From assembly GCA_026770025.1 (NCBI GenBank), contig JAMXDE010000072.1, forward strand, positions 1-64,000: a DNA stretch of 64,000 nucleotides. Reading direction: 5' to 3'. The number at the start of each line of letters is the position of its first letter. Within the stretch, counting starts at the first letter, position 1. Origin of the DNA: Craspedostauros australis (lineage: Eukaryota > Bacillariophyta > Bacillariophyceae > Mastogloiales > Achnanthaceae). The notes below the pieces were generated by a model, which saw nothing but the letters and a program-made list of their open reading frames with translations, had not been told where the DNA came from and made no database searches. The translations under genes were made by a program, and so were the position numbers. This document shows, one piece after another, positions 1 through 64,000 of the stretch.

Positions 1-1024
1 CATCCTGTGTGTCGCTCCGACAGGTTTTTATCATCGATGCGTTCCGTCCCTCTCCTCTGTTCGTGGATGTCTTCCTGCAATTCTGTCGTGACGTCACATC
101 AGTGTGTTCGAAGCGTTCATAATTGTTAAGTTTCTTATGTTTTCGATGATGCAGCTGTCCGAAATGTGCCAAAATACAAATTCTGACAGTGCGAATTGGT
201 CGAAGTTAGCATTTTTGCGTATTTTTAGTTGGCTTTGTTGTGTTCAGCTTTTGCAACTCGCTTGTTGGCATACGTACTTCCGTATGATGACAGATGCTGA
301 TGGAGGCACCTCGGCTGCCACAGACCTTGATCATCACATCTCAAATACTCCTAAATCCACCATTAGTACCATCTCAAACACACCACACTCGCACAATAGT
401 GACAAGTGATGGCTTTTTCACGTGTCACGTGAAATCTTTCATTGCTTCCTCTCTTCGCAAGTGCTCAGGGACATGACATTCCGTTGCATTCACAGTATCT
501 TCCTCAACGTCTTTGCCCATGCTCTCCATTCTTGCTTCCTTCTTCCTTCCATTATGGCTGTCAACAATGGTAGCGCCATGCTCTTGTTGATGCCTCCCTC
601 ATCTCTGCGTGGCTCAGTTGGACGTGGTTCCCCTCATGTGGGATGACCTCAAGACTACCACCAACAGTGAATTCTACAATTTGCTCAACAGTGATTGATG
701 ACTTCTTCCATGCCCAATTGGTGCATTGATGTGGCAGTCTTGTCCATGTCCGTGGCAGGTGGAAGCTTTGATCATGGTTTCATGCTTGTGGAGATGAATG
801 GCGACGACGATTGGGGTTGCCAACTTCTTCCAGGCCTGCAAGTTCCGCATGTATCTGCACCACTTCACCACTGTTCCAAGTGCCAATAGCATCACTCTGG
901 CCAACATGCATCGCGCCACCACCAGATCCCGCACTTGATGCAGTTGACACCACTGCAGACAGCGATGCCAGGATTTCTAAGGCTCCTTCCCAAACAATAG
1001 ATGTCCTGCGGATGAGGCTACCAA
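1..1024. other. Unassigned left edge
   Basis: No gene or RNA could be supported here. The open frames are short, overlapping and low in similarity to anything recognised. The stretch ends at the point where LTR-like sequence starts, so it may belong to whatever the outer copia element inserted into, possibly the missing front part of the third copia relic that resumes at 15,801. No target-site duplication was found to prove that. Confidence 0.4.
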
Positions 1025-1779
1025 TGTTGGAATGTGCATATGTGTATGTGCATCGTGCTCACTCGCTCCCATTGTTTCTCTTATACTATACACACAGATG
1101 GCGCAACTACATATCGGTGTTGATGGTGAACTGTGATTGATCGAAATCACATCACGACTTCGGACACACAAAAAACCACCAAAATTTTGGGGAAATTTGT
1201 GAACAACCATTTATGAGAGCATAAGGAACATCGTCTGTCCATCCATCAACAAAACATGTGATATCGAGTCAGAGCTTGATATGTTTCCCAACTAAACCTC
1301 AAATGACGACACCTCACCAGACCACTGCATCATCAATGGAATCTGGAATCTGAAGGACCATAGGAAGACACAGCTGACATTGACAGGATGTCATCATGTC
1401 ACCACGTTGGCAGCTGTCTCCACATCAGATCAAGAAGGCAAAGATTCAATGGCCAAGGCAACATCAAGATCATAGATATACAAGTTTGGACATAACATTG
1501 GCGAATACTCGCAGAGTAGTGGGCCAGTAGAGGACAAGATGGCTGAGCATGTGTCGAATACAGAGCACATATCGAGTATGAAATATTGCTTGTTGTGAAC
1601 GCAAAATATCAAGAGAGAGAATACGAGCAATGACAAGAGAGCATCTTGTGTGCCAACTCATAGTCAGAGAGAGACACCAGGAACATCAAGGAGCAATGGC
1701 ATGAATAATCAATTGTCATCATAACACCCATCACTGTCTTCCCGATCGCAAGGTATCCGTCTACGGAACTTTCCAACCA
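1025..1779 (+). repeat. 5' LTR-like region of the outer copia element
   Basis: The first 35 bases, starting TGTTGGAATGTGCATATGTG, resemble the start of the 3' LTR at 15189. Positions about 1467-1779 align well with 15457-15800, including a shared GCAGAG-like core and an end reading GGAACTTtCCAA against GGAACTTgCCAACA. Directly after 1779 lies the palindrome CGTTTATAAACG, in the primer-binding-site position, which supports this right end. The left end is less certain, and the middle (about 1060-1460) has no clear partner in the 3' copy. Confidence 0.6.
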
Positions 1780-3168
1780 CGTTTATAAACGATAGATCAG
1801 GGCGAGCCCGCGGATCGGATCGTGCGAAGAAGACCACATCATTCAGGAGCAGCAGGCTGAATGAGTGAGGAAGATGGGAATTGAAGAGACATCCCTCTGT
1901 CCAAACCCAACTATCAAACAAGAAGAAGGTGGCAAGTGAGACTCCACTTCAACCACAGAAGGAAGCAGGTGCACCCACGTGTCCTCTCTAGCGCAGAGGA
2001 AGCGCGATCAACGAGACCAACGAGAACGGTTTGCGAACTACAACTTGTGCAGAAGAGCATTCTCACAATATGAAGCAAGAAGAGACAGGTGTGGCGAAGA
2101 GCATTCGCACGGCCAAACAGAGCAGAGAAAGTGAGACAACATGAGGAGGAGAATTTGTGACAAAAGACATCTCTGCGGAACACGAGCGAAAATTGAAAAA
2201 AGTGATCACACAGAAACAAACGGAGATCACAAGCATGCGCGTAACATCAACGAAGCAACGGAGTACATGGCAACATCAGCCAACAATGAACAAGCAAACC
2301 CATCAAGGCACCGACTATTCAGTGGTAGTCAGGAGGACTACATGCCTGGGAGTCCAAGAAAAGGCGTACATGCGTGCGCATGAGAACGAGAGATGTGATG
2401 TTGTGGAAGACGAAGATCCCAACCAAGAGCAAAATTAGAGAGCCACCTACAGAAGCAGACAAGGAAGTAGTGGAGGAGATCTACGAGCTGGCAGCTGACT
2501 GCTTCAGCGATCTGATTCCTCATGATGGAGGCAGAGAAGGGTACAGGCAAGCAAGCCATCCAATACAACAATCGATGCATCTCCAACATATTCCCTGAGG
2601 GAACCCACATCAGGTGTGGAAACCTCTCACGGAGAAGTGCAAGCCATCCGACGCCGCCACCAAGATCAAGCTCAAGAGGCAGTTCAACAACAAGAAGATG
2701 AAGAAGGACACTGATCCAGATGTCTACATTGCATGGCTCAAGCTATTGCGCTCCTAGCCTTCAAGACGTTGGGCACAAGATCAGCAACGAGGAAATGGAT
2801 CATGCAGATCCTCAGCACAGTGAGTGCCGAGTACAAAGCACAAGTCGTCAACTTTGAACATCAACTCACATTCAACCCACTGTCGTCACAATCAAACGCA
2901 ATCAGAGCACTACTTCGCTCAGCATACATAACCAACCAAGGAGGGAAGGCCTACATCGAACGAATTTCAAGACAGCAGCATGAAGACTAACGACACTGGC
3001 TTTGCGAGCACCAGCAACTTCAAGGGAATCTGACACAACTGTGGTGTGTATGGTCATTGATCTGCGAATTGTCCAAACACAAGAAGGCAAACAACAAGAA
3101 AAACGCCAACAACAACAGAAAGAACGAAAAATCGAAACATCAAGGGCAAGGGAAGCAGATTCAACAGA

Positions 3169-3213
3169 AAGTGCCACTACTGCGGCATCATCGGACATCG
3201 CAAGGTAGAGTGC
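3169..3213 (+). mobile_element. Gag CCHC zinc knuckle of the outer copia element
   Basis: Translation of this stretch gives a Cys-x2-Cys-x4-His-x4-Cys box followed by a Lys-rich run, the nucleocapsid signature of copia Gag. It binds element RNA in intact relatives. It marks the C-terminal end of the gag region, whose remainder (about 2141-3160) is highly charged but otherwise featureless. Confidence 0.75.
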
Positions 3214-4217
3214 CGAAAGAAGAAGTTCAACAAAAAGAAGAAGGCCGACGAGCAGGCCAACACAGCAAAGGAAAGACATGAGAAGAGCGGCCATGAGATG
3301 ATGCTCTCCATACTGGACATGATGCTCTGCTTGGAGGTATCCAACGACATCAAGGATTCATTCTTCGATCACTTCCAACACTTTGAAAACGATGACGAAG
3401 TACACAACGACGAGGTCGTGCCAGCGTGGCTCAGCGACGAGCCAATCATCCATGAAGTCAACCGACGTCGCGAAGTCAGCTACAAGTACTGCTTCAATGT
3501 GAACGACATCATTGATCTGTCCGGAGACGCAGCTGAGATGGGAGCAGAGACCATCGCCATCGAGTTGGAAGCGGCCGCGAACGCAGACGATGCCGACACC
3601 AACGAGAACGGCGCGGATCAAGACAACGAAGACGTCTCTGGCGACGAGACAAACGGCGGTGAGGCGCCGCCTCCTCCAGTGGCGAGGGTCAATAGAATGG
3701 GTATCTTCCATGAAGACAGCAGCAATGATCAGAACAAGAAGTGGACAGATTCAATCCAAACAAGAGAGTCATCTATCCAACAGACATCTCGTTCCCACCA
3801 GTCCAGAATGCCAGAGGCTTCGACACCATACACAGGCATGATACAATCCCATATCCTACATTGACAGCAGAGACAATGCAACGAAAGCTCATCCACGACG
3901 CCGTGATGGTAGCAGGCATGCATCTCTTCCCAGGGATGATCAACGGGGGGACTGCAACAAGTATGGGTGCGCGTGATTGGCACCATACTGTCCAACAATT
4001 TCCAATCAATCGAAGAGATTCTCGCCAACACAGTGATCCTCAACCGGCTGTTGGAGGAAAGACGAGCCCATTCCAGAGACGGAATTACACTACGTCCTTG
4101 GAGGATGTATGCAGGTACTCCTGCGCGAGCGACCACAAGTCACGCCATACGATTCGGTGACAGGAACTCACCGAGAAGACATGACTCCAGCAGTCGGAGA
4201 AACCGTACTACGATGGC

Positions 4218-5508
4218 ATGGACTACCACAGGATGGACGACGGGAACGAAGAAGATCAAGATGACGACATGGCAGCGGCTGCCATGGAACAGCTTCACGA
4301 GCTGAGCACCAAATACAAGGACAAGGTCAACAAGAATACCTGGCTTGCCGACAGCGGAGCCTTGTGTCACATCGTGAACTCAGACGCCGGTCTCTTCAAC
4401 GTGCGGCACATCAAGTCCTTCGTTCAAGTGGGAGACAGCACGAAGCTGGACTCTCCCAAGATCGGATCCATCCACTTGAAGGTCAAGCAACGTGACAACA
4501 CTTGCCACATTATCTGGCTCAATAATGTGAAGTACACACCCAAGATGGTGGTGAACCTTTTCTCTACGAACAAGGCTCTGTACAACAGTTACCAGATCGG
4601 TAACGACGGCATTCTGATGGACATCGTCAACAGAGCTGGGAAGAAGATCATCTTTGATTGCATCTTCCCACCATCCAATGGATTCATCACAGGAGTGCTG
4701 ATGTATCCCATCATGCCAACTGAGGATGACAAGGCTTCCACAGCCATCATCAAGAGCCCATCCAAGGAGGTGAGCGCGGTGAGCTTACACCGAATGCTCC
4801 GTCACGCACCACTCGAGACCATGAAGCGGACAGCCGCTCAATACGGATGGAAGATCATCAGCGAGATGCTGGTATGTCGCGACTGTGCTGTCGCGAATGC
4901 GAGAGTGAAGAACATCTCAAAGACTAGAATCCCAAGAGCGACTTGCCGTGGCAAGCGCCTCTTCATCGATATCAGTTACACTAAACACATAGGCTTCGGA
5001 GATAAACGCTACTGGACCTTGATCGTGTACGGCTTCACGGACTACTGCTGGAGCTTCTTTCTGAAGAACAAGAGGGACCAACCAGGGTATCAAACGATTT
5101 GTGCAGACGATCAAGTCACACACAGGTGATCAACAAATCATTTTCCAAGGTAATAACAGCGGAGAGAACAAATCCACGCAGGATACTCTCATCGATGCAG
5201 GACTGAATGCGAAATTCGAGTTCATGGCGTCCAACACGCCACAGCGGAATGGTAGAGTAGAACGCAAGTTTGCGTATCTCTACACCAAGATCCGTTCCAT
5301 GCTCAAGGGAGCACAACTCAACAACAAATAGAGGCATGGCCTGTGGGCAGCAGCTGCAAGCACTGCCACTGCCATTGCCAAAGCTTTGACAGCAATCCAC
5401 CATACGCCGATTCACTTCGAACATTCGGAGAGGTGGTTGTTGTGAAGACCACCTATGGCAGGATCTCTGCCAAGCTCAAGAATAGAGGAGAAGAGATGGT
5501 GTTCATCG
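4218..5508 (+). mobile_element. Protease and integrase region of the outer copia element
   Basis: Recognisable parts, in order, are an aspartic protease active site (Ala-Asp-Ser-Gly-Ala, near 4345), a GAG-pre-integrase His/Cys zinc-binding stretch (about 4780-4900, ending in a Cys-x2-Cys pair), the start of the integrase core (Phe-Ile-Asp near 4965), and an integrase block with the family hallmark Asn-Thr-Pro-Gln-Arg-Asn-Gly and a nearby Glu (about 5230-5310). The region stops at the target-site duplication of the nested inner element and resumes to its right. It is a broken fossil copy. Confidence 0.8.
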
Positions 5509-5514
5509 GATATG
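5509..5514. repeat. Target-site duplication, left copy (GATATG)
   Basis: GATATG abuts the left LTR of the inner element and is repeated exactly at 12704-12709 abutting the right LTR. Copia insertions usually duplicate 5 bp, so a 6-bp duplication, or 5 bp plus a chance match, is compatible. It shows that the inner element inserted here by integrase. Confidence 0.85.
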
Positions 5515-6184
5515 TGTTGAGAAATCCGGGTAACCCAGCCTTATTAGTTGTATCTGATTACCTATTCCTGTTGTTGCATTCTCAGAACTGTGAGCACAAC
5601 ATTTTCATCTCTTTTCAATTTCATTTGCCATACCATGCATAATCCACAGTAGCATCACGAGATACTGCTGTAATCATCATGTCATGCAGCATGTACTTCA
5701 TGTACATCTCATCATGCATCTCATCATGCATCTCATCATGCACTCCATCGTGCATTTCATTTCGCCCTACATTCTTGCGGCAGGAGTCCACAGTCGTGCA
5801 TCCATCTTGTCACAGGTTTCGTCTTGAAACCCGCGACACTTCTGAATCTTTCTGATGGTCCAAACCTGCGGCTTTTCTTGTCCGCAAGAGGGCACATGCT
5901 TCGTTTCTCCTGATGGGGTGATCACAGACCTGCTGGTCATCGATGTTTCTCCCATGACGTCGTCGTTTGATCTGTCTTGCGTTGTCATGGTTTTTCTTGT
6001 TAGAGGAGGACAGGCTTGTTGTCTTGTTACGACTGAGATCAGTCACGTTTGTCTTGAGTCACGGGTCGAGTCACGTATGTGATGAGTCTCGGGTTTGAGT
6101 CACGTATGTGAGTCACGGATGGTGCTATTGGGAGGTGCGGCAATCATGGGTATCTTGGTAAAAGCGTACCCTCGATTCCTGACA
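5515..6184 (-). repeat. Left LTR (3' LTR) of the inner copia element
   Basis: This 670-bp block is matched at 12034-12703 with a single difference noticed by eye. Read on the minus strand it starts TGTCAGGAATCG and ends CTCAACA. It contains a short tandem repeat of CATCTCATCATG-type units (about 5702-5755) and, near its transcription-start side, three TGAGTCA heptamers (6055, 6096, 6109). Confidence 0.95.
6055..6115. promoter_or_regulatory. Cluster of TGAGTCA (bZIP/AP-1-like) motifs in the inner LTR
   Basis: TGAGTCA occurs at 6055-6061, 6096-6102 and 6109-6115, with CGAGTCA at 6067-6073, most of them followed by CG. The same set recurs in the other LTR at 12574, 12615 and 12628. The cluster lies within the first 130 bases of the LTR in the element's own orientation, which is where U3 enhancer sites sit. 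The TGAGTCA core is a known bZIP recognition sequence, but its use here is inference. Confidence 0.45.
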
Positions 6185-6231
6185 CCCTTCCATTGTCGCA
6201 TCGACAATATATCATTCTGACTTCATACTCC

Positions 6232-6345
6232 CTTGACTCTCATCACCATTCCTTCTCTCTCTCTTTCTTCACCTTTCTTTGACTCTCATCACCATTCCTT
6301 CTCTCTCTCTTTCTTCACCTTTCTTTGACTCTCATCACCATCACC
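6232..6345. repeat. 46-bp tandem repeat, about 2.5 copies
   Basis: The unit starts TTGACTCTCATCACCATTCC, continues with a CT-rich stretch, and repeats at 46-bp spacing. It sits between the RNase H remnant and the polypurine tract of the inner copia element. Confidence 0.85.
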
Positions 6346-7559
6346 ATTCTCATTCTCATCATTAATCCATTGCGAATCGCAATTGGATGATGTGGCCCTT
6401 GTGTCCTCAACCCGATGTTGTTCATCAGTTGAGTCTGGAAGCGGATCTCATTTCCGGCCTCCAATAGTGCAACGTGCTCAGCCTCCATTGAGCTCAGTGT
6501 CACACTGTGCTGTGCCCTTCCATCTCCAGATTATCGGCACTCCTTGTAGTAGGACGATGTGTCCTCCCATACTGATGCGATTGTCCTTGTCACCACCGAA
6601 CTCGTTGTCGGTGTAGATCACAATCTTCCATGCATCGTTCTCCAATGGACTTGACTTCATCCGTGGTCCATATTCTCTTGTGTCCGACATGCACTTCATG
6701 ATCCCCAGCATTTCCTTGTATGCTGCGGCCGTTGGTCCATCCAACACCTTGGTCAGTTCGCGTTGGCGATGTCGGGTTGCGAGTGCTTCATTTGATATAG
6801 TAGCATACCTACTCCACTTCGGTATCTGCTGTGTTGGTCTCTGTCCACCTTGGGCAAATCACTATCCCTTTTGGATGCCTTGCCCTGGTGTTCCTGGTGT
6901 ACCATACTGTTGCAGCTTCATCATGTTGTCCTTGAATGTGATGATGACATTCTTGATGATGTGCGGTTGGCTCATCCAGCAGTTCGTCTTGTCGCGGTTG
7001 GATACGATCTTGCAGCTGATGTAGTCTTCCAGATCATCCTCCACCTTGGTACCAAACCGCTCTGCTTTGATGTCTCTCTTGAGTTTCTTCAACTCCTGTT
7101 CGTCCTCGATGCATAGGCAGTCGTCGATGTAGGTTCCAATCAACAGCAGTCTCCCTTCCTGATTCCGAATCAGAAGGCATGGATCAACTTGGCTTGGTCC
7201 GAATCCCAATTTGAGTAGGATGGCGACCAGCTTCTTCTTGCGTTGTCTTGCCCTTTTCATGAGCCTGTTGATCATCTTCTTGAGCAACAGTCATTCGCTC
7301 TCACCATGCTCCACGCCCTTCTGGCAAAGCATGTAGGCCTCCTCTTTGAGATCTCCATGTAGAAATGCTGTCTCAAGGTTGATAGTGATGCTGTCCAATG
7401 TTCAGTAGCATCTTCATTGTGAGCATTCCGCGGTCGGTTGCGTCATGCATCACGGGTTAGTCCACTCCTGCGATCTGCAAGTATCCGCATGCCACAAGTC
7501 TGGTGCAGAACATGCCATTCCTCTTCTCCTTGAAGACCCACTTGGTCTTCACGCATTGC

Positions 7560-9110
7560 TGATCCTTCGGCATCTGGTCCTTCTTGACCTTCTGCCAGAC
7601 TCCTTGTCTGACCATGTCGTAGAATTCCTTTTTGATGGCATCTCGCCATTTCTTTCGTTTCGCTGGATCCGCATGATCCCAGCATTCTTCGATTGTATTG
7701 GGTCCAGCATCATAGTAGTATATGCATGCTCGGACGTCTTATCCTCTCTCTCACGGTTGCTGAGGCCTGCTCTGTTTCCTCAGCTGATTCACCACCTCCG
7801 CTGTTTGAATCTGAGTCGGAGTGGTGTTCTGGCACGTTGTGGTGTGGTGCCAAGCCACATAGCATCTGTGGCATCCTCGCCACTGGTCTCATGGGAGAGT
7901 ACTCAAGGCCCTTGCCTTCAGCAGCTTGCCTCCAAGTCACTTGTGCTTTGTCACTTCCGCTCGTCAGGATCCACATGATCCTATCATTCCTTAGGCGCAT
8001 ATACACTCGGCATCATTCCAGTGTTGATGTGCACGAATCTCTCTCGCCGTCGCGTTCGCTCTCAACATCCTGACTCGCAGCGATGAAGTCGATCACTCTC
8101 ATCCTTCATTGGATAGCACTGATCTTCATGCCTGCAATGTGGTTGTTGATGATTGACCTGTTTGTTTCGAAGTTGGGTCCGTCTGTTGCCACTGGAGCAG
8201 TCTTCGTCTCCTGTGCAGTTGCGTAGTCATCGTCATCTCCTGATTCTGATGCTTCGTTCGTCACCCTCATTGGGTGTTGGCATATTGTGATAAGCTGCCA
8301 GCTCTGTCGTCATGTTGCCTTGCAACCATGTTGTCGATCGCCTTCATCCTCTTCTGGATAGCATCGATTCTGTATGCTGCAGCTTCTTCGTCCTGGGAGT
8401 TATTGGCGGCATCCTGCCACTCCTCCTCTATTCATTTGAGGTTCCTCCCTTCCGGCTTTGTCATTGGATTCTTCATCCAACATGCCCGCGTTTCTCATTG
8501 CTCTTGTATTGACGTATCTTGGCTCACTGTATCTGGAATCTGCCCTTCATGGTTCTTGCTCTCATAGCTGTGTCATATCCAGATTTGAAGCTTTCTCTCT
8601 CGTCGATTTCATTCTCATCGCACATCGATCTCAAATCTGTGCTTGTGGTATCTCGCCGATCATTTGGCGTCCGGTTCCTCTTGATCTTCTGCCATGCTCA
8701 TAGTGTGGCCTTTTCACTGAACCGTTCCATCATGGCCTCCCGCCATTCATTGCTCTTCTTGGGATCCATATAACCCCGTCATTCGTCAATTGTGGTTGGA
8801 TCCAGCATCATTGCGTCATTTGCTTGCTCAGATCCTTCTTTGTTCTGTATGTAGTTCAATGCTTGGTTCGCAGTGATGAAGTCACCCAGGCTCATCCTCT
8901 CATGAGTGGTGTCATTCATCATACCTGCGATATCTCTGTTGAATGTTGACCCTTCTGTGTGAAAGTTGGGTCCTCCTGTCGCCGGTAGTGTGGTAGTCAT
9001 CTCTTGAGTGGTCTCATACCCAGCATCATCCTTCTGATTCGGATTTTCCACTTGATCCAAGTTCTCGTTCCTCCTTCGGATGGGTGTATTATTGTACCCC
9101 ACGAGAGCAC
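7560..9110 (-). repeat. Diverged duplicated block inside the inner copia element
   Basis: Sequence around 7560-8290 is recognisably repeated, with considerable divergence, around 8640-9110. The shared stretches include the region upstream of the reverse transcriptase (a Trp-Arg-Asp/Glu-Ala-type start) and a motif reading roughly Arg-Met-Pro-x-Met-Leu in both copies on the minus strand. The divergence is far greater than that of the LTRs, so the duplication predates this insertion or the element is a hybrid. Confidence 0.6.
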
Positions 9111-10408
9111 TCAGCATCCTCGGCATGCGCGCAACAGGTTCTGCGATTGGGACCGTGTTTGGTTCACCTTCGACCATATCGTATCGTCCCATCTCATCGT
9201 CCCTTCCGGATTCATCGTCGTCGTCATCGTACAATTCATTGTCCCCTTGGGTAGGGAGCAAGCCATCTTGCCCGCGAGCAGTGTCTTCTGTATCTATATC
9301 GTCTCCGGCTCTTCTGCTCTGATCAGTTCCGTCGGTCTCCATGCTTCAGATGGTATCCGATCGTCGCTCCCAAGTCACTCTTCTATCTGGGGAAACCGTC
9401 CCCGATGTAGAGTCATCATTTCCCAGGTCTATCAGTACTGACCTGTTGGCGTTCTTAATACTCTCGAATCGCCCATTGACTGATCCATCCATGTCATGTC
9501 TCTCATGATTAGGATTCTGGTCGTTGCCAGATTCATCATGCGGTGCATACCGCTTGCGTGCGACCTATGTATCCAATCAGCATCTGTTGGATCAGGGTGG
9601 CGCTATTGTTTTCCAGCATATTGTTGATTGCGTACGCGATGCGAGCCACATCGAGTGTGCTCCGCACGCCAATCTCATGCATCATCTAGTGCAATGCGCG
9701 TGAGTGCACGCACCTGCATGGTCAACTTTCGAAGTCATCGATCGCATCATAGTAGATCGTCGAAGACTCGAAGTGCACATCGTTGGCAAACATCATGTTG
9801 CTCAACGGATATCGAACCGAGAGGTAGATCGGATCTGCGTCCATGAGCAGTCCTCTGCACTCCTCCCTTTCCGCTTTGGTCCATGGGATCGCTCCTCTTG
9901 GACCGTCCGGAATCTGAATAGAGAATGGGATCCCTGGGTAGTCCATGCACTATGCATTCAATGGTCCGTGCTTAAAGCGTAACAGACATCGCGCAGTGTT
10001 CATGTTGCAAGGCGACGCCTCATCGATCTTCCTGTCGAGGAAGCTCCGAATTAGAGTGAGATAACATACCGGCTCTTGGGTGGCTCGGTCAGTCTCCTCG
10101 TCCACGTCCATTCCATTCATTTCCGTTTCGTTCTCGTCTGCGCCAACTTTACTTGATACGCCTTCATAGTACTTGGCATCCTCTTTGTTGTCGTTGCTGT
10201 TGCCGTCTTCCTCTTCATCCTCAGATGGAAAGAGTTCTTGGTCGATCAACTCCTCGTGGTCGTTTGCAGACCCGTAGTAGCCATGCACTCCCGAAGTGTA
10301 CTCGGCTGTCTCCTCCCTGGTCCACTCGTAGTTGTTGACTGGTGTTCTGCTGTTGAACTCGGAGATGCCGTCGTTGTCGAATGTTGCGAGAGCAACGTTG
10401 ATCAAGAT

Positions 10409-10600
10409 CGCGTGGTCGTCGCGCATCATCGCGTGGTTTCCTGTGGTCACATTGTTGTTTTGTTGTTCGCGATTTCGGTGATGGCCACTAATTTCGCGTT
10501 GGTCATCGCGCATCATCGCGTGGTTTCTGATGGTCACATTTTTGATTTGCTGTTCGCGATGTCGGTGATGGTCACAATTTTCGCCTCGGTCACATTTTTG
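10409..10600 (-). repeat. 87-bp in-frame tandem repeat in the inner copia element
   Basis: The landmark CATCATCGCGTGGTTTC recurs at 10424 and 10511, a spacing of 87 bp or 29 codons. On the minus strand it reads as a polar unit rich in His, Arg, Asn and Gln. A partial third copy follows. The repeat lies in the gag-side half of the element and has no recognised domain. Confidence 0.7.
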
Positions 10601-12020
10601 GTGCCGACCACGTCTTCGTTGATGATCACGCACATCGGCTCGTCTATTGCGATGAGACTCGTGTCATCCGTCCCATCCATCCCATCAATCGCGACATTGG
10701 TCGACTCGGTCTTTGTTTGTCATCGCGGTTGCTCTGCCTCTTGGCATCACCGCTATTCTTGCTTTTGCCTTTCGTTGTTGGCAAGCGTTGATCCGTCATC
10801 TCACTGTCGTGGACATCGCGGTTAGGACTGTTACTCCCGAACCGATCGATCCGTAGTCAGCATCATCTCGCTCTTACTACTGTTGTCTCGTGCGCACTTA
10901 TAACCGTTTTGGATACGGTGGCGATCGTAGATGAGGCTCATAGCTGCGTGGATGTTCTTGGATCATCATCTTCATTGATGGCGAGGACATCTCCTGTTCC
11001 TCGTCTTTCGTCTTGAGCCTGGGAATGAAGCGCAGCGGAACCTTCCGTCCAGCTTGTTGCAGCGCTGTCCCTTCTCAGCGAAGCACACACTTCCTGTGTT
11101 GCTATTTTTATTGCTGTCGCCAATTCATGGCTGGTAGGTTACATCCTTACCTCCTTGATCATATCGCAGTAGGAATCACAGCCAGTACTCGAGCTCTGTA
11201 TCTCACGATGGCCAACAGTGCCACGTGATCATCTCGATGCTTCCATTGCTGCTCCTCGCATCACACTTGATGTGATGACAACGATGGGCCATGCCCATGC
11301 CTGCATATATCTTATTTGTTCTTTATCACATCCTTCCTTCCTGCATGCTTAAGCTCGATCCGTCGCACATGCCATGTGCACGGACAATCAGCATCAGCGA
11401 TCTGCGTTGCTCCTCATCCATCTCGGTTTTGATGTCGACCGAGTGGTTCCGAGGCAGCTCCGCGCCTTGCAGGGGTAGGTAGGAAGCTCTCACCGCTTCC
11501 TCTTCTATTGCATCTCATTGAGATCCATCAGCTATCTTGCCTTCATGGCGCAGTCTGCTGAGTCTGATGCATCCGAGAGCGTCGCCTCCTGCGTTCAAAT
11601 CTCTTCTCTTGCAAGCAGCTTGCTCTCGTGCTCCAACATAGCCGTGAAGGTCTCCATGTGCCTCCCTTGACTTCATGGTCCCATGACCATGGACAGTTCT
11701 TTCAATGCATGTGTCGAGCGCCTCCTTGCTTCCAGCAGTACATGCAGTGCTTGTGCTTACCTCAGCTGCGGTCTCCACTCTGCTGGTGGACTCGCGGTGG
11801 TGCTCGACTCGATCATCATCATCTCGACGTCGTCGTTCGTGTGTGGGTTGCCATGGCGGTCTGTTGGCAAGGAGCACCGTGCTCCAGAGCAGCTTGCTCT
11901 CCTCTCTCTTCACACAGGGGACCATTACTTGCGATAGTCTTCGGTGTAGTTGATGGTCATGTCGACGATGGTGATGTTGGCTAGTGTTGGTGGTGATGGA
12001 AACGTTGGATTTCGATCATA

Positions 12021-12034
12021 ACGTTTCGAAACGT
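12021..12034. promoter_or_regulatory. Palindrome at the primer-binding-site position of the inner element
   Basis: ACGTTTCGAAACGT is a perfect 14-bp palindrome that directly abuts the end of the 5' LTR (minus orientation). The outer element has CGTTTATAAACG at 1780-1791 at the equivalent position. Retrotransposons carry their tRNA primer-binding site here, so the conserved CGTTT-NN-AAACG is a candidate primer site, although no specific tRNA is recognised. Confidence 0.5.
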
Positions 12035-12703
12035 GTTGAGAAATCCGGGTAACCCAGCCTTATTAGTTGTATCTGATTACCTATTCCTGTTGTTGCATTC
12101 TCAGAACTGTGAGCACAACATTTTCATCTCTTTTCAATTTCATTTGCCATACCATGCATAATCCACAGTAGCATCACGAGATACTGCTGTAATCATCATG
12201 TCATGCAGCATGTACTTCATGTACATCTCATCATGCATCTCATCATGCATCTCATCATGCACTCCATCGTGCATTTCATTTCGCCCTACATTCTTGCGGC
12301 AGGAGTCCACAGTCGTGCATCCATCTTGTCACAGGTTTCGTCTTGAAACCCGCGACACTTCTGAATCTTTCTGATGGTCCAAACCTGCGGCTTTTCTTGT
12401 CCGCAAGAGGGCACATGCTTCGTTTCTCCTGATGGGGTGATCACAGACCTGCTGGTCATCGATGTTTCTCCCATGACGTCGTCGTTTGATCTGTCTTGCG
12501 TTGTCATGGTTTTTCTTGTTAGAGGAGGACAGGCTTGTTGTCTTGTTACGACTGAGATCAGTCACGTTTGTCTTGAGTCACGGGTCGAGTCACGTATGTG
12601 ATGAGTCTCGGGTTTGAGTCACGTATGTGAGTCACGGATGGTGCTATTGGGAGGTGTGGCAATCATGGGTATCTTGGTAAAAGCGTACCCTCGATTCCTG
12701 ACA
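12034..12703 (-). repeat. Right LTR (5' LTR) of the inner copia element
   Basis: This is the second copy of the 670-bp LTR described at 5515-6184, in the same orientation. In the element's minus-strand sense it is the promoter-bearing 5' LTR. The duplication GATATG follows at 12704-12709. Confidence 0.95.
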
Positions 12704-12709
12704 GATATG

Positions 12710-15168
12710 CACACCAACATGCATCAGGAGTGTACAACATGTACAGACCATCAACCAAGTCACTGGTCTGTTTCTGCAACATCAAATGGCTCAACCAATC
12801 ACACGGACAGTTCTGTGGCTGGGCACCAGCACCAAACATATCCAGCAAAGCAGGAACAACGGACGCAGACGGCTTCACAACCATCGGACGGAAGGGAGCA
12901 ATGCCAAGAACGGCAATACGTCAACAATCAGAAGCAAAGAGAGTATCTTTTGCTGACACGAACAAGTATCACATCCTATCAGACAGCAACAATGAGGATG
13001 ATGAGGACGATGAAGCAGTAACTCAACTAATCCATAACGACGACGAAGATCGGAGCGAATCCAATCATGAGGATGACGAGATCCCACCATCCAGCAACAA
13101 AGCCGACGATGATACAGACGTCACTCCTCCGAACACACCAGCGAGGTCTACACATGATACACCATCGAGACCTCCACCAAGCAAACCAAGGAAGCGTGAC
13201 ATAGCTAGAAAGGAGAGAATCCGACGTCACGAAGCACGAGGCAGGAAGGGAGAAGCTAATCCCAAACCGACTACAGGGAAGAGTATTCCTAGAGCTCTGC
13301 GTGAGCTTGCAGACTTCAACGAACGAGGCCAAAAGGAGGAAGGTTATGCGAGTGAGTCGTCATTCAACGAAGATAGTGACGAACTCAGTGACAAGATAAC
13401 CGACGAATCCAACAAAGAAACTACAGATGACGAGGAAGTCGTAGACGAAGAAGAAGAGATCGAGATCACCCACTACAATACAACTGGACTATACGGAATG
13501 AACGCAATCATCACTGAGACACCGGCAATCGACATTGGACTGTCGATGCAGGACGAGAACAAGGAACCAGAGAAACACATCGAACCAACGACATTCGATG
13601 GAGCTTTCAATCACCCGGATCCCATCCATCGAAAGGGATATCGAGCAGCCATCAAAAAGGAGTTCGACTCAATGGATACACGCAAGGTGTACAGCAAGAT
13701 CAAACGAGACGCCATCCCATGCGGCCGCAGATGCTGCAAATGCAAATGGGTCTTCAAGGTGAAGCACGACAGCACACATCGAGCACGACTCGTTGCATGT
13801 GGTTACTCACAAATCGCAGGAGTGGACTTCCAAGAGCATTACTCACCAGTGATTCATGACGTGACCTATCGGGTCATGATGGTGATCATGCTGATCAAGA
13901 AGATGGACTGCGCACTCGTCGATGTCGTAACGGCATTCCTACATGGAGACCTCAACGAGGAGATCTACATGAACTGTCCCAACGGAATGGATCATCAACC
14001 AGACGAAGCCCTGACCCTACACAAGCCAATCTACGGACTTGTTCAGAGCGCCAGGCAATGGTTCAAGATGTTGGTATCGACCCCCAAGAATATCAACTTC
14101 GAACAGAGCGCAGCGGACCCGTGCCTGTTCTACAGGAAGACGAACGAAGGAAGCATGATCGTGGCCATCTACGTGGACGATTGCTTCTGCTGTGGAGACT
14201 CCAAGGCACTGGAGACCTTCCTGAAGGACATCCAAGGCAGCAAATTCAAGGTGACAATCGAGCGCGGACTCGGAGACTACCTCAGCTGCAACATCGAACT
14301 GAACCATGACAAGACTAGAGCAACATTGCGTCAACCACATCTCATCCAACATCTCATCAAAGAATTTGGAACCAAGGTTGAGAAGATGCAATGCTACGGG
14401 ACACGGGGAACCCCGGGTCAAATCATCGTACGACCATCCGAAGATAACGGACTACAGAAGGTCGGACCGGAAGAACATGCCAAATACGGCCAAGGCGTCG
14501 GTATGCTACTCTTTCTCATCAAGCACTCGCGACCAGATATCGCGAACCCTGTGAGGGAACTCTCCAAGGTATTGATTGGGCCCACCAAGGCCGCAATGAA
14601 GGAGATGTATCGGATCATCAAGTACGTGATCGATACGCAGCACCATGGATTGAAGATCCATCCAGTATGCCCAGACGACGACGGCTGGGACATGGAGCTC
14701 TTCTGCGATAGCGAATATGCAGGGGACAAGAACACAAGAATCAGCGTAGGAGGGTTCATCCTATACCTGTGCAAGGTACCAATCCTTTGGCGATCCAAGG
14801 CACAGAAGGCCGTCACACTCAGCTCATCCGAAGCAGAATACGTTGCCCTCTCAGAAGCGGCAAAGGAAATCTTCTTCGTCGTGCAGCTACTCGAGAGTGT
14901 GGGTGTCCCAATGAAGACACCGATCAAGGTCCGTGCGGACAACGTCAGAGCGATCTTCATCGCCAAGAACCCATCAACATCCCAACAATCGCGGCACATC
15001 GACGTGCGCCATCACTACGTGAGGAACATGGTAACCAACAAGACCATCCCAATCATTTTTGTCAAATCCGAGCAGAACACAAGCGACGGATTCACCAAGA
15101 ACATCAAGGCCGACTTGCAACGAGAACATGAGAAGTCGTACCTTGACACATCGAGAACATTCGAATGA
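12710..15168 (+). mobile_element. Reverse transcriptase-RNase H region of the outer copia element
   Basis: A single long open stretch covers the back half of a copia polyprotein. It begins with a highly acidic linker (about 12950-13480). The reverse transcriptase follows, with the Lys-Trp-Val-Phe-Lys block near 13745, Ala-Phe-Leu-His-Gly near 13930, and the catalytic Tyr-Val-Asp-Asp near 14170. RNase H comes last, with Asp-Ser-Glu-Tyr-Ala-Gly-Asp near 14710, Ser-Ser-Glu-Ala-Glu-Tyr near 14825 and Arg-His-Ile-Asp-Val-Arg near 14995. This half looks whole, although the element overall is a broken fossil. The frame picks up directly to the right of the inner element's target-site duplication. 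Confidence 0.9.
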
Positions 15169-15188
15169 CCAAATGCACACAGGAAGGG

Positions 15189-15800
15189 TGTCAGGATGCG
15201 AATATGTGTATGTGCATCCTGACAACGGAGCACGTATCTAGTACGGAATATTGCGTAGTACGAACACGCAAGAAAGAGAGAGAGAGAATATGAGTAACAG
15301 CGAGAGAGCATCTCGCGTGCCGACTCATAGTCGGGAGACTCCGAGACAGAATTGGAATAGCAACGTAATGAAATAGCAAGCAGAATTGTAACCACCACCA
15401 CCACCACCACTATTGTATGCAATCACAAGAATACCCATGAGCAGAACTTGCCAACAGAGATCATGGATATGCAAGGAGGAGTTTGGACGAGATATTGGCA
15501 ACTACACGCAGAGCAGTGGGCCAGTAGAGGATGAGCGGACTGACTACGTATCGAATACGGAGTACATATCAAGTACAGAATATTGCGTAGTACCAACATG
15601 CAAGAGAGAGAGAGAGAGAATGCAAGAAACAGCGAGAGAGCGTCTCGTGTGCCAACTCATAGTTGGGAGACACCAAGAGCATTGGGAGACTCCAAGAGGC
15701 ATTGGAGCAACATACTGAAATAGCAAACAGAATCGTAACTACCACCACCACCACCATCGTCAGCAGTCGCAAGAGTATCCGTGAACGGAACTTGCCAACA
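15189..15800 (+). repeat. 3' LTR-like region of the outer copia element (two blocks)
   Basis: The region starts TGTCAGGATGCG directly after the polypurine tract. It holds two partly similar blocks, 15189-15456 and 15457-15800, each ending AACTTGCCAACA after a CCACCACCACCA run. The first 33 bases can fold, because GTCAGGATGC is answered by GCATCCTGAC. The second block matches the 5' LTR region (1467-1779). Either the LTR carries an internal duplication or two related LTR ends are juxtaposed. Confidence 0.65.
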
Positions 15801-18455
15801 CCCTGCATCCCAAGTTCCAGGCTTGTGCCCTTGCACATGCGGTGTATGTCAAGAATAAGCTTTGACACTCCATCATTGACACCACTCTGTACCAGCTTCC
15901 TCATGGCATAAAGCCCAACCTGAGCCACCCGCAAGTCTTGGTTCCAGAGTGGTTGTGTGCAAGCCCAGCCATCCTGCCGTGAAGCTGGACATCCATACCT
16001 GCGACAGCATCTTTGTGGGTCATACTGCCACACCCATGCTCCATAAATATTTTGACTTGGATTCGGGGTGTATCAAGACCGCTGGCAACCTGATCTTCGA
16101 TGAGGCCCACTTCTCTGCCCATGAACGTCCGCCAGGACCACGACTTCTGTTCGACCTCAGGTTTCAACTGCCTCACAATGGCAATGGCATACATGGCTCA
16201 GGTGCTGAGAAAGCCAAGACGGACAGTCATACGCCTTTCTATCAAGCGCGCCAACTACATTTTGCATGATAGTGACATGCTCCATGAAGCTTCAGCAGCA
16301 TGCTCTGTTGACGGTGTTGACAGTGTTGACAGTGCCTACATCGTGCGCATGACTGGGGATCCCTACGAAAGGGCATTCCAACAGCGCATCTGCCTCTCCA
16401 GAAACAATTCAACTGCAGGGTTGGAATTTGTGCCTGATGAGCTCTGAGGATGTCTGCGTCTCACATGATGCAAACCAGGTTCAGCTGCAGCGCGCATTCT
16501 GCAGTGGAGATCCTGGCTCAAGGGTGCCTACTTGTTGGCCATCAATGACCATGACATCCGCTCGCTGCTGGATCTCACCCAGGCTGTACTGGATGCGTGC
16601 GACACGGTCTTTGCGTTCGGTGATGTTCGAAACTCCCTCACACAGCACGATGTTCCACAAATGTATTTTGACCAACTTGGGCATATCGGCTCCATCTTCC
16701 ATCACATCTCACCAACTGCATGTCAAGTGGAGGCTGCTCCGAAGCTCACCTAGCGCAAACTGCTCCAGCGCGATGGCCGGGATGAGTGACAACAAGCCAA
16801 ATTCAAGAAAATGGGGCAATGCTATCACCAAGGCATGTTCTGCGAGCTCATCGAGGCACCACCAGGCGCAACAGTCTTCAACTGGGTTTGGTTCTACGTC
16901 GTATAGACGCAAGAGAGCAACCGCAAAAAGGCTTGTGCCATTTCTGATGGGTCCACCTGGGGAGGCAACGTGCACATCTTTGGTCACACATACGCTGCTA
17001 CTCCCGACCTCACGGAGTTCCACATCTTGGTGGCCATTGTTGAAGTGCAAGGACTGCTCATGTACGGAGCTGACATTCCAAATGCAGTCACCAAAGCGCC
17101 TGCCAGCGCACAACATTTCTACATGTGAATTGATGATCAGTTCTGCAGCTGGTGGAAGCACAAGCATGACGTTGTTCTGGGTCGACACATGGTTGTGCCT
17201 GTTCTCAAGAATCTACAGGGCATCCTGAAGCACCACTACAGTGGAGTCCGCATACCAATCGGCTACTCAAGGACATGGGGTTCACACAACAACTCAAGCA
17301 CCATGTTTGCACATTGGAAACCTTCACACCCACAATGCGTATGTGCCCTGGCAGGTAGACAACTTTGCAGTGGCAACCAAGGATGAGACCTTTTACAAGG
17401 AGTTCTGTGACATGCTCAATGCTTGGCTGAACTATCCCATCACTTGGCACAGTCTGTTTGCACACTACAACGGACTGGATCTCACTCAGGCCTGATGATA
17501 TGTGAATGTGCACTGCTCCACATACATCGACAAGGCGCTCAAGCAACACGATTGGCATTGATTGAAGTCTACACAATGCCTACCCATGCGCACAGACAAT
17601 GTACATGTGTGGCAATTGGATCAGGCAGTCATACCCAACATGGAAGCCAAGCAGAATGGTCTGCAATCCAAGTCCTTCAGCTACCACTAAGCCATTGGCA
17701 AGCTCATCTGGGCCATGCTTTCCTGTTGCACTGACATCTTCTTCCCTGTGGTGAAGCTGAGCTAAGTCTTGATGAACCCTGCACATGTACACTACAAAGC
17801 TGTCAAATACCTCTTCAGGTATGTTGCATCCACCAGGGACTTTGAGATCACCTACTGGTGACAGTCTCCTGTTCCGCAGCTTGCAGATGTGCCAGCACTG
17901 AAACAACTTGTGCCTGCCAACAACAAGCACCACAGCCCAGCGGACCAGGCCACCATCCAGGTGACTTTCCTCTATGTATATGTGGACGCCGATTGGGGTG
18001 CCAATACAAGGCATTGTAAATCTACCAGAGGCATGGTGTTGCTTCTTGGCAGCCCCGCTGTTGCGTGGAAAACCTGCGTCCAACCCACTGTTTCTCTCAT
18101 TACCTCTAAAGCCAAGTTCAATGTCACCAGCAACAATGGCAAGATGGTGCTCTGGTTTTGGTCCATCCTGGACAAAATCAGCATGTGCCAACAGCATGCC
18201 ATACTTATCTACAAGGACAACCAAGGCGCCAGAATGATGGCAAATGCCAACCAACCGCCAAGGAACTCCAGGCATATCGATATACACACATTTGCGGTCT
18301 GCGATTGGGTGGGCAGATATCTCATCCTCATTGCTGATGTGTCATCCAACCCTAATGCTTTGGATCTGTGCAACAAGCAGATGCCTGTGATTCTGTTCTT
18401 TCGACATACGGACCTACTCATGGGATGCATTCCATCATTCTACGTTCGCCAGTGA
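15801..18455 (+). mobile_element. Third Ty1/copia relic (integrase end to RNase H)
   Basis: Remnants read in copia order. The end of the integrase core lies near 15801-15900, with a His-Ala-Val-Tyr-Val-Lys-Asn block. The post-integrase motif Val-Gly-His-Thr-Ala-Thr, with Phe-Asp-Glu-Ala-His-Phe, follows near 16010-16130. Scattered reverse transcriptase fragments span about 16440-17800. RNase H (Asp-Ala-Asp-Trp-Gly-Ala, then Arg-His-Ile-Asp) lies near 17980-18290. It is heavily broken, with more than ten breaks, and is older than both elements to its left. No LTRs could be assigned. Confidence 0.8.
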
Positions 18456-18499
18456 ATGCTGCCAGTGAATGCCGCCAGTGAATGCCGCCAGTGGAGTGC
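18448..18499. repeat. 13-bp minisatellite, four copies
   Basis: Four adjacent units of GCCAGTGAATGCC occur, the last one varied. They sit at the end of the third copia relic. Confidence 0.9.
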
Positions 18500-19878
18500 G
18501 GTGATCCCAGTCTTCTTTGTACGACATACTGAATTGTTTCCGCTAGCTAACACAAGCGTGTGAGGTGTTGCATCTGTACACATGTACGATGACAGACGTC
18601 ATTGACAGCAGCAACAGCTGACACAACAAACAACATCACAACCCCGTAGTCACGAATCCATCATCAGCACGAAATCATACACACAACACTCGCGATACTG
18701 ACAAATTCAGACAACAATTGGACAACACCATGCATGTTGTCAGTAGAAACAAAAAAATATGAAAATAGCACGATAATTACACGATTCGGGAAATGGATGA
18801 GTGTTGCAATCAGTCGGAAATCGCGTTTTCAAAGCGCAACCACAACGACAACACAAAAAATTGTGCTTCGAAACGTAAAAATGGAAAAGGAAAATTCACA
18901 ACACGACCAACGTGACGTGTTGGACAAACCCTTCGGAAGCTCGATGGCGTCATCATTTAACAATAACTATGGCATTGCATGAACCGACCATCATGATTGG
19001 CTGGTTGGGTCGTGGCGTTATGTCAAAGATCTTATTTGGTGGGAACGCAATGATGTCTGCGACAGGTCACGAAGACACCGATGTCCACAACACGAGGGGA
19101 GTTCTCATGTTTCCTTTCAAACAAATATCGATTGCGTGCTTGTGAACACAAATAAAATGTCAAATAGAAAATCGATGTTTCGTGATTTTGTCATTGCGTC
19201 GTTCTTCGCATGTTGCACAGTGTTCTATTTCGCCTGTTAACTGGAGGATGATTTGGACTTACGGAACAGAGAGTGATGTCACGATAAGAATTAACCTTCC
19301 AAACACTCGAACAAGTGAAAGCACACGAACCAACTCTTGCACAGTGTTTCACTGACAGAAACGTGGAGGCATGGTGCTGGACAAGCAGTCTAAATGTGGA
19401 GATGCTGTCGTCTGTTTTTGTGGTACAGTCTACTTGGTATCTACATATAGTGGTACATCAACTATTGATGATACTGCGATGGGTACCGAAGGTCAACAAG
19501 GATGCGTCAGACCAGGGTGGGAGGCGACTGGGAAATCGGTCTCCCGCAGCTCCCAAAGTTCCCCACTACGACACGGTGTCGAACCGATGATAAAATAGAT
19601 AAGTGGAAATCATTTCGGAACAGAGGAATATGAGGGACCGCACAAGCTTGGGCCAAAATGCATTCTGCCTGGACCGCACCGCTTTTCGCTCACACGGGTC
19701 ATATGTGTATAGTATTGAGTAGAGGTAGCGTGAACTGCTTCGACAAGTACGCACTCTACAAATTACATCCGTGGGTCGATCATGAGAACCCTCGACCATG
19801 GAAAGAACAGTGTTTGATGTCCCATTTTGTTGTGCGTATGAGGTAAGGGATGTGTCTGTTGCTGCTACGCTTGACTTT
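18500..19878. other. Intergenic stretch, no gene seen
   Basis: This stretch is AT-richer than its surroundings and has only short open frames. It holds the 3' flank of the minus-strand NTPase gene. Any 3' LTR of the third copia relic should lie in its left part, but no boundary could be recognised. Confidence 0.4.
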
Positions 19879-22800
19879 CTACTCTTCCTCGTATTTCAGC
19901 ATCACGCCATGCTTCACGATCTTCTCCTGCCTGTTGCGACGTTCGTCAATTGCCTCCATTACACCAGAGAGAATCTTAGTTCCGTCGGTGGGATAGGAGA
20001 CAAAAGGAGATATTTTCGTTTCGAGTTTCGGCATGTCGTCGTTCCGTTTGCCATCAGTGAAACCGTTGTCGAGATTTACCCTTGCTCTCGTCACCAGATG
20101 AGCCCGAGATGCAACACAGTACATGCGATTCTCTCCGAACGGAATGTTATTGAGATCATGTTTCACTCTGTTCAGGTTGTTGTGGACCTTCTCCATTTTC
20201 AAGGATTTCCCGAAGATATCCTTTGCTTGGACACAGATGGTGTACATTGCGTGGTCCTCCAATTTCTCTTCGCGTTCGTTCCACTTGGCACCGATGAAGG
20301 AGACGGTTCCATCGGCCAGGTTACTGTTGCCTTCCGCCACACTGCACAGAGATGGAGTGAAGTACTGTGGTGTACCGTCACAGTCCTTGTTCTGTCTCAT
20401 CTGTGTGAGACCTATCAACATGTCTCGGTCCATGGTGAGGGTCTCTTCCTGTTGGCTGCTCGCCACGGCGGCATCGAAGTCCTTCTTTTCTTCGAGGTCT
20501 TTAAGAGAGTCAAGATCCAAGGTGTCGCCCTTCCTAATTGCCATCGTCGCCACGTTGGCCCAGGCCTCAGAGTTCTTCGGTTTGGTGCTCGTTCTTGTTG
20601 CTGGCGTCTTCCCACCCGTTTTGCTTGTATCCAACTTGTCATCGCCTTTAGATTCTGGCTTGGCCTTCAGCAACATCGGAGATTTGTGGTGATACATACC
20701 GTCCATTGCAAGGTCGCACTTGATTGAAACAGGGATCACATTCTCCAGCGCTGCCCAACTAGTTTCGACATACGGGTCCAAAAACGGCTTTTCTTCTTTT
20801 CCCAGCATGCACTTGTTCCGAAACATTCCGAGGGACTTAGTCAAGATCTCGTGGACCTTCGGACGGTGTTCAACCTGGACAGTCATGGCTGCAGAGATGG
20901 CGCAGCTCACAAGCTGGGTCGACAGCACCTCGAATGCAAATGGAGTCGTCCCCAACAGCGATTCAGTGCTCTTTAATCTCTGGCCACCCTGCATGAGCCA
21001 GACGCAGAGCAGTTGCATCGCTTCGTTGACGATGAACGGCTGTTCCAGTACGTTGTCCTCTGTCTTCTTGGAAAACTGTTCTTGCGTCACCAATCCGCAC
21101 TCTCGAACAAGAAGGTCCATAAGCGTTCGACGCCTTTTCTCTTTGTTGCCGGTGACGTTGCTGTCACACGGAACATCAGCGTCAGTAGATCCAGATCCAG
21201 ACCTAGTTTCAGCTTTGGCCTTTCCTTCTTGGGCAGAAAACGACTGGAACCTGATGCCGTAGTCGAGTCCCAGCGCGAGCTCGCTAATCTCATCCTCGCC
21301 AGCTGGAATCGTGACAGGTTGTGGATAAAGATAGGTGGCAAGCCCCATTGATGCCACATGGAGTCGGTTGCTTGTTGTGTTCAACTTCGACTGGTCAGAA
21401 TCTCCCTGGGAATGCCAAAGGAAGTGCATTCCGTTGCTGCGAACGTACTTCTCGAACACCAACGACATGAGTCTGGTTTCTTCGTGTGGATGGTTGTACC
21501 TGAGTTGCGAGTTGTACATTTGGTCAATGAGGATGGAAGCCATCCTTGCGTTATACTGCATGATGATCCAGAGAAACGGGGCATCTTGCAAGTCCTTGAA
21601 TCCCGGAAGCGTCCCAATCTTGTTGTGATCGTTGTCCTCGTATTCGGATGTGAGTGTTTTGTACAGGTCTTCCCCCACTACGTTGCCAGTGGGTGTGAGA
21701 TATTGATAATTATCACCGAGAGATCCAGACGAGCCTTGATACGCCCCCGTGCCTGCAACGGAGAAAAGAACTTGAATCGCATTTTTCTTTGTGGTGTCAA
21801 TAGCGCCGCCGAAGCCACTTGCGATGTAATTTCCCAACTCTCCGCTGAGAGCTTCGTATTCGCTGATGATTGCGCGTAGGAGGTTTGGGCATGAAGATGC
21901 CTCATCGATGCAAAACACGATTCGAACCGGTTCAGTAGTTTTTTCCCATGCATTCATTGATTTGATGAGTGTTTCGAATGTAGCCTTGTTTGTTTTCACA
22001 ATGTCGTCCAGGCAGGAGATGAGTGCCTTGCGACATTCAGTCTTTCGAGATTCTGTGTTGTCCCGAGTGGGGATGTCCTTGGAAACCTTGTTCATGATGC
22101 TCATCACTCCTCCTCGCAGGTATCCACTGGCAGCAAGTTCGACAGTCTTGCCACTGCCGCTGTTGGTGTAATAAACCCACACCTTGTCGTCCTGGTCTGC
22201 TTCTGGCTTGTTGAGAAAGACCTTCGGTGGTCGTTTTTGGGCCTCTCCCTTGTGCCGAAAGTTGGCATGACCAACATAGAAGGTTTTCACGGTGTTGTTG
22301 CAATGCAGTTCTTTTACCTGTTCAACATCGTTGACCTTGTCTTTGGAAATCTCTTCCAAGTCATTGAGAATTGCCTCGCGAACGTTCTCAGGTTTCTTCT
22401 TCAAGGATGATCGAACCCACTTGAAGACGTTCTTTCTGTTCATGTCGTTGTTGTCGTCTGGGGACTTGATCCATAGACTCATGGGGTCGGTGGCACTCTT
22501 GCGCAGGAAACCGTCTGCCATGCCTTCCAAATTGCCAACACGGTTGTGTTCTTCTTTAGCGGTGTCGACGAAGCTTTGCCTGTCCCCGACCACGGTGTTC
22601 CAGAAGTCAGTCGGGGGAGCGGCCATGCTAAAATGCTTGTTCAGCATCTTCTCGACATCTTCGTTTTTCAAACTGGCATTCCAGAATGCAGAAGTGTTAA
22701 AGAGGTCCTCGTAGTCACTGACATTTGTTGGCAGCTCTGGCAGAGATCGGCCATTGCCGTTGGTGGATGCCGCACGGAGAAAGGAAGCAGACCACCATCG

Positions 22801-23121
22801 TTGCAGTTGGCATTGGGTTGGCGAAGCTGGCACCAATGGCAAGGATGAGGCCGGTGCTGGTGCGAAAGGCACCGAAGAGATGAATCTGGAAGTGGTGGAT
22901 GGTCGCTGCGGGGATAGCAAAGGTGGAGCTGAGGGGGCAGGTCCCAGCATGGGGCCATTAATCGCTGTCGCCGTCCCTGTCGCCATGGGAGGGAGAAGTT
23001 TGTTGGCCACGGCGGAGAACGTGCGTGAGTCGGGCATGCGAGTTGTCCTGATCAAGGTGTGGGCGAAGACAGGCATGGATGCGGTTTTGGCTGCCGCTTT
23101 TGACATTGCGGTTCGGATCAT
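19879..23121 (-). CDS. Large P-loop NTPase, possibly RHS/Crinkler-like
   Basis: This is a 1,080-aa single-exon gene starting at an ATG. A basic, Ala/Pro/Ser-rich N-terminus (residues 1-110) could be an organelle presequence followed by a linker. A P-loop ATPase core follows, with Walker A Asn-Ser-Gly-Ser-Gly-Lys-Thr at 320-326, Walker B Ile-Val-Phe-Cys-Ile-Asp-Glu-Ala at 401-408, and a sensor-like Phe-Ser-Val-Ala-Gly-Thr-Gly near 453-459. The C-terminal 400 residues are polar and unassigned. Size and motif layout recall the high-molecular-weight NTPases related to kinetoplastid RHS and oomycete Crinkler proteins, which are often multi-copy and close to mobile DNA, as here. That family assignment is a guess from motifs. 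ATP binding is well supported; substrate and location are unknown. Its 5' flank carries a 14-bp tandem repeat, and an inverted-repeat element starts about 870 bp upstream. Confidence 0.75.
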   Translation of the reverse strand: MIRTAMSKAAAKTASMPVFAHTLIRTTRMPDSRTFSAVANKLLPPMATGTATAINGPMLGPAPSAPPLLSPQRPSTTSRFISSVPFAPAPASSLPLVPASPTQCQLQRWWSASFLRAASTNGNGRSLPELPTNVSDYEDLFNTSAFWNASLKNEDVEKMLNKHFSMAAPPTDFWNTVVGDRQSFVDTAKEEHNRVGNLEGMADGFLRKSATDPMSLWIKSPDDNNDMNRKNVFKWVRSSLKKKPENVREAILNDLEEISKDKVNDVEQVKELHCNNTVKTFYVGHANFRHKGEAQKRPPKVFLNKPEADQDDKVWVYYTNSGSGKTVELAASGYLRGGVMSIMNKVSKDIPTRDNTESRKTECRKALISCLDDIVKTNKATFETLIKSMNAWEKTTEPVRIVFCIDEASSCPNLLRAIISEYEALSGELGNYIASGFGGAIDTTKKNAIQVLFSVAGTGAYQGSSGSLGDNYQYLTPTGNVVGEDLYKTLTSEYEDNDHNKIGTLPGFKDLQDAPFLWIIMQYNARMASILIDQMYNSQLRYNHPHEETRLMSLVFEKYVRSNGMHFLWHSQGDSDQSKLNTTSNRLHVASMGLATYLYPQPVTIPAGEDEISELALGLDYGIRFQSFSAQEGKAKAETRSGSGSTDADVPCDSNVTGNKEKRRRTLMDLLVRECGLVTQEQFSKKTEDNVLEQPFIVNEAMQLLCVWLMQGGQRLKSTESLLGTTPFAFEVLSTQLVSCAISAAMTVQVEHRPKVHEILTKSLGMFRNKCMLGKEEKPFLDPYVETSWAALENVIPVSIKCDLAMDGMYHHKSPMLLKAKPESKGDDKLDTSKTGGKTPATRTSTKPKNSEAWANVATMAIRKGDTLDLDSLKDLEEKKDFDAAVASSQQEETLTMDRDMLIGLTQMRQNKDCDGTPQYFTPSLCSVAEGNSNLADGTVSFIGAKWNEREEKLEDHAMYTICVQAKDIFGKSLKMEKVHNNLNRVKHDLNNIPFGENRMYCVASRAHLVTRARVNLDNGFTDGKRNDDMPKLETKISPFVSYPTDGTKILSGVMEAIDERRNRQEKIVKHGVMLKYEEE

Positions 23122-23535
23122 CGTCGTGTTGGCTTCTGGGTGCTGGACGTTCGTTCTTTGTTGGTTGCTCGTGGTTGGTTGCTCGTGGTTGGTTGCTCGT
23201 GGTTGGTTGCTTGTGGTTGGCTATTGAATCTGTTTGTTGGTGTCGATGGGAAGGCTGTCTCCCTGCTTGATGGCTGGATCCGTGGGTGTAACAGTTGTGT
23301 CGGAGGCACTGCTGAGAGAGGGTGTGGAACGTCGTTATTTCCAGTCTCCGCGCGCTTGGGTTTCGACTCTTCGCTCAGGAGAAGGAGAAGAAGAAGAGGA
23401 CAGACAGCACGGCACGGCACGAGATCTGATCGTTTGATCGAAAGCGGGCTGACCGAGTGGACGAGTTGGCCAAATGGCGGAGGGTAGGAGAATCGTGGGG
23501 TGGGAAGGATGATTGTTTATGCGCGGTCGCGCGTG

Positions 23536-23567
<32 letters not shown>

Positions 23568-23988
23568 CTGTTGCTGTGATTTGTGTTGGAAAGAGGAGGA
23601 GCAGATTGGATCCGGTGTGTATAGTACTCCCAATGTCTCTGTGTTGTTGTTTAGTAGAGTATAATAGTAGTCGTATGCAACCACTGGATGTCGAAGTTGC
23701 CGTCGTTATTGTTGTTGCAGTGTCCTCCTTGGTCTTTTGATCGTGGTGTTGTTCGTGGGTCGGACAATTTGCTGTGTCTTTGTTGCTGATCGTGTCCCGA
23801 CTTGCTGATCGTGACTCGTTTTCTTCTGGTTTCTTCTGTTTTCTTTGGGTCGTTCGGCAAACCAGGATACATGTGAAACCGTTGAAATGGCGTTACACAA
23901 CGAACACGAGCGTCAGCTAACGCGAAGCCAGTAGTAGAACAACCAGAAACAACTGCGTGGCACAATAGAGGCCTATCGCATTTCACAT
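23122..23988. other. Upstream region of the NTPase gene
   Basis: This stretch is non-coding as far as can be seen. It contains the 14-bp tandem repeat at 23161-23220 and a CTG/TTG triplet-rich run at about 23532-23575. It ends where the inverted-repeat element begins. Confidence 0.5.
23161..23220. repeat. 14-bp tandem repeat, about four copies
   Basis: The unit is TGGTTGGTTGCTCG. It lies 40-100 bp upstream of the NTPase start codon, inside the expected 5' UTR or core promoter on the minus strand. Confidence 0.9.
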
Positions 23989-24385
23989 GAGGAAATTCAT
24001 TAACCAGCCCTTTTGAAGTGCCGATTTGCATCAACCAGCCTGTTTTGTGTTTCTTAGCGACCCAAAACGTCCAAATGTCCATACGACGTCCCGTGGACAC
24101 AACATCTCACATCGACTCGCAAGTTTAGGTATAAATATAGACTACCTGCACTACACACGAAAAGTATAAGCCACATCATACATGTTTAGCATAACCGCCA
24201 TAGAATGCAATCAAATAGTCCACTAAAATTTAATGCATCTAGTAAAAGGAATAAATGGCTACCTTAGTTGTAGATGTGTACATCATCCATCTGTTTGCTC
24301 CAATTCCTTGCGCTGTGGATCGTATTCTGACGACACGTTCAATGGAAAGGACAAAAATATTACATTCTAACAAGATAAGAGCATG
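23989..24385 (+). repeat. Left outer inverted repeat
   Basis: The reverse complement matches 28590-28968 with frequent substitutions and small gaps. For example, AGTGCCGATTTGCATCAACC is mirrored exactly on the right side. The outer 150 bp are the best conserved. Confidence 0.85.
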
Positions 24386-24684
24386 GAGAGCATTCCAATG
24401 GGTATATTATTAGCTTGTGGGTATCTAAATCCATCTGGAAGAGATGCTGGTATCCAAATCTGTGAATCGCGTGATACTGAGTGGTGCGCATTGCACTGTA
24501 CAGTCTTCTGCATATCTATGCATTCGGCAGGCCATTTTGAGAGATCCGATCAGCCACATCACTCCAAGAACACTCCAAAGAGTAAGGACATGAAGTTTGA
24601 AGTCTTTGATCCGTCAGGAAGGGATCCAATTCTATGGATGCTGATATCCACGGTGATTTTTCGTCGCGATAATGGACCCAAGAT

Positions 24685-24738
24685 GCGTCAGGACGCAAAT
24701 TTCGAGACAATTTTCGATCTTTTGCGTCAGGACGCAAA
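24685..24738. repeat. Paired GCGTC-AG-GACGC palindromes, left arm
   Basis: GCGTCAGGACGC occurs at 24685-24696 and again at 24724-24735, the second extended to TTTGCGTCAGGACGCAAA. Mirror copies lie in the right arm at 27321-27332 (exact) and 27253-27264 (imperfect). They mark the inner border of each arm. Confidence 0.8.
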
Positions 24739-25169
24739 TGGAGAATTAGTGCGACAATTTAACACGAGGGATAAATTACATCGACTTGTTGGACTCAGCG
24801 CCACAAAACTCTCTCCTTCTTGTGTTGATTTCCTTCGTGTTATTTTCTTAGCTCTTGTCTCGTATTATTTTTGCGCAGTGTTCAGTGTTCTCTGCATCAA
24901 GCACATACTCTAGAGGATGTTGTCGTTTGCAGTGATCATGAAGATACCAACTCTAGTTTGTTGGTACCATATCAGTAATTGCACTACTATGATGCCGTAA
25001 CTGTGGTGCTTTCTTTAGCTTTCCGTGTGTTCATGTCTCTTCGATTACTTATTTTTCTTCGTATGCCAATAGGACCTGCGGTCCTTTCCGTTCTTCCTCC
25101 ACGTCGTCCTGTGCCTCTTCAGGCAGCTTCACACACCACATTAGTGTCTCATTCATTCCTTGCGAGGTG

Positions 25170-25960
25170 AGATGTGCGTCTTAGTTTGTGTCTGCGTCTG
25201 TGTTGCTTCCTCCTTCCATTGGGTCCCAACCTCATTAGATGTTCCTGTCGAATCAAGATCGCCATCCATGTGCTTATCTTTCAAGCAAAGATTGCTTGCT
25301 TCATTGAGAAACATGAATGTGTTAGTACAAATGTGAATAAGATAACAACGGAGCAAGCCATGCAGTGTTGGCATCCAGCAGCGGTCTCTGTGAGGGAGAA
25401 GGCGAATGCAGAGTGGGGAGATGACATGCTTCGGGTAGGAGGGAATCCAGATATGGTCCAAGAGATGCTCTGCTAGCTGAGGAGTTGGAGCCACATGGAC
25501 AACATGGAGCCAAGAGCACCAACGTGAATCCAAGAAGCAGTCAATGCCCAACAAGTGATCGGATGGGGCATGATGGTGCGTGGGCACTGGGCGAGGCAGT
25601 GGAGGACAATACAGGAGTCCGTGATGATGGAGGAAGAGCTCCCAACAAAGCCGGCAAACTGGAGAGGCATAGCTGTTCGAGGGCTGTGGGAGGTTTGACA
25701 GAAGCCATGGGAAGCGTGCAACCGTGTGCTGCATGACCAGGATGGACGCAAGCGCGCGGCAGCCAAGGAAAAGAAGTATGAACCAGGGTGAACGAGCAAT
25801 GGGCGATCGGAGGCGGAGGTATCCTGGCCACAGACCAAGCCCTCATGACGAATGTGGCAAGAGTGGAGGTGGTGAGGTGGCCAGTGGATGCTCAGAGCCA
25901 GTGAGTGAAGCATGTGCAAGCAGCATGGATAAGGGCCCAGGCAGTTGAGCAGCAACAACG
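25170..25960 (+). pseudogene. Decayed ORF in the core of the inverted-repeat element
   Basis: The clearest part, about 25384-25830, translates to an Ile-Gly-Trp followed by an Arg-Gly, then a Trp-rich stretch with Leu-Trp-Glu and Trp-Glu-Ala-Cys-Asn-Arg-Val-Leu-His. This order recalls the C-terminal part of multi-copy hypothetical proteins of diatoms and other algae that end in a Trp-x2-Arg-Asn-x2-Leu-His-type box. The frame is interrupted and no start is evident. The family resemblance is from memory of motif patterns only. It suggests that the core once carried a protein gene or captured another repeat. Confidence 0.4.
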
Positions 25961-27224
25961 TGCAGCAATGCAGGAGAGAAGAGGAGTACGCCAAGGACTC
26001 ACACACGCCGTGAGAGTGCAGTGACGAGAAATGGGTCTGCGCAAACGACGGTTATACGGGGCCTTGGGAGGAAGGGCGAACAAGCAACAATGTGGAGCAC
26101 GGATCAGTGCATGAGGTTCGTGAAAGAGCATAGCGGGCGCAAGTCGGATGCCCAGTGCGGTATGTTTGATGGCCCATGGTGCTGACAAATCGTGGTAGGC
26201 TAGGCAGTGAGAGACACAGGGAAGTCATTTCAGTGCAGTCGGCCCTAGGCTCGTTGTAGGCGGGCAACACTAAAGCCTTCAAGGTAACTTTGTACGCGGA
26301 GGACATTCAGTGACTTATTATTGTTCTTATTAACGTGAATAAGAAGATGTACATATTTGATAGCAGGACGGCAATCGGATTCATCCAGATTCTGGCAACA
26401 AGTATGGCCGCCAAGAATGCACTCATCACCTCACACGTTAGTTTCTGCCAACCAAAGGGGGCTCATTTGACAATGATGCGGATGCCCATACCGGCAAACA
26501 TGATATGCTTCTCTTGTATGTATGTATGTCTCATGTGGTCTTGGAGCTGAACTCTGCACAGGAAGGACATTCATGCCTTTGATGGTGCAAGCTCTTGCCT
26601 GCGACCCTGTTTGCGGTGGGGATGCGCTGAGTGTTGGAAGTCCAAATCTGGTAAGCACAAGTGTGAGGACAAATGAAGGAGCATCCCTTTTGATTTGAAG
26701 CGATACGGAATGAACGAGAGCCTTGTACTTGCGTGACAAACAAGTGGTTGATGATCAATGTACAGAGGCGAATCGTCGTGCCGAAGGCACGAAGTGTGTG
26801 CTTCAACCAACTCCACAGACAACACGGAGCTGATGGGTGACTGGAAGCACTCTTTGAACACAGAAGTATCAAACATAGGCAGCCAAGCTGGCAAGGAGAG
26901 TGGTAAGATCACAACAGGAAGGAGGACGACAGAGCCCGATAAACATACCTGGCTCCTTTTCTCCTCTTCGCAAGCAGGAGAGCATGCACAAGGTAAATAA
27001 GGCAATGTACAACACATAAATCACTAATATATGCATTGCAACATTCAGAGAGTTGTTTTGATACTATTGTTGCTGGATGTGGAGCGCAGATAAGATTTGC
27101 ATCCATCAGTACAAAACAACACGGTAAAACACACAGTATTTGTCCAAAAGCACAGGCGACAAATGACGACAGCGAACGATTTTTTTACGAGTGTTCGAGT
27201 GAGTCACACCATTTTTCGCCCCGT

Positions 27225-28560
27225 GTTAAATCTCCACGTTAAATTCAATTTTGCGTCCTGGCGCAACCAATTTTATCCATCCGGGTACTTTTGCGTCAGG
27301 AGACAAAAAACAGTGATTTTGCGTCCTGACGCAACAAAAAATCACCGTGGATATCACGCGGTTCTGAACAGTACGCGTCACGCTGTACAGCGTTCTGAGA
27401 ATATGTACATAGACATTGGCGGTCATATTCAAATCCAACACTTTGGTGAATCCGAACGCATTCCACAGAGCACAGACATGGGGTTTGAAGCCGTGAATCC
27501 TCCAGGAAGACATATCGGTATGTGCCCAGGTGATCCACATGTCATCACACCGCTCAGTGACACTCCACTTCAGCATCCGTAGAAAGGGACCCCTTCCAAA
27601 TGGATATGGGACTTCAACCTCCATGGCCACAGCCTTCGGAGTCTACTTGACGCAGCGCAGTTGGTCGGATCTCTCAAGCCAGCTGGCTGAATGAACATAT
27701 CCGCAGAAGGCTGCACAGCGCAATGCGCATCGTAAAGCCCCCTCCCAAACAGCATCACCAGATATCCTTATCCCCAGCTTTGGATTGCTTCCAGATGGAT
27801 CCAATACTTCAAACTTCATGGCCGCACCCATTGGAGTGTGGTCGGAGTCATCCAAGCATTTGATTACAATATGGCCAACATTTTATATGCACGTATTCTC
27901 AGAATGCTATACAGTGTGACGCGGACGGTTCAGTACAGTGTGATATCAGCATCCATAGATTGCGATCCCTTCCAAACGGATAAAGAACTTCAAACTTCAT
28001 TTTCATACTCTTTGGCGTATGATTGGTGTGGTCGGAGCGTTGGATTGGAATACGATTGCCAGTTCCTGTGTACAAACATCCAAATAAATGTACAGTGCGA
28101 TGCGTACCAATCACTACTGTATGATATCTGCATCCATAGAATTGGATCCGTTCCTGATGAATCAAAGACTTCAAAATTCATGTCCGTACTCTCTGGAGTA
28201 TGATTGGAGTAGTGAGGTTGGTTGGACCTCTCAAAACGGCCTGCCGAATGCATAGATATGCGGAGTACAGTACAGCGCCATGCGTACCGCACAGTATCAC
28301 GAGATTCATAGATTTGGGTGCCAGCACTCCTTCCAGAAGGACCCAGATCCTCGCAAGCCACCCCCATACCCATAGAAGCGTCGTTGCTATGATGACATTG
28401 GTGGAATGGTATATGTTGAATCTTTCATATGAAGGTTTGGTCAACACCCTGCACACTGCACACAGCCACCGTGCGGTATCCCGTGATTTGGCCGCGTACA
28501 ATCCGCAACACCTTCTAGATGGATCCAGTCACTCACAAGCTATTTGTATACCCATTGGAA
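27225..28560 (-). repeat. Right array of about five 190-bp subterminal repeats
   Basis: Reading on the minus strand from 28370 leftward, five diverged units follow one another. Each has a block like GGAAGGGATCC, then a block like CTATGGATGCTGATATC, and ends with CATGAAGTTTGAAGT or a variant. The left arm has about two such units in the mirror orientation, so the arms are unequal in length. Confidence 0.75.
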
Positions 28561-29222
28561 TGCCTTCGATGCGCTGAATTTGTTAAACTGTACTATTTTT
28601 GTCCCTTGCAATGAAGATGTCGTCAGAATACGATCCACAACGCAAGAAATTGGAGCAAACAGATGGATGATGTACATATCTGCAACTAAAGTAGTCACGT
28701 ATTCCCCTCATTGGATGATTTACATTCGTGTGGACTATACTGGCAATATGAAGATGATGATGAACATGTATAATATAATGTGGCTTGAAGTTTTCCTGTG
28801 TGGTACAGGTAGTCTATATTTATGCACTAACCATGGCAGTCGATGCGAAATCCCTGTGTCCATGGGATGTCGCATGGACAATTGGACGTTTTGTGCCACT
28901 AAGTGTTGCAAAAACAGGCTGGTTGATGCAAATCGGCACTTCAAAAGGGCTGGTTGATGAATTTCCTCGAAATCGTGTTCTCTTTTGGCGAAACGCAATC
29001 GCTCGACCAAGACGACTGCAGTGACTTTTGGCGAAACTCTCCGCACATCAGCCGACATCAAACGGAACCGGAACACGTGATGGAAACCGAGATCCGAACG
29101 CGAGATCGGCACATCATCACGTTTGTCATCAACCATCATTGGTTTCATCAACCATCATCATCACCACCTCTATCATCATCATCTCCGACTGCAACAGCAA
29201 AGCCAAAGGAGGTGTGAAGAGT

Positions 29223-30935
29223 ATGGTGGCTTCAAGTGAAGATGAAAGCGGATCCAGCCTTGCACAACCTGCTCAGCCTTCAGATCATCAAGTGCATGCG
29301 AATGAGGACGATAATGACAATGAAGAAGCAGAAGAAGACAGCAATGCGGACATTCGCGAGAACATGAGGACGGCGCTGATGGACGGACTGCCATGGCGCA
29401 CGTCCTGCCTGATCAAGTCGCTGTACTTCCTGGAGGCGCTGTCGAGTGCCACGTGGGGACGCTTCGGCGTGCTGTACTACCACGCTCATGGATTCGGCAG
29501 CCGCGAGATCGGGCTGGTGGAGTTCGTGCTGACGGTCGTGCCGATCGTCGTGATTCCGATGTGGGGATACCTGTCCGATGTGCACAACTGTCGCAAGATG
29601 GTCTACGTCACGACGAAGGCGTGCTCGACCGTCATTCTGTTGCTGCTGGCGGCGCCTGCCGTGTACAATCACAAGGAGCGTATATGGATGGTGACGGTGG
29701 CGACCAAGCTGTTCGTGGCCGGCGGCATCTTGGATAGCTACACGCTCGATTTGCTGGGGACGAAGAACAAGCTGCTGTACGGGCGGTACCGACTGTTCGC
29801 GTCTCTGAGCTGGGGTATCGGCGCGCTGGGGATGGGTTGGTCCACGGATCACTTCGGCTTCGAGCCCAACTTCGTTTACTATGGTTCGCTGGGGCTGCTG
29901 TGCCTGTTGCTCGTGATCTACTTCATTCCTGGCGATCGACCGGAGGCATCGCAATCCATCAATCATGACGGCAACAATCATGACGGCAACGATGGTGATG
30001 ATGGTGATGATGGTGGCGGTGGACCAAACAATATGGGACAAGAGGAGAGTGGGGACCAATCGTTAATGCGAGATGCGAATAATCTAACGGAGCCACTGCT
30101 TGATGCTCAAGACGACGACGAAGTGTCAGAACAGCAGCGCAGACAAGCGGATGCTCATGATCGCGACACACCAAGCGATGTTTGGTTGTTGTTGCGAGTG
30201 TTCTGTCGACCACAGGTGATGCTGTTCCTGTTGCAGGTCGTCGTGATGGGCGCTGCAATGGCAACCTCGGAACGCCTCCTCTTCCTCTACATGGTCGATG
30301 ACCTCCAATCCAGCACGATGCTTTGCGGTATGTCGGTGGCCGTCAATGTCATCTTCGAATTGCCGCTCTTCTTTTACGCCGAGACGGTGCACGGTTGGTT
30401 CGGCCTCGATGGTCTGCAATGGATCGCGATGCTGTGCTTCGCCACGCGGGCGTACGGATACACCCTGCTGGAACCGGCGACGCGATTGTGGATCCTGCCT
30501 TTGGAGTCGTTGCATGGCATCACGTTCGGTTGCTTTTGGATCGTGCTGGCCGACGTCAGCAAGGCGTTGGTGGAGCAGGTTGAAGTATGGCAGCGCGAGC
30601 GAGTGGCTGAGGCGCCTCAGGAGGATTGTCCGCCGGATGTCACTTCAAACGCAGGCCCAAACAATCAAGCCAAAGGAACGTGGTCCACAACGATTCCCAC
30701 GACGGTGCAGATGCTGTATTCCGCAGTCGGGGTTGGATTGGGGTCCGTGATCGGCGGATGGGCCATGCAGCACTACGGATCCAAGCCGATGTACCGATGC
30801 ATGGCGTTCGTCATGTTCGTCACGTGGATGTTGCATTCGTTGGGATGCATCGTGGTGCGATGTTGTGGGCGGCCAGCGGTGGCGCCCAGTTTGCTTCCGC
30901 AGTGTCACGCTGTGCAAGACGCAACGTCGTCATGA
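29223..30935 (+). CDS. MFSD6-like major facilitator superfamily transporter
   Basis: This single-exon gene of 570 aa starts at the first in-frame ATG; the open frame upstream has no ATG. An acidic, Ser/Glu/Asp-rich N-terminal tail of about 45 residues precedes the first membrane segment. Roughly twelve hydrophobic segments follow in two groups. They are separated by a long hydrophilic, Asp/Gly/Asn-rich cytosolic loop (about residues 240-325), the usual place for the MFS central loop. Features of the MFS_1-like/MFSD6 group include Trp-Gly-Tyr-Leu-Ser-Asp between TM2 and TM3 and a Glu-Ser-Leu-His-Gly-Ile-Thr-Phe-Gly stretch in the second half. The product should be a multi-pass membrane transporter; its substrate cannot be read from sequence. 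It is divergent from the NTPase gene, with the inverted-repeat element between them ending 254 bp upstream of the start. Confidence 0.88.
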   Translation: MVASSEDESGSSLAQPAQPSDHQVHANEDDNDNEEAEEDSNADIRENMRTALMDGLPWRTSCLIKSLYFLEALSSATWGRFGVLYYHAHGFGSREIGLVEFVLTVVPIVVIPMWGYLSDVHNCRKMVYVTTKACSTVILLLLAAPAVYNHKERIWMVTVATKLFVAGGILDSYTLDLLGTKNKLLYGRYRLFASLSWGIGALGMGWSTDHFGFEPNFVYYGSLGLLCLLLVIYFIPGDRPEASQSINHDGNNHDGNDGDDGDDGGGGPNNMGQEESGDQSLMRDANNLTEPLLDAQDDDEVSEQQRRQADAHDRDTPSDVWLLLRVFCRPQVMLFLLQVVVMGAAMATSERLLFLYMVDDLQSSTMLCGMSVAVNVIFELPLFFYAETVHGWFGLDGLQWIAMLCFATRAYGYTLLEPATRLWILPLESLHGITFGCFWIVLADVSKALVEQVEVWQRERVAEAPQEDCPPDVTSNAGPNNQAKGTWSTTIPTTVQMLYSAVGVGLGSVIGGWAMQHYGSKPMYRCMAFVMFVTWMLHSLGCIVVRCCGRPAVAPSLLPQCHAVQDATSS

Positions 30936-31543
30936 TGATCGCAATGGAATACGCTATCGCAGCAATACTCGTACATCACATTACAAGCCCAAGGTGTGAT
31001 GCTCGTCTAATCATGGTCGCATTCAATCATCATCGAGGTTGCGCAAGTCTATGAGAATGGATGTAGAGAATACTCCTCTGCCTCGACCCAAAGGACACAC
31101 AACAACCAAATCTTCCTCGGCTCGAACAGGTTCGTCGATCGCAAGTATCCTTGCGCCTTCCAATAAATCCGGCACGAAGATCCTGTTTGGGAGAACCACT
31201 TTTCCTCCTTTTCTCGCAACACCAATACACAGAACAATTGAGTATCATGACGATCCACCATACCATGCTGCGATCTACCAATACCAGCAGCCATGCCCAC
31301 GAAATCTCCATTGCAGAGTCGGTGATGTTGCCAATACCGCAAACAGATCGTTGACGACGCTGTCGACCTCCACAGCAGCAGCAGTCGCAGATTCTTGGAA
31401 CTCCATTCGATAGCCATCATTGACATCACCACAACATCATCACACCATCATCATTGGGACAATACACATATAGTAGTCCGAATAGTCCTAATACTATACG
31501 CACAATCCGCGGCAACCCACGACAATCAACAACTGCAACCAAC
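30936..31543. other. Intergenic stretch between two transporter genes
   Basis: It holds the 3' flank of the MFS gene and the 5' flank of the amino acid transporter gene. An open frame at 31039-31413 shows no recognisable domain and is not called. Confidence 0.5.
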
Positions 31544-33019
31544 ATGACGGAAACAACGACGATGGCGATGACGATGACAATCGCGGCCACGAGTAAGTGC
31601 ATAGATGTGGAGATGAATACAGGCATGAACACCAGTATCCACATGAGTGCGCCTGTGCATCAACATCATCAGCAACAGCAACAGCATCACCAGACTCAAG
31701 TACGGAAACGAATTCACAACAATACTGTTAGTGCGAGTGCGAGCAGTAGAGGCCAGACAACGTTGGTCACCCCAGCGATCCACGTGGATGCGTCAAATCC
31801 CAACGGAGGCACGGCAACCATCCCCGATGAGATCTTCAACCTCATCAAGAACATCATCGGCGCGGGCGTGCTGAGTCTGCCATCAGGCATTGCGGAATAC
31901 GGAGACGCACCCAGCGCGCTGATCCCCGCCACCGTCCTCATCGCCATCATGGGCGTCATCTCCGCCTACACCTTCTGCCTCATCGCCAAGGTCTGCAAGA
32001 TCACCGGCGCGACGACCTACGCCGACTGCTGGGACAAAACGAGAGGCAGAGGCACGGCCTGGATCGTCGCGGCGTCGTCGGCCTTGGATTGCTTCGCGGG
32101 CACCGTCACCTGCAGCATGGTGTTGGCCGACACCTCCAAGGACCTGCTGGCCGGCATCGGTCTGCACGTCTCACGATCGCACGCCCTCGTGGGACTCGCC
32201 GTCACGGTCCTGCTGCCGCTGTGCCTCATCCGCGATCTGTCCTCGTTGGCCCCGTTCTCGCTCGCGGGCATCCTGGGTATGGCCTACACCTTCCTCGCCA
32301 TCGCCGTGCGTTACTTCGGCGGCGCCTACGCCATGCCGGCCGGCGAGTTCGTGGCCGACATCGTCTCGAAGCCGACGTTCGGTTCGGTTGGTGCCGTCGG
32401 CGTCCTCAATCCCAAATCTCTCGTCCTCGTTTCCATGCTGTCGACGGCGTACATCGCGCACTTCAACGCGCCCAAGTTCTACAGGGAACTCAAGAACAAC
32501 ACGATGCAGCGATTCAACACCGTCGTGGCGTCGTCCTTCGCGGCATCGATGGCGTTCTACATCGCCCTCCCCACGATGGGCTTCCTCACCTTCGGCAGCG
32601 CGTCGGACGGATGCATCCTCAACAACTACTCGACCGGCGACGTCTGGATCAGCACGAGCCGTTTCGCCATGGCGGTGTCGTTGGTCTTCTCCTATCCGCT
32701 GCTCTTCGTCGGCGCCAGAGAAGGCGTGATGGACTTCTTGCGCATCCCGCAGCATAGCCATGATCACATCACCGTGATCCTGCTGCTCGTCATCACCGCC
32801 TTCGCGCTGCGCATCACGGACCTTACCTTCGTGGCGTCCATCTCGGGCGCCGTTCTGGGATCGTCGCTCATCTTCATCTATCCCGCCCTCATGTACCAGG
32901 CGGCGTTGCGGCGTCCTCTCACGACGGTGCAGCGGTGGGAATGCCAACTGTGTTCGTGCATTGCCACATTCGGCGTCGTCATTGGTGGTGTCGGGACGTG
33001 TATGGCCTTTCAGATGTAG
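31544..33019 (+). CDS. Amino acid transporter of the AAAP/SLC38 type
   Basis: This single-exon gene of 491 aa starts at an ATG in the good context AACATGACGG; the frame upstream lacks an ATG. The N-terminal 90 residues are cytosolic in character, with Met/Thr-rich and His/Gln-rich runs. The family signature Asn-Ile-Ile-Gly-Ala-Gly-Val-Leu-Ser-Leu-Pro lies in TM1 near residues 103-113, and about eleven membrane segments follow to the C-terminus. The Asn-Ala-Pro-Lys-Phe-Tyr stretch in the middle matches the conserved region before TM7 of the AAAP fold. Members carry neutral amino acids with Na+ or H+ at the plasma membrane or vacuole. It converges with the sulfotransferase gene, 228 bp away, across a (TC)n microsatellite. 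Confidence 0.9.
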   Translation: MTETTTMAMTMTIAATSKCIDVEMNTGMNTSIHMSAPVHQHHQQQQQHHQTQVRKRIHNNTVSASASSRGQTTLVTPAIHVDASNPNGGTATIPDEIFNLIKNIIGAGVLSLPSGIAEYGDAPSALIPATVLIAIMGVISAYTFCLIAKVCKITGATTYADCWDKTRGRGTAWIVAASSALDCFAGTVTCSMVLADTSKDLLAGIGLHVSRSHALVGLAVTVLLPLCLIRDLSSLAPFSLAGILGMAYTFLAIAVRYFGGAYAMPAGEFVADIVSKPTFGSVGAVGVLNPKSLVLVSMLSTAYIAHFNAPKFYRELKNNTMQRFNTVVASSFAASMAFYIALPTMGFLTFGSASDGCILNNYSTGDVWISTSRFAMAVSLVFSYPLLFVGAREGVMDFLRIPQHSHDHITVILLLVITAFALRITDLTFVASISGAVLGSSLIFIYPALMYQAALRRPLTTVQRWECQLCSCIATFGVVIGGVGTCMAFQM

Positions 33020-33162
33020 AACGGCGGTGGATCACAAGAGTGTGCTTACACCCAAGTACGCAGAAGTTCTACTCTGGTCTATGATATGGCATAATATGAT
33101 ATGGCACGAAATGATATGATATAATACAGTGCTCCCTTTTATATTTTACAGACTCTCCCCAT

Positions 33163-33189
33163 GCCTCTCTCTCTCTCTCTCTCTCTCTC
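33163..33189. repeat. (TC)n microsatellite
   Basis: An uninterrupted CT run of about 27 bp lies between the convergent 3' ends of the amino acid transporter and sulfotransferase genes. Confidence 0.9.
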
Positions 33190-33247
33190 ATTCTTTCTAG
33201 TTCTACACTACTCACATGCATACCCCGTACGCACATGTCCACATGCA

Positions 33248-34795
33248 TTATAGCCATGTATGCTTGAGTCTATCCAACAGACCATCCCACGAGTCCACAC
33301 CTTCAAACAACCGATCCATGTCCACGCTGCAAAATTCGCGCTTCTCGTACGCGGTGCGATGAAACGCCAGCCGATGCGCCGCTTCACCTTGCGGAGACGC
33401 GTACCATTGTGGCATCCATTCCTTCTCGACCGCAAGCGACATGGCCAACAGCTGCTGCAGCTCATCCTCGGGCGGGCAACGCAACGGCAAATCCGCCATG
33501 GTCTTGTTGAGCACGCCGGAATGATACTGCGACAGCTCGTTGACCATCTCCAAACGGTTGCGACTCGCGTCGATGACGCCGCGTTGCGCCGCAGTGAAGA
33601 CGATATCGTTGTATCTGTACCACACCATATGCCGCGCATTCTTGGGAGGATTCTGCGTCTTGTCCTGCAGGAACGCGCACGATCGCGGCGCCCAATCGCA
33701 GAGGAACTGCTGCGAGATGTGTCGCTCGTCATGGAAATTGAGGATGCGCACGGGGAATCCACGCCACGCCGGGAGGATACCATCGATGAAGACGTACTTG
33801 GAGCCCATGCTGCGCGTCGGCGCCGTATGTTCTTGCATCCAGTTCCGCATGCAGTCCCACGTGTCGTTGTAGCGCGTGGCATCAATCCAACGCGACGAGG
33901 TGCCGTGCTTCTCGACGTCGGCGCCCATCGTCTGCTTGTGGCTGCTGAGGACCCAATCGAAGACGCGGCGGTACGTGATGACGACCGAGACGTCCCAGTC
34001 CTCGAGGAGATGGCGCAAGCTGTCGAAGTACTTGGGGCTGTGGAAGGCGCCGCCGGGTTCGAACTTTTGTCGGCGTGACTCCATCTCTTCGCTGTAGATG
34101 ATAGAGAGGCCCTGTTGTCTGGCGCCGTCCAACACCGACTTCGCCTGTCGCAAGATTCGCGGTATCTGGATCTCTGACGACGATTGTAAGGCACGTGATT
34201 GCGACACAGTTGATGGTGCAGCATCAACAGAGTCGTGTGGCACTGTCTGATTGTCCAGCACCGACAGTATCTGCTGCTGCTGCAGTTGCTCCATGTATAC
34301 GGGATACTGGTCCACCATCGCTCTCTTGTCGAACAGCATCTTCAATCGGCACATATGGAGACCGCGGAAGGGTTTCTTGAGACACAGATGGCCGGCATAC
34401 GCGTACTGGTCTTCGCCTAGCATCCCATTGCGAACGAGCTCCACCAGATCCGTCTGCATCGAGGTCGTCGCCGTCTTGGGCGGTCCGAGATGAATGATGA
34501 AGCGGGGTTTGCCACTGTCCTGCACCTGCACCTGCACGTTGGCATCTTCCACTTCCGAGGTTGCACGATACGCGAACTGCGGCACGTTGCTTGCTATGAA
34601 GGTCTGTCCCATGAGGAAGAAGATCGCCATGAGGCACAGCACGGGCATCTTGAGCTTCGTCGTTGTGCCCATGGTGACCAGCAGCAACGCGCGGGCTCGT
34701 TCGCGTTGCTGCTTGTGGTCGTTGCCGCCTTTGTCATTGTGTTTGTTGTTGTCTGAGGGTATGAGTGGACCAGTCATCAGCGTGCGAGTGTCCAT
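33248..34795 (-). CDS. Type II membrane sulfotransferase-like protein
   Basis: This single-exon gene of 515 aa starts at an ATG. A basic cytosolic tail (residues 1-48) precedes one signal anchor (about 50-70), giving the type II topology of Golgi enzymes. The luminal part opens with His-Leu-Gly-Pro-Pro-Lys-Thr-Ala-Thr-Thr-Ser (102-112), which fits the 5'-phosphosulfate-binding loop of PAPS-dependent sulfotransferases. A Tyr-Arg-Arg-Val-Phe-Asp-Trp-Val-Leu-Ser-Ser stretch near residues 283-293 fits the 3'-phosphate-binding element with its Arg and Ser. The likely role is transfer of sulfate from PAPS to a glycan or protein in the secretory pathway; the acceptor is unknown. Low-complexity Gln runs in the middle look like lineage-specific insertion. 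Confidence 0.8.
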   Translation of the reverse strand: MDTRTLMTGPLIPSDNNKHNDKGGNDHKQQRERARALLLVTMGTTTKLKMPVLCLMAIFFLMGQTFIASNVPQFAYRATSEVEDANVQVQVQDSGKPRFIIHLGPPKTATTSMQTDLVELVRNGMLGEDQYAYAGHLCLKKPFRGLHMCRLKMLFDKRAMVDQYPVYMEQLQQQQILSVLDNQTVPHDSVDAAPSTVSQSRALQSSSEIQIPRILRQAKSVLDGARQQGLSIIYSEEMESRRQKFEPGGAFHSPKYFDSLRHLLEDWDVSVVITYRRVFDWVLSSHKQTMGADVEKHGTSSRWIDATRYNDTWDCMRNWMQEHTAPTRSMGSKYVFIDGILPAWRGFPVRILNFHDERHISQQFLCDWAPRSCAFLQDKTQNPPKNARHMVWYRYNDIVFTAAQRGVIDASRNRLEMVNELSQYHSGVLNKTMADLPLRCPPEDELQQLLAMSLAVEKEWMPQWYASPQGEAAHRLAFHRTAYEKREFCSVDMDRLFEGVDSWDGLLDRLKHTWL

Positions 34796-36524
34796 TGTCT
34801 ATCGATGAGTGTGGAGTATGGATGTGATGAATGGAGCTGCAGGAGGTAGTGGCTTCGCTGGTCTCACCTCTCCAGGGTTGTTGTTGTTGTTGTTGTTGTT
34901 GCTATTTGTGATGCGATCTCTGCCCAACGACCTCTGTACACCAACCTCTGTGCATCAGCACGCCGAATTATGTATTCCACGCTGTGCGTCATGTTTTAAG
35001 TACACGAGAACCTGGTGGGATGATGGCGGCGATGCACAGAATGGCGGTATTGCGCGTTGCGGATGCAATTTGTGATAAGAGTGTAAAGGCGGAGGCGAAC
35101 GATCGTCCGCAAGCCGAGACAGCGCCATCTTTTCGCAGCGCTCCATCCATGGATTGGACACAAGAGGTAGAGTCACACGAGGGAGAATCCGAACAGGGCT
35201 ACTTATGGTTCAATGTTTCTGTTCACATCTGGCACGACGCGAAAGTGAACAAGGAAACACGCGCATCCCAAAGCCCTGCAACCGTCCAATCATCACGAGT
35301 TGGTATAAATTGTTCCTGAGAAGTCCAAGACCATCGTTCCACGGAGTTGCCGCTGTTGTTGTTGAAGTCAAATGTCCAAAGGTGCGTAGGTAGTACCGCA
35401 CTGGTTGAATCTTGGTCGAAGTACTCGGAATGACCGGATTGGCAATGAACAATACAGAACGTCGCTTTCTTCTACATGACGGACTTACTACCGTACAAAT
35501 GGTAGACGTAATATTGTGTTCTTAGTATTGACTACGTGGAGTACTACTTGAGCAACATTTGATCAACGCTATTCTTCAGAGAATGGAAAGAAGAAGCGGA
35601 AAAAACGCTTGGGCTGCTCAAGAGTTCACATTTATTCTTTTTCTTGAGAAGCGTATGGAACGTGGTTGGTGTTGACCCCGCGGTTTCTACAAATACTTAT
35701 CGAGGCGCTGTCGTTCGGACCGTCACCTTTACTCTACAAACGATCGTACTCGTATGAACGGGGTGCAAACGGGAGACATACAATCTTGTTATTTTTGTCA
35801 TTGTGCGTGTGGCGCTCACGCTGTTACGGGTAGTTGTTTGCTTGAGTCCAAACGTCACCTTGGACGCCGCTTCTTCTGTGATGCTCTTCCGTTTGAAGGC
35901 CACGTGTGCATTATGCCCACTCGTGCGAACGAAAGCGCGAACACACGGCCACTGGTTGGTTGGGACATACTAGTAGCACTTCGTGTGCGTCGCGAAGTTC
36001 GCGAGGACGCACACAAACACAACGCCATTAAACGCCAAACGTAAGGTAGAAAGCCCAACAGACAAACAGAAAGAAAGAGAAAGGACCGTGGCAAACAGAG
36101 GAAGAACACGGGAAACGGCGACAGCAACAGTATTGCAACCATCACAGGAACAGCACCAGGTCGGCGACTTCGTCGGCGACTTTGTTGGTCGGTTGGTTCG
36201 ACAGCAAACAGACGGCAACGAAGACACAGAGGGTTCACTTGACGACCAAGGTCCAAAACCATCAGCACCAGCCTCCACAACAGCATTACCAACAACAGCA
36301 TTACCAACATCAACCAACAGCATCAACCATCAACGGAAGCAACAACAAGGGCTCCACCAGAAACTCGCTATATTCAATTTTACGAACATCACATCAAATC
36401 GCACTACATCACATCACATCACAGTACATCACATCACAGTACCATCCATCAATCCCGATCGAACGCAAGCGGGGAAAGTGCCATCGATTACAAGCAATAC
36501 CACCATCAACAGCAGCAGCAGCGC
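34796..36524. other. Divergent intergenic region
   Basis: It lies between the divergent sulfotransferase and receptor genes and includes a (TTG)n run (about 34878-34900) close to the sulfotransferase start. An open frame at 35983-36558 is low-complexity and runs into the receptor start in another frame. It is probably 5' UTR of the receptor and is not called. ACATC-rich short repeats occur at about 36389-36440. Confidence 0.5.
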
Positions 36525-39500
36525 ATGGTACCAACAAACGGAAGGGAGATGGCAATGATGATGACACAAACACAAACACAAACACAAACACAAACACAAA
36601 CAGAGATACAGTCAGAAGCACAGTCAGAAGCACAGAAAGAGATGAAGATGTCCAAACAGACGATGGCAAGAACGGTCGGATTTCGATCAGCTCGTGTTTG
36701 GTCGATCACCATGATGATGACCATGATGATGGCTCTGCTTTTGCTGACTTCGGCATTCACACAAGCACAGGCATCACCAGCAACAGCGGAGGCAGCATCT
36801 CAGTTCTCACAGGACCACGGCAATCCCTCCATCGACAATCTGCAGCAACGGCAATCAGGACAGAGAAGGAGGCAACAACAAAGACATAGACAACGATCGA
36901 AGCTAGATCAAACGCAACAGCGAACTCAGCAGGAACGGCGAGGTCAGAGACAACTGACGGAAGATGATGCAGATGAGGCAAACGATGCGGAGGAACCGTG
37001 GAGTCCATCACCACGAGCCGCATCAGGATCGACGAACACAACGACGAAGCACATCCTTGCTCTGCTGCCTTGCACAGTCGCCAAGCCACTCATCGCAACC
37101 GAGATTGGCCAACCATCGCCGTCTTCTTCGGCTGGCCAAGCTGACGGCCAGGTTCTGTGTGACATGGGCATCTCGCATGCGGCAGCCATCGATCTGGCGC
37201 TGCGTCATTTCCATCAAGGCGACAGCTTCGTTGTGGGTGCCAACTCCGATCAGCAACATAATGACTCTGCGACCCACGACATTGACGTCGACATCGACTT
37301 CAATGTCAAGGTGCACGTGCGCTTCCTGCCCAACGATGGATCGGATGAGCAATCGGCATTGAGGATTGCGTTGGATGCTCTCGACGACCTGGCCAAATCA
37401 AGCACCACCGCATCGCAGGATGCCGCGTTCGATGCCTTGCTCCTGTCCAACTTCCTGCGCCCGCGATCGTTCCTGGAATGGAGCGCCTTGGCGGAAGCGT
37501 GGAACGTCCCCTTGCTGGTCATCGGGGGTGGCTACCAACGCTCCCTTGCGGCCACGGCATCCAACGCGGCCACCATGACGATGCAGGCCATGTCCGAACC
37601 CTCCACACAGCCAACCACAGATGCCCCAACGCACATGACGACGCGTCTCAGCATCGATGCCTTCAGCTTGGCCACGGCGGCGAGCAAATATTTGCAGTAC
37701 ATTCATCGTTCCAAGTACGTCGCCCTGCTGCATGCCACGAATCCCACCAGCATCAATCTGCACGAGGCCATGCTCCTCGTCAGATCGATCGACGCGCAGA
37801 CGACGCAAGACTCGACCATGTCCGTCAGCTTCAATCTCGATGCGGCCGCGCTCACGCAGAGGGTGGCCTCCACTTTCGATGCCGCGGATAATGACGCCAC
37901 CAGCATTGCCAACATCGACGATCGGTCCATCGCGTCGGCGTTGCAGGAGATCTTCGATCGCGGATTCCTCACGATCGTCTGGATCGTCGAGGACGTGTGG
38001 CTCGAGCTGCCCTATATGGCCAAGATCGCGGAACAGAAGAACATGATGCCCGAGGATGGATACGTCTGGACGCTCATTGGCGACGTCGGTCCCGAAGCGT
38101 TGCTGCAGATCAAGCAGCGGCAGCAGGATTTCGTGGCCGGCGACAGCAGGAAACAGGGTTACGACCGCATCTTGCGCCTGATCATGGGCAGCGCCATCAT
38201 CTGTCCCGTCGAAGGTTTCATTTACAATGCCGATCGCGATCCGTTCCTCAAGGCGTGGCGGGCATCGCAATGGGAGCCATCGCACCATCTCAGCATGGAT
38301 GATTCCATTCTCAACTCCGTCCAGCGCGAAGACTATTTCCAGACGACCTTCCCATCCTCCAACTCTGCCTACGTCTACGATGCGACCATCTCGTTGGCGA
38401 AGGCCTTGCATCAGTCCATGAATGCGGAACAAACGAACAACGACAACAGCAACAGCACGTCTCTCGTTCCAAACGATGTGGCGGCCTACATACGGCGGCT
38501 GAAATTCGACGGCGCCACGGGACACGTGAAGTTCCACCAGTCGGGATGGGATGAGGGCGAGCGCTTCGGATCCTTCCTGCCCATCGCCATATTCAACCTC
38601 TTCCGCGACAGCATGATCCAGCCAGGCACTCTCGATGAAGAATTCGATGAGGATGAGTCGTCGCAGATCGCCGCATCCAACCTGGTCAAGAGCATCACCG
38701 ATGTCTTGCTCGTCAGCAATCACACCGACAACGATGATCGGCAGTGGCAATCCGTGCGACCGTTCGTGTACTTCCACGGTGCCTTGGAACCGCCGTCTCT
38801 GCTCAGACGGATCGTGAACGAGAATCACTTGGAGCAAGCGGCGCGTGTCTACGGATTCACCTTGTTCACGCTCTCCATGATCCTGCATGTGTCTCTCATC
38901 GCGTGGGTCTTCTGGAAGCGCGAGACGAAGGCCCTCAAGGCGGCGCAGCCGGAATTCCTCTACGTCCTCATCGTCGGTTCCATGTGCCTGTGCGGTTCCA
39001 TCATCTCCAACTCCTTCGACGAGAGCTACGGGTGGACGCCCGATGAACTGGGCCGGGCCTGCACCTCCAGTCCCTGGCTCATCGTCATTGGCTTCACGCT
39101 CATCTACAGCGCGCTGTGGTGCAAGCTGTGGCGCATCCAAAAGGTCCTGCAGTTCTCGCGCAAGAAGACGACGGCGCTGTCCGTCATCGGCCCGGCGTCC
39201 GCGTTGCTCTTCGTCGTGATCGTCACCATGGCCGCGTGGACGGTCATGGGCGGCTTCGATTGGCGCAGGACCGTGGTGGACGAGCTCACAGGCGAGACGA
39301 CGGGCAACTGCAAAGGCGATGGAACGGTCTACTGGTTCACGCCCATCTTCCTCGTCATGCTCATTCCACCCGTCCTCACCATGAGTCTCGTGTGGAAGAC
39401 GAGAGATATTGACAACAAGTACGCCGAGACGCGGTGGATCTTCAGCATGATCATCGCCCAGTTCCAGCTTCTCATGATCAGCATCCCCGTCATCCTCTTC

Positions 39501-40193
39501 GTCGATGACAAGTCGACGACCGTGCGGTACGTGGGACAGAGCAGCGTCTTCTTCCTCTTCTCTATCACCACCATCACGCTCATATTCGCGCCCAAGCTGT
39601 ACTACGTCCACTTCCGCAAGGAGGTCGCCGTGAAGAGATCCAAGCGCGGCTCTTCCATCGGCCAGGTCCGCGTCAGCGGCGCCACCTTGCAACAGGGCAG
39701 CGGATACTGCACCTGCGGTGCTCGACAAGGATACGGACTCTCGACCAACTTTTCGCAGTACGCCAACAACAGCCAAGCCGAATCTCCGTCGCAGGTCGGT
39801 CGCGGAGCCGCCTACACATCGGGCAGCAGCCACGTTCGTGCGTCTTCCACACCACTTGCAACGGGCAAGCCGGTCGTGACGATGAACTCGCCGCCGATGA
39901 CGCCGTGGACTCCCACCACCACAACTCCCGTCACGCCGACAACCACCGCCAACACGTACATGCCGTCGATCCCGAATCTGCACACCAGCGATATCGCAAC
40001 AGAGACAAACAAGCCCGGCACAAACATCAACCCATCCCTCACCACGATCGACGAATCGCAGCAGGAATGCACCACCTCCAACGCCGTCGACGCCGTGTGC
40101 AAGTCCACCATGTCCAGCACGCATTCTATGTCCTCCAGCTACTACTCCAACGACAGCAGCATCGAATCACACATGAGCTCGGGGCAGGTGTAG
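36525..40193 (+). CDS. Class C (GABA-B/glutamate-type) G-protein-coupled receptor
   Basis: This single-exon gene encodes up to 1,222 aa. The first ATG is at 36525. An in-frame ATG at residue 43 or 48 would place a cleaner signal peptide (a Met/Leu-rich core ending Ala-Gln-Ala) at the very N-terminus, and the leading Thr-Gln repeat is encoded by an ACACAA microsatellite. The ectodomain (about 175-740) resembles the periplasmic-binding-protein-like ligand domain of family 3 receptors. A seven-helix domain of the 7tm_3 family follows (about 769-1030), with an extracellular-loop Cys pair and the ending Ile-Phe-Ala-Pro-Lys-Leu-Tyr, a hallmark of GABA-B-like receptors. No Cys-rich domain intervenes, again GABA-B-like. 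The tail (1031-1222) is rich in Ser, Thr and Pro. It probably senses an extracellular small molecule; the ligand is unknown. Confidence 0.9.
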   Translation: MVPTNGREMAMMMTQTQTQTQTQTQTEIQSEAQSEAQKEMKMSKQTMARTVGFRSARVWSITMMMTMMMALLLLTSAFTQAQASPATAEAASQFSQDHGNPSIDNLQQRQSGQRRRQQQRHRQRSKLDQTQQRTQQERRGQRQLTEDDADEANDAEEPWSPSPRAASGSTNTTTKHILALLPCTVAKPLIATEIGQPSPSSSAGQADGQVLCDMGISHAAAIDLALRHFHQGDSFVVGANSDQQHNDSATHDIDVDIDFNVKVHVRFLPNDGSDEQSALRIALDALDDLAKSSTTASQDAAFDALLLSNFLRPRSFLEWSALAEAWNVPLLVIGGGYQRSLAATASNAATMTMQAMSEPSTQPTTDAPTHMTTRLSIDAFSLATAASKYLQYIHRSKYVALLHATNPTSINLHEAMLLVRSIDAQTTQDSTMSVSFNLDAAALTQRVASTFDAADNDATSIANIDDRSIASALQEIFDRGFLTIVWIVEDVWLELPYMAKIAEQKNMMPEDGYVWTLIGDVGPEALLQIKQRQQDFVAGDSRKQGYDRILRLIMGSAIICPVEGFIYNADRDPFLKAWRASQWEPSHHLSMDDSILNSVQREDYFQTTFPSSNSAYVYDATISLAKALHQSMNAEQTNNDNSNSTSLVPNDVAAYIRRLKFDGATGHVKFHQSGWDEGERFGSFLPIAIFNLFRDSMIQPGTLDEEFDEDESSQIAASNLVKSITDVLLVSNHTDNDDRQWQSVRPFVYFHGALEPPSLLRRIVNENHLEQAARVYGFTLFTLSMILHVSLIAWVFWKRETKALKAAQPEFLYVLIVGSMCLCGSIISNSFDESYGWTPDELGRACTSSPWLIVIGFTLIYSALWCKLWRIQKVLQFSRKKTTALSVIGPASALLFVVIVTMAAWTVMGGFDWRRTVVDELTGETTGNCKGDGTVYWFTPIFLVMLIPPVLTMSLVWKTRDIDNKYAETRWIFSMIIAQFQLLMISIPVILFVDDKSTTVRYVGQSSVFFLFSITTITLIFAPKLYYVHFRKEVAVKRSKRGSSIGQVRVSGATLQQGSGYCTCGARQGYGLSTNFSQYANNSQAESPSQVGRGAAYTSGSSHVRASSTPLATGKPVVTMNSPPMTPWTPTTTTPVTPTTTANTYMPSIPNLHTSDIATETNKPGTNINPSLTTIDESQQECTTSNAVDAVCKSTMSSTHSMSSSYYSNDSSIESHMSSGQV
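36563..36604 (+). repeat. ACACAA microsatellite inside the receptor reading frame
   Basis: The hexamer repeats about six times and encodes Thr-Gln dipeptides near the N-terminus. It would lie outside the protein if translation starts at the later ATG that gives the better signal peptide. Confidence 0.9.
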
Positions 40194-40673
40194 AGCACTG
40201 TTTGTGTGCATACTTGTGTGCATGTATATATTGGAGCATATGTTGTAACAGAAACATAATAAAAGGATGATACTAGAGTTCATAATGGAATATTCCACCA
40301 CAGACTGGTTGACCTTCACAATAGCCTGAGTAACACTAGCATGTACATCCAAGGGAACGTGTCCACAGATCAACGCGATGCCGGAGATGGGAGGCTCTCT
40401 GTCGACTAGATTCCTTGCATTGAGGCGCGCCGTTATGTGCATGCGCCCGTCGCAAGCCGACATCATTCCATCAACAGTAACACTATTGCTCGTACTGCTC
40501 GTCATTTAAGAATAAACATTAATGTAATTACATGTGCTTTGGACTCAAGCAACTTTGGACGAATGGTGCTACGTTGTGATCCATGGCCACAATCGCCATG
40601 TGAGGATGCTAGCATCATGCTCACCATCGATATCGGTATCGGCATCTGCCTCTCGTGATCATGGGTCCTTGTC
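40194..40673. other. Convergent 3' flanks
   Basis: This region separates the receptor and propeller-protein genes, which converge here. AATAAA at 40257-40262, about 65 bp after the receptor stop, is a possible polyadenylation signal. Nothing else was seen. Confidence 0.5.
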
Positions 40674-43664
40674 TTAGAGTTCAAACTCGTCTTCGATCTC
40701 ATCGAGTGAGACGGGGACACCAACCACGGTGTAACCGTTGTTGTCGTCAGTGCCGTCGTTGTCGTTGGCGACCCACACATATCCTTCATTGTCGATGGTC
40801 AAACCTTCCATCTTCTCGAGGATGAGATCGAATGTGATCTCCTCGAGGGGTTCAAGCAGATCAAAGGCGAGGGTCTTGTCCACGACATCGCCCGGCTCCT
40901 GTTCGCCCAGGTCGATGTAGTAGATTCTCTTGATGGCGGCATCCGGGCCTGCCTGGTTGTCGCGCTCGAGCACGAGGAATTCGGCTTCGCCGATCGATGC
41001 GATGTCGGAAAGGCCGACCCATCCTCCGTTCTGGGATTCGACGGGGTCGAGTGGGTAGAAGAAGAACATCCACTCGTCGTCCTCGATGTCGTAGACGGCG
41101 ATGCGTGGGTGGTCGTCGCCTGGCCAGGCGCGTTGCATGGTGATGGCGACATAGCCTTCGAATTCGCCGGTGGGTTCGACGACACCCTCGAAACCGTATC
41201 GGTACTGGGCGTCATTGAGCTCGTCTGGGAGGGTGACGACCTTCTCGATGACGCCGTAGCTGCTGACCTTGATGAGCATGTTGAGAGATTCGACGGGGCG
41301 TTGGGCACTTCCAGCGGTTCCACGTCCCTCGTGGACTACCCAGAAACCATCATCGAGGTGTGTGACGGCGATGCCCTCGAGGTCGAGGTTGACGGTATCG
41401 TCGTCGTTGACGAGGGCAGCGAGGTCGTCGGCGGTGAACTCTCCGTAGGTGTCCATGTTCTTGAGAACGTCCATGGTGTCCATGATGCGGGTCTCCTTGG
41501 TGAGGACGGATGGGTATTCCTCGGTGTCGATGGTGAAGATGCGGCTCTTGTCGTAAGCAGAGTCTTCGACGGCGTAGAGGATATATTCAGAGGAGGAGCG
41601 CTTCTTGTCGAACTTGGCAGCCTTGGGTTCCTTCTCTTCCTTGTATTCCTTCTCTTCCTTGAAGCCCTTGGCAGCCTTGGGCAACTTGGTGGCTCCATCA
41701 TCGGCGACGACACCCTTGTTACCCTTGAGGTTGCGGCCCTTAACGCCCTTCGATTGCTTTGGTGCCTTGGTGGTCACGTCGCCGTCGTACTCGCTTGGCT
41801 CCTTGCTCATCTTTGGCATCTTGGTGAGTCGGTCATCCATGTGGTAATCATAAATGCGGGTCTCTGCGGCCAATCCGCTGATGGCAGCCCATGGGATTGG
41901 AATGCCCGGAGATCCTTCGCGGTCGGCGGAGATGAGGAACGGGTACTCTGGCTCTCCAAGGCCGTAGCTGTAGATGGAGATGCTGGAACGGATCTTGTCG
42001 CCACGGTCGTCGACTTCAGCGGCAGCGACGAAGAGTCCGCGGGATGGGATGGCGAATCCACCCTCTGGGCCGACGCCGGATGGCAGGGCCTGGACGTACT
42101 TGGGCGAGGTCGGGTAGTTGATGTTGAAGACGAAGATCAGGCCGGTTCGCTCGGAGATGACGAAGAGGAGTCTGTCTCCGTCGAAGGTGCCGACGACCAC
42201 GTTCTCAGGCTGTACGATATCCAGAATGTGTTGAAGGATGAACGAGTGGATGAACAGATGAAGGAAGATGGATGTGAATGGGGGCAGATGAAGACATGTG
42301 AGTGCATGACAACGTAAGGACATCGCGAGGACACCATAAGGACATTAGAAGGACATCATGAGGAAAGAATATCACACACACACACATACACACATGTATG
42401 TATGTGTATGTGGAGGTACTCATCAATGTTGCGACGCACCTCATTTCCCTTGTTTTCGGAACGGTGCTCAGGGTAATGTCCGAGACGGGCGGCCATGTGA
42501 TCGAGCATGTTGCCGGATGAGTAGGCGACGCTGTTGTCGTAGCTATCGAAGACGGTGAACCCGCGGCTGCCTCCGTCGAGGTCACCCTCGTCGGCGGTGA
42601 CGAAGTACTGGTTGTCGATCCAGGCGACACCATCTGGCTCGCGGGGGACCCCAGAGAGGGAGTCTGTGAAGGTGACGATCTCTTCCCTGTGATATCATGC
42701 GGAGAGATGGAATGCAGAAAGGTTGTGGTAGAGTGGAACGTGTTCGGTGAGTCAGTCAGTCAGTCAGTCCAACACAAACATATACTAGCAAATACAGGCA
42801 CAAACCAAGGCACAAGCACGGAGGCGCTTACTCGGTGACGTCGATGTCGGTGAGGTCGACGGTGCCGGCAGAGTAGGAGTCGATGACCATCTTGGTGGCG
42901 AGATCGACCTCGATCAGGGCGTTGTTCTCCTGCAGACCAACGATGGCGATGTTGTGCTCGTTGATGGAGACGTATTCTGGCTCTGGATCGTCTGGGAACT
43001 TGACTCCGTCCAATCCGACGAGATCGATGTCGGTCTTGACCCAGTCGGTGGGCGCTCCCATGAGGTCCAGGACGACGAGGAAGCCGGCTGGCGCCTGCGG
43101 TGGGGCACCGTCGCCGAGGTCCTCGTCGCGCTCGTTCTCGATGCAGATGGCGGCGTAGCGGTAGTCCTTGGAGATGGCGATGGCATCCGGCTGTCCGCCC
43201 AGGTCGATTCTGGTGACCTCGGACATGGTCTCCATGTTGATGACGACGAGCTCTCCGGAGGTGTTGACGAAGTCGGCGCTGGTGTTGATGGCAGCGAGGA
43301 CGTACTTGCCGACGACGGCGACGGAAGTGGTCTCGCCGCCGATATCCATGGCTCCCGCGGCCAGTGGATTGTAAGGATCCGTGATGTCGACGAAGCCGAC
43401 TGAGTCATTCTCGCTGTCTCCGTAGATGAGGGTCATGCCATCATCAGATGCGACAACGATCTCGGCCACGGTCTCAGTGTCGATGTTGCAGGTCGGCTCG
43501 AGCTGAGAGCAGACGAGGAAGGTGGCGATGCGGTCAAAGGTACTAACGGTGTACTCGTCCCTGCCGGCCTTGGCGCCCTTGAGCTGGCGGCGGCTGAAGT
43601 GCTCTGCCTCCGCGGAGGCTGGAGCTACCATGAGGAGCGGGAGGAGGAAGTTGGTGAACTTCAT
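40674..43664 (-). CDS. Secreted beta-propeller / phytase-esterase-like protein with lysine clusters
   Basis: The gene has three exons: 43664-42832, 42686-42440 and 42209-40674 (871 aa, summed length a multiple of three). Introns of 145 and 230 bp have GTAAGC-CAG and GTGCGT-CAG borders. The first splice restores Thr-Glu-Glu-Glu and the second joins Lys-Gly-Asn-Glu to Pro-Glu-Asn-Val. The protein has a signal peptide (1-18, ending Ala-Ser-Ala) and then Arg-Arg-Gln-Leu at 25-28. A beta-propeller of the choice-of-anchor I type follows (to about 480), and the C-terminal part (about 650-860) looks like the esterase-like phytase domain, with Glu-Gly-Ile-Ala and Glu-Gly-Leu-Thr blocks. Between them, residues 490-563 are a Lys-rich insert. 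From 535 to 562 every third residue is Lys (ten in a row), with shorter KXX runs at 490-496 and 508-525. Such clusters occur in diatom silaffin-type proteins. The protein is probably extracellular or in the silica vesicle; enzyme activity is uncertain. Confidence 0.88.
41601..41822 (-). other. KXX lysine-cluster insert of the secreted propeller protein
   Basis: This part of exon 3 encodes residues 490-563. Lysines fall at exact three-residue spacing: 490, 493, 496; 508, 511, 514, 517; 522, 525; and 535 through 562 without a miss. The spacers alternate between small/hydrophobic pairs (LP, AA, GF, EP) and Glu-rich pairs. In diatom silaffins KXXK (pentalysine) clusters are known silica-targeting signals; its role here is inference. 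Confidence 0.7.
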
Positions 43665-45585
43665 TGTGGTGTTGCTCGTGGACTGTGAATGTTGTGAATG
43701 TTGTGAAGTGCGAGCTGTGAAGTCGAGCGCTTGTGGGAGCACTGCTTGTCAACACAAGTGAGTTGATTTTATGAGGATGGGATGGAGGCAACTCGCGAGG
43801 ATCTTGAGAGCGCGCACGTACAGTCGCATTATAGGAAGTAAAGCAAGTGATGCGCCAGTCTCTCCTCGTGATGGGATCTCCTCCCGAATCAGGATGCACA
43901 AGATCGGCTCAACCCCATCAACAAAGCACGCGTGCGATCCTTCGCCAGATCGCCCACCCGACGCATCTGACACCGACAAGTTCCTGACAGCTCCCTCCGC
44001 AAGACTCCCAACGTATTCATAGTACTATACTCGAAGCTGCGACTGCGACAAAGTTAGCGCTATGTGAAGGTGCTCCATGCCATCCCACCGCGTGCCAGAA
44101 CGACTCCGCTCCCTGGTTCGCGACCTTGAAGATCGTCGTACCGACCATGTGAAGCACAACCAAAACCTCGGCCAAATTTGTTTCCCACTCTTTCGATGTT
44201 TGGTGAAGGAGTACAAATCAACACAACACAGCACACCACAATACATCACGAAGGTTGGCAGCGATGACTCTCAGCGCGTGGTTGGAGGCAGGTGGGACAT
44301 GGACCTCCTCCATGTTGTGAGATTCGCTTAGAGATTCGGCTAACAACGGACAAGCAAAATTGTTTTGTTCACTGAATGTTAAAGATTCACCATCTGCACT
44401 TCCACTTGCGCATGAATGAGAAGCCGTCTGTCACGGTCAGTATGGAAAAAACCTGGTTGGCTGTCTGTCTGTGTTATGCATCCGGCTGTTTGTTGCTCCA
44501 GACACGAACCATCTCAACATTCAGCCAATCACAACCGCGCAGTCGACTCGAGTTCGGGTTCTTCGGCATGATTGGGATGATTGTTGCGCAAACAGCACAC
44601 GAACACTCTCCCGCCAAAAATATCTCCTGTGAATCTGTACGTTGAATGTGCATCGCACGGTTGTTCGGCCGGCTCTCTCCACATTCCCTCAGATGCAAAA
44701 CAAAAAAGCGTTGCAAGATGTCAATTTGGGACACTCGTGTTTGATCTTCCATGCTCGTGACTTCGTCATTCATGATGTGTTTGTGCCGATCAAGAAATTG
44801 TTCTTTGTTGTTCCAAAATGGTCGACTTGGTCGAACACGAGCTGTTTTAGATTCTCGTTCAAATATAGATATTGTACTTGAGGAGCTCCTGACTTGCCAT
44901 CACCACAACGTGTCATGTCGCGTTGGCAAACTCGGAGAGACGCGAGAATCTGGCGCCACATTTTCAACCGAAAGCAAAGAATCTGCACACATCGACAGAA
45001 TCTGAGATCGGCCGTTCGTCGACCGCATTTGGGTTGTTCTGTGTGTTTGCGAGTTGTTGAGTTACGTCGGCTTGATGAATGATCTGGTGCGTGGGTGGAT
45101 GTGTGTGTGTTGGAATGGGAGGGTTCGCGCAATCCTCTGTCGATGAAGGTGAAGAAGAGTTGAAGCAGAATTCATGAGGACGAATCAAGGAGGTGTCGGC
45201 ATGGAGCGTGGTGCGTAACACCCAAACACGTAAGGAAGAGGATCGACGTGGCTTCTTGAGCAGAGCATGAATCAAAGTCGTGCTCCACCCAAGAGCGTCC
45301 CATGGGATCCGCAGTTGCATTCATGCAGTCTTGTGGTTGCATCAAGAGAGTTGCATAATCCACACATGTGTACGACGACCACAGCTCGAACAATTGGAAG
45401 TGGCACCAGGCACTCACTCGCTTGCATCAACTCACGGTCACAAACCCAACTCAAGCTGAACGCACAGCAAGATCCTTGCAAGTCATCATCCGATTCCTTG
45501 ATCTCGCTGTCCGGAGCAGCCAGCTCAATCGCACCTGCATCTCTTGCTGTATTCGTATGCACCAGGCTCCAACGCAAGAGGAAGG
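43665..45585. other. Divergent intergenic region
   Basis: It lies between the propeller-protein gene (minus) and the phosphatase gene (plus). No open frame has a recognisable domain. An additional 5' exon of the phosphatase gene, for example one encoding a signal peptide, could hide in the right part, but no splice arrangement could be proven. Confidence 0.45.
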
Positions 45586-47741
45586 ATGAACACCAACATG
45601 GTGACGGCAGCAGCGCTTCCACCTGCCAACGTATCGGCAGTTCCCTCTGTGCCTTGGCATCCCAATGATACGATGGGATTCGGCAAGAATCTTCCAATTC
45701 TGGAGCCACCCGTGCTGAATCAGCGCACTCCCATCCATGCAGACGAATGGAAAGGGCAGCAACGTCACCAGCAACATGAGAGACGGCACGATCGAATCGC
45801 ATTCGGATCATGCAACGATCAAGATCGGCAGAACAACATGTGGGAGATCATCGCCGATCGTCAACCATCAGGATTCATTTGGGGTGGCGATGCAATCTAT
45901 GCAGGTATGTCCATGACAATGGCAATGGCAATGTCAATGTTGCCATCTTCTACTACTATTAGTTGTACTCTCCTCGAATCTATGCCATATGCATGCATAT
46001 GTGCGTGTATGTGTACGTCATGAGATTCCATCCCTCATTCGTTCCCTCACACAACGCATACGCACATACGCATCCATGCCCTTCTTCTAAAACAGACACA
46101 CACCACCCGACCGATTGGTCTACATTCCCACCCACGCCTTCATGGACGCAATGCGGCACGCCCGAACACGTCGAACAACTCTACCGAGACCAACTGCAGG
46201 TGCCGGAGTACAGAGAGCTGCTGGAGCAGAACCCAGATCTCACAATCTTTGGCACCATCGATGGTACGTGATTCTTTGAGAGTGGCAGCATAGACTGATA
46301 TGCACCATCAAACGTCGTCTCTGTCGTCCGTCAACTCACATACGAACACGCTCTGCTCGTGCTGCAAATCTCATGCTCTTCATGATTCTCTTTCACGACT
46401 TCATCCTTCATTGTGCAATAACAATCACACCCGACATCGTTATACTCTATATGTACATATCATATGACAGATCACGACTATGGTTGCAACAACGCTGACA
46501 AAACGTTCGATCACAAGCATGCGACAACACAGTCCTTCATCGATTTCCTGGGTCTGGAGGAAGATTCCACCATGGCCCAACGTGCCAAGGCTGGGGATGG
46601 TGTTTACGGTGTCCAGCTTTTTGACTTCGCTTTGGATCATGGTTCCCATGCCATCTCTGAGCAAGATGCAAGGATCGACCCTGATATCGTCCAGCGCATT
46701 GAGCAGCGGCAACCACAACATGCGGCTGCAACAGGCATATCGCAATACATCCCGAGCAACAGGACGGTCGCCATCTTCGTGTTGGACGTCCGCACCAACA
46801 AGGACCCATGGCGCACTGGTGCTGACGCCGTCACACCTGACTTTGACGGTGACTTCCTGGGTCCCAAACAATGGACCTGGTTCGAACAGGCCATCATGAA
46901 CAGCCCTGCGACGATCAACGTCATCGTGACTGGCCTGCAGGTCGAAGCCGACATCGTCCCCGATCCCAACCTCGCGGAGAGCTGGTCGCGATTCCCATCG
47001 TCGCAGCGTCGCCTCTTCAACACCGTGCTCAACGCTCCCGGCTCCCCCATCCTGGTCAGCGGCGACGTCCACATGACGCAGATGATGCGCATGGACTGCA
47101 TGCAGGAGGGCAGCGACCAACCGCAGTCGTTGTTCGAGATGACGACGAGCGGCATGACCCATTCGTGGGGCACGATCACGAATCCGCACCACAACGCACC
47201 ATCGTCCATCACGTGGCGAGATCATCTTCATGCTCTCCTGTCGCGAACCTTCATGCACACCTTGCATCAGCTCAATCCGTGGACGACGTTGCTGCGCAAG
47301 GACTACGCCGATGGCGGCTTGCAGTACTCGTTGGAGAAGAACTTTGGGGAGCTGGAGTTTGACTGGGATCGGCAGGCCGTGACCATGCGGACGATCGGCG
47401 AGCAGCGGCAGGTTCTGCTGCAGCACACCAGCACATTGAACGATCAGGAGCCGTTGATGCATCTCACGTTCGAAGATTTTGCACAAGAGGCAGAAGCTCG
47501 ACGACGACAGCAGCAGCATCCAGGAGGCGATGGCGCCGAATGGATCTGCTTGCCGCATCGAGGGCGTGTGACGCGGTCCTACATTTGGTTGCGTTGGACC
47601 ATCACGGCTGCGATCCTGATCGGCGGCATCACGGTTCCGATTGTCACTCTCTGCTATCTCGTCTGGAGACGATTCAAACTATGGCTGCGGCACAACGACG
47701 ATAGCATGACGACGATGCCATCGCTGCGGCCTATCTACTAA
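45586..47741 (+). CDS. PhoD-like alkaline phosphatase/phosphodiesterase
   Basis: The gene has three exons: 45586-45904, 46096-46263 and 46471-47741 (585 aa, multiple of three). Both introns have GT-AG borders. The splices restore Gly-Asp-Ala-Ile-Tyr-Ala-Asp and Thr-Ile-Asp-Asp-His-Asp-Tyr-Gly, two metal-site motifs of the PhoD metallophosphatase family. Other family blocks are Phe-Gly-Ser-Cys-Asn near the start, Leu-Asp-Val-Arg-Thr, Gly-Leu-Gln-Val-Glu, a Phe-Pro-Ser-Ser-Gln-Arg stretch, Val-Ser-Gly-Asp-Val-His-Met and Thr-Thr-Ser-Gly-Met-Thr-His-Ser. A single hydrophobic segment (about residues 540-562) followed by a basic tail suggests C-terminal membrane anchoring. PhoD enzymes hydrolyse phosphomonoesters and diesters outside the cell, often with Fe/Ca cofactors and under phosphate limitation. 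No clear signal peptide follows the ATG used, so the true start may be in an upstream exon. Confidence 0.88.
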
Positions 47742-48096
47742 TACTGCACATATTCAAACGAGTGAACATGCATTCACATCTACATACAACATCCACATCT
47801 ATGTTACATTCACAACTATTGTTCTCTACATATGTACATGCACGCAAGCTTGAACTCGTTCTGTCTTCTCATGCACCACAGTTCTCGTTGAGGACTCAAT
47901 TGTAGTCGTTCCATGTGCCCACCAATCATAACCAACGAACGAACATTGACGGGGCAACTTGAAGGTAGCACGAGCCCTGCTTGCTGCTTCGATTAAATTT
48001 GTGTTGTGGCTGTTATTTTTCTAGAGAGTTTTGTGTTGATGATCGTTGCATCATCGTCGTATGGTTTGCAGTGCGTTGAAATGGTGAGATATGCTT
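47742..48096. other. Convergent 3' flanks of phosphatase and helicase genes
   Basis: AT-rich untranslated sequence with no gene or repeat of note. Confidence 0.5.
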
Positions 48097-51012
48097 TTAC
48101 CAACCATCATTATTCTGTGGTCTTCTGTTACCACCACCTCCACCGTCGCGTCCACGGTAGCCTCCTCCACCACCGCCGCCGCCGCTATCACGACCACGGT
48201 AGCCTCCGCCTCCGCCGCCATCGCGGCTTCTGTACCCACCACCGCCTCCATCGCGGCTTCTGTATCCGCCACCGCTTCCACGGGAGCCTCCTCCTCCACC
48301 ACCGCCTCGGTATCCACCACCGCCGCCGCCACCGCCGCGGTAACCTCCACCTCCACGATTGTTGTTGCCACGGTATCCGCCACCGCCGCCACCACCTCGG
48401 TATCCTCCACCGCCTCCGCGGCCACCGCCGTTGCGACGGTTGTTGTTGAATTGACGTCCGAAGTTTCTGTCACGCTCGATTTCAAGTGCCTCCAAAATCT
48501 TGAAGGAATTACCGCCGGCATCGATGCCCTTGGAGAATTGGATCATCTTCTTGGCATCCTCGATGCCCATGTCGAAGATGGCGACGCCGCTGTCTGGGTT
48601 GGTCTGGATGCGACCGACGTCGCTCTCGAAGGCAACTTCCGGATCCTCCTTGCGGCTCATGCGGGAGAGCTTGCCGACGGTGAACATGACATCGCCGTTG
48701 GTCACGGAACGACCACGCGAGTTGGCCATCTCGATGGTGAGCAGACCTTCCTCACCTGTGATGAGGGATCGGCTCTGGACTTCGGTGGATCGTCGCGAGA
48801 TGGCGGCCAGGCACTTGGCGATGACATCCTCGGCTGCCATGCCGCTTTCCAGCAGTTCCCTCGCGGAATCCTTGAAGAGCTCGGCCGTGTCTTCCGGAAT
48901 GGCCGTGCAGGCGACCGCAGAAGTCTTCGCTGCTGCCTTGAGGGCGGATTCGATGGATGGGGGACCGACGAGCTCGAATTTGAATCCGTGTCCAAGATCG
49001 CGCTCGATGCGGACGATGTCACGTTGCTGGTTGCGGTTGAAGAAGAGGACGCTGACTCCCTTGTTGCCGGCACGTCCCGTACGTCCGGATCTGTGCACGT
49101 AAGTGTCCACGTCGCGCGGTGGGTCGAACTGGATGACGAGGTCCACGTCTTGGATGTCGATACCACGAGCGGCGACATCGGTGGCTACGAGGACGTTGAA
49201 GGCTCCCGCACGAAATGCGGCGAGTGTGGAATCACGCTGTTTCTGTCCGACATCTCCATGAAGTGCCTGTCATGTGCAACCATCGCATCATGGATTGTAA
49301 TTTAGGAGAGAGCAAATGGAAATAGAAATAAAAATCAAATTGGAATGGACCAATGCCACAACGTATTGTTTGTGTGAGTCGTCGTCGTCGTCGTCGTCGT
49401 CATTGTTGCTGCAAATTCACTTGATGACATTGCAGTACACACACACCATCAACATCATCAACAGCTCACACACGATCTACATCTGCCAACGCACCTGCGC
49501 GGAGAGACTCTTGAAGATCCCGCCAGAGACCAGCTCATCGGCCTCGCGCTTCGTTTCGGTGAAGACGATGGTCTTTCCAAAGATCTTCTGCTGCAGCTTG
49601 GTGTTCTTCTTCTTCTTGGCCATGGCGGCCGCCGCGATGACATTGACGGGGGCAGCTTCATCCTCGCTTTCGGAATCTAGATTCATCTGCGCGATGCTCT
49701 TCATGTCCTTGGATATTTCGACAGCGATGACATCCTCGAGGACGGACTTTTTGGAGGCGGCGCCGGGCGGCATCTGGATGGCGGTGTGCCGCACGGTGGT
49801 GGCGACGCGAGCGCCGTTCTGCTCGCCCGTGGCGTCGATGGTGACGACGTTCTTCTGGTAGCTCCTGCCGATTTCCTTGACCCACGGTGGCGTGGTGGCG
49901 GAGAAGAGGAGGACCTGCGTCTTGTCTGGGTTGTTGGAACCGATGCCGTCGAGGATCGTCTCGACGTCGTCGGCGAATCCCATGTTGAGCATCTCGTCGG
50001 CCTCATCGAGCACGGCGATGTCGCACTCGCTGAGGTTGAGGTTGCCGCGGTTCATGTGATCGATGACGCGACCCGGCGTGCCGACGAGGATGTCGAGTCC
50101 CTGGCGCAGGGCCCGGGCCTGGGGCTCGTAGCTGACGCCGCCGTGGAAGACTTCGGTGAAGAGGCCGACGGGACGGCAGGCGCCGGCCAGCTCCTCCTGG
50201 ACCTGACGGGCCAATTCGCGCGTGGGGCAGAGGATGATCATGCTGACGGGACGTCCGCGCACCATGCGGCCGGTGTCTGCATCACGCGCGCCCTTGGCGA
50301 TGAGCGCCTTGTTGACGAGGCGCGTGATGGAGGGGAGACCGAAGGCCAGGGTCTTGCCCGTTCCCGTGCGCGAGCGTCCGATGAGATCCTTTCCGGCGAG
50401 GACCGGGTCGAAGGCCTCTCCCTGGACGGGGGTGAAATGGGTGATGCCCTTCTCGGAGAGCACGTCGATGATCTTCTGCGACAGTCCCGCCTCGACCCAG
50501 CGCGGATTGGTGGTGGCCAGGAAGTTGGGGTCGTTGAAATCGATGACCTCCTTGACGGGTTTGGCTGGTGCCGCTGGCTCCTTGACGGGCGCTTCGATGC
50601 CGTCGATGTCGTCGACGCCTTCCATGACTTTGATGCTTTCGCCCAAGATGTCATCTAAGGTGTCATCCAAGGTGGAGGTCAGCTCCTCATCGACCTGCGC
50701 GGCGTTTTCGAGGGCCGAGGTGGATTCCGAACGCAGCTGGAATGTGCTGTGCACGGCAGAGAACGGCGTGAGAGCACGCGGCGCCATCGATCTGCCGCGC
50801 TGCCTGGAGCGTATCGAGGCGGTCGCTGGAGTGGATGCGAGGGAAGCGGTGGTGGAGAAGGCGCGCACCATCGCGGAGGATGATGGACGCGCCTGCCTGC
50901 CGAGCTTGGAAATGAGCGTCAGAATCATCATGGTCGTCACGCCCTTCACAAACTTCGTCTGGAACCGCGATGATAGTTGACTTTGACGTCGGCTTGTGGC
51001 TGACGAAGTCAT
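48097..51012 (-). CDS. DEAD-box RNA helicase, organelle type (RH3/PMH/Gu-like) with Gly-rich tail
   Basis: The gene has two exons: 51012-49495 and 49266-48097 (895 aa, in phase). The intron of 228 bp has GTGCGT-CAG borders and rejoins Ser-Ala-Gln to Ala-Leu-His-Gly-Asp. The N-terminal 90 residues are Arg/Ser/Ala-rich without acidic residues and contain Arg-Ala-Phe-Ser-Thr, a mitochondrial-presequence look. Helicase motifs are the Q-motif Phe-Thr-Pro-Val-Gln (193-197), Ser-Arg-Thr-Gly-Thr-Gly-Lys-Thr (214-221), Pro-Thr-Arg-Glu-Leu-Ala (263-268), Thr-Pro-Gly-Arg (312-315), Asp-Glu-Ala-Asp (336-339), Ser-Ala-Thr (371-373) and His-Arg-Ser-Gly-Arg-Thr-Gly-Arg (564-571). A GUCT-like domain follows, then an Arg/Tyr/Gly-rich tail of about 100 residues. 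Relatives remodel organellar RNA (intron splicing, ribosome assembly). ATGs at 50931 and 50928 are alternative starts. Confidence 0.92.
49379..49401. repeat. (CGT)n microsatellite in the helicase intron
   Basis: A run of about seven CGT/GTC triplets lies inside the only intron of the helicase gene. Confidence 0.85.
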
Positions 51013-52052
51013 AAAAGAGTATGTTGTGGGTTTCTCTGTTGCGAATACTCTGATTTGATTTGATCTGATTTGGTTGTGGTTGTGGTTGTGGTTTGGGAGG
51101 AGAGTGCCAGTGCGAATACTGTGGCACAATCCGATTCGACGGAGTGGAATACTCTTACAGTACCAATGTTCGTACAGCCCAATTGGATCTGGCGGAGTTG
51201 TGTGCGATGTGTCGCCAAAACTTGGGAATTGTGTTGCGAATGGGTGCAGAACGCAGTTGTGGTCTGTTGCAACGCGAAGGAACAGAATGCAACGAAACAG
51301 GAGTGCCTTGCAGAGTAGCACCGTTGTTGTTTGTGTTGCGGAAGGGTGAGCGGATGGATCAATGAATGAATGGATAAATGGATGGATGGATGAATGGATG
51401 GAGAGAGGCTCCCAAAGGCAAGTCAATGAGCAGAACGAATGGCAGCCGTTCTTTTGCGCGCTGGTTTCGCTCTCCTCTTGCGAAGGATTCTGTCCTCAAG
51501 TGGCAGACGGAGAGTTGAGCAGCGTGGAGTGGAGTGGAGCAACTTCGGTGGTCGTCGATCCATCAGAACAAAGAAACGAAAGAAGAACCAAGTTGCCGAC
51601 GTCTCCAACCACGATGGCCGCGACAAATCAATCAATCAATCAAGTGCTTCTGTACCACTACCAACACACGTACCATGCTCCGATGATGTGGAGAAGTCTG
51701 GCGATCCATCCGCGCCACCTCCAATGGCTGGTTGCCAGCCAACAGCGAAGGAACGCAGATGGAACTTTCGTCGTTCGGCGACAGCAGAATCAGAAAAAAA
51801 GAAACAGCACATCAACGACGACAACGCATCTGCTGCTTCTGCGTGTACGACAACGAGGACAGGAAGATCGGGCTCCACAACAAATTGGATGTCGTGAACA
51901 ATGGGTGGCCAAGGAAGAAAGTAGAATAATTCGATCAGCTTGGTCCAAGTAGTCAATAAAATTGAGGGAAAAGGGAATGGGATACGCGGTGCAATTATAA
52001 TTACATACAATATATGAATTCATCACAAAGGTGACGTTGCCGAAACACAGGA
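51013..52052. other. Divergent intergenic region
   Basis: It lies between the helicase (minus) and glutaredoxin/GST (plus) genes. A GGAT/GAAT tetranucleotide repeat sits at about 51364-51403. Open frames here are overlapping and low-complexity; none is called. Confidence 0.5.
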
Positions 52053-53350
52053 ATGGAAGGCAAGAGAACCACGAAGACAGCATCAAAGCCAAAGCCAAAT
52101 GCAAAGGAAAGATCTCAAAGATCTCACCCTCCCTCTCCATTGGCATCAGCATCGACATTGGCATCGACATCAGCATCGCCATTCAGTTCCGTTTCATCCA
52201 CCATGCAATCCACCATGCAATCCACAATGAGATCAGTCCTCACGATCAACCGACTTGCCCGCGTTCATCCTTCGCTCGGCTCCTCTTCGTCCATCACCGC
52301 ATCTGTTGCTGCCGCATCTGTTGCTGCCGCATCTGCTTCCCATCTGCGCAACTGGGCCAATGCATCTCGATTCCTTTCATCTGCTGCGCCTGCAGCAAAC
52401 AACGACGATGCGCAGCGCCTCACGCTCTACCAGTACCAGATATGTCCCTTCTGCAACTATGCCAAAGCCATGCTGGCATACACCAACACGCCATACGATC
52501 ATGTCGAAGTCAATCCATTGACCAAGGCGGAGCTCAAATGGTGAGTGGGCTGCTGCTTGCGAACAATCGCATTACATTGCATGGCATGGCATTGCACCAC
52601 ATTCTCTGCGAGAGTCTGCACTTGTGTGGCCTCCTGCCCATACACTACATCCCTGCATGCATGCGCATATTGAAACGTACTCCAACATGTTATACTCAAC
52701 CAACCCACGTTCCCCATCGAACCCGCAGGTCCAAGGACTACCGAAAAGTGCCGGTGGCAACGCTGCAGGCATCCACCAACATGCTCGACGATGGCAGCGA
52801 CATCACGGTCCTCAAGGGATCCGATGTCATCGTCCAAGAAATCATTCGGAGGAATCCGCAACTCAACGACAGCAGCTTCGTCCATTCCGAAGCATCCAAA
52901 AAGTGGCAAACATTTGCGATCGATGATTTGGCACCCCTCCTCTATCCCAACCTCTGCAATTCCCTCTCCAACGCGTACAATGCCTTCGCCTACGTCCACA
53001 ACGTGCCCACGTTCACGCCGCTGCAACGCATCCTCGTGCAATCTGTCGGAAGCCTCGCCATGTACCTGGCCGCATCCAAGATCAAGTCCAAGCGCAACAT
53101 CACCGACGAGGTGCAAGCCTTGGAAGATGCCCTGCGACGGCTGGAAGACGAGGGATTCTCGGAAAATGGAAACGTCTACTTGTCCGGCACCGATCAACCT
53201 TGTTTGGGAGATATCGCCGTGTACGGTGTCCTGCAGGGATTGGAAGGTCTGTCCGTGCTTGATCTGGTCATGCGCGAAGATCGCACGCAGATCGTGGCGT
53301 GGTATCAACGCATGACTCAGGAGGTGCACGGATCGACGGTGATGCAGTGA
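52053..53350 (+). CDS. Prostaglandin E synthase 2-like glutaredoxin/GST protein
   Basis: The gene has two exons: 52053-52540 and 52729-53350 (369 aa, multiple of three). The intron of 188 bp has GTGAGT-CAG borders and its removal restores Glu-Leu-Lys-Trp-Ser-Lys-Asp-Tyr-Arg-Lys-Val-Pro, the conserved block after the second strand of the thioredoxin fold. The glutaredoxin-like domain holds Cys-Pro-Phe-Cys at 131-134, and a GST-C-like helical domain fills the C-terminal half. The layout matches membrane-associated PGES2-type proteins. Residues 1-115 are Ser/Ala/Arg-rich. A presequence from the in-frame ATG at residue 59 (Met-Arg-Ser-Val-Leu-Thr-Ile-Asn-Arg-Leu) would suit mitochondria, so the annotated start may be upstream of the true one. 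The reaction in algae is unsettled; thiol-dependent redox chemistry, or haem and glutathione binding, is possible. Confidence 0.88.
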
Positions 53351-53597
53351 TGCAGTGATGGACACAGAAGTCATCTCCGGATGTTCATCATCGCAGGTAA
53401 CTGGTACAACGACGCTCGTGGCAAGCCGTAACCGTATCATGCGAGTACACACATACATTCATACCAATATTCGCAGGATAGATTACAGGCAAAGCCGACT
53501 TACAATTGTATGTTCTGCGTGCCTATCGCATCCATCAGTTGGTGTTGTCGCTGGTTCCTTGCGTCGGTACGATCCTGATACAATGAATTCCACGCCG

Positions 53598-54035
53598 TCA
53601 GCACCATGTCTTCTCGACGCTGTGCTCCACATCGCATCCGCATCGATTCTTGATGTCCGGTTTCATTGTACTCTGTGTCATTTCTTCCACGGCGAGCACC
53701 TCTCTTGGTTGCATGAAGTACGACCTCCAGATATCCCACAGCTCCTGCAGTACCGGCAACCCGAGCATGGTGTACATGGCAGCGTCCACACTGTCGCTAT
53801 TCAATCCATTCAGAGTCATCCGTACGATCGTCCAAACGACCACAATCAACCAGATCAACTCCATGAACTTGATGGCGGTGGCTCTGTACACGTCGTACTT
53901 GGTATTCTGTTTCATGCACGCCACGCGGAGGACCCCCCGGATGAACTTGCACTGCTCTTCCTCAAATCCGGCCTGTTTGACGCTGGTGTCGCCATTGTTG
54001 TCGTTGATCGAAGGAGGCTCGTAGATGCTTGCCAT
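53598..54035 (-). CDS. Small single-pass membrane protein, unrecognised
   Basis: A 145-aa open frame runs from an ATG in AACATGGC context; the frame upstream begins only with a non-ATG codon. A soluble N-terminal part of about 55 residues is followed by one strong membrane segment (Leu-Ile-Trp-Leu-Ile-Val-Val-Val-Trp and neighbours, about 59-76) and a C-terminal part with a weaker hydrophobic stretch. No family is recognised. It converges with the glutaredoxin/GST gene and lies in tandem with, and downstream of, the large ATPase gene. Codon composition resembles its neighbours. Further exons cannot be excluded. Confidence 0.5.
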   Translation of the reverse strand: MASIYEPPSINDNNGDTSVKQAGFEEEQCKFIRGVLRVACMKQNTKYDVYRATAIKFMELIWLIVVVWTIVRMTLNGLNSDSVDAAMYTMLGLPVLQELWDIWRSYFMQPREVLAVEEMTQSTMKPDIKNRCGCDVEHSVEKTWC

Positions 54036-54265
54036 GTTGGGTTTAGCAAAACCACCAACTTGGATTGGTGGAGAGGATATCTCGAACACCACCACATCAC
54101 CCTTGATGCATCAGCCACGCAGAACACTGAAGCAGAACCAAGACTATGCCTAACCCACTCAGCTCTTCCCGCCTTTGAACTTCATCTAGATGCAACTATT
54201 ATGTATTGATCTACGGCACATCACATCCACTACTGCGCACCCATACTTTAACTGCGCACCAGGAT

Positions 54266-57200
54266 CTACACGACGCTTGACGCCACCAGGGCACTCCCGG
54301 ATGATCCATCCGATGCCAAAGCGATGCCATCCATCGTTTCGTGGGAGGCCGCTTCGCTCGTCCTGATCTTCTGTTCCGGTTTTGTTGGATGCCAGTTTCC
54401 GACGTACTCCCTTCGATGCCTCAGGATGTACTCGATTCTCAATCTACATCCCCAGGCATGGTAATGATCCAGGGCCTGCAGCAGGTACTGTCTGATGGTA
54501 CCGTCCGAAACGATTTCTTCCAAACCGGAACCATCGCCATCGCCGCCGTTGCCCCTTCCTCGTTGACCTCCTGCTTGCTCTTTGCATCGGATGAGATATT
54601 CTGCGGCGAGATCGTACCCCAATGCGGTGATCTGCATGGAAGGTTCCTTGATTGCTGTTTGGATGACAGCTTCGTACGCATTCAAGACTTTTTGGATCTT
54701 GGCAGGGTTGCCGTTCGCATCCGACAAAGATGCATGTTCTGCTTCCATCAGCAGCTTACAGAGACAGAGGCTGTCCCCTTTGTTGGCCACGATGGTTCGC
54801 AGAGTCTTCAGCTGGGAGCATAGCTTTCTTCTGTACATGCGTTGCTTGGTCTGCTTGTACATGGCGGACGCTGTTAAACCTGACAGGAACAGGCGATGCT
54901 TGATGAGTTGGAATGGTTCGTTCTTGTCTGCCACATGCCGGAAAAGTCGCATCAACCGGTAGGAAAGCTCGTGCCTCCCATCGTAGTAGGCCAAAGCGGA
55001 GGAGGTGAAGAACTCCCATTTGATGTCGTACAGTCGCGAGAGATCTGGCGGATCCCTCCTGAGATCTCTTTGCGACTGAACTTCGATGCGCGCCCAATCA
55101 ATCTTCTCCGCGCATCTCAAAGTCTTCGAGAGCCGCAGGAGTGTAATTGAAGTCTCATCCATGGAGGTCACTCGGTAGATTTGTGATTGCTGCAAGGCAT
55201 GCTCGATGTTTTCGCCCATCTCCTGCAAAGTGCATTCCTGCAAGAAGTGGGCGACGTAGCGAAACTTCAGTATCAGAAGTCCAACTTCGAAATCGCCTGC
55301 TTTCATCGAACGGTGATATGCGCTGCGATTGAGGCGATCAATCTCTTCATTCGGCAGGCTGAACCGGTAGATGTACTCGTTGGTGCCGACGTCAACCAGT
55401 CCAGCAAAGTAGTCCCAGCCCGCCAGCTCCATCATTCGCTGCGCAATGTTGGCACAACGTACCGCAGAAGCGTAATCGTTCATGAGCCTGTCGAATATCA
55501 TGTCCATCACCATGAAGCCCATGGCCGATCCCACACAAATTCCGTACTTCAGGGTCATTTTGATCAGTTTGCATCCCTGGAGTAGAAACAGCATGGAATC
55601 ATTCACAATCATGCATCGATACACGAGTTCGGTACCTATTCGCATGGCGATACCCATCCGCTGGTCATCTAACAACGGCAACTCCAAGATCTCGTCATCT
55701 GTGTGATTCTTCAAGTACGACGTGATCTTCAGTATGTCCCTCGTGATGTGCATGAGGTAACAGCGACGGGGAAGGACGTTGAGCGTGCGAACTACACTCA
55801 GACTCAACGACAGCGACTCCACGTGCTTGTTCTCTCGCCCCAATGTATGCGCCATCAAGAAGTACGTCTGGAGCTTCTGGTCCAGCGTCTTGGCCTTGGC
55901 AAACACTTCGTTGCAGAGCCTGTATCCAAGCTCGAAGTGGCCGAGAGACAGCTCGACCTCCGCTCTGGCTTGGCATAGTTGGAGTGATAGGTCGTAGTGG
56001 TCTTCCCACGGCTTTCGTACTCGCTTGAGCGAGTTGGACGCCTTGTACAGATATCCAGCGGCGGTCGCGAGGGCGGCCATCTGCAGTGCCTTTTCTCCGA
56101 CACAGAGGTTCATGGTGACAGAGAACAGGTGATCCTTCGTTTGGACGCTATTGAGATGGTCCGCTGCGACGAAGAGGAGTGCGCCGTCCTGTTGAGATGG
56201 ATGTGGATGGTACTGCGGGGATTGCTCTTGCGAGTCTTCCATCTGCAACGATTCGACGTTGGTCTCACTACCTTGAGTGTGGTGTGCGCTCCGCACTTCG
56301 GAGTCACACAGGTTGATGTGTTGAATTTGATGATCGAATTGACCCCCGACGGGGCGATGAGAGTGGTAGAGCAGTTGTGATGCTGTGCACATGTCCAGCA
56401 GACAATGGCCGATCCTCACCCTCAGCTTGTCCCTGATCTCGCCGTACGGAACGAGCCCGGCTGCGGCTTGCTGGATTCGATCGTGGACGAACTGGTATCT
56501 GTCCTTGGCGGTGCTTGACTTGATAACGAGTCGTTCAGTGACGGCTTGTTGCAGGATGGATGCGACTCTGGATTGTGTCCAAAAACCCGTCTGCGCAGGT
56601 CGATCGGTGGCCTGTTTTCTGCTGTTGGGGCTGGTGTGGCCACCAGCGTGGGTGTCGCTGGTGTCACTGATGTTGGCGCCATGTGCCTGCTCGTGCTCCA
56701 GCACCTTGTAGAGGGTGAAGAGGTCGAAGCGAGCTCGGATGTACGCTGCGATCGACAACACATGCTGAACATCATCTGGCAGCTGTCTGAGCTGACTCTC
56801 GATGATAGCGACAATGTTGTCGCTGATGGGAAGATCATCATCATCATCGTCGTCGTCATCATCATTACGAACATCGCTCCCACCACCGTGGCCGGTGCCA
56901 CCAAGGCCACCATGAGGAGCACTGTTGTTCTTGAAGCCGATCGATACGTTTGCGTTCTGGTGCTTGTTCTTCTTTGGAAGATTCCATTCCCACATGAACG
57001 TGATGCGGCTGAACACGATGATGTTCTTGCGCTTCAGCTCCTCGATGGCTTGGAGCGTGAAGAGGACGTTGCCGCGTGTCTTCTTGTGGAGCTTCTTCGT
57101 GAGGACGCGCAAGTCAGCATCATCTTGCGAACGGTCGAACATGTCGGAGAGCCACTGGGTCGTGTCATCCAGGGAGAGGTTGGCGATGGTGATCTGTTCG

Positions 57201-58672
57201 AGATGTGGCTGATGGTGTCCTTCCATTGCCTTGCCTGAGGCATGTTGACCTGTTCCGCTTGAGTTCTTTTCGCCTTGGTGAGTGTCCGCGGCATTTGCGC
57301 CGATGCCACCACCAGCAACATCAACAGCGGCCGCGTCATCATCATCATCGGACGACACCAAACGATCGAGGAATGACGTCCGCAAAGGTGCGTCCACTTC
57401 CAGCTCGACGATCTCATCGTTGTGTGGATCCGTGTCCTGCCGGATGGCACCAAGCAACATGAAACTGTCCATGTCGGAATCCGAGATGAGCGCTGCAAGC
57501 AGCTCCAATCCCACGGGTGATGACCACTGCAAGTCGTCGAGGAAGAGATAGATGGGCTTGGTCGGCGTGGAGATGGCCTTCATGAACTGGATGAAGACGT
57601 ACTGGAGGCGGTTCCACGCGTTCCGGGAGCTTCCAGATGATGAAGAAGCGGAGATCGGCACAGATGCCAAAGATGCCTGGTCGTCATGTGGGTTGGTGCG
57701 GCTCCTTGTTGCAAGAGAAAAGCTTGATTGAGATATGATGGATGGGCTAGTCATCGAACCACCAGCACTCAGGAGGATGGAGAGCGATGGCACCAACGTC
57801 GTGAGACCAGAGAGCTCCAGTCCAGAGTCTGCACCTGGTTTCTTCGCTTGCTCATCGTCGTTACGAATATTGTGGGTGAGACCTGCAGCATTGTTGGCTT
57901 TGCTCGCCCTTTTTCTGTTGTTGCTGAATGCATTTCGAATCAACGATCGCACTCGGTCAAGCTCCTCCTGCGGACCGTGACGGAGTTGCATGGCCAAATC
58001 ATCGAGAGCCTGGATGATGCCAGAGAATGGCTCGCTTCCACCTGTTCCTTCATCGTACTTTCCGCGCAAGACGTAGCAACACGAACAGTGGTTGGTCCCA
58101 TTGTCTGCGTCCGCTGATGCCCGCGATGGCGTATTCGTCGTTGCTGCCTTGCAAGTGCAGCAGGTTTCATCGATGAACTGCTCGATCATGCAGGATTTTC
58201 CCGTTCCGCTTGTTCCCCACACCAGCACGGCTGGGTATGCGGTCGATGAATGGCTTGAATCGCTGCTGTCCTTCATGATTCTGCGTTGGATGGATTTGAG
58301 CTTGTTGATTTCTGCCGTCCTTCCGAAGAATGGCTGATGGACCATCTCGGATGAAGCTCCTGCGTCTGTGTCTTTGTCTGTGGCGGTCGACGCCGATAGA
58401 GTTGCATCACAGGACGGTTTGGTTATGTGGCTGACGAAACCGCCATCATGGCTGCTGTTGTCATTCCCATGCACAGTCCGATTCCCGTTCCGAGTGCTGT
58501 TGCTGCTGGCCCTGTAGATACTGCTGCTGGGCGACCCGATGGGAACGGGTTGGTACGTGGACGGCAGATTAACTTCGTTTTGCTCCTGCTCCGTGTATCC
58601 ATCATCGTAGAACTCACGCCCTGACGTGAGCACATCAAGCGCAATGGCCGGAGATGATCTGCTTGACTTCAT
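54266..58672 (-). CDS. Large AAA/STAND-type signalling ATPase with helical repeats
   Basis: This is a 1,468-aa single-exon gene starting at an ATG. A disordered Ser/Thr/Asn-rich leader (1-110) precedes Phe-Phe-Gly-Arg-Thr-Ala-Glu (115-121), the opening of AAA_16 (Orc1/Cdc6-like) ATPase domains. Walker A is Gly-Thr-Ser-Gly-Thr-Gly-Lys-Ser (153-160) and Walker B Ile-Tyr-Leu-Phe-Leu-Asp-Asp (374-380). A long Ser-rich insert separates them. Winged-helix-like sequence follows, and then from about residue 800 an all-helical region with TPR-like character. This is the plan of the ATPase part of MalT/LuxR-type regulators and of large Ser/Thr and histidine kinases, but no kinase, cyclase or DNA-binding domain follows. 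In diatoms such proteins form a large family, and signalling or scaffolding is a reasonable guess. Low-complexity Asp runs are encoded near residues 605-615. Confidence 0.85.
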   Translation of the reverse strand: MKSSRSSPAIALDVLTSGREFYDDGYTEQEQNEVNLPSTYQPVPIGSPSSSIYRASSNSTRNGNRTVHGNDNSSHDGGFVSHITKPSCDATLSASTATDKDTDAGASSEMVHQPFFGRTAEINKLKSIQRRIMKDSSDSSHSSTAYPAVLVWGTSGTGKSCMIEQFIDETCCTCKAATTNTPSRASADADNGTNHCSCCYVLRGKYDEGTGGSEPFSGIIQALDDLAMQLRHGPQEELDRVRSLIRNAFSNNRKRASKANNAAGLTHNIRNDDEQAKKPGADSGLELSGLTTLVPSLSILLSAGGSMTSPSIISQSSFSLATRSRTNPHDDQASLASVPISASSSSGSSRNAWNRLQYVFIQFMKAISTPTKPIYLFLDDLQWSSPVGLELLAALISDSDMDSFMLLGAIRQDTDPHNDEIVELEVDAPLRTSFLDRLVSSDDDDDAAAVDVAGGGIGANAADTHQGEKNSSGTGQHASGKAMEGHHQPHLEQITIANLSLDDTTQWLSDMFDRSQDDADLRVLTKKLHKKTRGNVLFTLQAIEELKRKNIIVFSRITFMWEWNLPKKNKHQNANVSIGFKNNSAPHGGLGGTGHGGGSDVRNDDDDDDDDDDLPISDNIVAIIESQLRQLPDDVQHVLSIAAYIRARFDLFTLYKVLEHEQAHGANISDTSDTHAGGHTSPNSRKQATDRPAQTGFWTQSRVASILQQAVTERLVIKSSTAKDRYQFVHDRIQQAAAGLVPYGEIRDKLRVRIGHCLLDMCTASQLLYHSHRPVGGQFDHQIQHINLCDSEVRSAHHTQGSETNVESLQMEDSQEQSPQYHPHPSQQDGALLFVAADHLNSVQTKDHLFSVTMNLCVGEKALQMAALATAAGYLYKASNSLKRVRKPWEDHYDLSLQLCQARAEVELSLGHFELGYRLCNEVFAKAKTLDQKLQTYFLMAHTLGRENKHVESLSLSLSVVRTLNVLPRRCYLMHITRDILKITSYLKNHTDDEILELPLLDDQRMGIAMRIGTELVYRCMIVNDSMLFLLQGCKLIKMTLKYGICVGSAMGFMVMDMIFDRLMNDYASAVRCANIAQRMMELAGWDYFAGLVDVGTNEYIYRFSLPNEEIDRLNRSAYHRSMKAGDFEVGLLILKFRYVAHFLQECTLQEMGENIEHALQQSQIYRVTSMDETSITLLRLSKTLRCAEKIDWARIEVQSQRDLRRDPPDLSRLYDIKWEFFTSSALAYYDGRHELSYRLMRLFRHVADKNEPFQLIKHRLFLSGLTASAMYKQTKQRMYRRKLCSQLKTLRTIVANKGDSLCLCKLLMEAEHASLSDANGNPAKIQKVLNAYEAVIQTAIKEPSMQITALGYDLAAEYLIRCKEQAGGQRGRGNGGDGDGSGLEEIVSDGTIRQYLLQALDHYHAWGCRLRIEYILRHRREYVGNWHPTKPEQKIRTSEAASHETMDGIALASDGSSGSALVASSVV

Positions 58673-58686
58673 GGCTCCAACTTGTG

Positions 58687-58730
58687 CTCTGCTCTACTCT
58701 GCTCTGCTCTGCTCTGCTCTGCTCTGCTCA
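58687..58730. repeat. (CTCTG)n microsatellite
   Basis: Eight or so pentamers, one varied, lie 15-60 bp upstream of the large ATPase start codon on the minus strand, in its presumed 5' UTR. Confidence 0.9.
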
Positions 58731-61700
58731 ACGAGTGTTGTGCTCAACGAGTGCTCTGCTCAAAGGGTTCTCTGTCTGCCCTTGATCATCTTGCGCAATC
58801 TCCGCTCTGGATGCATTCTGTCTCCTTTGGTCATGTTGTGGCGAGATTCCATCAGCCGACCCTTCCTCTTGCGTTGCGATCTTCCCGTTCGACCTCGGGA
58901 ACGAAAGCGAATTGGCGTGGTCCCGTTTCGACAGAAAAGTGAAAACACGAGCAGTCGCATCACCCCTTCAAGGTCGTGTCTGCGATTGTTGTGTACCTGC
59001 CTCGCTGAGGTGGTTGAACTAGGGAAGCCATTTGCTTCGGGGAGACGAAAGCTTCCAAACGTCGTTTCGCGCCAAAAATGTCTCTGGGCAGCCTTGTGAA
59101 GGTACAGAGTGCCCAATAATTGGGCAACAAACATTTCGAAATCAGCCATCTCAACTTTCGACCCCAACGCCCACAAGCGGGAGCCTCTCATGTTCCTTGG
59201 CAAACGTTGAGAGTACTCGGCTGATGAATACCGCTTATAGCGTCAAATAAACGGTTCAGATGAAAGTCAGCAATGTGGGATTGGCGAGATCGGCCGGAGG
59301 TCAATTGTCCTAAACACGATTGAATCGGGGACTGACCACAAACATCCGGACACCAGTTTCAGTGGAATCCCTGTGCCTTGCAGGTCTGACATTGCGTGGG
59401 GTGATGCAGGCTCACAGAGCTAAGGCATGATCTACGAACTATTCCAGAATGAATGAACATCGCAAGAGGCGTTGCAGTGGGTGATTGATGGTTGTCCATT
59501 GCCGATTTGTGAGCAAGTGGGTTGACGGCTTGGCGATGCCTAGATCGTATGACTGCTCTCTATTTGTGCCGCCTGACACTGGTACAACTACTATCCTCCT
59601 GTTTGTGTACTCTGGTTTGTCTCGCCAACCATTGTGGCGCGGGGCTCTGTATGGGTTGCACAGGTGTGGATGCTGAAATCATGTGACATGTGTGAACATG
59701 CGAAGAAACTCAATTTGATATTCAATTGCAACACTACCGGAACCCCAGGACGCCAAGGTTCAGGACTTGCCTGATCTCATTCCACTTGGTACCACAGACA
59801 CAGAGTACACACTTTGTCTGCGGGTACTATTGAAAAATGGGTTCACGCTCTCCGACTGGTACTCATTGAAATGGGATCTGCGTTTGTGGTTTCCGGTGGT
59901 CATGGATCCGATTTTCGAATGATGCCGTTCCTTAAGTATCCAGCAGTCATTTTGAGCAACGTGCAGAACTGTGTGTGTGGGAGAGAGAGCACTCAACGCC
60001 GGAGTGAAGCATCATGCCTCGCACTCAACACGTGCGAATCGGCCAGCGCGTCCGCTGTGAGTTGATCTTGTCGCTCTCTCTCTCTCTCTGTCTGTCTTTT
60101 CCTGTTTCTGGAGCGTTGATAGTTCGTCGCGAGTCGCAAGTGGGAATTGATGCGCCCCAGAGGGGCTGCGAAGTCGCCACGAACACTTCCTGCTTTCGTC
60201 GTCTCGTCACATCACTTGTTGAGTCCAGGGCGCACGAGTTTGCCTTCACGTCCGCGTTTCTCGGGCCCAGGCTTTTCCGATCTCCGTGGAGGGTGCGCTT
60301 TGCCCACAAACAACGGTGACGTCCATGGCGATGAGCTTGGTCTTGGCCTTGCTCTCAGCTGCGCTCCTGATCGTGCACACACTCATGATGCGGTTAACAA
60401 TGTCGCTGCGAATAATTACGCTGATACAAACGTCGCTGCTGTTACGCTGCTTTTTGGGATGGCAGAGTTACTTTGGCAGAGACGGAACATGGGCTTAGAA
60501 TGATGGAGAGGACTGTTCGACTGCGTTATCCGCAAGCATAGCACCATGGAGCACGTTGAATTGCGGCATGACTCTTGGCAACTCCATCCAACGCTCTGGC
60601 TCTCTCATGTTGCATTCCAGTATGTCTCTGTCTTCTACCAATGAATCGGATGGTTGCAACAGGACCACATACGAGATGATGACACAGGTTGTCACATTGG
60701 AGCCCTTGGTCGATCTTACGAGTTCCATCCAACGAATGTCCGAATCGGGAGAATGGCACGAGTCGGAGAATTGGTTTGCCAGCATTAGCGGCAACAAGAA
60801 CGCCAACACACCTCTGTACAAACATGCCAACACACTTTCCTCGTCCTAAACCCCGTGATGAGAAGTCAACAGATCCTTTGTTGTCGCCAGGCCTGATTTT
60901 CGCAGACCGCCCACGGTCATGTGTCCTGGCCGCGCCACCAATTCAACGCAGATGTCATTCCTGGAGTTTCTTCGCGGCACAAACCAATAAATCAAGCCGA
61001 TCGGGAAATGCTATTGGCGGAGCGATTAGCTCTCGTGGAGGTGGTGGTGACCACACCTCGGAGCGAGAACATTGAGCCATGAGTGAAGGTGGTCATGGAG
61101 AAAATAGACGCATCGTGGTCAAAGTCATGTGTCGCAAGTGGAAACTGTTGGGGTGGACACTGTTGGGGTGGAAACTGTTGGGGCTGACCAACCATCCCCA
61201 ACAGTTGGTGCACCAGAGTGCAACTTGGACCAAGCACGCCATCAACGCGAGCGCGAACGAAGCGGGGTCGAACTGCTCCAATTCGTATGAATATCACGCA
61301 CACGCACCGACAACACTGGAACGAATCTCTTTGTATTGGAACCAGCCGTCGCTGGTGCGGATCACGCCGGGTGGACCATGTTGAAGAGATGAAGGATCGA
61401 ACGAACGAGCAATGTCCCTCCAAATACTCGACTTCACAAGTGGGTGTGGGTGTGGGCACGCACGAGCAGAGTAGCGGAGGGAGGAGTGTTCATCTGTCGT
61501 TGATGCAACAACAATACCACAGTGTCCATCGCACGCTGCGTCTGCGTCTGCGAAGATCACTTCCTTGCCTCCGACAACATCCACACAGCATCTCTCACAA
61601 AAACAATCGACGAACAGATTGTACAGAAAAGCACAGCATCACCACGCTGCAATGGACAAGCATTGCCAGGTGATCACAAGCTTCTCTCCGGCCAAAGCCA

Positions 61701-61967
61701 GATACAAACCAAAGGTGCGTTGCGGGCGTCGATCAATTGCAAATGCAGGTTGGCAGGATGACTGAATGTCTGCATGGCGAGGAACCAATGTCGGGAGGAT
61801 TCGTTCGCAGCGCTCGTCCTGCCCGACACAGCGTGCTGCCTCAAGCAGACACACACATCTGGAGCATCAGCATCACCAGCAGCATCACCAGCAGCATCTG
61901 GGGAGGACGCTCCCACCGGGTCAGATGCCATCGTCATGGGAGGTGTGATGCGTAGTGATGTCACGCG

Positions 61968-61982
61968 TCCCCCCCCCCCCCC
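61968..61982. repeat. C15 homopolymer
   Basis: Fifteen consecutive C residues followed by G and more C. Exact length in such tracts is prone to sequencing error and slippage. Confidence 0.85.
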
Positions 61983-62234
61983 GCCCTTGTCGTTCCGATC
62001 ATGTGCTTGCTTTGCATGCTGGTGGCATAATGTGTCATCGCCCCCAACCCCGCTCTACTCTGCTCCGCCCAACTCAACTCAATCCCGCACCTCTCGTATC
62101 CCACCGGTACGAGTGCGCATGCTCCCCCACTCCGCACTGCTCTACGCTGCGCTGCTCTATTCATGTCCAACGCGAAAATGAATCGCAGCACACAATCCAA
62201 GCAACCGACAAGCAGCAAGCAGCAAACAGCAACC

Positions 62235-64000
62235 ATGATCCGCATGATCAACATGAAGGCAGCCATCGTGGCTGTGCTCTTCCTCTCCAACATGGCATTG
62301 ACTCACGCCGTTCTCCGTGGCAACCGGACCCCCGTGGATCCAACCAAGGAACTCCGCACGGCGACGAACAGGATCCGCGCCCTCAAGATCGGCGTTGATG
62401 GCAACGAGAAGGCGGCGAAACAAAACAAGGCCGAACGGGAGCCTCCCACAGACAACCTGGGTGCTCCCGAGACGTCTGCGCCAACCGCGTTGCCGACTGT
62501 CTCGCCGACTGCTGGACCCACGGGTCCGCCGACTGCCTCGCCGACGCATGAACCGACTGCCCCTCCGACGGGCCCTCCAACTGAGATGCCCTCAATGTCG
62601 CCTACTACTCAACCAACATCTGACCCAGACTCCTTCGATGCCACCATCGAAGTCGCTTGTAAGCCGGACGGTGACACCGCCCTTGCCGAAGCCAGCACCA
62701 AGACCATCATCTGCGATGCCACCAACCCATCGTGCCGCGAGGCCGTGACCGCTGTCAAGGAATCCGCAGAGCTGCAGAACTTCTTCGGTTGCGCTGGAGA
62801 TCTGGGCGAAGGCGCCGCGCGCAAGCTCTTTAACAAGTACGCAACGGACGCCGTGCTCGCTGAGCAACTCACGATGATCGTCGCCACCAACGCGATCCTC
62901 GTCACCGAACGTCCGGATGCCATGAAGGCAGCATGCGCGGCCATCGCTGCGATGCAATCGCCTGCCGTCGCAGACCCATGTTGCCAGGGATCCTCGGGGT
63001 GCACTTCTGCCGCCGCCTCCGCTTCCAGCTCTCCACCATTCATGACCGTCGCCATCACTGGTTGCACCGGCGATAGCGCATGCAAGAACATTGGACCCAA
63101 TCCCCTCATCCTCGATTCCTCCTGCACTGGCGTGAGTGCATGCGAATCATTGAATGAAAATGATCTCAATCCATCCGTTGTGGGAATCACCTTCGTGGGT
63201 GAAGACTCGTGCACCAATCCAGGATCATGCGAGGGAGTGGGGCATCGCTCTTACGGCAATGTCGTCGTCCTGGATGCCTCTTGTGTTGGCCCAGACACAT
63301 GCAACGCAACCGGACGCCGCAGTGAGCAGAGACTCCCCATCCGCTTCCAAAGCCACATCAACATTGGACCGAATGCATGCGTTGGCATCGATGCCTGCAA
63401 GGATGCCCATTCTACAGTAAATTATGGCACTGCCGGCAAGTACAAAGGGAGTCTGACCATCGGCGACGGCACTTGCACACAGGACCGCTCCTGCGAAAAG
63501 ATTGGCTTCAACGACAGGTTGGGAATGGATATCATCGTCGCTCCTGGTGAGTGCAGTGTCGCCGGCACCTGCAGGGGATGCATCACCGCAGACGACTGCG
63601 ACAACGGTGGGGCGTATCTCATCAGCAACACCGATGGAGCTTGCCCCAAGGGATCCATTGGCATCCCAACTGGAAAGAAGGTGGAGGAGTACTGCATCGA
63701 GAGAGACAGCTTGCCCACAGAGACCCCGACCTTCTTTCCAACTCCTCTTCCGACAACCACAGGAATACCTACCTCTAATCCAACGATCTTGGCGTCGAAT
63801 ATGCCAACCGCATCACCTTCCACGGCTCCTTCCGGCATTCCTTCCGAAATTTCATCCGATGTCCCAAGCTCACTGCCTTCGGACAACCCAAGTTCACTCC
63901 CGTCCGTCGCTCCTTCCGACCAACCTTCCAATATCCCATCTGGCGAACCATCTGATGTCCCAAGCTCACTGCCCTCGGACAACCCAAGTTCACTCCCATC
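62235..64000 (+). CDS. Secreted Cys-module protein with PT- and PS-rich linkers (3' end beyond window)
   Basis: The frame is open to the window edge, so the C-terminus is missing. The ATG at 62235 gives a clean signal peptide (basic start, hydrophobic core, Ala-Leu-Thr-His-Ala); in-frame ATGs at 62178 and 62163 would only add a polar leader. A linker of Pro-Thr repeats (about 75-115) precedes a helical region with scattered Cys. Seven modules with a Cys-x5-Cys pair follow, each after a short hydrophobic strand and a Gly/Asp turn, which suggests a stacked, beta-helix-like fold. A second linker of Ser-Pro-Ser/Asn-Pro-Ser type runs to the edge. Such proteins are typical of diatom and other stramenopile surfaces. 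The likely place is the cell wall or exterior; function is unknown. A TPS-type linker of this kind is a common O-glycosylation target. Confidence 0.85.
   Translation, partial: MIRMINMKAAIVAVLFLSNMALTHAVLRGNRTPVDPTKELRTATNRIRALKIGVDGNEKAAKQNKAEREPPTDNLGAPETSAPTALPTVSPTAGPTGPPTASPTHEPTAPPTGPPTEMPSMSPTTQPTSDPDSFDATIEVACKPDGDTALAEASTKTIICDATNPSCREAVTAVKESAELQNFFGCAGDLGEGAARKLFNKYATDAVLAEQLTMIVATNAILVTERPDAMKAACAAIAAMQSPAVADPCCQGSSGCTSAAASASSSPPFMTVAITGCTGDSACKNIGPNPLILDSSCTGVSACESLNENDLNPSVVGITFVGEDSCTNPGSCEGVGHRSYGNVVVLDASCVGPDTCNATGRRSEQRLPIRFQSHINIGPNACVGIDACKDAHSTVNYGTAGKYKGSLTIGDGTCTQDRSCEKIGFNDRLGMDIIVAPGECSVAGTCRGCITADDCDNGGAYLISNTDGACPKGSIGIPTGKKVEEYCIERDSLPTETPTFFPTPLPTTTGIPTSNPTILASNMPTASPSTAPSGIPSEISSDVPSSLPSDNPSSLPSVAPSDQPSNIPSGEPSDVPSSLPSDNPSSLP

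Follow-up and report, generated by a model that had tools for sequence, protein, structure and literature searches.

A bacterial-type propeller protein with a lysine-rich loop in a silica-forming alga, a candidate wall-targeted enzyme

Introduction

The gene described here encodes an enzyme-like protein with ten lysines in perfect three-residue register. The question it raises is whether such an array could attach an enzyme to silica or to the wall matrix. Known silica-associated proteins provide the standard of comparison. In the accessible parts of these sources, a silaffin-like screen asked for a signal peptide and KXXK with X = S or G (PMC5501833), a pentalysine cluster is five non-consecutive lysines in 12-14 residues (PMC5501833, PMC9650480), and eight tabulated lysine-enriched regions are dominated by serine and glycine spacers (PMC9650480). 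No description of this algal protein was found in the part of the literature covered, which is weak evidence of absence.

If the array does act as a tag, the protein would be a natural counterpart of engineered enzyme fixation in diatom silica via a lysine tag, and it would tie horizontal gene transfer to wall building. It would also test if lysine spacing alone, without serine phosphorylation, suffices for silica targeting. Since loop-less bacterial homologues are ready-made controls, the comparison is a clean one.

The gene and its neighborhood

The gene lies in a 64-kb stretch of DNA, referred to as the window, which is a piece of a 74.8-Mb assembly of 90 contigs. The start ATG is at 43664 and the stop ends at 40674 on the minus strand, so the gene coordinates proposed in the initial annotation (40674-43664) are right. 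The features used below are listed by window position.

40674..43664, minus strand: whole gene, 871 aa; exons 43664-42832, 42686-42440 and 42209-40674, with GT-AG introns, an open spliced frame and homology flanking each intron
43611..43664, minus strand: predicted signal peptide, residues 1-18; cut after A-S-A placed by eye, at 16 by the hydropathy rule
43569..43589, minus strand: RQL-KGAK, residues 26-32, an RxL with an immediate KxxK
42440..42686, minus strand: exon 2, a portion of the first propeller (choice-of-anchor I-like)
41583..41846, minus strand: predicted disordered insert rich in lysine, residues 482-569, at the turn that joins strands 1 and 2 of the phytase-like domain
41715..41735, minus strand: RNL-KGNK, residues 519-525, a second RxL then KxxK, within the insert
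41604..41687, minus strand: ten-lysine KXX array, residues 535-562
40755..41582, minus strand: phytase-like domain (PF13449) match downstream of the insert, residues 571-845

The gene model was made from DNA alone, and 16 splice combinations remain open over more than 800 residues. The 871-residue model was chosen because only its exon 2 and both junctions fit the bacterial alignment. These open combinations, together with an identity to bacterial proteins of up to 54.5%, leave some room for an artifact, either a wrong gene model or bacterial contamination. We find an artifact hardly credible, given two GT-AG introns with junctions that agree with the alignment to bacterial proteins, a eukaryotic neighbor and an assembly that contains silicon transporters; on introns, neighbor and transporters together we reject contamination. 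The neighbor, at 36525-40193 on the plus strand, is a class C GPCR-type receptor with 7tm_3 and ANF_receptor domains. This neighbor and the introns point to a eukaryotic gene.

On the opposite strand, upstream of the propeller gene, lies a PhoD-like phosphatase (46464-47741, plus strand; 39.2 bits, cut-off 27). By eye, it has earlier exons from about 45544 and a C-terminal hydrophobic stretch. Searches of the genome by protein, PF13449 and NF038117 gave no second copy of the propeller protein, and the window had no matches when scanned for tRNAs and Rfam families.

The folded core and its bacterial relatives

The protein belongs to the phytase-like family (PF13449) by score, with 138.1 bits against a curated cut-off of 27.6. 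Its first half is matched by the choice-of-anchor I models below their curated cut-offs (30.7 vs 32 for PF22494; 111.3 vs 300 for NF038117). By these cut-offs the algal protein is related to choice-of-anchor I without being a member, and two bacterial homologues (L047 and L019) likewise fall below them. The suggestion of a choice-of-anchor I / phytase-esterase fold is upheld for its phytase-like part and, by the curated cut-offs, not for the other.

The AlphaFold2 model of bacterial homologue L047 consists mainly of strands (mean pLDDT 91.3) and can be read as two propellers. On this model, the folded part of the algal protein is a bacterial-type double beta-propeller. Foldseek returned generic propellers, including paraoxonase, luciferin-regenerating enzyme and an amidating lyase, with TM-scores by query length of at most 0.34 among the 50 matches listed. 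Since these scores are low, we claim no catalytic class. A profile search of solved structures gave one weak match, the hydrazine synthase beta subunit (E 0.0011).

Relatives are numerous in bacteria. Homologues were found in 38 plasmid records, and in 31 of these one locus spans 80% or more of the query. An alignment-based scan of genome contigs detected at least 566 relatives among at least 596 pattern matches, after which the best 80 were used for all comparisons below; single-sequence tblastn scans of genome contigs and viral contigs had found no relative. Identity to the algal query is 39-42% in six bacterial proteins and reaches its maximum of 54.5% among the best 80 loci. Bacterial PF13449 proteins named 'esterase-like activity of phytase', such as those of Paracoccus denitrificans PD1222 plasmid 1 (NC_008688.1) and of a Thalassolituus MAG (L047), can be aligned with the algal protein nearly end to end. 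They differ from it in having neither the lysine insert nor RxLKxxK and in being less acidic than the algal core.

A tree of the best 80 bacterial homologues and the algal protein, with residues 480-569 removed, was made by a quick method with no bootstrap. The algal protein is nested in a 16-row bacterial clade (SH-aLRT 100), on a long branch (0.69) and with its composition flagged. Its neighbors are a cyanobacterial MAG contig (SH-aLRT 91), whose label is uncertain because the contig is only 5.6 kb, and two marine gammaproteobacteria. For this tree, in which the algal protein is the only eukaryotic one, horizontal transfer from bacteria would be the simplest reading. We take Msp130 to be related to the choice-of-anchor I proteins. 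A horizontal origin has been proposed for this animal protein, which is used in mineral formation (PMC4237138, citing Ettensohn 2014, in the accessible part of the source). The algal protein resembles it, by description alone, in its proposed horizontal origin and its possible mineral link, and differs in not coming from an animal.

The algal protein keeps 61 of the 61 positions that are invariant over the whole protein in all 80 bacteria, including all 22 acidic ones. Among positions conserved in at least 97% of them, 95 are retained and 3 lost; with the threshold at 90%, the figures are 141 and 11. Since these conserved, acid-rich residues are kept, the core probably keeps its chemistry, which is perhaps that of a Ca-dependent propeller hydrolase.

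A lysine-rich insert, predicted to be disordered, in the phytase-like domain

The segment between SGLAA and LYAV has 4-9 residues in all 80 bacterial homologues and 94 in the alga, and from this comparison the insert is about 88 residues long. A model of exon 3 only (511 residues, with the first propeller partly present; mean pLDDT 82.2) gives values below 50 for protein residues 480-564, which are residues 120-204 of the model. Strands at 470-475 and 570-575 flank this low-confidence stretch. At the same spot in the bacterial model, strands 469-474 and 481-486 are joined by a turn.

In three bacterial proteins scanned, the PF13449 match starts at profile position 1, ahead of this turn, and in the alga it begins at profile position 18, behind the insert. 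Because the bacterial matches begin ahead of the turn, the insert falls within the phytase-like domain, in its first hairpin. The initial annotation had placed it between two folded domains, which the bacterial profile boundary contradicts. We asked whether a 30-residue loop flanked by ETRIMD and LDLEGI might be a second insertion and ruled this out, as 25 of the 80 bacteria have 22-45 residues there.

The insert also stands out in charge. The mature protein without it has a net charge of -104 over 765 residues, the core is more acidic per residue than all 80 bacterial homologues, and the insert itself has a net charge of +7. Of the 39 lysines in the protein, 20 are concentrated in the 88 residues of the insert.

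Phasing of the lysines

Translation bears out the unbroken array described earlier. Lysine occupies positions 535, 538 and so on to 562, ten in register with zero misses, and the shorter KXX runs were found as well (490-493-496, 508-511-514-517 and 522-525). A run of at least ten phased lysines arose in 2 of 200,000 shuffles of residues 482-575. In the insert, 15 of the 19 gaps between neighboring lysines are exactly 3, a count reached in none of 200,000 shuffles. With the ten-lysine run left out, residues 482-531 still have 6 of 8 gaps equal to 3 (9/200,000 shuffles). Outside the insert, 1 of 18 gaps equals 3, which is ordinary (6,927/20,000 shuffles).

At the DNA level, a 16-base string of the array recurs at a distance of 18 bp and a 15-base string at a distance of 54 bp, and AAG encodes all 39 lysines of the gene. 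The phasing is therefore real, yet the ten positions did not all arise independently, since duplication produced part of the array. The spacers are LP, AA, GF, EE, EY, EE, EP, AA and FD. They are rich in glutamate and contain one glycine and no serine; residues 535-563 hold no serine, compared with 6 in the whole insert, and have a net charge of only +4.

The leader and the RxL-KxxK motifs

Signal peptides were called solely with a home-made rule that combines hydropathy and AxA. By this rule the protein has a signal-peptide-like start, with a leader end that reads S-R-R-Q-L-K-G-A-K. The RXL site behind a signal peptide, as in the PMC5501833 screen, is present as R26-Q-L28, where cleavage is putative. 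We dropped the argument that RxL by itself shows silica processing, because its chance frequency is high: composition predicts 2.2 RxL in the protein against 4 seen, and RxL arises in 9,966 of 100,000 shuffles of the insert. RxL alone is also weak because RXL may be a site at which endopeptidases cut diatom precursors in general (PMC4557024, accessible part). The initial annotation had read a signal peptide followed by Arg-Arg-Gln-Leu as a silaffin-like processing signal. RQL is indeed at 26-28 and the signal peptide follows from the rule described above, while the RxL cannot carry the silica argument by itself.

The low-complexity leader of the class C GPCR-type receptor contains RRGQRQL, so an RxL behind a leader is not restricted to candidate silica proteins. 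Among 231 frames scanned, some of them surely spurious and drawn from a non-random set of loci, 16 have signal-peptide-like starts, and in 8 of these an RxL lies within 60 residues.

The combined motif RxLKxxK is much rarer. Shuffles of residues 19-871 gave one copy in 195 of 50,000 cases and two copies in none of 50,000. The motif arose in 1,024 of 200,000 shuffles of the insert alone and in 69 of 200,000 shuffles of residues 19-60 alone. None of the 80 best bacterial homologues has it. Six-frame open stretches from the window and from 31 loci of the genome, 118,096 residues in all, contain it five times: twice in the propeller protein and once each in L031 (a DUF7640 protein), L027 and L033. 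By eye, L027 has a leader-like start, and L033 has IQ-like repeats and no signal-peptide-like start. A second frame at L027 is also leader-like, with RGLKSSKSSSGSG, and its composition looks silaffin-like by eye.

Silicon transporters and other lysine arrays in the genome

Matches to the silicon transporter family (PF03842) form 88 stretches in the genome, 32 of which cover almost the whole profile (about 761-831 bits). Four of these 32 have in-frame stops, and there are many fragments besides (e.g. L012-L017; C11, C9, C54, C37, C24). On these matches, the genome belongs to a silicifier. Reported SIT copy numbers in diatoms and Parmales range from 2-3 to over 30 (PMC13403384, accessible part), so the number here is high yet not unprecedented.

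A four-lysine AAG pattern occurs 716 times genome-wide, compared with 328 times for the reversed pattern. Twenty-five array places were read, 20 chosen by eye and 5 in list order, with starts assigned permissively from the best Met. The six Ser-rich arrays that lack Lys-Lys pairs (L026-L031) each lie in a frame with a signal-peptide-like start, and in four of them an RxL lies between leader and array. Among the other 19 places, L041 and L045 have a signal-peptide-like start and L043 has one from an internal Met only; the rest have none or no usable frame. Since the array of the propeller protein is Ser-free, its composition sets it apart from the six Ser-rich arrays.

The domain of unknown function DUF7640 (PF24646) has at least 163 match stretches in the genome and makes up a large family of candidate wall proteins. 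The ten top-scoring loci correspond to eight distinct genes (L131-L136, L139, L140). In all eight, R[QH]L stands immediately ahead of KxxK, before Cys-rich repeats; five have a leader-like start by eye, and the other three frames begin further in. Because these genes are paralogues, they are one lineage of evidence and not eight. Like the propeller protein, they have RxL directly followed by KxxK, in the order RxL, lysine array, folded domain. They are unlike it in their Ser-rich array, their unrelated domain and their membership of a large paralogous family.

A candidate wall-targeted enzyme and its alternatives

By the pentalysine definition, the array is a cluster: 13-residue windows starting at 535, 538, 541, 544, 547, 550 and other positions hold five non-consecutive lysines, and a targeting role of the array is putative. 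By contrast, the array spacers depart from the X = S or G rule of the silaffin-like screen (PMC5501833, accessible part), and the array is not the Ser-rich peptide of a silaffin. The protein therefore shares five lysines in 12-14 residues, KXXK spacing, a leader and RxL with the lysine-rich regions of silaffins and cingulins, in so far as the accessible parts of PMC5501833 and PMC9650480 describe them. It differs from them in having Glu, Ala and aromatic spacers in place of Ser and Gly, and in carrying the array in a loop of an enzyme-like fold. The loop may be a pentalysine-like tag without the protein being a silaffin.

We favor, with a probability of about 0.5, the reading that a bacterial-derived enzyme has been refitted with secretory and wall-targeting modules, the loop anchoring it in silica or wall. 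A silica-forming alga, most likely a diatom, would have acquired a secreted double beta-propeller enzyme horizontally from bacteria. Two additions would have followed, a secretory leader with an RxL site at its end and, extending from one beta-turn, a disordered lysine-rich loop of 88 residues. The leader would route the protein into the secretory pathway, where a protease may cut after RQL. The basic loop, as the sole lysine-rich part of an acidic protein, would then bind the negatively charged silica or wall matrix and hold the enzyme there; such silica binding is plausible. The second RxL-KxxK, within the loop, may also be cut, which would give a two-chain propeller with the enzyme half starting with the lysine array. 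The silica-associated enzyme or scaffold proposed in the initial annotation thus gains from the silicifier genome, the pentalysine cluster, the recurrence of RxL-KxxK and an insert found in 0 of 80 bacteria, and it loses from the Ser-free, Glu-rich spacers and the weakness of RxL. Also counting against the favored reading are the low net charge of residues 535-563 (+4) and the tendency, among the 25 places read, of arrays behind a signal-peptide-like start to be Ser-rich. Going further, RxL plus a KxxK array could be a portable cassette that this lineage puts into unrelated secreted proteins, in this case at a beta-turn of a bacterial-derived enzyme, with KEEK spacers as a built-in zwitterion replacing phosphorylated KSSK and a silica-immobilized, possibly two-chain wall enzyme as the product. 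We consider this extension rather unlikely.

The strongest competing readings are that the loop is a plain charged spacer and that the protein is an ectoenzyme related to phosphorus. In the former case, the loop would be an ordinary disordered spacer grown by short duplications in a permissive turn, with no silica role, and the protein would be a soluble or surface ectoenzyme. The DNA repeats spaced 18 bp and 54 bp apart agree with such growth, as does the Glu-rich, Ser-free composition; four-lysine AAG patterns are moreover common in this genome (716 vs 328), and many of those read lack a signal-peptide-like start. However, the phasing persists in residues 482-531, beyond the duplicated part (6/8; 9/200,000), more than half of the lysines (20/39) fall within 88 residues of an otherwise very acidic protein, and RNL-KGNK in the insert mirrors RQL-KGAK at the leader. 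We regard a plain spacer as possible rather than probable. The insert could instead serve chiefly for processing, if cleavage at RNL (519-521) split the propeller into two chains and so switched activity or release. RNL does sit in the disordered insert with KGNK and the array next to it, the order RxL, array, domain recurs in 8 of 8 DUF7640 genes read, and endopeptidase cleavage of diatom precursors at RXL has been proposed (PMC4557024, accessible part). Such a cut would nevertheless separate the first strand of the domain from the remainder, and RxL arises in about a tenth of insert shuffles (9,966/100,000), so we judge this role quite improbable.

The phosphorus-related alternative holds that the propeller hydrolyses phosphoesters and that the basic loop gathers polyanions such as phytate or polyphosphate. 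It draws on the phytase-like score of 138.1 bits and on the PhoD-like phosphatase on the opposite strand (39.2 bits, cut-off 27). Against it, 'Esterase-like activity of phytase' is a family name and not an assayed activity, and a single neighbor in a single genome is weak. In addition, the annotated neighbors in six plasmid loci include a trehalose-phosphatase and a protein phosphatase and no phosphate-scavenging gene. We therefore hold a phosphorus-scavenging role to be unlikely.

Two further observations concern the rest of the window. The stretch at 12730-15168 (plus strand) is presumably a fragment of a Copia-type retrotransposon polyprotein, judging from motifs seen by eye. Near 62031, a plus-strand frame of 588 residues has a signal-peptide-like start followed by RIRALKIG, which contains RxLK, and then by sequence containing Lys, Pro and Thr.
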